From positions 1 to 32,848 of the forward strand of contig JALREL010000165.1 in NCBI GenBank assembly GCA_023262005.1: a stretch of 32,848 nt of DNA, read 5' to 3'. Shown here in pieces: positions 1-32,848 of the stretch. Position 1 is the stretch's first letter; each line of letters opens with the position of its first letter. The notes under the pieces are model-generated. The model ran no database searches. It worked only from the letters and a program-made list of their open reading frames with translations, and was not told the origin of the DNA. Made by a program: the position numbers and the translations under genes. This DNA is from Sphingorhabdus sp. Lineage in GTDB: Bacteria > Pseudomonadota > Alphaproteobacteria > Sphingomonadales > Sphingomonadaceae.

Positions 1-559
1 GGAAGGCTTCCTTGAACGTCGTTTCCGCCTTGGCAACCAGGAACAGGTTCTGGTTGGGGATGACGATCAAGGTATCGACGTGCTTCTGCAGTTCCTCGAT
101 CCCGGCTTCGGCCGAGCGCATCCGGCGGGTGCCTTCGAACAGGAACGGCTTGGTCACCACGCCAACGGTCAGGACACCCTTTTCACGGGCGGCCTTGGCC
201 ACAACCGGAGCCGCACCGGTGCCGGTGCCGCCGCCCATGCCAGCCGCGATGAAGCACATATGCGCGCCTTGCAGCGCCTGCTTCACCTGCTCGATGGTTT
301 CTTCAGCCGCCGCACGGCCAACTTCGGGCCGCGAGCCTGCACCAAGACCTTGCGTGATATCGGGGCCAAGCTGGATGCGATATTCGGCGGGAGACGCATT
401 GAGCGCCTGTGCGTCGGTATTGGCCACAACAAAATCGACACCCTCGACGCGTGCGCCGATCATGTTCGCGATCGCGTTGCCCCCTGCTCCGCCCACACCG
501 ATGACTGCAATTTTAGGCTTCAGTTCATCGACGATTGGCGGACCGATGTTGATGCTCAT
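1..559 (-). CDS. ftsZ: Cell division protein FtsZ (N-terminal part, cut by window edge)
   Basis: FtsZ is the tubulin-like GTPase that polymerises into the cytoplasmic Z-ring at midcell. About 186 residues are visible. They begin MSINIGPP and contain the nucleotide-binding glycine stretch GVGGAGGN (about 21-28), NTDAQAL (48-54) and the tubulin signature GGGTGTG (109-115). The C-terminal half and the FtsA-binding tail lie outside the window. I chose the ATG at 559 because MSINIGPP is the usual sphingomonad start and an AGGGAG sequence sits nine bases upstream. An in-frame ATG at 565 would add two residues. It is the last dcw gene visible and, unlike the others, is separated from its upstream neighbour ftsA by 137 bases. 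Identification is certain; only the start is slightly open. Confidence 0.98.
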
Positions 560-696
560 TCCCATTCACTCCCTTGGCCGGTCAGGCATAAGTAAAAGAA
601 GTCCAAAAACCCCCGTTAACTGTGTCTTGTGGCACAAAATTGAGAGCAAAACACGTAAAAGTTACCCACAGGCTACGGGTTGTTCTTGCGATCGGG
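560..696 (-). promoter_or_regulatory. ftsA-ftsZ intergenic region, possible ftsZ promoter/leader
   Basis: This is the only sizeable gap in an otherwise overlapping cluster, so an extra ftsZ promoter is a reasonable inference. I see a perfect 11-base palindrome TTGTGGCACAA at 627-637 and a GTTAAC site at 615-620. There is no clear -35/-10 pair and no good CtrA box. Its function is unproven. Confidence 0.35.
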
Positions 697-1953
697 CTAG
701 AGGTTCTCTCTGATCGCCTGCAGGATACGGGCGAATACCCCTGCATTCTGTGTTTTCATCGCACTATCAGAGCCTTGCAGCCCCAAACGGAGATCGGATG
801 GGTTCGAATTTGCGTAGAGCGCAAGCCCCGCCATAGTCGAAAATGCCGGCCCTGAATGGGCATCGGGCAGCCCTGGCAGCTCGGTCGGTCGGCCGACGCG
901 CACCGTACGACCGAGTGCGGCCTGCATATGGTCTGCCAGACCCTTCAATTCAGCGCCGCCGCCGGTCAGCACAATGTGGTGCCTGCCCGGGTTGGAAAAG
1001 CCCATTTCCTTGAGCGCACGGCCGATGTCGACGACCATGGTATCGATGCGCTGCGAGATGATCGCATTCAACTGCGCGCGGGTGATTTTGGGCCGTTCGG
1101 TCTGGCTGGTATCGCCCGGCGCGCCGACGTCGAGGCTTTCCTGATGGTCGCGCGGTGACGTGATGGCAGAACCATGGAAGCATTTCAGCCGCTCCGCCTC
1201 TGCCCGACGGATGCCGAAGACCGAAGCGATCTCATCGGTGATATCCGCACCGCCATGGTTGAGCGTCACCAGCCCCGCCAGCATGCCGCCGATAAAGACC
1301 GATACGTTGGTGATTGCGGCGCCCATTTCGACCATCGCCACGCCCAATTCGCGCTCTTCGGCGCTGAGGCAGGCAAGCCCGGCCGCTACTGGCGATGCGA
1401 CAATGGCGTCGACGCCCAGATGCGATGCGCGCGCCGTCATGTCGAGATTGCGCACTGGCGACGGATCGGCCAGCACCGCGTGGATTTCCACCCCGACGCG
1501 GTCGGCATAAAGCCCAAGCGGGTTCGCGACCCCGGCATTGCCATCGAGCGCATAGAGCGTCGGGCTGACGTGCAACACGACCTTGCCGCGCGTGTCGATG
1601 TTGGTGCGCCCAGCGGTGAGCAGGTCGTCGATATCCGCCTGCTCCACCTTGTCCCCACCCAGATCGATTTCGACAGGCGACAACAGGCTATCAAGCCCGC
1701 CGGCCGACATGCCAAGCCACACCCGGTCGATGTTGATGCCGGCAATGCGTTCTGCTTGTTCGACCGCATGGCGAACTGAAAGTTCGGCCAATTGCATGTC
1801 GGCAATGCAACCGCGGACCACGCCTTTGCTCTCCCGCTGGCCAGTACCGAGGATATGCAGCGTACCGCCTTCATCCACCCCGGCAATCAGCGCGGAAACT
1901 TTGGACGACCCGATATCTAGCGTGGAAATGATCTTTTCGTAGCGCACCGCCAT
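697..1953 (-). CDS. ftsA: Cell division protein FtsA
   Basis: FtsA is an actin-fold ATPase that tethers FtsZ to the inner membrane and recruits late division proteins. The 418-residue product has the phosphate-1 motif LDIGSSKV near the N-terminus (about 12-19), a phosphate-2 region at MVEMGAAIT and the adenosine motif VLTGGGAELKG. It ends in an amphipathic helix (VFARILQAIRENL) that fits the conserved membrane-targeting sequence. The length is normal for the family. The ATG at 1953 overlaps the ftsQ stop by one base (TGATG), which points to translational coupling. Confidence 0.97.
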   Translation of the reverse strand: MAVRYEKIISTLDIGSSKVSALIAGVDEGGTLHILGTGQRESKGVVRGCIADMQLAELSVRHAVEQAERIAGINIDRVWLGMSAGGLDSLLSPVEIDLGGDKVEQADIDDLLTAGRTNIDTRGKVVLHVSPTLYALDGNAGVANPLGLYADRVGVEIHAVLADPSPVRNLDMTARASHLGVDAIVASPVAAGLACLSAEERELGVAMVEMGAAITNVSVFIGGMLAGLVTLNHGGADITDEIASVFGIRRAEAERLKCFHGSAITSPRDHQESLDVGAPGDTSQTERPKITRAQLNAIISQRIDTMVVDIGRALKEMGFSNPGRHHIVLTGGGAELKGLADHMQAALGRTVRVGRPTELPGLPDAHSGPAFSTMAGLALYANSNPSDLRLGLQGSDSAMKTQNAGVFARILQAIRENL

Positions 1954-2876
1954 CAGGCCGAAACCCCACCTGTTCCGGCCTCGGCAGAGGGCTTCTCATC
2001 CTGCTTTTCGATCTGGACCGGCTTTTCCTTTGCGGCACGGCGCATATAGGCCCGTTCCGGATCGCGCAGGTCGAAATGAATGATGTCGCGGCCCAGCAAG
2101 CGGTGCACGCCATCCATGCGGGTAAAGTTCACCAGCGCCTGCGCCGCCAGATTGTCACCTTCGGGAAGCGACAGCGTCTCACCGGTCTTGAAGCGCAGAT
2201 CCCAGCGGCGGTTGCCCACCCAGCTTGCACCCACGACCTGATCCTTGAGCGACTGCGCGCTATCAAGCAGCTTGGCGAGCGCCACAACCTGCCGATTGGC
2301 CCCTTCGCCATTGATGATCGGCAGTGCGCCAATTTCGGCCTGCGAAATCTTTTCGAGTTCGATGCCCTTTTCATCGATCAGCGAATAAACGCCATTGCGA
2401 TGCCATACAGCGGTCGGCTTGCGCTCAATGATGTCGACCACCAGCGTATCAGGCAGACGACGGGTGACGCGGACATCCTTGATCCAGCCATATTCGATAA
2501 GGTCAGTGCGGATCTTCTCGATATCGACCAGCGGCATGGCCCGATCCTTTTCGGCGAGCACGATGTCATACACCTTGAGCTGGTCGACACGGTCCATGCC
2601 GGTAATCTCGACGCGCTTAACCTCAAAACCGGCCTTGGCCGCGACCTGCGCATATTGCTGGTAAGCCGCCTGCGGCACGCCAAACCAGTTGGCGACGATA
2701 AGCGCGATCAACAACAAGATGGCGAGCACGCCCCAGGTCAGTGCGCGCTGGATATCCTCTTCGGTGAAAGGCAGGATGCGCAGCAGCCGGTCCATGATGC
2801 CGACCTGCCGCACCTTCTTGCGCGGTGCAGCCTTGCGCGCCTTGGCAGGTGCCTTGCGGGCAGTCGCTGTCTTCAT
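1953..2876 (-). CDS. ftsQ: Cell division protein FtsQ
   Basis: FtsQ is a bitopic inner-membrane protein that links the cytoplasmic ring to the periplasmic FtsB/FtsL complex. The 307-residue product has a basic Ala/Lys-rich cytoplasmic tail (1-35) and one transmembrane helix at about 45-66. A POTRA domain follows (FEVKRVEITGMDRV onward, about 83-150), then the FtsQ-type beta domain. The C-terminal 30 residues are charged and low in complexity. The start overlaps the ddl stop by four bases (ATGA), and the stop shares one base with the ftsA start. Position between ddl and ftsA is the canonical dcw order. Confidence 0.95.
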   Translation of the reverse strand: MKTATARKAPAKARKAAPRKKVRQVGIMDRLLRILPFTEEDIQRALTWGVLAILLLIALIVANWFGVPQAAYQQYAQVAAKAGFEVKRVEITGMDRVDQLKVYDIVLAEKDRAMPLVDIEKIRTDLIEYGWIKDVRVTRRLPDTLVVDIIERKPTAVWHRNGVYSLIDEKGIELEKISQAEIGALPIINGEGANRQVVALAKLLDSAQSLKDQVVGASWVGNRRWDLRFKTGETLSLPEGDNLAAQALVNFTRMDGVHRLLGRDIIHFDLRDPERAYMRRAAKEKPVQIEKQDEKPSAEAGTGGVSA

Positions 2877-3796
2877 GCAAGCGCCTCCTTCACAAGGATA
2901 TCGACAAGCTGTTCATAGCTGATGCCCATCTGCTTGGCTTGTTCGGGAACAAGGCTCAAAGGCGTCATGCCCGGTTGGGTATTGGTTTCAAGCACGAACA
3001 CGCCATCGCGGCCCAGTTCGTCATCCCAACGGAAATCGGTGCGTGATGCCCCCTTGCAGCCGAGAAGTTCGTGCGCGCGCTGTGCAAGCTCCATCATGTA
3101 ATCGGCAATATCCTGCGGGATTTCCGCCGGGCAGACATGTTCGGTGAGGCCATCGGTATATTTGGCATCGAAATCGTAAAAGCCGCTCTTGGGCTTAAGC
3201 TCTGTGACGCAAAGCGGCTTTCCACCAAGCACCGCGACGGTCAATTCGCGCCCCTTGATAAAAGGTTCGGCGAGCAGCGTATCAAATTCCTGCCACGGGC
3301 CAATGGCTTCGCGGGAGATCGGGTTTCCGTAATTCCCGTCAGCCTTGACGATGGCAACGCCCACCGAGCTGCCTTCATTGACCGGCTTCAGCACATAGGG
3401 CCGAGGCAGCGGATCACCTGCATAAAGGCTTTCGCTCTCGACAATCGTACCCTTGGGCATCGGGATGCCGGCTGGGACCAGCCGCTGCTTGGTCAATTCC
3501 TTGTCGATCGCAATAACCGAAGTGACCATGCCGCTATGGGTATATTTGATGCCCATCAGGTCAAGCATGCCCTGCACGCTGCCATCTTCGCCCGGAACGC
3601 CGTGGAGTGCGTTGAAGACTACATCAGGTCGCAATCCGGCAAGCACCTGCGCAACATTGCGGTCCATATCGACGCGGCTGACCTTGTAGCCCACCTTTTC
3701 GAGCGCATCGGCAACGCCATTGCCGCTCATCAGCGACACCGGCCGTTCGTTCGACCAGCCACCCATGAGGACTGCAACATGGATCGGCTCACTCAC
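2873..3796 (-). CDS. ddl: D-alanine--D-alanine ligase
   Basis: This cytoplasmic ATP-grasp enzyme joins two D-alanines to make the dipeptide that MurF adds to the wall precursor. The 307-residue product, typical of DdlB, starts with VAVLMGGWSNERPVSLMSG, the N-terminal Ddl signature. It also has NALHGVPGEDGSVQG (about 62-76), the ATP-grasp lysine region YVLKPVNEGSSVGV and the metal/ligand motif LETNTQPGMTPLSLVPEQA. Both ends overlap neighbours by four bases, with murB upstream and ftsQ downstream. All expected catalytic motifs are present. Confidence 0.97.
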   Translation of the reverse strand: MSEPIHVAVLMGGWSNERPVSLMSGNGVADALEKVGYKVSRVDMDRNVAQVLAGLRPDVVFNALHGVPGEDGSVQGMLDLMGIKYTHSGMVTSVIAIDKELTKQRLVPAGIPMPKGTIVESESLYAGDPLPRPYVLKPVNEGSSVGVAIVKADGNYGNPISREAIGPWQEFDTLLAEPFIKGRELTVAVLGGKPLCVTELKPKSGFYDFDAKYTDGLTEHVCPAEIPQDIADYMMELAQRAHELLGCKGASRTDFRWDDELGRDGVFVLETNTQPGMTPLSLVPEQAKQMGISYEQLVDILVKEALA

Positions 3797-4728
3797 TTCG
3801 CATTCCCTACTCGTTCATTGTTTGACGCTTCGGCGTAAACGCCTACGCGTTGAATTTCCCAATGCAGATCAACGCCCGATTTTGCTTTCACGCGGCGACG
3901 CACTTCCTCGCCCAGTTCCTCGATATCGGCACTGGTGGCATCTCCGGTGTTGATGAGGAAGTTGGTGTGCTTTTCCGAAACCTGCGCACCACCGATCTGG
4001 AGGCCACGGCAACCGGCTTCATCGACCAACTGCCAAGCCTTTTGCCCACCCGGGTTTTTGAAGGTTGAACCGCCGGTTTTCGAACGCAGCGGCTGCGATG
4101 CTTCGCGACTGGCGGAGATACGGTCCATTTCGGCCTGGATGGCTTCGGGTTCGCCGGGACGCCCACGGAAGCGCGCACCAACGACGATCGCGCCATCGGG
4201 CAGTTCGCTGTGGCGATAGCTGTAATGCAATTTCTCGACTGGCAGGGTGACCAGTTCGCCATTGCGCAAGACCACATCACAATCGACGAGGATGTCCTTC
4301 ACTTCACCGCCATAGGCGCCGCCATTCATACGGACAAAGCCGCCAACGGTACCGGGGATCGAGCGCAGGAATTCCATTCCAGCAATGCCATTGTCGCGTG
4401 CGGTCGAGGAAACGAGGATGCCGCTGGCCCCTGCCCCGCAATCGAGCGTCACGTCATCAACTTTGGTGACCTTCGCAAATGCCTTGCCCAGACGGACCAC
4501 GATGCCCGGTACGCCGCCATCGCGCACGATGAGGTTCGATCCCAGCCCGAGCGCCATCACCGGAACCGCAGGGTCGAGCGCATAGAGGAAATCGGCAAGG
4601 TCCTTGGTGTCGGCTGGTTCAAACAGCCATTCGGCCTCGCCGCCACTCTTGAACCAGACAAGCGGCGCCAGCGGCGCATCGTGCGTCAGCTTTCCGCGCA
4701 CCGGTGGCAAGGCGAAACAGACGCTCAT
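3793..4728 (-). CDS. murB: UDP-N-acetylmuramate dehydrogenase (UDP-N-acetylenolpyruvoylglucosamine reductase)
   Basis: MurB is an FAD enzyme that uses NADPH to reduce UDP-GlcNAc-enolpyruvate to UDP-MurNAc in the cytoplasm. The reading frame opens upstream inside murC, but I place the start at the ATG at 4728 (MSVCFALPP). That start overlaps the murC stop by four bases, as at the other junctions, and gives 311 residues. Visible motifs are the FAD-binding [12 protein letters not shown], the loop [26 protein letters not shown], the catalytic-serine segment [10 protein letters not shown] and the C-terminal [15 protein letters not shown]. It is typical of the alphaproteobacterial dcw copy. Confidence 0.96.
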
Positions 4729-6131
4729 GCACGCGCTTTCCGGATCGCCTCTGCCAGCCCTGCGGCCCATTTGGTAATGTCGCCCGCACCCAGGCAGACG
4801 ACAAGGTCGCCTTCACGCGTGGTCGCTGCAAGTTCCTTTGCCAGCGCATCGGCGCTGTCGATTTCCTGCGCATTATGGTGGCCGCGACGTTTGATCTTGC
4901 CGACAAGATCGGCGCTGCTGACACCTTCGACCGGTGCCTCTCCCGCCGCGTAGACCGGCGTCACATAGACCACATCGGCATCGTTGAAGGCGGTGGCGAA
5001 ATCTTCCATCAGATTGCCGAGGCGCGAATAACGGTGCGGCTGGCACACAGCAATCACGCGGCCTTTGACGCCTTCGCGTGCGGCCGAAAGTACGGCGCGG
5101 ATTTCGACCGGATGTTGGCCATAATCGTCGATGATGGTGACGCCATCAACCTCACCCACCTTGGTGAAGCGCCGTTTGACCCCGCCAAATTTGGCAAAGC
5201 CAGCCTGCACCTGTCCATCGCTCATGCCGCGCTCAAGGCCAACGGCAATGGCGGCGAGCGCATTCTGCACATTGTGGCGGCCCGACATCGGCAAGAAGAC
5301 ATCCTTGATCTCTCTCTTACTGCCATCGCGCGCGCGGATCACGACATCAAAGGTGTTGCCGCCCAATTCGGGGCGGACATTGTCTGCACGCACATCGGCC
5401 TGTGCCGAGAAGCCATAGGTCAGGATGCGACGATCGCGGATACGCGGGATGATCGCCTGCACCTCCGGATGGTCGAGGCAAAGGATGGCGACGCCGTAAA
5501 AAGGCACATTTTCGATGAACTCGATATAGGCCGCCTTGGCCGTGTCGAAATCGCCATAATGATCGAGATGCTCGGGATCGATATTGGTGACGACGGCAAT
5601 TGTCCCGTCGAGGCGCAGGAAGCTGCCGTCGCTCTCGTCGGCCTCTACCACCATCCAATCGCTGTCACCCAAACGCGCGTTCGAGCCATAATTGTTGATG
5701 ATGCCGCCATTGATCACGGTGGGGTCGAGCCCACCGGCATCGAGCATCGCGGCAATCAGCGAGGTCGTCGTGGTCTTGCCATGCGTGCCCGCAACCGCGA
5801 CGGTGTATTTCAGCCGCATCAGCTCAGCGAGCATTTCTGCTCGGCGGACCAGCGGAATACGGCGCTCGAGCGCGGCCTCTACTTCAGGATTGCCGCGCTT
5901 CACAGCCGTCGACGTCACCACCACAGCGGCATCGCCCAGATTTTCAGCGGCATGGCCGATCATAACCTTGATGCCGCGGCTGCGCAGCCCTTCGATCACA
6001 TAGCCCTCGGCAATGTCACTGCCCTGCACCGAATAGCCAAGATTGTGCATCACCTCGGCAATGCCGGACATGCCGATGCCGCCGATGCCGACAAAATGGA
6101 TGGTTCCGATGTCGGTACCCACACCCTTCAT
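4725..6131 (-). CDS. murC: UDP-N-acetylmuramate--L-alanine ligase
   Basis: MurC is the first Mur ligase and adds L-alanine to UDP-MurNAc with ATP in the cytoplasm. The 468-residue product has an N-terminal Rossmann motif ([21 protein letters not shown]). The P-loop is [11 protein letters not shown], with the Mur-ligase ADESDGSF region and the C-terminal domain motif [10 protein letters not shown]. The last takes the place of the DDYxHHP motif seen in many enteric homologues. The ATG at 6131 overlaps the murG stop by four bases, and the stop overlaps the murB start by four. Length and motifs are complete. Confidence 0.97.
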
Positions 6132-7312
6132 GAAGTCGCTTTCCGTGCAAGGGCCGGCTCGGCACCGCCAAAGCCAAGGCCCGTTTGTTCTTTGGTGGTC
6201 AGCGTCTGCATCAGCGGCGCACGACCGAAGGATTCCACCAGATCAGCCAGATCATGCACAGCATCGGGACGGCCGCAGCTTTTTGCGGCTCGGGCGGCAT
6301 TTTCCAGCGTTTCCGGGATGAGCGCCATTTTCTGGATCTGCTTGGCAAGCTCGACCGGGGTGAACGACGATTGCTTGATTGCACGTGCGCCGCCGGCCTT
6401 GACCATCTCGCTGACATTGAACGCCTGGTGGTTGTCCATCGCCGATGGCAGCGGGATCAGGATAGCCGGGCGACCCGCACAGGTCAGTTCGGCAATGGTC
6501 GATGCCCCCGCCCGCCCGATCACCAGATGCGACCAGCCGAGCCTTTCGGGGAAATCTTCCAGATAGGTGGCAAGCTGCGCAGGTATCTGGTGGTCGGCAT
6601 AGGTCTTGCGAACGGTTTCCAGATCTTCAGCACGGCATTGCTGGGTAACCTGCAAGCGGCGGCGCAGGTTGAGCGGAAGGCGTGTCAATGCGTCGGGGAC
6701 GACTTCGGACAGGATCGAGGCGCCCTGGCTGCCCCCCGTAACCAGCACACGGAATACGCCATCCTCGATAAAGGGTGGGAATGGCTCGTCACGCAGCGCG
6801 ATAACCTCGGCACGGACCGGGTTGCCAACCAAATGCACTTTGCTTTCGTGGCGGGGCTTGACCCGCTGCACATCGGGATAGGCAGTGGCGATTGCGTTCA
6901 CCTTGCCTGCCACCAAGCGGTTGACCCGACCCAGCACGGCATTTTGTTCATGGATGACGGTGGGCACCTTGTTGGCAAAGGCCGCAAGCAAGGCAGGCAG
7001 GGCCGGATAGCCGCCAAAGCCGACCACCGCAGTCGGCTCGAATTCGTTGAACAGCGCTCGCGCCATGGCTCGCCCGCGCCAGATGTTGCGCGCTGCCGCG
7101 AGCCAACCGCGCGGCCCGCCTGCAACGCGCCCTGCGGGCATGATGTGCATTTCCATGCCATCGGGGCAGCCGGGAATGGTCGATCCGCGATTATCGGTGA
7201 TCAGCGCAACCTGGTGCCCGCGGCGCATCAATTCGGCACCCAAGGCATAGGCCGGGATGATATGGCCGCCAGTGCCGCCTGCGGCGAGAACGAAATTGCG
7301 CGATACGCTCAT
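6128..7312 (-). CDS. murG: Lipid II synthase MurG (UDP-GlcNAc transferase)
   Basis: MurG is a GT28 glycosyltransferase on the cytoplasmic face of the inner membrane. It adds GlcNAc to lipid I to make lipid II. The 394-residue product begins with the donor/acceptor glycine loop [12 protein letters not shown] (about 11-22). It also has a mid-domain [12 protein letters not shown], the second loop VTGGSQGA and the UDP-GlcNAc site ([11 protein letters not shown], then DNHQAFN). It is slightly longer than E. coli MurG (about 355) because of a C-terminal extension after residue 360. A 2-base gap separates it from ftsW. Confidence 0.97.
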
Positions 7313-7314
7313 TC

Positions 7315-8535
7315 CTAACGCCCATTCCCGATATAGGGTGACTGGTCAAGGAAAGGGTTGCGCCTTGTGAGCGCGAGCAGCAATCCGCAGCACAGACACA
7401 GTGCTAGCGTCGACGATCCGCCATAGCTGATGAACGGCAAGGTCATGCCCTTGGATGGGAAAATGCCGAGGTTCACCGCGATGTTGATCATCGCCTGACC
7501 GCAGAATTGCGCGGCAAGACCGGTAACTGCGAGAAGGATGAACTGGTCCTGTTCATCGAGCATGCGGATAACGACGCGGACGAGGATCGCAAAAAACAGC
7601 ACCGCGATGACCATGCAGGCGAGAAGGCCAAACTCCTCCCCCACCACCGAGAAGATATAGTCGGTATGCGCCTCGGGCAGGGAAAATTTGCGGGTGCCAA
7701 GACCGGGACCGGTGCCGATCAAGCCGCCTGCGGTCAGGGTGGCCATGGCCAGCTTGTCGTGGGTGATACCCTCGGTGCCGAAAATCCAGGCGTCGATGCG
7801 CTGCTGGGCGACCGGGTAGAAATTATAGGCCGAGACAATCCCCACCAGCCCGGCGACCGCGCTGGACCAGAGCAGTTTCGCCTGCACGCCCGACACCATC
7901 ATCAAGGCAAACCAGATACCGCAGAACAAAATGGTTTGCCCAAGGTCGGGTTGGAGCATCAGTGCGCCGCAAATCAGCGCGGTAAAGCCCATGGTGATAA
8001 TCCGCACCGGCAAAGTGGGATCGCGCTGCCGCCAACTGATGATCCACGCCATCGTCACGGCATAACAGGGCTTCAGAAATTCGGAGGGCTGGAAACTTGC
8101 TGGGCCAAGCCCGAACCAACGCTGTGCCCCGTTTACTTCCTTGCCCAATATGGGAACCAGAAGGAGCAGAAACAGGAAAACGCAAAAGCCGCCAAGTGCA
8201 ATGCGTTTCGCCTGCTCGCGCGGGTACATCGAGATCACGAACATGAAGGGCACGCCAATCGCGACCCAAGCGAGCTGTTTGTAGAAGAAGTAGAGCGGGC
8301 TGAGCGATTCCGTATCGGTTGAAAGGCGGCGCGCGGTTGCTGGCGAGCCGGCGGCAACCGCGATCAGCCCGATGGCAATCAGCACGAGGATCAGCGAAAG
8401 CAACACACGGTCCAGTTCCCAGAACCAGATGCTCAATGGAGAGCGGTCACCGCGCCCCAGCCGGTTTGAAAGATCGCGTTTGCCGCCAAATCCCGGCGGC
8501 AGGCTGTTCCCGTTGCCCTTCAAAATACCGAACAT
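7315..8535 (-). CDS. ftsW: Septal peptidoglycan glycosyltransferase FtsW (SEDS family)
   Basis: FtsW is a multi-span inner-membrane SEDS polymerase that works with FtsI on lipid II at the septum. The 406-residue product has about ten predicted hydrophobic helices after a 40-residue cytoplasmic N-terminus. Family signatures are NGAQRWFGLGPASFQPSE, the catalytic-aspartate loop EAHTDYIFSVVGEEFG and the C-terminal GMTLPFISYGGSS. Its ATG shares one base with the murD stop (TGATG), and murG follows two bases after its stop. The neighbourhood of murD, murG and ftsI supports FtsW rather than RodA. Confidence 0.97.
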   Translation of the reverse strand: MFGILKGNGNSLPPGFGGKRDLSNRLGRGDRSPLSIWFWELDRVLLSLILVLIAIGLIAVAAGSPATARRLSTDTESLSPLYFFYKQLAWVAIGVPFMFVISMYPREQAKRIALGGFCVFLFLLLLVPILGKEVNGAQRWFGLGPASFQPSEFLKPCYAVTMAWIISWRQRDPTLPVRIITMGFTALICGALMLQPDLGQTILFCGIWFALMMVSGVQAKLLWSSAVAGLVGIVSAYNFYPVAQQRIDAWIFGTEGITHDKLAMATLTAGGLIGTGPGLGTRKFSLPEAHTDYIFSVVGEEFGLLACMVIAVLFFAILVRVVIRMLDEQDQFILLAVTGLAAQFCGQAMINIAVNLGIFPSKGMTLPFISYGGSSTLALCLCCGLLLALTRRNPFLDQSPYIGNGR

Positions 8536-9824
8536 CAGCTACCCCTGTTGCGCAATGCAGCCACTATCTCCCGGAATGTGTCGCCCCGGTGTTCGAAATC
8601 GCGAAATTGGTCAAATGAGGCGCAGGCGGGCGATAGCAGCACGGTTTCACCTGGCTGCGCCGCCGCGGCGGCGGCCTCGGTTGCGGCCTTGAGGTCTGCA
8701 TATTCGCTGACCGCGACCTTGCCCTTCAGGATCGCCGCAAGCTTTGCTCCATCCTCGCCAAAGGCATAAGCCGCGCGGACATTGCCGATATGCGGCAGGC
8801 AGGCATCGAGATCGTCGCCCTTTGCCTGACCACCAAGCAGCCAGTGGATCGCCGGATATGCGCCCAATGCCGGTGCGGTCGAGGTCGGGTTGGTTGCCTT
8901 GCTGTCATTGACGAACAAAATGCCGGCAACTTCACCCAACCGCTCCATACGGTGCGCAAGGCCGGGATAAGTAGCAAGGCCGCGTTCGATGGTCTCGACA
9001 TCGATGCCGATCGCTTCGCACGCCGCGATGGCGCACGCGACATTTTGCGCATTGTGCGGGCCTTGCAGCGAGGGCCAGCGCGATTGGTCCGTGATATTTT
9101 TGGCCGAAACGCGCCGCAGCCGGTGGTGGATACGGCTGGCAATCATCCGGCAGGGATCGTCATCAACCGCGACCACCGACACCTTGTCGGCATGCTGCAT
9201 GTGGAACAACCGTTCCTTGGCAGCGGCATAGTCTAGAAAACTGTCATAGCGATCGAGATGGTCGGGGGTGATATTGGTGAGCACCGCGACATCGCAATCG
9301 AGGCTGTGCGTGAGGTCGATCTGGTAACTCGACAGTTCGAGCACATAGACCCCGCCTTCGGACAAAGGTTGCTGCGACAGGATCGGCAGGCCGATATTCC
9401 CGCCCATCAGCGACGGCAGCCCAGCGGTCTGCATCATATGGTGCAGCAAGGCTGTGGTGGTTGATTTGCCGTTGGTGCCGGTGATGCCAATCACCTTGTG
9501 CGGCGGCAATGAAGCGCGGGCCAAGGCGAACAGTTCGATATCGCCGATGATCGGCACATTGGCATCGCGCGCCTTGTTGGCAATCGGGTGGGTGTTGAGC
9601 GGCACGCCGGGTGAGAGCACCAGCCCGTCAAAGCTGGAAAGGTCGATTTCCATCGGATCGGCAAAGCGGACGTCGCCTTCGACTTGCGCCCTTGCCTCTT
9701 CCTTGCTGTCCCAGGCAGTTACCTCTGCACCGCTCGCGACCAGGCTGCGGACAGTGGCAAGGCCCGACCTTGCGAGGCCGAGCACTGCATAGCGTTTGCC
9801 GCGAAAGGCGTCGGATGTGATCAT
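8535..9824 (-). CDS. murD: UDP-N-acetylmuramoyl-L-alanine--D-glutamate ligase
   Basis: MurD adds D-glutamate to UDP-MurNAc-L-Ala. The 429-residue cytoplasmic ligase has the N-terminal nucleotide-sugar motif [17 protein letters not shown] (about 12-28), the P-loop [18 protein letters not shown] and the central region [15 protein letters not shown] followed by [12 protein letters not shown]. The C-terminal domain carries [17 protein letters not shown] and [20 protein letters not shown], both conserved in MurD. The start overlaps the mraY stop by four bases. Nothing is missing. Confidence 0.97.
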
Positions 9825-10891
9825 CTGAGCTTGAGCGTTGCCAATCCTGCAAGGGCGAGCACAAAGGAGATGATCCAGAAGCGGATAACGACGGTCGATT
9901 CCGGCCAGCCCAATTGTTCGAAATGATGGTGGATAGGCGCCATGCGGAACACGCGCCGCCCGGTGCGTTTGAACCAGAAGACCTGGATGATCACCGATAG
10001 CGCCTCGACCACGAACAGGCCGCCGATAATCGCGAGCACGAATTCATGATGCGCGACGACCGCGATAGCGCCCAGCGTGCCGCCAAGGGCAAGGCTGCCA
10101 GTGTCGCCCATGAACACGGCCGCTGGCGGAGCATTGAACCAGAGGAAAGCCAGCCCTGCCCCGATGATCGCTCCGCACAAAATGGCAAGGTCACCTGCGC
10201 CCAGGAAGAATGGAATTCCCAGATATTCGGCATAGCGCGCATTGCCGACCAGATAGGCGATCAGCATGAAAGCAAGCGATGCGATGATCACGGGCATGGT
10301 GGCGAGGCCATCGAGACCATCGGTCAGGTTCACCGCATTGCCGAACGCCACAATCACGAATGCCCCGAAAATGATGTACCAATAGCCAAGGTCAACGACG
10401 GGGCCATTGACGAAGGGAAAATAGAGTTTGCCGCCCGACTGGTGGACGATCAGCGCCACCGCGCCACCTGCGATGAGGAATTCGAGTAGCAAGCGAACCT
10501 TGCCCGAAACCCCTGCCGTGCTGCGCTTTTTCACCTTGTCATAATCGTCCATGAAGCCGACGAGGCCGAAACCGAGCATCACGACAATGCATGCCCAGAC
10601 ATAGCTATTCGACAGGTCCATCCAAAGCAGCATCGATATTGCAATCGAGGTCAGGATCATCAGCCCGCCCATCGTCGGCGTGCCGACCTTAGCGAGGTGC
10701 GTTTGCGGGCCATCCGAGCGAATGGGCTGGCCTTTGCCCTGGCGCACGCGCAGCATGTTGATGAATTTCGGCCCGATGATCAGGCCGATCACAAATGCCG
10801 TCCCCACTGCCGCACCAGAGCGGAAAGTAAGGTAACGAAACAGGTTCAGGAAACCCGCAAAATCGAAATATTGCGCGAGCCAGTAAAACAT
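9821..10891 (-). CDS. mraY: Phospho-N-acetylmuramoyl-pentapeptide transferase (lipid I synthase)
   Basis: MraY moves phospho-MurNAc-pentapeptide onto undecaprenyl phosphate in the inner membrane to make lipid I. I use the ATG at 10891 ([13 protein letters not shown]), one base into the murF stop. The reading frame extends upstream into murF but that part is not MraY-like. The 356-residue protein has about ten hydrophobic helices, the aspartate pair MGFVDDYDK-type motif (here [12 protein letters not shown]), [13 protein letters not shown], the [19 protein letters not shown] loop and the HHHFE motif near the C-terminus. Length and motifs match the family. Confidence 0.97.
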
Positions 10892-12279
10892 CAATCCCCT
10901 CCGCCGAGTAGCGCCTCGACAACCGCGGACAGGCCCACGGAATTCGACCCTTTTATCAATATTGCATCGCCGCCGCGAACTTCGCTGCGAAGCCGCTGCG
11001 ACGCTTCGGCAACCGAGGCGCAATGGGCGAATTTGCCCGCCCAGGCAACATCACCAGCCAACGCTTTGGCGAGCGGAGCCATCTCCTCACCGACAAGCAG
11101 CAACATATTTACATTTGCCGCCTCGATTGGTTGTTTGAGTTCGGTGTGGAACATGGCCGATTGTTCGCCCAGTTCCTTCATCGCACCCAGCACCGCAATC
11201 CGCCGTTCGGCCCGGGCATTGCCCAGCCCCGTCAGCGTAGCAGCCATCGAGGCAGGGTTGGCGTTATAACTTTCGTCGATCAGCAGGGCTTCACCACCTG
11301 CCACCTGCAAACGATGCCGCGCACCGCGCCCCTTGAGCCCGCCCAGATCGGCCAGCGCCAGTCCGGCAACTGCAAGATCCGCGCCTGCCGACTGCACCGC
11401 GGCCAGAACCGCGAGCGAATTGGAAACCCAATGGTCGCCGGGTTGCGACAGTTCATATTGCAGCATCGCACCGGGCAATTGCGCAGTCACCAGGCTGCCA
11501 CCATTGGCGCTGGCGAGATGATCGATGCAGCGCACATCGGCACCTTGATTGAAGCCAAAGCTGATAATGCGCGCGGCATGCTGCTCTGCCTTTGCCCGCA
11601 AACGGGCATAATGGCGGCTATCGAACGGTATGATGGCAGTGCCATCGGGTTCGAGCCCCTCAAAAATCTCACCCTTCGCGTCGGCTATCGCTTCCTCGCT
11701 ACCCAGATTTTCGATATGCGCCGGGGCAATCGTCGTGATGATGGCAATATGCGAGCGGACAAAACGGGTGAGCGCCGCGATTTCCTGTGCATGGTTCATG
11801 CCCATTTCGAACACGCCATATTCGGTTTCTCGCGGCATGCGCGAAAGGCTGAGCGGCACGCCGACATGGTTGTTGTAGCTTTTGACCGAACGGTGCGCCT
11901 TGCCGGGATTGCAGCGTTCGAGCGCAGCATAAAGCGCTTCCTTGGTGCCGGTTTTCCCCGCCGATCCTGTAACACCGATGATCTTTGCGGTGACCCGCGC
12001 ACGCGAGGCGATGCCAAGCTGTTCGAGCGCGCGCATCGTATCGGGAACCAGCACATGCGGCCCGTCGACCGGGCTGCTGACGACAGCACCGCTGGCGCCG
12101 CTGGCAAAGGCCTGCGCGACAAAACGATGCCCGTCCGCCTGCTCGCCCTTCATTGCGAAGAACAGGTCGCCCGGCCCAATTTCGCGCGAGTCAAAGGCAA
12201 CGCCGTTGCATTCGAAATCCGCACTCGCCTGCCCGCCGGTTGCCACAGCGATTTCCGCCGATGTCCAAAGCGGGCTCAT
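10891..12279 (-). CDS. murF: UDP-N-acetylmuramoyl-tripeptide--D-alanyl-D-alanine ligase
   Basis: MurF adds the D-Ala-D-Ala made by Ddl to the UDP-MurNAc-tripeptide, completing the soluble precursor. I place the start at the ATG at 12279 ([16 protein letters not shown]), which overlaps the murE stop by four bases, giving 462 residues. It shows the N-terminal substrate domain [21 protein letters not shown]-loop [30 protein letters not shown], the [12 protein letters not shown] segment and the C-terminal [13 protein letters not shown]. The P-loop variant SAGKTGTKE is unusual compared with enteric SxGKTxxKE but keeps the key lysine and threonine. Confidence 0.96.
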
Positions 12280-13703
12280 GCCGCACACTCCCTTGCAACT
12301 TCAACATCGTCAAACGGATAGACCTTGTCGCCGATGATCTGGCCGACTTCGTGGCCCTTGCCAGCGATCATGACGATATCTTCGGCGGCGGCCTGGCGGA
12401 TCGCTTCGGCGATGGCTTCGCGCCGATCACCAATGTCGAGCGCGGCAGGCGCACCCGCCAATACTTCGCGGCGAATGGCCGCAGGATCTTCGCTACGCGG
12501 ATTGTCATCAGTAACGATCACAATATCGGCATCGCGAGCCGCAACCTGCCCCATCAAGGGCCGTTTGCCGGCATCGCGATCACCGCCCGCGCCGAAAACG
12601 AGGATCAGCCTGCCTTTTGTATGCGGGCGAAGTGCTGCAATCGCTGCCTCGAGTCCGTCGGGTGTGTGCGCATAATCGACATAAACAGGGGCACCGCTGC
12701 GGCTGATTGCCGCGCGTTCCAGCCGCCCGCGAACCGGTTGCAACCGCGCCAGATTGGCGATCACTTCCTCGGCATCGCAGCCGCTGGCAATTGCGATTCC
12801 GGCCGAAACCAAGGCATTGGCAGCCTGATAGGCACCTATCAGCGGCAGCTTGATCTTGCTGACCTCCCCCTGCACCGATATTTCCAGCGTCTGGCCAAGC
12901 TGGGTCGGCTCTCGCGAGAGCAATGTGATGCCCTGGCCTTGGGTGCCAACGGTGATCAGGCGCAGCGGGCGTTCCTTCGCGCGGGCAATGGCTTTTTGCG
13001 ACCATTCATCGTCGGCCCAGATCACAGCCGTCCCGCCTTCAGCCGCAACTTCATCGAACAGCCGCATCTTGGCCTCGAAATAAGCGTCCATCGTGCCGTG
13101 ATAATCGAGATGGTCGCGGCTGAGATTGCTGAAACCGACGACCGAAACGGGAACACCCGCTATCCGGTACTGGTCGAGTCCGTGGCTCGACGCTTCGAAA
13201 ATGGCGTGGGTCACGCCTTCGCGTTCCAGCCCTGCCATGTTCGACAGGAAGGTTACGATATCGGGGGTGGTAAGGCCCGTACGGACCTGTTCATCGGCAG
13301 TGGTGATGCCAAGCGTGCCAATCGAAGCGGCGTTGAACCCTGCCATGCGCCACAATTGGCGCGTCATTTCGACAGTGGATGTCTTGCCATTCGTTCCGGT
13401 GATTGCTGCGACATGCGCAGGAAAAGGCGCGAAAAAGCGCGAGGCAATCATTGCAAAGGCTTTGCGCGGATTGGCATCGGCGATGTGGATCGCGCCTTCG
13501 ACCTTGGCTTCCGGCCGTGCGACCACGGCGATCGCGCCTGCCTCTATTGCTGCGGGAATGAAATCCTCGCCATTGAAAGCAGCGCCCTGGAAAGCGCCAA
13601 AAATCGTGCCGGGCGCGACCTTGCGGTTATCGATGGCAAATCCGGTTACGCGCGAAGAGCCGGCGTCTCCTGCCAGCTCACCGATCAAACTGTCGAGGCG
13701 CAT
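12276..13703 (-). CDS. murE: UDP-MurNAc-L-Ala-D-Glu--meso-2,6-diaminopimelate ligase
   Basis: MurE adds the third stem-peptide residue. The DNPR motif (about residues 398-401, within VTDDNPRSEDP) marks specificity for meso-diaminopimelate, so this organism should have an A1-gamma type wall. Other motifs are SRVTGFAIDNRKVAPG, the P-loop GTNGKTSTVEM (about 100-110), EASSHGLDQYR and SRDHLDYHG. I use the ATG at 13703 (MRLDSLIGEL), which shares one base with the ftsI stop, giving 475 residues. The upstream in-frame extension lies inside ftsI. Confidence 0.97.
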   Translation of the reverse strand: MRLDSLIGELAGDAGSSRVTGFAIDNRKVAPGTIFGAFQGAAFNGEDFIPAAIEAGAIAVVARPEAKVEGAIHIADANPRKAFAMIASRFFAPFPAHVAAITGTNGKTSTVEMTRQLWRMAGFNAASIGTLGITTADEQVRTGLTTPDIVTFLSNMAGLEREGVTHAIFEASSHGLDQYRIAGVPVSVVGFSNLSRDHLDYHGTMDAYFEAKMRLFDEVAAEGGTAVIWADDEWSQKAIARAKERPLRLITVGTQGQGITLLSREPTQLGQTLEISVQGEVSKIKLPLIGAYQAANALVSAGIAIASGCDAEEVIANLARLQPVRGRLERAAISRSGAPVYVDYAHTPDGLEAAIAALRPHTKGRLILVFGAGGDRDAGKRPLMGQVAARDADIVIVTDDNPRSEDPAAIRREVLAGAPAALDIGDRREAIAEAIRQAAAEDIVMIAGKGHEVGQIIGDKVYPFDDVEVARECAA

Positions 13704-15439
13704 CAGGTGCTCCCTTTGGGAGACCAAAGGAGCGGCATCAGTTCGGAAACGTCAACGTCGCGATGCGTGTCGGGGATGATGCCGAGTTGCGGGCCGATGC
13801 GCTCAACCGTCCGCTTCACAATCGGCGCTGCCGTGAAGCCGGCAGTGCGCTGGAACGCCGTTTCAGTGGTGCCCTTGGGTTCGTCTACCATAGCGATAAT
13901 GATATAGCGGGGATTATCCATCGGGAAAGCCGCTGCGAAGGTCGAAACCACAAGATTCCGTGCATAACCTCCGGCATTCGGCTTTTCTGCAGACCCGGTT
14001 TTACCGCCAACACGATATCCGGGCGCATCTGCCTTCTTGCCGGTGCCATCAACGACGATCATGCGAAGCAGTTGGCGCATCCGCGCGCTGGTGGCGGCGC
14101 TGAACACGCGGCGGCTGACCGGCTTTTGCCCGGGCTTGAATTTCTTGAGCGTTGCCGGGTGCCACATACCGCCATTGACCATCGCGCCATAGGCCGAGGC
14201 AAGGTGTAGCGGCGTGACCGCCATGCCGTGGCCATAGCCAACGGTCATCGTTGTGATGCGGCCCCAGTCAGAGGGCCAGAGCGGCCGCGAACGTTCGGCA
14301 AGCTCGATCGAAGGCCGCTTGTCGAATTCAAGTGTGCGCAGCATCTGCTCCAGCCTTTGCCGGCCAAGATTGTCGGCAATGCGCGCGGTGACGATGTTGG
14401 AGCTATGCACCAGCATTTCGGGGACGTTGAGCCAGCGGCCGGTGGGATGGCTGTCACGGATGCGGAAGCCGGCAACCTCCAATGGCGCAGTGGCATCATA
14501 GCGCAGCGAAAGATCACGCACCGTGCCCGCATCGAGCGCCGCCGCCACTGTTAGCGGCTTGAATGTGGAGCCCAGTTCGAAAACCCGGTTGGTCACGAAG
14601 TTGGTCTGGCGGCTGATCGGATAACGGCCGTCGACAATCATTTCACCATTGTCGGGAATGTTCGCAAAGATCGGGCGGTTGGGATTGAACGAGGGCAGTG
14701 AAGCCATCGCCAGCACCTCACCCGTCCGCGAATCGAGGATAACGCCTGCCGCGCCCTTGGCATTCGAATCTTCCATCCCGCGCGCCAGTTCGAGCTCGAG
14801 TGCGGCCTGGATACGGACATCGAGCGAAAGTTCGACCGGTTTGCCGCGCGTTTCTTCACCGCGCAAATGATCGTCCATCACCCGTTCCATGCCGAGCGCG
14901 CCCTTGCCGTCGCGGCTGACAAAGCCGAGGACGTGCGCCGCCAGTTCATGCTGCGGGTAAAGGCGCGTGCTTTCGCGCGGGAATTCGATCGCAATTTCGC
15001 CAAGGTCGTGAACTGCCTTCACCTCTTCGGGCAAAGCGCGTTTGCGCAGGTATCCGGGGGCCTTGGCGGTCAGCTTGGCGTAGAATTCGGCTTCGGGTGT
15101 GTCGGGGAAGATACGCGCCAATCCCGCTGCCAATTCCTTAGGATCATTCACCAGATTGGCGGGCTTTACCCAAATCGCATAACCCTGGATCGTGCGGGCT
15201 AGCGGCGCGCCATTGCGATCGATGATATCGCCACGCTCCGGCACAAATTCGCTTGGCGTCGCACCGAAAGCGCGGCTGCCTTCAAAGATGGCCAGCGTGG
15301 CGAGCCGCCCGATAACGAGCAACAGGAAAAGCCCGAACAGCCCCACCAGAACCAGCAGGCGCCAAAAGGCAATGGCGGCATGAACCCTCGTCGCATTTAT
15401 CGCATGGCGGCTGTGAGGCCTTACGACGAAGGTAGTCAT
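13703..15439 (-). CDS. ftsI: Septal transpeptidase FtsI (penicillin-binding protein 3)
   Basis: FtsI is a class B penicillin-binding protein, anchored in the inner membrane, that cross-links septal peptidoglycan with FtsW. The 578-residue product has a short cytoplasmic tail and one transmembrane helix at about 26-50. A pedestal domain begins ERGDIIDRNGAPLA (about 68-81). The transpeptidase domain holds all three active-site motifs: SxxK as STFK (S291-K294), SSN (346-348) and KTG (480-482). Length is normal. The ATG at 15439 shares one base with the ftsL stop. Confidence 0.97.
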   Translation of the reverse strand: MTTFVVRPHSRHAINATRVHAAIAFWRLLVLVGLFGLFLLLVIGRLATLAIFEGSRAFGATPSEFVPERGDIIDRNGAPLARTIQGYAIWVKPANLVNDPKELAAGLARIFPDTPEAEFYAKLTAKAPGYLRKRALPEEVKAVHDLGEIAIEFPRESTRLYPQHELAAHVLGFVSRDGKGALGMERVMDDHLRGEETRGKPVELSLDVRIQAALELELARGMEDSNAKGAAGVILDSRTGEVLAMASLPSFNPNRPIFANIPDNGEMIVDGRYPISRQTNFVTNRVFELGSTFKPLTVAAALDAGTVRDLSLRYDATAPLEVAGFRIRDSHPTGRWLNVPEMLVHSSNIVTARIADNLGRQRLEQMLRTLEFDKRPSIELAERSRPLWPSDWGRITTMTVGYGHGMAVTPLHLASAYGAMVNGGMWHPATLKKFKPGQKPVSRRVFSAATSARMRQLLRMIVVDGTGKKADAPGYRVGGKTGSAEKPNAGGYARNLVVSTFAAAFPMDNPRYIIIAMVDEPKGTTETAFQRTAGFTAAPIVKRTVERIGPQLGIIPDTHRDVDVSELMPLLWSPKGST

Positions 15440-16041
15440 TACCGGCGACGCTCCTTCTCAGACTTGCTCTGGATTTCGCGCATCAGATTATCAGACAGCA
15501 GTTTGTCGTCCATGCGCGCAAGCCGTTCGGTGCGGGTTGCAGGTTCGGCAGCCTTGGCCTTGGTTTCCTTGGGTTTTTGCGCTTCAGTTGGCTGAACGGG
15601 CTTTGCTTCGACCTTTTCAACCGACGCAACCGATCGGATCGCTGCGCTGGCATCTGCCAAGATCGACGATTCAGCCGCACCGCCGCCACCAATCTCACCA
15701 GCCGGCGTATCGACAGCGACTAGCACCGGTTTAACCAGCGGCTCCGAACCACTGAGGCTCGCAAGACCGCGTTCGCCATCGATGAACTGGTCGGCGCGCG
15801 GCGGTTCGTAACCATAGAGCAATTCGTTCCACTCCTCGAGCTGAGCTACGCTCGCTCGGGTGCGGATTTCGGCCTGCAGGAAGTTGATCTCCTGCTTGGT
15901 CTCAAGGATATCGCGGTCGATACGCGTCAAATCGCTGTGCAACGCCGCAACGTTGAGCGACAGCGGATAGAGCAGCACTGCAACCATGAATACCAGCGCG
16001 AGCCATCCGAGATTCTTGAGGCGTTTCATCGCGAGCGTCAT
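15439..16041 (-). CDS. ftsL: FtsL-like cell division protein with a long C-terminal extension
   Basis: FtsL is a small bitopic membrane protein that pairs with FtsB through a coiled coil and activates FtsWI. I place the start at the ATG at 16041 ([13 protein letters not shown]), overlapping the rsmH stop by four bases, for 200 residues. A transmembrane helix lies at about 11-30 and a heptad-rich coiled coil at about 33-65, followed by [16 protein letters not shown]. After about residue 85 comes an extension rich in Ala, Glu, Lys and Pro, so the protein is nearly twice the usual FtsL length (about 90-120). The assignment rests mainly on position between rsmH and ftsI and on the TM-plus-coil layout, because FtsL sequences diverge strongly. 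Confidence 0.85.
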
Positions 16042-16991
16042 GCCGCCATCTCCTTGTTGGACCATGCTGGTGCGTCGGTGCGAATGGCAGAGCGCAGCGT
16101 CGAGGAGCGGGCACGGGGATTGGCCTCAATCTCGCGGGCGCTGGGGCGCACTGCCTTTGCCGGTTTTTCAAAAGTCGCTGCGCGCGCGGCTTTGACTATT
16201 GGCATATGGCGCGAACCGGTTGCGGTCGAACCGCTGCGATCGCGCAGGAATTGCTTCACGATGCGGTCTTCAAGGCTGTGGAAGCTGACAACAGCAAGCC
16301 GGCCACCCGGCTTCAGGATACGCTCGGCGGCTTCAAGCCCTGCGGTCAGTTCATCGAGTTCGCGGTTGATATGGATGCGCAGCGCCTGGAAGGTCCGCGT
16401 TGCAGGATCCTTGGGCGCGCCCATCCGGTGACCCAAGGCCTTGCGCACCACATCGGCAAGCTTGGTGGTGGTATTGAACGGCCGCGCCGCGACAATCGCG
16501 CGGGCGATGCGACGCGATTTCGGCTCTTCGCCATAAAGGTAGATGACATTGGCAATTTCGGCCTCGTCCGCCGAATTGACGAAATCTGCCGCACTTTCGC
16601 CCGACTGGCTCATCCGCATATCGAGCGGGCCGTCTTTCTGGAACGAGAAGCCGCGATCGGCCTGGTCGATCTGCATCGACGATACGCCGATATCGAGCAC
16701 CACGGCATCGACCTGTTGCACGCCGCATTCGGCGAGCCTTTTATCCATTTCTGAAAAGCAGGCGGAGTGGAAGCGCAAAGCACCGCCACTCCGCTCTGCA
16801 AGGTCAGCACCTGCTGCGGCAGCATCGGGATCGCGATCAAAAGCATGAACGCGTGCACCCGCAGCCAGGATAGCCCGGCTGTAACCACCAGCACCGAAAG
16901 TGCCATCCACGACGTCTGAACCTGGGGTGATGGCCAGAGCGTGAATTACTTCATCCAGAAGGACCGGAATATGGGGGGAAGGCTGCGTCAT
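16038..16991 (-). CDS. rsmH: 16S rRNA (cytosine(1402)-N(4))-methyltransferase RsmH (MraW)
   Basis: RsmH is an S-adenosylmethionine methyltransferase that modifies C1402 in the decoding centre of 16S rRNA. I take the ATG at 16991 ([19 protein letters not shown]), overlapping the mraZ stop by four bases, giving 317 residues. It has the SAM-binding motif [43 protein letters not shown] and DMRMSQ. The C-terminal signatures are [31 protein letters not shown] and the ending [10 protein letters not shown]. It sits as the second gene of the cluster, its canonical place. Confidence 0.97.
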
Positions 16992-17479
16992 TTGCCGCGC
17001 CTCCCATGCTCGCCCAGCCAATATTCCAGCTCTTCGCGAACATGCGCAAAGGCGGGCGGGGCGGAATCCATGAACACATCAGGATTCCAGAGCATGAAAT
17101 GAGTCGTCGCGCCGAAGAAGAAGGCCTTCTCGCCGAGCTTGCCGAAATGGCGCAGCATCGGCTGCAGCACGAAGCGGCCGCTGCTTTCAAACGCGGTTTC
17201 GAAGATCGAGGAGGCAACGACGCCGGCGCTCTCACGGTCGAATTCGCCGCCGCGCTGCACCGCTGCCTGCCATTGGGTTTCGATATCTGCCCGCAATTTC
17301 TGGCGCTCGGCGCGGCCATAACCGATCAGGCAGGGAAGATTGGGGTGGCGCGAGATGCAGACAATGTTCTCGCCAGAGGATTCAGCAACTGTGTCGCGAA
17401 GCTCGGCCGGGATGGTGACGCGCCCTTTGGCATCGATCGTCGATAGTCCGGAACCGGCATAGACAACGAATGCGGACAC
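16988..17479 (-). CDS. mraZ: Transcriptional regulator MraZ
   Basis: MraZ is a DNA-binding protein with two AbrB-like SpoVT folds that in other bacteria represses the dcw operon it heads. Two copies of the fold are visible: [21 protein letters not shown] near the N-terminus and a diverged second copy around [25 protein letters not shown]. No ATG precedes the first fold, so I propose the GTG at 17479 (163 residues). It is preceded by GAAGGGG, though the spacing of 12 bases is long. A GTG at 17515 would add 12 non-conserved residues and lacks a visible ribosome binding site. The upstream region carries repeats that fit an MraZ operator. Confidence 0.92.
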
Positions 17480-17529
17480 AGTCTTGAAACACCCCTTCCC
17501 TTGGGCGCAATCCACCGTCCGCTAAAGCG

Positions 17530-17620
17530 CAACGCCTTCGCGTTGACGTTCTCTTGAACGCAACAAATTGGATTTCACCCCGATAAGGATGTTCCTTATC
17601 AAGGGATTTCGTGGGTGAAA
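17530..17620 (-). promoter_or_regulatory. mraZ leader with a series of inverted repeats
   Basis: Read toward mraZ, four perfect inverted repeats lie in 91 bases. An outer 8-base pair TTTCACCC/GGGTGAAA (17573-17580 with 17613-17620) encloses GATAAGGA/TCCTTATC with a 3-base loop (17582-17600). Then come CGTTC/GAACG with a 4-base loop (17547-17560) and CAACGC/GCGTTG with a 4-base loop (17530-17545). They could fold in the mRNA leader or act as protein-binding DNA. No transcription start is visible, so whether they are transcribed is unknown. Confidence 0.5.
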
Positions 17621-17647
17621 AGAGGGATTCTATGGGAATTTTTGGGC
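17602..17647 (+). promoter_or_regulatory. Putative MraZ operator (five GGG repeats at helical spacing)
   Basis: On the plus strand GGG triads start at 17603, 17613, 17624, 17634 and 17644. In TGGGN-like form they read AGGGA-N5-TGGGT-N6-AGGGA-N5-TGGGA-N5-TGGGC. MraZ of E. coli is known to bind direct TGGGN repeats separated by five bases upstream of mraZ. The match in spacing and place is strong. The orientation, on the strand opposite to mraZ, is something I cannot verify against characterised examples. Confidence 0.6.
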
Positions 17648-17661
17648 TTAGCGTATCACTG

Positions 17662-17772
17662 CATTGTTTTTATTGTATTTTTTGTTTTGCATTCCCTTCT
17701 CTATCGCTCGACCCGCGTTAACAGTTACAATTTGACGACAATCCTATTCCATTGTTTTTAATGTATATTTTT
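17662..17772. repeat. AT-rich imperfect direct repeat, two 23-base copies
   Basis: The copies at 17662-17684 and 17750-17772 both begin CATTGTTTTTA and match at 21 of 23 positions, 88 bases apart. They flank a GTTAAC-containing segment upstream of mraZ. The area is far more AT-rich than its surroundings. The second copy runs into the likely terminator of the upstream gene, so part of the similarity may simply reflect T-rich composition. Confidence 0.5.
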
Positions 17773-17789
17773 AAAAGTCGATTTCGACT
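17768..17789 (-). terminator. Possible weak Rho-independent terminator after the GldG-like gene
   Basis: Just after the stop codon at 17797, the minus strand has the inverted repeat AGTCGA-AA-TCGACT (17776-17789), followed by TTTTAAAAA. The stem is only five to six base pairs, so termination may be inefficient and read-through into the mraZ region is possible. Confidence 0.35.
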
Positions 17790-17796
17790 GCCCAGA

Positions 17797-18603
17797 TTAT
17801 TCCAGAATTTCCCCACGCTGTCCCACAAGCCTGCGACCCCGTTCGAGTCGGTCCAAAAGCTGCATCGTCCAGTCCATATTCGGTGAACTGTCGCCGCCAG
17901 GTAAAGCAGACTGCCATAGCGCGCTGTGCAGCAAGTCGGCATCGGCGACCAATATCACCTGCCCTTTCCCCGGCCGACACTCCGCCACCAGCCCGCCTTC
18001 GGCAATACGACAATTGCCTGAACCTGATTTCAGCGCCAGCCATTGCCCTGGTGAAATCGTGCGGAGTTGGTGCTTGCCAACTTTGGCCTCGGTTTCCGAT
18101 GTGGTGGCATCGGGATCGATGGGCAGCACCAGTTCGAGCCCCCAATGCGCGAACAGCGGCGAGTGCATCGACGTAAACAGCGGCCGCGCCGGATCGCCGA
18201 AGGGAAGTTCGCTTGGCCATTGCAAGGCGGGATCGGCAAAGAACAGCAACCGCCCACCTGCCTGCACCCAATGATCAAGGCGTGCCAGTTCCTCGGGGGT
18301 GAACGGGCGCGGCTGGACGAGCATCGCGACCTTGGCCTTGGCCGCCTGCAACTGCGCAACATTATCCACCATGATGATCTGGCGATCCTGATCCAGGCGC
18401 ACAAACAGCGGATCCGCCTTGCCTTCGCCGCGCGCGACAGCCCCAAGATCGGCAGCACCCCATTGCAGGTCGATGCTCGACATCATGACCATTGGACGGT
18501 CTTGCACAGGCTGGCTGCGGCTTTGCCACCACCAGACAATCGCGATGCCAACAATCAGGGTGATCAGGAGCAGCGCCGGCAAGGCGCGGTTGCGCAGCAC
18601 CAT
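17797..18603 (-). CDS. Membrane-anchored protein resembling GldG/ABC-auxiliary (DUF4350-like) domains
   Basis: The function is not known. The 268-residue product starts at the ATG at 18603, four bases after the stop of the preceding small gene. A transmembrane helix spans about 8-26, ending WWW, and the rest should be periplasmic. The soluble part looks like a Rossmann/amidotransferase-like fold: VAMLVQPRPFTPEELARLDHW (about 92-112), then VQAGGRLLFFADP (113-125) and late GKGQVILVADADLLHSALW (212-230). The pattern of a long segment ending in G-G-x-L-L and a late V-x-D-A-D-x-L resembles GldG-type auxiliary subunits of ABC transporters. Unlike those, no ATPase or permease gene is adjacent on the side I can see. 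The family assignment is an inference from motif shape only. Confidence 0.75.
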   Translation of the reverse strand: MVLRNRALPALLLITLIVGIAIVWWWQSRSQPVQDRPMVMMSSIDLQWGAADLGAVARGEGKADPLFVRLDQDRQIIMVDNVAQLQAAKAKVAMLVQPRPFTPEELARLDHWVQAGGRLLFFADPALQWPSELPFGDPARPLFTSMHSPLFAHWGLELVLPIDPDATTSETEAKVGKHQLRTISPGQWLALKSGSGNCRIAEGGLVAECRPGKGQVILVADADLLHSALWQSALPGGDSSPNMDWTMQLLDRLERGRRLVGQRGEILE

Positions 18604-18607
18604 GGCG

Positions 18608-18865
18608 TCAGTTCGGCGCGCGCTGTTTCGACTTGGGTTCTTCCTCTGCACCGACAGAGGGGGTGACGCCCAGCTCGGCGAGCGGTTCATCCTTAGGCTG
18701 TTCACCATCCTTGCGATCGGTCACGGTCGAAGCTTGTGTCGGCTGCATGTTGCTGTCCGCACGGTCGAGGATCATGTTCGCGATCGAAACAAATAACAGC
18801 ACGGCCACAAGGCCAAGCAGGCCTACCTGTATGCGCTGCACAGCGGATTGTGCCGGACGTGCCAT
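18608..18865 (-). CDS. Small single-pass membrane protein, unknown function
   Basis: The 85-residue product starts at the ATG at 18865 (MARPAQSAVQRIQVG). It has one hydrophobic helix at about 13-33 (QVGLLGLVAVLLFVSIANMI) and a charged, probably disordered tail rich in Asp, Glu, Pro and Lys. No domain is recognised. It lies 18 bases after the cysteine synthase stop and four bases before the GldG-like gene, so the three are likely co-transcribed. A functional partnership with the GldG-like protein in the membrane is plausible but unproven. Its ribosome binding site is weak (GGGC region). Confidence 0.7.
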   Translation of the reverse strand: MARPAQSAVQRIQVGLLGLVAVLLFVSIANMILDRADSNMQPTQASTVTDRKDGEQPKDEPLAELGVTPSVGAEEEPKSKQRAPN

Positions 18866-18883
18866 GGCCCGATTAAAGCCCAA

Positions 18884-19882
18884 TCAATCGGCTTTGTCCA
18901 GTTGCCATGGCATTGGCGGCAATCCCTTGGATTGCATCCAAACGGGATTGTAGAGCGTCGAAAGATAGCGGAATCCGGTATCGCACAGGATGGTGGCTAT
19001 CCGGTGCCCCGGACCGAGCTGCTTTGCCAGCTCGACAGCGCCAGCAACGTTGATGCCCGAAGAAAGCCCCAGACAAAGCCCCTCTTCTGCGAGCAAACGG
19101 CGAACCCAGACCAGGCCTTCTTCATCAGAGATGCGGAACTGTGTATCGATAGGCGCGCCATCGAGATTTGCGGTAATCCGCCCCTGCCCGATACCTTCGG
19201 CAACCGAATTGCCTTCCGCGCGCAATTCGCCATGCGCATAATAGTTATACAGTGCTGCGCCATACGGATCGCTGAGGGCGATCGTCACATTTTCATCGCG
19301 CGCTTTGAGGCCAAGGCCAACACCGGCAATCGTACCGCCGGTTCCCGCGGCACAGGTAAAGCCATCGACGCGGCCCTCCATCTGATCCCAGATTTCTTCG
19401 GCAGTTGTTTCGATATGCGCGCGGCGATTGGCGATATTGTCAAACTGGTTCGCCCAGATCGCATTGTCGGTTTCCTCGGCAATGCGGCGCGAAGTGTGCA
19501 CGAAATGTCCGGGGTTGGAAAAGGGCGCGGCGGGCACGAGGACGAGTTGGGCACCCAGCGCGCGAAGCGTATCCTTTTTCTCCTGGCTTTGCGTTTCCGG
19601 CATGACGATGATCGTCTTGTAACCCAGCGCATTGCCGACCAACGCCAGACCGATACCGGTATTGCCCGCCGTGCCTTCGACAATGGTGCCGCCCGGCTTC
19701 AACGTCCCCTGCTCTTCCGCGTCGCGGACGATGAACAAGGCTGCGCGATCCTTCACCGATGCGCCGGGGTTGGCAAATTCGCACTTCCCGTAAATCTCGC
19801 ATCCGGTGGCTTCGCTTGGCCCCTTCAAAAGGACGAGTGGGGTGTTGCCGATAAGGTCCAGACTGTTTGGCGTCGCTTTCAT
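18884..19882 (-). CDS. cysK: Cysteine synthase-like PLP enzyme (CysK family)
   Basis: This cytoplasmic fold-type II PLP enzyme is expected to make L-cysteine from O-acetylserine and sulfide. The 332-residue product has LIGNTPLVLL near the N-terminus, the PLP lysine in NPGASVKDRAA (K44) and the substrate loop EGTAGNTGIGLA (69-80). It also has the phosphate-binding glycine loop AAGTGGTIAGVG and LGLSSGINVAGA. The loop reads GTAGNTG where E. coli CysK has the TSGNTG form, a variant I associate with eukaryotic/fungal-type cysteine synthases and some alphaproteobacterial copies. A related specificity, such as cystathionine beta-synthase or diaminopropionate-pathway enzymes, is possible. It is the first gene of a probable operon and is divergent from the TonB receptor. 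Confidence 0.88.
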   Translation of the reverse strand: MKATPNSLDLIGNTPLVLLKGPSEATGCEIYGKCEFANPGASVKDRAALFIVRDAEEQGTLKPGGTIVEGTAGNTGIGLALVGNALGYKTIIVMPETQSQEKKDTLRALGAQLVLVPAAPFSNPGHFVHTSRRIAEETDNAIWANQFDNIANRRAHIETTAEEIWDQMEGRVDGFTCAAGTGGTIAGVGLGLKARDENVTIALSDPYGAALYNYYAHGELRAEGNSVAEGIGQGRITANLDGAPIDTQFRISDEEGLVWVRRLLAEEGLCLGLSSGINVAGAVELAKQLGPGHRIATILCDTGFRYLSTLYNPVWMQSKGLPPMPWQLDKAD

Positions 19883-20012
19883 AACCCCTCAGGTAGTTTC
19901 GGATGGAACAAGACGCAAGCGATGGCGACTTTTCGAGCAAGAAGTTCGCCTTTGCATGTCGCCTTGCAGTTCATCGTGCAGAAGCAGCGATTTGTCGATG
20001 AAGCCTAATTGG

Positions 20013-20035
20013 GTATTGTTATACTATATCATTTC
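20013..20035 (+). promoter_or_regulatory. Predicted Zur box (zinc-responsive operator)
   Basis: The 23-base imperfect palindrome has the core TGTTATACTATATCA (20017-20031), against the known proteobacterial Zur core TGTTATANTATAACA. Over the full site 19 of 22 informative positions match the enteric consensus as I remember it. It lies 37 bases before the receptor ATG and overlaps a -10-like TATACT, where a bound repressor would block RNA polymerase. The match is seen directly; zinc control is inferred. Confidence 0.7.
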
Positions 20036-20072
20036 ATCTAGCAGACGCGCGAACAAGACAATGGGATAACAA

Positions 20073-22214
20073 ATGAAAACCCTTTTCCGTACCAGTGCAG
20101 CGACCTCAATTCTCGCCCTCTCCCTTATCTCCTCCCCAGCTTTTGCGCAGCAACAGGCGGAACAGGATGTGGCCGATGATGACTTTCACCGCACCGGCGA
20201 AATCGTCGTCACCGCGCCCTATTTTGAACGGCTTGACCTGCTGGCGGGCACGTCGGCGCTGTCGGGTGAAGAACTGGCGCAGCAATCGCGCGGCCAGATT
20301 GGCGACACGCTGCTCTCGCTTCCCGGTGTTTCGGCAACCAGCTTCACGCCCGGCTCGTCACGCCCGGTGCTGCGCGGTTTCCAGGGCAATCGCGTCGCCG
20401 TACTGACCGATGGTATTGGCAATATCGACGCTTCGAATACCTCCGCCGACCATGCGGTGACGATTGAATCGCTGACCACCGAGCGCATAGAAGTGCTGCG
20501 CGGACCTGCCGTCCTGCTGTTTGGCGGCCAGGCAGTGGGTGGTGCGGTGAATGCCATCGACAAGCGTATCCCGCGCGCAATTCCCAAGGAAGCAGCCCAT
20601 GTCGATGCGCTGGCAGGCTATGGCAGCGCTGCCGATGAATGGTCGGCTGGTGCGTCGGTTGACGTTCCGGTAACCGATCGCCTGGTGGTCCATGCCGATG
20701 GCAGCTATCGCAAAAGCGATGACCTGCGCATCTCGGGTTACCAATTGTCGCCCGTTCTGCGCGACGAGGTTTTCGACCTTGCAGATGAAGAAGAAGCAGA
20801 AGGCGAACTCGACGAGGCAGAAGAGCTGCGTGAAGCCGCCGAGAATCGCGGACGCATTCCTAACAGTGCGGTGGAAACCTGGACTGCAGGCGTGGGCACC
20901 GCCTTCATCGACGATGGCGGCAATCTGGGCGTTTCGTTCAGCATCTATGATACCAAATATGGCATTCCCGGACGCCCCGGCGTTGGCCATCATGAAGAAG
21001 CGACCGCAGACGGTGAACAAGTTTCAATGGCTGAGGCTGGCGAAGAAGCGGTTACCATCGGCCTGCGTCAATATCGCGCCGACATCCGCGGTGAAGTCGA
21101 AACCGGAGGCGGTTTCCTTGAAAAGCTGACCTTCCGTGCCGGCTATGCCGATTATGAGCACACCGAATTCGAAGGCGATGAAATCGGCACCGTTTTCAAG
21201 AGCAATGGCTTTGAAGCGCGCGCCGAAGCTGTGCAGGCCAATCGCGATGGTTGGCGCGGTGCAAGCGGCATCCAGTACCTGTCGCGCGATTTCGAAGCGA
21301 TTGGTGCCGAAGCTTTTGTTCCGCCCAACCGTACCCGCCAATTGGGATTGTTCTCGCTGCAGGAGTTCGATCTGGGCGGGCTGCACTTAGAAGCAGCGTT
21401 GCGTTATGACCGGGTGAAGCAGGAAGCGCAGACGCTGGGCATCACGCGCAATTTCAACAATGTATCGGCTGCCTTTGGCCTGGCTTATTTGATCGGCGAT
21501 TTGAAAATCGGCATCAACGCTTCGCGCACAGGCCGAGCGCCTGCAGTCGAAGAGCTGTTTTCAGACGGGCCGCACATCGCAACCCAAGCCTATGAAATCG
21601 GCGATCCCGATCTGCGCAGCGAAAAGGCCTGGAATGCGGAGCTGTATGCGCGTTTCGACAGCAGCAATGTCGACGCGACGGTCACCGTCTACTCGAACTG
21701 GTTCGATGGCTTCATCTATGAAGACGCCACCGGCGCGGAAGAAGACGACCTGCCCGTTTTCCAATATTTCCAGAGCGATGCCCGTTTCTGGGGCTTTGAG
21801 GCCGATGTCTCTGCACGCCTTGGTCGTGTCGGCGGGTTCGATTTCGTCGTTGATGGCGTTGCCGATTACACCCGCGCCTCGATCTCCAACGGCGGTGGCC
21901 CCGTTCCGCGCATACCGCCGCTTCGCCTCCTGGGTGGCGTTGAACTGCAAAGCGGCAGCCTTGACCTTCGTGGAGAGGTTGAATGGGCGGACGACCAGCG
22001 GCGCAATGCCGCTTTTGAAACCGAAACCGCAGGCTTCACGCTGGTCAATGCATCAGCAAGCTGGCGCCCCTTCGGTCGTGACCGCAACATCGCGCTGATC
22101 GCCTCGGTGAACAACATCTTCGACGTTTCCGCGCGACGCGCTGCTTCCTTCACCAAGGATTATCTGCCTCTGGCCGGGCGTGATTTCCGAGTAACGGCAC
22201 GTATCAGCTTTTAA
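20073..22214 (+). CDS. TonB-dependent outer-membrane receptor, probable zinc (ZnuD-like) importer
   Basis: The 713-residue product is an outer-membrane beta-barrel that takes up a ligand with energy from TonB/ExbBD. A signal peptide ends about AFA|Q (25/26). The TonB box EIVVTA is at 43-48, and the plug contains SLPGVSATSFTPGSSRPVLRG and VEVLRG-type motifs. The barrel ends in RISF with the expected terminal Phe. Two features suggest zinc: a loop KYGIPGRPGVGHHEE (H306, H307), resembling the YGxPGH loop of ZnuD receptors, and the upstream Zur box. An unusually acidic loop lies at about 231-256. Receptor identity is certain; the zinc ligand is a supported inference. Confidence 0.95.
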   Translation: MKTLFRTSAATSILALSLISSPAFAQQQAEQDVADDDFHRTGEIVVTAPYFERLDLLAGTSALSGEELAQQSRGQIGDTLLSLPGVSATSFTPGSSRPVLRGFQGNRVAVLTDGIGNIDASNTSADHAVTIESLTTERIEVLRGPAVLLFGGQAVGGAVNAIDKRIPRAIPKEAAHVDALAGYGSAADEWSAGASVDVPVTDRLVVHADGSYRKSDDLRISGYQLSPVLRDEVFDLADEEEAEGELDEAEELREAAENRGRIPNSAVETWTAGVGTAFIDDGGNLGVSFSIYDTKYGIPGRPGVGHHEEATADGEQVSMAEAGEEAVTIGLRQYRADIRGEVETGGGFLEKLTFRAGYADYEHTEFEGDEIGTVFKSNGFEARAEAVQANRDGWRGASGIQYLSRDFEAIGAEAFVPPNRTRQLGLFSLQEFDLGGLHLEAALRYDRVKQEAQTLGITRNFNNVSAAFGLAYLIGDLKIGINASRTGRAPAVEELFSDGPHIATQAYEIGDPDLRSEKAWNAELYARFDSSNVDATVTVYSNWFDGFIYEDATGAEEDDLPVFQYFQSDARFWGFEADVSARLGRVGGFDFVVDGVADYTRASISNGGGPVPRIPPLRLLGGVELQSGSLDLRGEVEWADDQRRNAAFETETAGFTLVNASASWRPFGRDRNIALIASVNNIFDVSARRAASFTKDYLPLAGRDFRVTARISF

Positions 22215-22231
22215 TTGCATTTGACTCATCC

Positions 22232-22269
22232 GGCGTTCAGCATTGTCTTTCCAAGATAGGCTGGACGCC
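22232..22269 (+). other. Stem-loop between the receptor and the entericidin-like gene
   Basis: GGCGTTCAGC (22232-22241) pairs with GCTGGACGCC (22260-22269) over ten base pairs including one G-U pair. The loop holds a smaller TCTT/AAGA pairing. There is no T-tract after it on either strand, so it is not a classic terminator. It could stabilise the receptor mRNA 3' end or form part of the lipoprotein leader. Confidence 0.4.
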
Positions 22270-22289
22270 AACAACAAGAGGACAGAGTC

Positions 22290-22412
22290 ATGCGCAAGAT
22301 AATCGCCGCCTCCTTAGTCGCAGCATCGCTTTTGCTGTCGGCTTGCAACACCGTGAAGGGCTTGGGACGCGATATTGAATCGGTCGGCCAGGCAGGTGAC
22401 GAGGCTATTTAA
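22290..22412 (+). CDS. Entericidin-like small lipoprotein
   Basis: The 40-residue product (MRKIIAASLVAASLLLSACN...) is a typical entericidin-type peptide. It has a lipoprotein signal with lipobox LSAC (Cys19), then a short mature part with the family-like segment NTVKGLGRDIESVGQAGD. Entericidins are membrane lipoproteins found widely in proteobacteria, with roles in envelope stress or an antidote/toxin pair proposed in enterics. A good ribosome binding site AGAGGA (22277-22282) sits seven bases before the ATG. Its stop overlaps the tatC stop on the opposite strand by four bases. It stands alone, without a second ecn gene. Confidence 0.88.
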   Translation: MRKIIAASLVAASLLLSACNTVKGLGRDIESVGQAGDEAI

Positions 22413-23188
22413 GCGGTCTCTGGTTCTTCACTTGCAGCGCCGCCTTCGGTCTTTTCGCGGCGGCGCTGGGTGAACCAGATCGCGACAAGCGCCAGCTCGT
22501 AGAGCAGGCAAAGCGGAACAGCGAGCAGCAATTGAGAGACCACGTCGGGCGGGGTCAACACCGCTGCAACCGCGAAAGCGCCTACAATGGCGTAGCGACG
22601 CCCGGCTTTGAGCTGGTCGCGCGTTACAATCCCTGCACGTTCGAGCAGCATCAGCAATACCGGCAACTGGAATGCGACGCCGAAGCCGAAAATGAAGGTT
22701 GTCGCAAAGCTCAGATAATTGCCTACCCCGGGCAACGCCTCTTGCGTCACGCCGCCAACAGTCCCTTCAAAACCAAGGAGGAAGCGCAGCGCCACCGGCA
22801 TCGCGCCGAAATAGGCCATGCTCGCACCCAGCGCGAACAGCACCGGCGTCATCAGCAGGAAGGGCAGGAACGCCTTCTTCTCGTTGCGATACAGCCCGGG
22901 GGCGACAAAGCGCCAGATTTGCGTCGCGAACACCGGGAAGCTGAGCATCAATGCGGCGAACAGGCCGACCTTCACCTGCACGAAGAAAGCCTCGAATATA
23001 TCGGTGTAAATCAGTTTGTCCTGCCCGACATTTTTGAGCGGCTGGACCAGCCAGCCATAAATCGGCTCCGCGAAATAGAAACATACGCCAAAGGATATGG
23101 CGAGCGCCGCCACGCACCAGAGCAGCCGGTTGCGCAGCTCGACCAGGTGATCGAGCAACGGCATCTTGCTATCGTCGATGTCCTTCAT
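22409..23188 (-). CDS. tatC: Sec-independent (twin-arginine) translocase subunit TatC
   Basis: TatC is the polytopic inner-membrane receptor for twin-arginine signal peptides. The 259-residue product has the N-terminal signature MPLLDHLVELRNRLLW (about 8-23) and six hydrophobic helices. It also has the VKVGLFAALMLSFPVFATQIWRF segment type (conserved P and Q), KKAFLPF and a late TPPDVVSQLLLAVPL. The start overlaps the tatB stop by four bases. It is the last gene of the nagZ-scpAB-tatABC run and converges on the entericidin-like gene. Confidence 0.97.
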   Translation of the reverse strand: MKDIDDSKMPLLDHLVELRNRLLWCVAALAISFGVCFYFAEPIYGWLVQPLKNVGQDKLIYTDIFEAFFVQVKVGLFAALMLSFPVFATQIWRFVAPGLYRNEKKAFLPFLLMTPVLFALGASMAYFGAMPVALRFLLGFEGTVGGVTQEALPGVGNYLSFATTFIFGFGVAFQLPVLLMLLERAGIVTRDQLKAGRRYAIVGAFAVAAVLTPPDVVSQLLLAVPLCLLYELALVAIWFTQRRREKTEGGAASEEPETA

Positions 23189-23508
23189 GGCTGCGGCTCA
23201 GCCTTGGGCGGGCTTTTATCTGCCGGATCCGCAGCGACCTCTGGCGGCGGCAGCGAATCATATTCGCGCACCGGCGGATGTTCGCGCATGATGCGCTCAT
23301 TTTCCGCCGCCCATTTCTTCTCAAGCTCTTCCAGTTCGGATTGGCGCACCATCTCGTCGATACCGCTGCGGAAATGCGAAGCCATCCGGCGCGCCTTGCC
23401 GACCCATTGGCCGACATAACGCAACACGCGCGGCAGGTCTTTGGGACCGATCACCAACAAGGCGACCAGCGCGACCAAGAGCAATTCGCCGGATGCGATA
23501 TCAAACAT
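23185..23508 (-). CDS. tatB: Sec-independent protein translocase subunit TatB
   Basis: TatB forms the substrate-receptor complex with TatC at the inner membrane. The 107-residue product has the TatA/B fold: a short N-terminal helix MFDIASGELLLVALVALLVI, then GPKDLP (the G-P hinge), an amphipathic helix (about 26-70) and a Pro/Glu-rich tail. The residue-8 Glu (SGELLLV) is typical of TatB and separates it from TatA. It lies 25 bases after tatA and overlaps tatC. Confidence 0.95.
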   Translation of the reverse strand: MFDIASGELLLVALVALLVIGPKDLPRVLRYVGQWVGKARRMASHFRSGIDEMVRQSELEELEKKWAAENERIMREHPPVREYDSLPPPEVAADPADKSPPKAEPQP

Positions 23509-23533
23509 GCGGGTTCAGCCCGGGATCAGGGGA

Positions 23534-23755
23534 TCAGTTGGTCTTGTCCGCCTGTTTTTCGGCATCAACAACGGTGCCTTGTGCATTGTCGATGCGCGGT
23601 GCGGGCTTTGCCTCATCGTCTTCGGCCATGCCCTTTTTGAAGCTTTTGATGCCCTTGGCGACATCGCCCATCATGTCCGAAAAGCGGCCCTTGCCGAACA
23701 ACAGCAGGATGATGATGCCGACGACCAGCCAGTGCCAGATGCTGAAACTACCCAT
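23534..23755 (-). CDS. tatA: Sec-independent protein translocase subunit TatA
   Basis: TatA oligomerises to form the protein-conducting element of the Tat pathway. The 73-residue product begins [21 protein letters not shown] with the FGKGR hinge, where Phe-Gly is characteristic of TatA. An amphipathic helix ([19 protein letters not shown]) and an acidic tail follow. Sixty-seven bases separate it from scpB, with no obvious terminator. Confidence 0.95.
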
Positions 23756-23822
23756 TTTTCAAACTCCTCGTGCGGGGGCTTCCCCAATCGCTGCACGCCA
23801 GCAGCATTGTTGCTTATGGGAT

Positions 23823-24455
23823 TTAAGCGCTTTCCTCGCCAATTTCCAGTTCGCTCTCGCCTTCTTCCGGCATATCGCCACTTTCGACGGCAGAAAGCCC
23901 CTGCAACCCTTCGAGCGCAAGGTCGACCGGATCGAGCAGCCCTGCCGCTTTAAGGTCGGATAGACCGGGCAGATCGCGGCGCGACGCCAATCCGAAATGC
24001 GTCAGAAATTCGCCTGTCGTCGCGTAGATCAAAGGCCGTCCCGGCACTTCGCGGCGACCTGCCGGGCGGACCCAGCCTGCTTCCATCAGCACATCGAGCG
24101 TGCCTTTTGAAATCTGCACGCCGCGAATGGCCTCAATTTCCGCGCGGCTGACGGGTTCGTGGTAGGCAATGATCGCCAGCGTTTCGACCGCGGCGCGGCT
24201 CAATTTGCGGCTTTCCTCGCGTTCGCGGCGCAGCAAATGCGCCAGATCGGCGGCAGTCTGAAAATGCCAGGTTTTGCCGCGCTTGACGAGTTCGACACCG
24301 CGGCCCTGATAATGTTCTTCCAACTTGCCGAGCGCGCCAGGAACATCGACCTCTTCGCCGACATAAGCGCGGATCTGTTCGATTGTCATCGGGGCTTCGG
24401 ATGCGAACAAGGTCGCCTCGACCGCCCTAACCGCCGGATCATGTTCGATCATCAT
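23823..24455 (-). CDS. scpB: Segregation and condensation protein B
   Basis: ScpB is the dimeric winged-helix (kite) subunit that binds ScpA in the SMC-ScpAB condensin that compacts and segregates chromosomes. The 210-residue product has two winged-helix domains: VRAVEATLFASEAPMTIEQI (about 9-28), then ALETLAIIAYHEPVSRAEIEAIRG-like (VETLAIIAYHEPVS seen) and RPLIYATTGEFLTHFGL. The C-terminal tail is acidic. The ATG at 24455 overlaps the scpA stop by four bases. No smc gene is in the window. Confidence 0.95.
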   Translation of the reverse strand: MMIEHDPAVRAVEATLFASEAPMTIEQIRAYVGEEVDVPGALGKLEEHYQGRGVELVKRGKTWHFQTAADLAHLLRREREESRKLSRAAVETLAIIAYHEPVSRAEIEAIRGVQISKGTLDVLMEAGWVRPAGRREVPGRPLIYATTGEFLTHFGLASRRDLPGLSDLKAAGLLDPVDLALEGLQGLSAVESGDMPEEGESELEIGEESA

Positions 24456-25249
24456 GCCTTTGCCCCTGCCCGCGACTTGACCATCAACGGCCCAAAATTC
24501 GCTTCCTGCTGCAACTCCACCCGCCCCTGTTTAGCCAGTTCCAGCATGGCGAGGAAACTCGATGCCAGTGCCGAACGGCGCAATGCCGGTTCGGCATCGG
24601 GGGGCAGGAATGCCTCCAACTGCGTCCAATCGAGCGCATGGCCAAGCATGGCGGAAACGCGGTCGAGCGCCTCTTCTAGCGTCATCACCGCGCGCCGCTT
24701 GACCACATGCATCACCGGTGCATTGCGCGCCTGGATCTGCCCATAGGCGGAAATCAGTTCGAAGAAATTGCAATCCCATGCGGTGGTGCGCACCACGCGC
24801 AATCCTTCAGGGGCGCCGCGCGTGAAGATATCGCGCCCGATCCGGTCGCGCGCCATAAGCCGCGCGCCGCTTTCACGCATCGCATTCAACCTCTCAAGCC
24901 GAAGCTGCAGCCGCAGCGCCAATTCTTCGGGCGACGGATCGATTTCCGGGTCTTTCGGCAGCAACAGCGCCGATTTCAAATATGCCAACCAGGCTGCCAT
25001 CACGAGGTAATCGGCCGCCAGTTCAAGCTTCAGCGCGCGGGCATTTTCGATGAAACCCAGATACTGCTCAACAAGTTGCAGGATCGAAATCTGCCGAAGG
25101 TCGACCTTCTGCGTGCGGGCAAGCGTGAGCAATAGGTCGAGCGGACCTTCCCAGCCATCAATGTCGATGGTCAGCCGTTCGCTGTCGTCCGCGACTTCCG
25201 GCGGCGCGGATTCGCCCGCTTCGAACTCAAGGTCTTCGTCTAGGCCCAT
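24452..25249 (-). CDS. scpA: Segregation and condensation protein A
   Basis: ScpA is the kleisin that bridges the SMC heads and holds ScpB. The 265-residue product has the N-terminal kleisin signature GWEGPLDLLLTLARTQKVDL (about 32-51), ISILQLVEQYL and the helix LAADYLVMAAWLAYLKSALLLP. The C-terminal winged helix (ASSFLAMLELAKQGRVELQQ) contacts the SMC head. Its ATG lies ten bases inside the nagZ end, so translation is probably coupled. Confidence 0.95.
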   Translation of the reverse strand: MGLDEDLEFEAGESAPPEVADDSERLTIDIDGWEGPLDLLLTLARTQKVDLRQISILQLVEQYLGFIENARALKLELAADYLVMAAWLAYLKSALLLPKDPEIDPSPEELALRLQLRLERLNAMRESGARLMARDRIGRDIFTRGAPEGLRVVRTTAWDCNFFELISAYGQIQARNAPVMHVVKRRAVMTLEEALDRVSAMLGHALDWTQLEAFLPPDAEPALRRSALASSFLAMLELAKQGRVELQQEANFGPLMVKSRAGAKA

Positions 25250-26304
25250 GACGCGCCTGTTTCCGCATTGGTAGCCTTTGCATCGGCAACATGCACAGCC
25301 AATCCCAATAATTCGTCGCGCTTGGCAAGCAGGAAGTCGAGCCGCTGCTGATCAAACGCCACCGAAGGCAGCGCCGCTCTTGCTGCATCAACCCGTCGCC
25401 GGGCATCATCGGAAATGTCGGGTAACCGGTTGGCGATAGCGACCATCTCGTCCAACCGGCCCCAGCAATTGAGCGCAACGTCGCAGCCGGCTGCAATGCA
25501 GTCCACCGCATGGGTCGGCACGTCGCCCTTCAGGGCTTTCATTTCGAGATCGTCGCTCATCAACAGGCCATCGAAGCCGATTTCGCCGCGAATGATATCG
25601 TGGATGACGGTGGGCGACATGGTGGCGCACCGCTCATTGTCCCACGCATCATAGACCAGATGTGCGGTCATCCCCATCGTCGCGCCATTGAGCGCGCGAA
25701 ACGGTGCAATGTCCGCTTCCAGCTCTTCGCGCGAGGCATGGACATGGGGCAGTTCGAAATGGCTGTCGACGATCGCGCGGCCATGCCCGGGCATATGCTT
25801 GATAACACCAGCCGCGCCACCCTTGTGGAGCCCGTCGAGCACCGCACGGCCAAGCGCGGCAACACGCACCGGATCAAAACCCATCGCCCGATCACCAATG
25901 GCTGCCGTTGTGTCGGCTACGCGGACATCGAGGACAGGCAGGAAATTGACGGTGATCCCAACCTCGTTGAGTACCAATCCCAGTGCCTCTGCATTAACCC
26001 GCGCTGCCTCAATCGCGGTCATCGCGGAAATATCGTATAATGCATCAAAAGCAGAGCCGGGCGGAAATGCGGGCCATGTCGGGGGTTGCATGCGCATCAC
26101 CCGGCCGCCTTCCTGATCGATGAAGATCAGCACATCGTCGCGCCCGTGGAGCGAACGGAGCGAATCCGTCAATGCACGCAACTGTTCCCGGTCGCGGATG
26201 TTGCGCCTGAACAATGTGTAACCGACGGGATCAACTTCAGCGAACAAGGCCCGTTCGTCGCTGGTCAGTTCTTCGCCGGACAGCCCGAATATGACTGGTT
26301 TCAT
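25240..26304 (-). CDS. nagZ: Beta-N-acetylhexosaminidase NagZ (GH3)
   Basis: NagZ is a cytoplasmic glycoside hydrolase of family 3 that removes GlcNAc from anhydro-muropeptides during peptidoglycan recycling. The 354-residue product has LFIDQEGGRV-type (LIFIDQEGGRVMRM), the nucleotide-free GH3 signature KHMPGHG (about 168-174), GMTAHLVYDAWD and the catalytic loop GLLMSDDLEMKAL. Length is normal for NagZ. It begins a run of overlapping genes with scpA. The upstream terminator suggests it has its own promoter within 26305-26407. Confidence 0.95.
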   Translation of the reverse strand: MKPVIFGLSGEELTSDERALFAEVDPVGYTLFRRNIRDREQLRALTDSLRSLHGRDDVLIFIDQEGGRVMRMQPPTWPAFPPGSAFDALYDISAMTAIEAARVNAEALGLVLNEVGITVNFLPVLDVRVADTTAAIGDRAMGFDPVRVAALGRAVLDGLHKGGAAGVIKHMPGHGRAIVDSHFELPHVHASREELEADIAPFRALNGATMGMTAHLVYDAWDNERCATMSPTVIHDIIRGEIGFDGLLMSDDLEMKALKGDVPTHAVDCIAAGCDVALNCWGRLDEMVAIANRLPDISDDARRRVDAARAALPSVAFDQQRLDFLLAKRDELLGLAVHVADAKATNAETGASWA

Positions 26305-26407
26305 GACTGGACCGAACTCCGAATTTCCACGGCAAAAGGCTAGGTCAGCTTCGCCCTACTGACAAGCGCGTCACTCGGCAGCGAAGGTGAAAACTGTGCA
26401 AAACCGG

Positions 26408-26445
26408 AAAAAATAGGCCGTGGAGCGATGCCCCGCTCCACGGCC
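26408..26445 (-). terminator. Strong Rho-independent terminator after the SPOR gene
   Basis: On the minus strand GGCCGTGGAGCG and CGCTCCACGGCC form a perfect 12-base-pair stem with a 6-base loop (26416-26445). It is followed at once by TATTTTTTCC (26406-26415). It lies 46 bases after the SPOR gene stop and separates argS-SPOR from nagZ-scpAB-tatABC. Confidence 0.92.
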
Positions 26446-26491
26446 GAAAATGCCTTCATCCCCCAATGAAGGCAAATCCGCCTGACGGCGA

Positions 26492-27154
26492 TTACTTGAC
26501 CACCATGCAATTCTCGCCAGCCGCCTTCAGCTTGGCACACAATTGCTGGGCGGCAGCCGGGTTCGCGGCCACTGCCTGGAGTCGATAAACCTTGCGTCCG
26601 CCTTCGGCCGCGCCTTCGGCGATGCGGCGGTTAAGGCCGGAAAGGAAACCAAAACGCTTGCCCATGGCCGCCCATGCCTGGTCAGCCTTGGCGGAATCGC
26701 TGAACGCTCCAAGCTGGACAAAGCCGGCGCCAGCGGGGGTTGCACCCTCCGCCTGCGAGGCTGCAACAGGTGCCGGTGCTGGTGCTTGGGCAGCAGCCTT
26801 GGCCTTGGCAGGATCGATCGATACTTCGACTTTCTTGCCCTCGCTCGCGGCAAAGGCGGCATCGCCCTCACCTTCAAAGCTCTTGCCCTCACGGTCGGTC
26901 GGGGCGACCTTATAGTCGCCTTCCTGCGCGGCAATCAGTTCGCCATTGCCCGATGCCCCGCCCGATTGGCTGCGCTGGATCCAGTAAATGCCACCAACAA
27001 TCGCCGCGAGCAGCGCGAGGCCAGCGAGAACCAAACCGGCAACCTTCAGCGGTGAAGCGGTCTCTTCATATTCGTAGCCATCGGCGGTTTCGAGCCAAGG
27101 CAAGCGATCCGCATCGTCCAACCCCAAATCTTCATCGCGATCGTTGTCGGTCAT
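26492..27154 (-). CDS. SPOR-domain membrane protein
   Basis: SPOR domains bind denuded glycan strands at the septum, so this is probably a division-site wall protein. The 220-residue product has an acidic cytoplasmic tail and one transmembrane helix at about 37-60 (VAGLVLAGLALLAAIVGGIYW). A long Ala/Pro-rich linker leads to a C-terminal SPOR repeat (GFVQLGAFSDSAKADQAWAAM to the end, ending NCMVVK). I chose the ATG at 27154, ten bases after GAGGG; a TTG nine bases upstream is crowded against that site. It follows argS by 43 bases in a probable operon and is closed by a strong terminator. Confidence 0.92.
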   Translation of the reverse strand: MTDNDRDEDLGLDDADRLPWLETADGYEYEETASPLKVAGLVLAGLALLAAIVGGIYWIQRSQSGGASGNGELIAAQEGDYKVAPTDREGKSFEGEGDAAFAASEGKKVEVSIDPAKAKAAAQAPAPAPVAASQAEGATPAGAGFVQLGAFSDSAKADQAWAAMGKRFGFLSGLNRRIAEGAAEGGRKVYRLQAVAANPAAAQQLCAKLKAAGENCMVVK

Positions 27155-27197
27155 CGCTTTCAATCCCTCTGGTCACAGTCGATTCACTTTTGCCCAC

Positions 27198-28925
27198 TTA
27201 CATCTGCGTTGCGGCGTCCACTCCCATCAAACGCAGACCGTTGCGAATAACCTGCCCCAAAGTTTCTGCCAAGAAAAGTCTCGCGCTGCTGAGTTCGGGC
27301 GATTGTGCCAATATGAAGCGCTTGTCGGGCTGGTCGTTACCCAGGTTCCAATAAGCATGGAATGCCGCCGCCAGATCGCCGAGGAAAAAGGCGATGCGAT
27401 GCGGTTCGCCGGCCTTGGCCGCTGCCTCGACCACGCGCGGCAGGTTTGCCGCTTCGCGCACCAGCGACAATTCCTCTGCACCCAGCAGGTGCAAATGGTC
27501 AGAGCCAGGCTTGAAGCCTTCCTCCGCCTCTGCCTTGCGCAGCGTCGAACAGATGCGAGCATGGGCATATTGGACGTAGAATACCGGATTGTCCTTTGAC
27601 GCTTCGACAACCTTGGCGAAGTCGAAATCCATCTGCGCATCCGCCTTGCGGGTCAGCATGGTGAAGCGAACGACGTCCTTGCCCACTTCGCGCACGACAT
27701 CCGCGAGCGTGACGAAATTGCCTGCGCGTTTCGACATCTTGATCGGCTCGCCACCGCGCAGCAGGCGCACCATCTGCACCAGTTTCACATCGAACTCGGC
27801 CTTGCCTTCGGTCAGCGCGGCAACCGCTGCCTTGATACGCTTCACGGTACCGGCATGGTCGGCACCCCAGATATCGATCAGCCAGTCGGCATTTTGCGCC
27901 TTCTGGAAGTGATAGGCCATATCGGCGCCGAAATAGGTCCAACTGCCATCCGATTTGCGGATCGGGCGATCCTGGTCGTCGCCAAATTGGGTCGATTTGA
28001 ACAGCGGCAGCGTCACCGGCTCCCAATCGGGGTCGGGTTCACCCTTGGGCGGCTCAAGTTCACCATCATAAACAAGACCCCGCTCGCGCAGGAAGGCTTC
28101 GGCGGCTTCGGGTTTCTTCGCCCGCTGCACTTCGGCTTCGGATGCGAAGATATCGTGGTGGATACCGAGCAGCGCGAGATCGGACCGGATCATCTCCATC
28201 ATCATCGCAACCGCGGTCTCGCGGAAAAGCACCAGCCATTCGCTTTCCGGCGCACCGACAAATTTGTTGCCATGTTCAGCCGCAAGTTTCTGGCCAACGG
28301 GCACGAGATAATCACCGGGATAGAGTCCCTCGGGGATTTCGCCCACATCCTCGCCCAACGCTTCGCGATACCGCAGATGCGCCGAACGTGCGAGCACGTC
28401 AACCTGCCCGCCCGCATCGTTGACATAATATTCGCGCGTCACCTTATAGCCGGCAAATTGCAGCAAATTGGCCAGCGCATCGCCGACAACCGCGCCGCGG
28501 CAATGGCCCATATGCATCGGCCCCGTCGGGTTCGCCGAAACATATTCGACATTGACGGTCTTGCCCTCACCCAGGCTGGAGCGGCCATAATCATCGCCCT
28601 GCGTGGCGATGGTGCGCAGCTCTTCAATCCAGATTGACGGGTCGAGTTTGAGGTTGAGGAAGCCCGGCCCGGCAATGTCCACTGCAGTTACGCCGCTGAC
28701 TTTGGCGAGCTGCGCTGCAATCGCCTCTGCCAACGCGCGTGGATTGCTGCCAGCGGGCTTTGCCAGCACCATCGCGGCGTTGGTGGCAAGGTCACCATGT
28801 GCGGCATCGCGGGGCGGCTCGACAGTCACAGCCTTGCGGTCGAGCCCGGCGGGGAGCGTTCCCGCCGTTTCAAGCGCGTCGAGCGCGGCGTTCACATGAG
28901 CGGCGAATTGGACAAAGAGGGTCAC
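27198..28925 (-). CDS. argS: Arginyl-tRNA synthetase
   Basis: ArgRS charges tRNA-Arg in the cytoplasm and is a class I synthetase. The product, 575 residues from the GTG at 28925 (read as fMet-TLFVQFAAHVNAAL), has the N-terminal Add1 domain. The HIGH motif appears as HMGH (138-141, in NPTGPMHMGHCRG), with GADMAYHFQKA and the KMSK loop (396-399, IKMSKRAGNF). The C-terminal DALR anticodon-binding domain contains FYVQYAHARICS. There is no ATG near the conserved start. GTG with AGGA ten bases upstream is preferred over an in-frame TTG at 28943. It leads the argS-SPOR operon. Confidence 0.96.
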   Translation of the reverse strand: MTLFVQFAAHVNAALDALETAGTLPAGLDRKAVTVEPPRDAAHGDLATNAAMVLAKPAGSNPRALAEAIAAQLAKVSGVTAVDIAGPGFLNLKLDPSIWIEELRTIATQGDDYGRSSLGEGKTVNVEYVSANPTGPMHMGHCRGAVVGDALANLLQFAGYKVTREYYVNDAGGQVDVLARSAHLRYREALGEDVGEIPEGLYPGDYLVPVGQKLAAEHGNKFVGAPESEWLVLFRETAVAMMMEMIRSDLALLGIHHDIFASEAEVQRAKKPEAAEAFLRERGLVYDGELEPPKGEPDPDWEPVTLPLFKSTQFGDDQDRPIRKSDGSWTYFGADMAYHFQKAQNADWLIDIWGADHAGTVKRIKAAVAALTEGKAEFDVKLVQMVRLLRGGEPIKMSKRAGNFVTLADVVREVGKDVVRFTMLTRKADAQMDFDFAKVVEASKDNPVFYVQYAHARICSTLRKAEAEEGFKPGSDHLHLLGAEELSLVREAANLPRVVEAAAKAGEPHRIAFFLGDLAAAFHAYWNLGNDQPDKRFILAQSPELSSARLFLAETLGQVIRNGLRLMGVDAATQM

Positions 28926-28990
28926 TATTATCTTTTCCTGCAAATAGGTTCGTCGGCGCAGTTTCGCTGCCCCCTAATCCATATGCCGGA

Positions 28991-29015
28991 AAAGAAAAAG
29001 GGGCCGGTCAGCCCC
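28991..29015 (-). terminator. Rho-independent terminator after the unknown lipoprotein gene
   Basis: On the minus strand GGGGC-TGACCG-GCCCC (29000-29015) is followed directly by TTTTTCTTTT (28990-28999). An alternative upstream pairing CAGCCC/GGGCTG overlaps it. It lies 12 bases after the lipoprotein stop and isolates that gene from argS. Confidence 0.85.
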
Positions 29016-29027
29016 ACGGGCTGGACC

Positions 29028-29672
29028 TTATCGGGTCACATTATATCGGAGCTGGTCCTCGGTAAGCTGGAAGCCCACAAGCAATTCGAAGCTGGCGCGC
29101 TGGATCGCGGCGCGAACTTCAGGATCTGCCATCGGATCGAGCGCGGCATCGGCATCGCCCGGGCGACGCTTGCGTGTGATTTTTTCAACGATTTCCGCCG
29201 GCAGTGCTGCCGAAGCCGGATCGATATAACCTGCGGCCTTGGCCGGGGCGCTGGCGCGGTTTTGGCCATCCGCGAAATTGAGCGTCACCTGCCCGATGCG
29301 CTTTGCAACAACGGCAGTGCCGCCCTGCACCACGGTCGAATAATAAGGCAAGGTCACCGAACGCGCACCGCTGGCATTGCTACGCCGTGCCTGCACCTCA
29401 AAATCGGCCTGCGAATAGATTTTCGCGCCTTCGCTGTTGCACGATGCGCGCAATTTGGTGATCGTCGCAACGACGTCCACCGAATCCGACGTCTGGCCGG
29501 CCCCGGGGCTGAACAGGGTTATGTCACCTGTACCTTCAGCAACGGCAACGGTGGGGCAACCCGTACGGGTCGCCGTAAAACCAACGCCCGATGACACATC
29601 CAGATCGCCATCGCCTGCACATCCTGCGAGCGTGAGCGCAGCGAGCGGCAAAGCGAAACGGACAGATTTCAT
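29028..29672 (-). CDS. Putative lipoprotein, unknown function
   Basis: I do not recognise the family. From the ATG at 29672 the product has 214 residues with a clear lipoprotein signal MKSVRFALPLAALTLAGC (lipobox LAGC, Cys18). The mature part looks like a compact beta-rich domain. It includes GFTATRTGCPTVAVAEGTG, three cysteines in all after processing (the lipid Cys, one in GCPTV, one in RASCNSEG) and a C-terminal helix-like ASFELLVGFQLTEDQLRYNVTR. The two internal cysteines could form a disulfide. An ATG two codons upstream (29678) sits too close to the AAGGG site to be preferred. The gene is divergent from ispH and has its own terminator. Confidence 0.85.
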   Translation of the reverse strand: MKSVRFALPLAALTLAGCAGDGDLDVSSGVGFTATRTGCPTVAVAEGTGDITLFSPGAGQTSDSVDVVATITKLRASCNSEGAKIYSQADFEVQARRSNASGARSVTLPYYSTVVQGGTAVVAKRIGQVTLNFADGQNRASAPAKAAGYIDPASAALPAEIVEKITRKRRPGDADAALDPMADPEVRAAIQRASFELLVGFQLTEDQLRYNVTR

Positions 29673-29785
29673 GGGCATTTTCCCTTCGAATTACTTTGGC
29701 CTATCGACCTTGCAGGGTCTTTATCGGCGCTTCCCCAACTGTGCAACAAGGGAAAGTCCTTGGCCAGCGGCGCGACACTATCTAA

Positions 29786-30769
29786 ATGACATTGCCGATG
29801 ACTGAACAAAACTCTCCCAAACCGCCGTTGAAGATCATGCTGGCCGCGCCTCGCGGCTTTTGTGCAGGGGTCGATCGCGCCATCCAGATTGTCGAGCAGG
29901 CGCTCGATCGCTTTGGCTCGCCCGTCTATGTTCGCCACGAAATCGTGCACAACAAATTCGTGGTCGACAGCCTGAAAGCCAAGGGCGCCATTTTCGTCGA
30001 CGAACTGGACGAGGTGCCTGCTGGTGCCCATGTCGTCTTTTCAGCGCATGGCGTGCCCAAGTCGGTTCCGGCGGATGCCGAAAATCGCGGACTATCCTAT
30101 TTCGACGCCACCTGCCCACTGGTTTCCAAGGTGCATCGCCAGGCCGAACGACAGGTGGAGGCCGGCCGCCACATCATCTTTGTCGGCCATCGTGGCCACC
30201 CTGAAGTGATCGGTACATTCGGCCAGGTGCCGCAGGGCGCGATGACGCTGGTGGAAACCGTCGAGGACGCCGAAAATCTGCAGGTGCCCGATAGCAGCAA
30301 TCTTGCTTTCCTGACGCAAACCACGCTGTCGGTCGATGATACGGCGGATATCGTCGCAGCACTGCAGCGCCGTTTTCCCGGCATTGTCGGGCCGAAGGGT
30401 GAGGATATCTGTTACGCCACGTCTAACCGGCAGGCGGCGGTCAAGGCGATTGCCGGAAGCTGTGACATGCTGTTCGTCATCGGTGCGCCCAACAGCTCCA
30501 ATTCGCTCCGCCTCGTCGAAGTCGCCGAGCGCGCGGGCACCATATCCCGGCTTGTTCAGCGTGCCGAAGATATCGATTTTGCCTGGCTTGATGGCGTTAA
30601 GACATTGGGCATCACCGCAGGCGCTTCGGCGCCCGAAGTGCTCGTCCGCCAGTTCATCACGCACCTCGCCACGCGTTTCGATGTGAGCGGGGAACAGGTG
30701 GTGACGGCAGAGGAAAGCATCACCTTCAAGCTGCCCCGGGGCCTAGTGGCCGCCGCCGATCCGGTCTGA
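29786..30769 (+). CDS. ispH: 4-hydroxy-3-methylbut-2-enyl diphosphate reductase
   Basis: IspH is the last enzyme of the MEP pathway and makes IPP and DMAPP with a [4Fe-4S] cluster in the cytoplasm. These feed the undecaprenyl carrier used by MraY. The 327-residue product has the three cluster cysteines C26 ([10 protein letters not shown]), C110 (DATCPLV) and C209 ([10 protein letters not shown]), plus VRHEIVHN and the SAHGV and GHRGHPE histidine motifs. The first ATG (29786) has no clear ribosome binding site; an ATG at 29798 is an alternative. It leads ispH-thrB-rnhA. Confidence 0.97.
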
Positions 30770-31740
30770 TGGCTGTTTACACGCAGGTGAGTGCTGAGGC
30801 CGCAGAGCGGCTGTTGGCGCTGTACGATGTCGGCCGGCTGGTTTCGCTCAAAGGCATCGCCGAAGGCGTGGAGAACAGCAATTACCTGCTCGAAACTGAT
30901 CGCGCGCGCTTCATCCTGACCTTGTATGAAAGCCGGGTCGATCCGGCGGATCTTCCCTATTTCCACAACCTCCTCGCACATCTGCACAATGCCGGATGCC
31001 CGGTGCCACGCTTCATCGATGATCGGCAGGGTAACTGGCTGCAAGACCTGCTCGGCAAGAAAGCCTGCCTGATCGAGTTTCTGCCCGGTATCTCGGTATC
31101 CGAACCGACCCCGATCCAGGCGGCAGCGGTGGGCAAAAGCATGGCGCAGATGCACAAGGCGGTTGCAGGTTTCAGCGAAGCCAAGCCCAATCCGCTGGGG
31201 CAGGAAAGCTGGAAGCCCTTGTTCGAGCGCTGTGACCGTGCAGCTGCCGAAAGCCTGCTGCCGGGGCTCGCCGACGACATTTCGCGTGAATGCGATTGGC
31301 TGGAGGCAAATTGGCCGAGCGACCTGCCGAAACATGCCGTGCATACCGATCTTTTCCCCGACAATGTCCTGTTCCGCGGCGATGCGGTTGGCGGACTTAT
31401 CGATTTCTATTTCGCTTGCACCGATTTTCGCGCGTTCGACCTTGCGGTGACCCATGCCGCCTGGAGTTTCAGCAATGACGGCAAAAGCTATCTCGCCGAT
31501 ATCGGCCGTGCGCTGTTGCAAGGTTATGGCGAAGTCATCCAGTTGAGCGATGCGGAAAAGCAGGCCTTTGCGCTGCTCGGCCGCGGCGCTTCGTTACGCT
31601 TCCTGCTCACCCGGCTTTATGACTGGATCAACACGCCCGCAGGCGCACTGGTTACGCGCAAGGACCCGCTGGCATTCCACCGGCGGCTGGAATTTTATCG
31701 CAGCGCCGATGTCGTAGCATTATTCGGTGTCGAGCAATGA
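30769..31740 (+). CDS. thrB: Homoserine kinase (type II, APH-like)
   Basis: This enzyme phosphorylates L-homoserine in threonine biosynthesis and belongs to the aminoglycoside-phosphotransferase-like class found in alphaproteobacteria, not the GHMP class of E. coli. The 323-residue product begins [20 protein letters not shown] and has [10 protein letters not shown] (nucleotide-binding region) with [10 protein letters not shown] carrying the following strand. The catalytic loop is [11 protein letters not shown], and [18 protein letters not shown] is the metal-binding DFG-equivalent. The ATG shares one base with the ispH stop, and rnhA begins inside its last four bases. Confidence 0.95.
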
Positions 31741-32174
31741 AGAAGGTCGAAATCTTCACCGATGGCGCGTGCAAGGGCAATCCCGGCCCGGGCGGCTGGG
31801 GCGCGGTCGTGCGCTATGGCAAGCATGAGAAGGAAATTTCGGGAAATGATCCCGACACCACCAACAACCGCATGGAAATGACGGCGGCGATCCGGGCACT
31901 GAACCTGCTGGTCGAACCCTGCGCCGTGACATTGCATACCGACAGCAAATATGTGCTCGACGGCATCACCAAATGGGTCGAAGGCTGGAAGCGCAACGGC
32001 TGGAAAAATGCCTCGAAGCAGCCAGTGCGCAACGCCGATCTATGGCACGAATTGATCGAGGCCGTCGCCCGCCACAAGGTCGAATGGGTGTGGGTCAAAG
32101 GCCATAATGGCCATGAAGAGAATGAACGGGCCGACCGCCTGGCGAGCGATGCCGCCGAAGCGGTCGGTCGGTAA
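31737..32174 (+). CDS. rnhA: Ribonuclease HI
   Basis: RNase HI cuts the RNA strand of RNA-DNA hybrids during replication and R-loop removal. The 145-residue product has all four catalytic acids: D9 ([16 protein letters not shown]), E47 ([10 protein letters not shown]), D69 (HTDSKYV) and D133 (NERADRLAS). The GHNGHEENE histidine loop comes before the last. Length is typical of E. coli-type RNase HI. The start overlaps the thrB stop by four bases, and the stop abuts the convergent DUF1508-type gene. Confidence 0.97.
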
Positions 32175-32348
32175 TCAGCCCTCGCGCACTTCCGCGCCGG
32201 GGCCGTTCTTCAAAATCGATTCGATAGCGTTCTTGGCCGATGCCTTGCTCTTATAGCCTTCGGTCCAAAAGATGGTTTCGCTGTTATATTTGAAGTAGGC
32301 GACATATTCGCCGGCCTTGTTCTGCTTGATCTCGAAATAATGGGCCAT
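32175..32348 (-). CDS. DUF1508/YegP-type small protein
   Basis: The 57-residue product MAHYFEIKQNKAGEY...FKYNSETIFWTEGYKSKASAKNAIESI has the single-repeat DUF1508 (UPF0339) pattern: a beta hairpin followed by GYxSKxxAxNAI and the helix. E. coli YegP has two such repeats and this has one. The function of the family is not established. The ATG has a very strong ribosome binding site GAGGAGG four bases upstream, suggesting high expression. Its stop codon lies directly against the rnhA stop on the other strand with no spacer. Confidence 0.9.
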   Translation of the reverse strand: MAHYFEIKQNKAGEYVAYFKYNSETIFWTEGYKSKASAKNAIESILKNGPGAEVREG

Positions 32349-32421
32349 AAAACCTCCTCACGCTGATGCGTATCGCGATAGTAGCGGCCCGTTGCGAACA
32401 GACAAGCAAAGCGGTGTAAAA

Positions 32422-32848
32422 TTACGCAAAGCGGCTAGGATCATATTGATTGATTGGCAAATCGGGATCGGTTTTCCGTTCGAGAAGCAAATCGCCCGCC
32501 AATTTGGCAACTGCCGGTGCTGTCTGAATTCCGAAACCGCCTTGCCCAGCCAACCAAAAGAAACTGTCAACCGCCCCGTCGCGCCCGATCACAGGTTTAC
32601 GGTCAGGCGCAAAGCTGCGCAAACCGGCCCATTTGCGTTCTAACCGTTCGATTTTCCAATCGACCACCTCTTCAAATCGGGCAATCGCCATTGCCACGTC
32701 CAGTTCTTCAGGCGCGGCATCGCAAGGCGGCGTTTCGATTTCGTCATGCGGGCTAAGCCACAGGCGGCCACCCGCTTCGGGCTTGAAATAGAAACTGCCA
32801 TCCAGACCGACTACCAACGGCAGGTCGGCCGATGCTGCTGGCGAAACC
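32422..32848 (-). CDS. FAD-dependent amino-acid/amine oxidoreductase (DAO family), C-terminal part
   Basis: The frame stays open to the right edge, so about 142 C-terminal residues are visible and the FAD-binding N-terminus is missing. The piece contains YFKPEAGGRLWLSPHDE, then WAGLRSFAPDRKPVIGRD and FFWLAGQGGFGIQTAPA, the C-terminal FAD-contact signature of DAO enzymes. The wording of these motifs is closest to D-arginine dehydrogenase (DauA)-like proteins as I recall them, but glycine oxidase or other amine oxidases are possible. It lies 73 bases upstream of the DUF1508-type gene on the same strand. Confidence 0.9.
   Translation of the reverse strand, partial: VSPAASADLPLVVGLDGSFYFKPEAGGRLWLSPHDEIETPPCDAAPEELDVAMAIARFEEVVDWKIERLERKWAGLRSFAPDRKPVIGRDGAVDSFFWLAGQGGFGIQTAPAVAKLAGDLLLERKTDPDLPINQYDPSRFA

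Follow-up and report, generated by a model that had tools for sequence, protein, structure and literature searches.

The window, the whole stretch of 32,848 nucleotides analysed here, is contig C219 of a draft genome that is 82% complete. On its minus strand lies mraZ (16988-17479), the first gene of the dcw cluster, with a GTG start codon at 17479-17477. Its product matched PF02381 (6.3e-08), and the GTG at 17479 is the position at which most mraZ matches of the relatives begin. The next gene is rsmH/mraW (17021-16038; MraW methylase, PF01795, 8.2e-89), and a gene for a penicillin-binding transpeptidase lies further along in the same minus-strand gene order. The gene 5' of the leader (17797-18708, minus strand) encodes ABC_transp_aux/DUF4350 domains and has the same direction as mraZ; read-through from it could give a longer additional mraZ transcript.

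The mraZ gene was matched in all 61 genomes of the first search, of which 37 belong to the genus of the window and 24 are order-level genomes. With eight genomes added later, the genus set comprised 45 genomes. Of 149 family genomes, 145 had an mraZ match; the other four, G239, G279, G371, and G406, from two genera, gave none at E<=0.001. Two separate MraZ-like matches (C1:1286438 and C1:1886248) were observed in G091. In a DNA search with the upstream region, most of the genus matched only around 17638-17597, and four close relatives gave longer matches. The clades referred to below (window clade, clade B, and clade C) were defined from the leader sequences.

Operator and predicted promoter

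The MraZ operator occupies 17603-17646 on the minus strand and consists of CCC boxes at 17646-17644 (in this genome), 17636-17634, 17626-17624, 17615-17613, and 17605-17603, which are direct repeats 10, 10, 11, and 10 bp apart. Thus, the window contains at least three direct repeats with a G/C triplet and a spacing of ~10 bp ahead of mraZ, the arrangement by which such an operator was recognised. The CC of boxes 1 and 3 and the CCC of boxes 2 and 4 were invariant in all 45 genus genomes. CCCAT-like repeats were also seen by eye in the 13 order-level leaders that were fetched (from 24 order-level genomes with mraZ). Just 5' of the boxes, an AT-rich 22-nt direct repeat (17662-17683 and 17750-17771, 91% identical, 88 bp apart) was found, which is perhaps UP-element-like DNA.

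A promoter is predicted at 17593-17621 on the minus strand, with a -35 element TTTTCA (17621-17616), a 17-nt spacer, and a -10 element TAAGGA (17598-17593) after TG; the block at around 17638-17597 that is matched in most of the genus reads TCCCATAGAATCCCTCTTTTCACCCACGAAATCCCTTGATAAGG on the minus strand. The promoter pattern places the predicted transcription start at ~17586 (17584-17587, minus strand), so that the promoter of the window appears to sit inside the MraZ boxes. In the 45 genus genomes, TTTT was invariant, as were three bases of TGnTA (G, T, and A), its first T being kept in 44. Next comes a stretch that varies in both sequence and length, and after it an invariant GGGGT. The full pattern TTTTCA-N14-TGnTA was present in 43 of the 45 genus leaders. 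Among the order-level leaders, TTGNNN was found in 12 of 13 and TGGACG in one, at 17-18 nt from the TA of TGnTA. Of 16 leaders from other family genera, just 4 had a similar promoter pattern; these genera either use another promoter or have one that has diverged beyond the reach of the search pattern. A generic promoter scan missed the site at 17593-17621. The GGGG after the start was considered as an operator half-site and rejected, its distance from box 4 varying by ~3 nt.

In B. cenocepacia, according to PMC7761207, the MraZ repeats come after the -10, “as in E. coli,” and overlap a start 100 bp before mraZ. The window shares with both organisms the direct repeats with a 10-bp period ahead of mraZ (PMC7761207 and references there), whereas here the boxes lie over the predicted -35 to -10 and carry CCC on the coding strand.

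The original prediction had described a structured leader with four perfect inverted repeats. All four were recovered where it had placed them, but they do not form one unit: the two-tier stem lies over the operator, the predicted promoter, and the predicted start, and the rest lies in the predicted 5'UTR. In addition, the stems lie ~51-141 nt upstream of 17479 rather than within about 100 bases of the mraZ start. The two-tier stem itself (17573-17620) has 8-nt arms, 17573-17580/17613-17620 and 17582-17589/17593-17600, which are 100% complementary, with a bulge of 12 nt (17601-17612) on one side and of 1 nt (17581) on the other. Folded as a single strand, it had a z of -3.85, and 0/200 dinucleotide shuffles were as good. 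It straddles the MraZ boxes, the predicted promoter, and the predicted start. The inner arm covers the -10, and the outer 3' arm (17613-17620) coincides with operator box 3.

The inner stem is contained in a 12-pair hairpin, P0 (17578-17604, minus strand; CCTTGATAAGGA/TCCTTATCGGGG), which spans the -10 and the start. When the CCC/GGGG ends were fixed and the inner columns shuffled, P0 was matched by 0/300 shuffles in the six closest genomes (G-U pairs included) and, weakly, by 8/300 in the 28 clade-B genomes. There was no support in the 10 remaining genus genomes (196/300), one of which, G062, duplicates a close relative and belongs to the clade of the window, or in all 45 (71/300). Whole-column shuffles gave 0/300 for the window clade, 0/300 for clade B, and 10/300 for all 45. 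For the same three sets, the stretch from box 1 to GGGGTGGA gave 1/300, 8/300, and 45/300 in column shuffles and 0/200, 3/200, and 1/200 against the phylogeny null. Most weight was given to the test with fixed ends because the CCC (operator) and the GGGG (P1) are conserved for separate reasons. P0 is genuine in the close kin of the window and may function at the DNA level or within a minor transcript from further upstream. Since the inner hairpin of the two-tier stem is best supported in the closest relatives, it is probably outside the main transcript.

Leader structure in the window and the genus

mraZ lies on the minus strand, and the strand on which the repeats had been read is therefore complementary to the RNA. 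Both small stems of the original prediction were confirmed, CAACGC/GCGTTG at 17530-17535/17540-17545 and CGTTC/GAACG at 17547-17551/17556-17560, and this pair of hairpins folded with a z of -2.53 (2/200 dinucleotide shuffles as good). The 84-nt leader (17503-17586) had a z of -2.69 (3/200); extended to the start codon (107 nt), the leader was less striking, with a z of -1.49 (16/200).

The leader RNA domain (17503-17580, minus strand) is closed by the helix P1, which encloses P2 and P3. P1 pairs 17580-17569 with 17514-17503 (GGGUGAAAUCCA / UGGAUUGCGCCC; 11 of 12 pairs, one of them G-U). It is the helix of longest range, is 83% complementary, and had been overlooked. P2 (17564-17556 with 17551-17542, minus strand) has a bulged U at 17546 and contains the hairpin 17547-17560. 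P3 (17542-17534 with 17528-17520, minus strand), which has one G/A mismatch in the window, and the hairpin 17530-17545 are mutually exclusive. In the alignment, P3 of the relative G001 has nine unbroken pairs, and the weak full-length alignment of the covariance model R2, introduced below, assigns 17520-17542 to P3. The minimum-energy fold of the window itself keeps P1, and P3 is replaced by the hairpin 17530-17545 together with a CGC/GCG hairpin at 17520-17529.

An alternative to P1 is P4 (17490-17507, minus strand), in which CGCCC (17507-17503) pairs with GGGUG (17494-17490) and covers the Shine-Dalgarno sequence GGGGUG (17495-17490). The 5' GGGGUG of the predicted transcript is a copy of this Shine-Dalgarno sequence. 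Constrained folding of the window gave -34.9 kcal/mol with P1 and -34.2 kcal/mol with P4, P1 being favoured by 0.7. Of 44 genus leaders, 43 had a gap no larger than 5 kcal/mol (median 1.3 favouring P4); this closeness is in part inherent, since a single CCC faces two GGGG. The leader of G005, in which no C triplet was found, was left out of these energies.

Across the genus, RNAalifold applied to 26 of 37 leaders (A1; the omitted ones are mostly near-identical, plus the longer leader of G005) returned 15 pairs, comprising P1, P3, and two more, and nine of these pairs had both bases altered in one sequence or more. In 18 of the 23 clade-B leaders (A2), a P1-P1b-P2-P3 model had 96.1% of cells paired and four pairs with double changes, and slid versions reached 31-55%. 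Against a phylogeny-aware null, the consensus fold of the leader was equalled by 0/200 sets each in the window clade (7 leaders), clade B (28), and all 45, the null being beaten on the antisense strand as well and not on the sense strand alone. Column shuffles gave 0/300 for each of the three sets. Four clade-C leaders alone gave 7/200, and five other genus members alone gave no consensus-fold signal (183/200). The 110 nt upstream of the boxes had no structure relative to the phylogeny-aware null (158/200 or more). An all-pairs covariation test over the 45 genus leaders revealed no significant pair (best E 1.4). By computation, a conserved leader structure is present in the genus.

The GGGGT that forms the 5' strand of P1 adjoins the predicted start and was invariant in 45/45 genus leaders. 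Two bases of the CCC were invariant in the 26 leaders of A1, and a plain CCC was not kept in G005, G021, and G066. In clade B, GCGUCCGCA was invariant in 18 leaders, P2 and the junction being constrained in sequence. P2 had 97.9% of cells paired in six leaders of the window clade; the three-way junction did not beat shuffles in these six (349/500 for cells paired and 63/500 for covariation score). In the six nearest leaders, the three-way junction had 90.2% of cells paired and the two hairpins of the original prediction 93.9%, and the two folds are not separable there because there are too few changes. The hairpin at 17530-17545 was intact in four of these six leaders; G001 had one broken pair and G061 had three. 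The alignment A5 omits G036 for length differences and G062 as identical to G001. Every row of the alignments A1, A2, A3, and A5 was confirmed to match the source DNA exactly.

A covariance model, R1, was built from the 18 clade-B leaders. It matched strongly at the mraZ leader in 28 of the 45 genus genomes and weakly there in two more, with a few weak matches elsewhere and no match in the window. Beyond the genus, R1 found nothing: under stricter search filters, 4 of 296 order genomes matched, all within the genus.

Leader RNA across the family

A total of 120 leaders were extracted from other genera of the family. Many of those listed have the form CAUCGGACA, two hairpins, and CGGGGAAG..GUGUCCG, which corresponds to P1 closing P2 and P3. 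The long-range pairing was also found by eye with different letters, for example AUCGACAAGC/GCUUGUCGAU in G072 and GGGCAAU/AUUGCCC in G079. Similar P1-like pairing of different sequence was noted, mostly by eye, in several other genera.

For statistical analysis, 33 leaders (A3) were hand-picked from the 64 of the 120 with a CATCGGACA-like anchor, a choice that favours the structure. In this set, 84.8% of cells were paired versus 75.0+-0.8 in shuffled sets, and 90 cells were changed on both sides versus 35.3+-4.5; slid versions were all far lower. Double changes occurred in 21 of 25 pairs, including all six pairs of P2, and the consensus energy was -52.4 versus -6.4+-2.8 (0/100). In the phylogeny-aware covariation analysis, the top six of 3,828 column pairs lie in P2 and P3, with a best E of 0.04 over all pairs, and 6 of 25 pairs reached E<=0.05 within the structure. 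The phylogeny-aware null reached the number of paired cells in 0/300 sets, the number of cells with a double change in 1/300, and the count of double-change pairs in 28/300. The strict test gave no significant P1 pair in A3 (best E_struct 0.39). Between P3 and the 3' strand of P1 (A3 columns 78-86), the family-type leaders keep a purine-rich stretch resembling CGGGGAAG.

The model R2 detected 59 of the 120 other-genus leaders at E<=0.01, which are the 33 training rows and 26 of the 87 others, and missed 61. On 196 order genomes, R2 found 50 at E<=0.01, all in the family of the window; two matches in the genus were weak and away from mraZ, and the window's own genome had no match at this threshold. 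A generic duplex test with mononucleotide shuffles on the 61 missed leaders gave 10 at p<=0.05 and 6 at p<=0.01 (median p 0.275), which carries no weight because the test is too noisy in GC-rich DNA. In the window, the best match of R2 (17585-17501) has full length and the expected strand and place, but its score is no higher than noise (4.7 bits; E 0.11 over 124 bases). The best genus leader, that of G012, scored 13.7 bits; the same search gave an off-leader match a higher score (14.7 bits), and R2 found no other genus leader at its position. By computation, a covarying structure is present in leaders of the family. The position and architecture of the genus and family leaders suggest that they are the same RNA, and the leader of the window would be a diverged member of this family-wide RNA, with a model score at noise level. 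The compensatory changes that the original prediction had named as support for an RNA element were found for the downstream structure both in the genus and in the family, within limits that include the 45-leader all-pairs test, the six window-clade leaders, and the family P1.

The earlier statement that no known riboswitch class could be recognised holds, as Rfam 15 had no match in the window, either at gathering or at E<=5. Eight genus loci gave one Rfam 15 match (E 0.092), located away from the leader, and 20 family loci gave two, both scoring far under the gathering threshold; one of them, RF01946 (13.6 bits, E 0.62), overlaps a leader. The mraW RNA motif is located before mraW. This motif, RF01746, resembles the present leader in being a candidate structured RNA named for a dcw gene; however, PMC2864571 lists it for Actinomycetales, and it had no match in the window. 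A search of the open-access literature, including PMC2704228, PMC8475190, and PMC3616915, found no report of an mraZ leader of this kind; most of the subscription literature was not covered.

Possible control of mraZ and alternative explanations

We suggest tentatively, as a reading whose chances fall somewhat short of even, that 17646-17503 is a two-layer (DNA and RNA) control region for mraZ and presumably for the dcw genes behind it. An RNA leader or a composite operator had been proposed for this region; both seem to be present side by side, and the RNA part was borne out for 17580-17503 but with a different, P1-closed architecture. We infer the start site, repression, switching, and any effector as follows. 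In the DNA layer, the MraZ boxes overlap the -35 and -10, and MraZ would repress its own operon by occlusion. In the RNA layer, the mRNA would begin near 17586 with the conserved domain, in which the 5' end of the leader pairs with the segment just upstream of the Shine-Dalgarno sequence (P1) and encloses P2 and P3. In the genus, the CCC (CRCCC) that closes P1 could pair with the Shine-Dalgarno sequence instead (P4). The P1 and P4 folds would exclude each other, and their predicted energies are nearly equal. Folding of P1-P2-P3, perhaps helped by a protein or metabolite, would free the ribosome site, and loss of this fold would hide it.

Translational control of mraZ and the operon is the most likely function in the genus, which we propose with moderate confidence. 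P4 was not seen by eye in the family-type leaders among those listed, and therefore the P1/P4 switch is unlikely as the conserved function. Since no such Shine-Dalgarno partner was visible near the family P1, the role that is conserved may instead lie in binding a protein or protecting the mRNA.

Several other explanations were weighed. The leader might stabilise the mRNA, with P1 hiding the 5' end and blocking 5'-end-dependent decay by RNase E, which would set the lifetime of the dcw mRNA and involve no translation switch. This is rather unlikely in our estimation, even if it suits the 45/45 genus leaders in which GGGGT, forming the 5' side of P1, adjoins the predicted start, and fits both leader types, the family type having P1 and, by eye among the leaders listed, no visible Shine-Dalgarno partner. 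The start sites are, however, predictions, and mRNA stability needs no joint conservation of GGGGT and of the CCC near the Shine-Dalgarno sequence, which is seen in most genus leaders. A little less probable still is that P2 and P3 form a binding site for a protein (e.g., MraZ, RsmH, or a ribosomal protein) that would exert feedback on the operon. The constrained P2 and junction of clade B (GCGUCCGCA) and the CGGGGAAG-like junction of the family type resemble a recognition surface, but the conserved bases differ between the genus and family types.

Another explanation assigns the function to the two-tier stem (P0 and the outer arms) and has transcription begin upstream of the boxes, as in E. 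coli/Burkholderia. In its favour are the P0 counts in the six closest genomes (0/300) and in whole-column shuffles (0/300 in clade B and a weak 10/300 in all 45), the box-to-GGGGTGGA result against the phylogeny null (0/200, 3/200, and 1/200), and the location of the B. cenocepacia boxes downstream of the -10 and over the start, as given in PMC7761207. Nevertheless, with CCC/GGGG fixed the support disappears in the other 10 genomes (196/300) and in all 45 (71/300), column shuffles of the box-to-GGGGTGGA stretch over all 45 gave 45/300, the outer arm is operator box 3, and the region upstream of the boxes is unstructured. Promoter-like hexamers with 17-18-nt spacing also lie inside the boxes in the genus and order-level leaders, and we consider this explanation improbable. 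A role of the leader as precursor to a trans-acting sRNA, set free by termination as UpsM of Rhodobacter is, is very unlikely. PMC5089854 describes UpsM as the 268-nt leader of the dcw cluster of Rhodobacter sphaeroides, with a Rho-independent terminator, yielding an sRNA, exclusive to Rhodobacteraceae, and proposed as possibly riboswitch-like. Both systems place a structured 5'UTR before mraZ, each in a family of Alphaproteobacteria, and U runs directly follow P1 in several clade-B leaders. However, the predicted UTR is here ~107 nt long and closed by P1, the relatives are Sphingomonadales, and the window has no U run after P1. The search for a Rho-independent terminator found no minus-strand terminator-like site in 17000-18000 and one on the plus strand (1.2 expected).

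Three further candidates were rejected: a terminator/attenuator, as the window has no U run; a conserved upstream ORF (a few leaders, by eye); and a mimic of the rRNA target of RsmH, which had no support.

Compared with the two-layer control region, a wider hypothesis is considerably more doubtful. The leaders would then represent an undescribed RNA family of the mraZ 5'UTR, occurring in many genera of one Sphingomonadales family, which senses a molecule or protein of wall synthesis or ribosome supply and sets dcw translation, in the genus through exchange between P1 and the helix that hides the Shine-Dalgarno sequence.

The locus illustrates that the hairpin most convincing to the eye, here one of two tiers, may consist largely of operator and promoter DNA, and that the RNA structure can run via a long-range helix that is easily overlooked. 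How wall synthesis and division are matched to growth is a long-standing question, and reports of RNA-level control of the dcw leader were found for few groups. The covarying leader RNA provides a defined and testable element directly before mraZ in a large alphaproteobacterial family, in many genera of which the leader is found by the covariance model R2.
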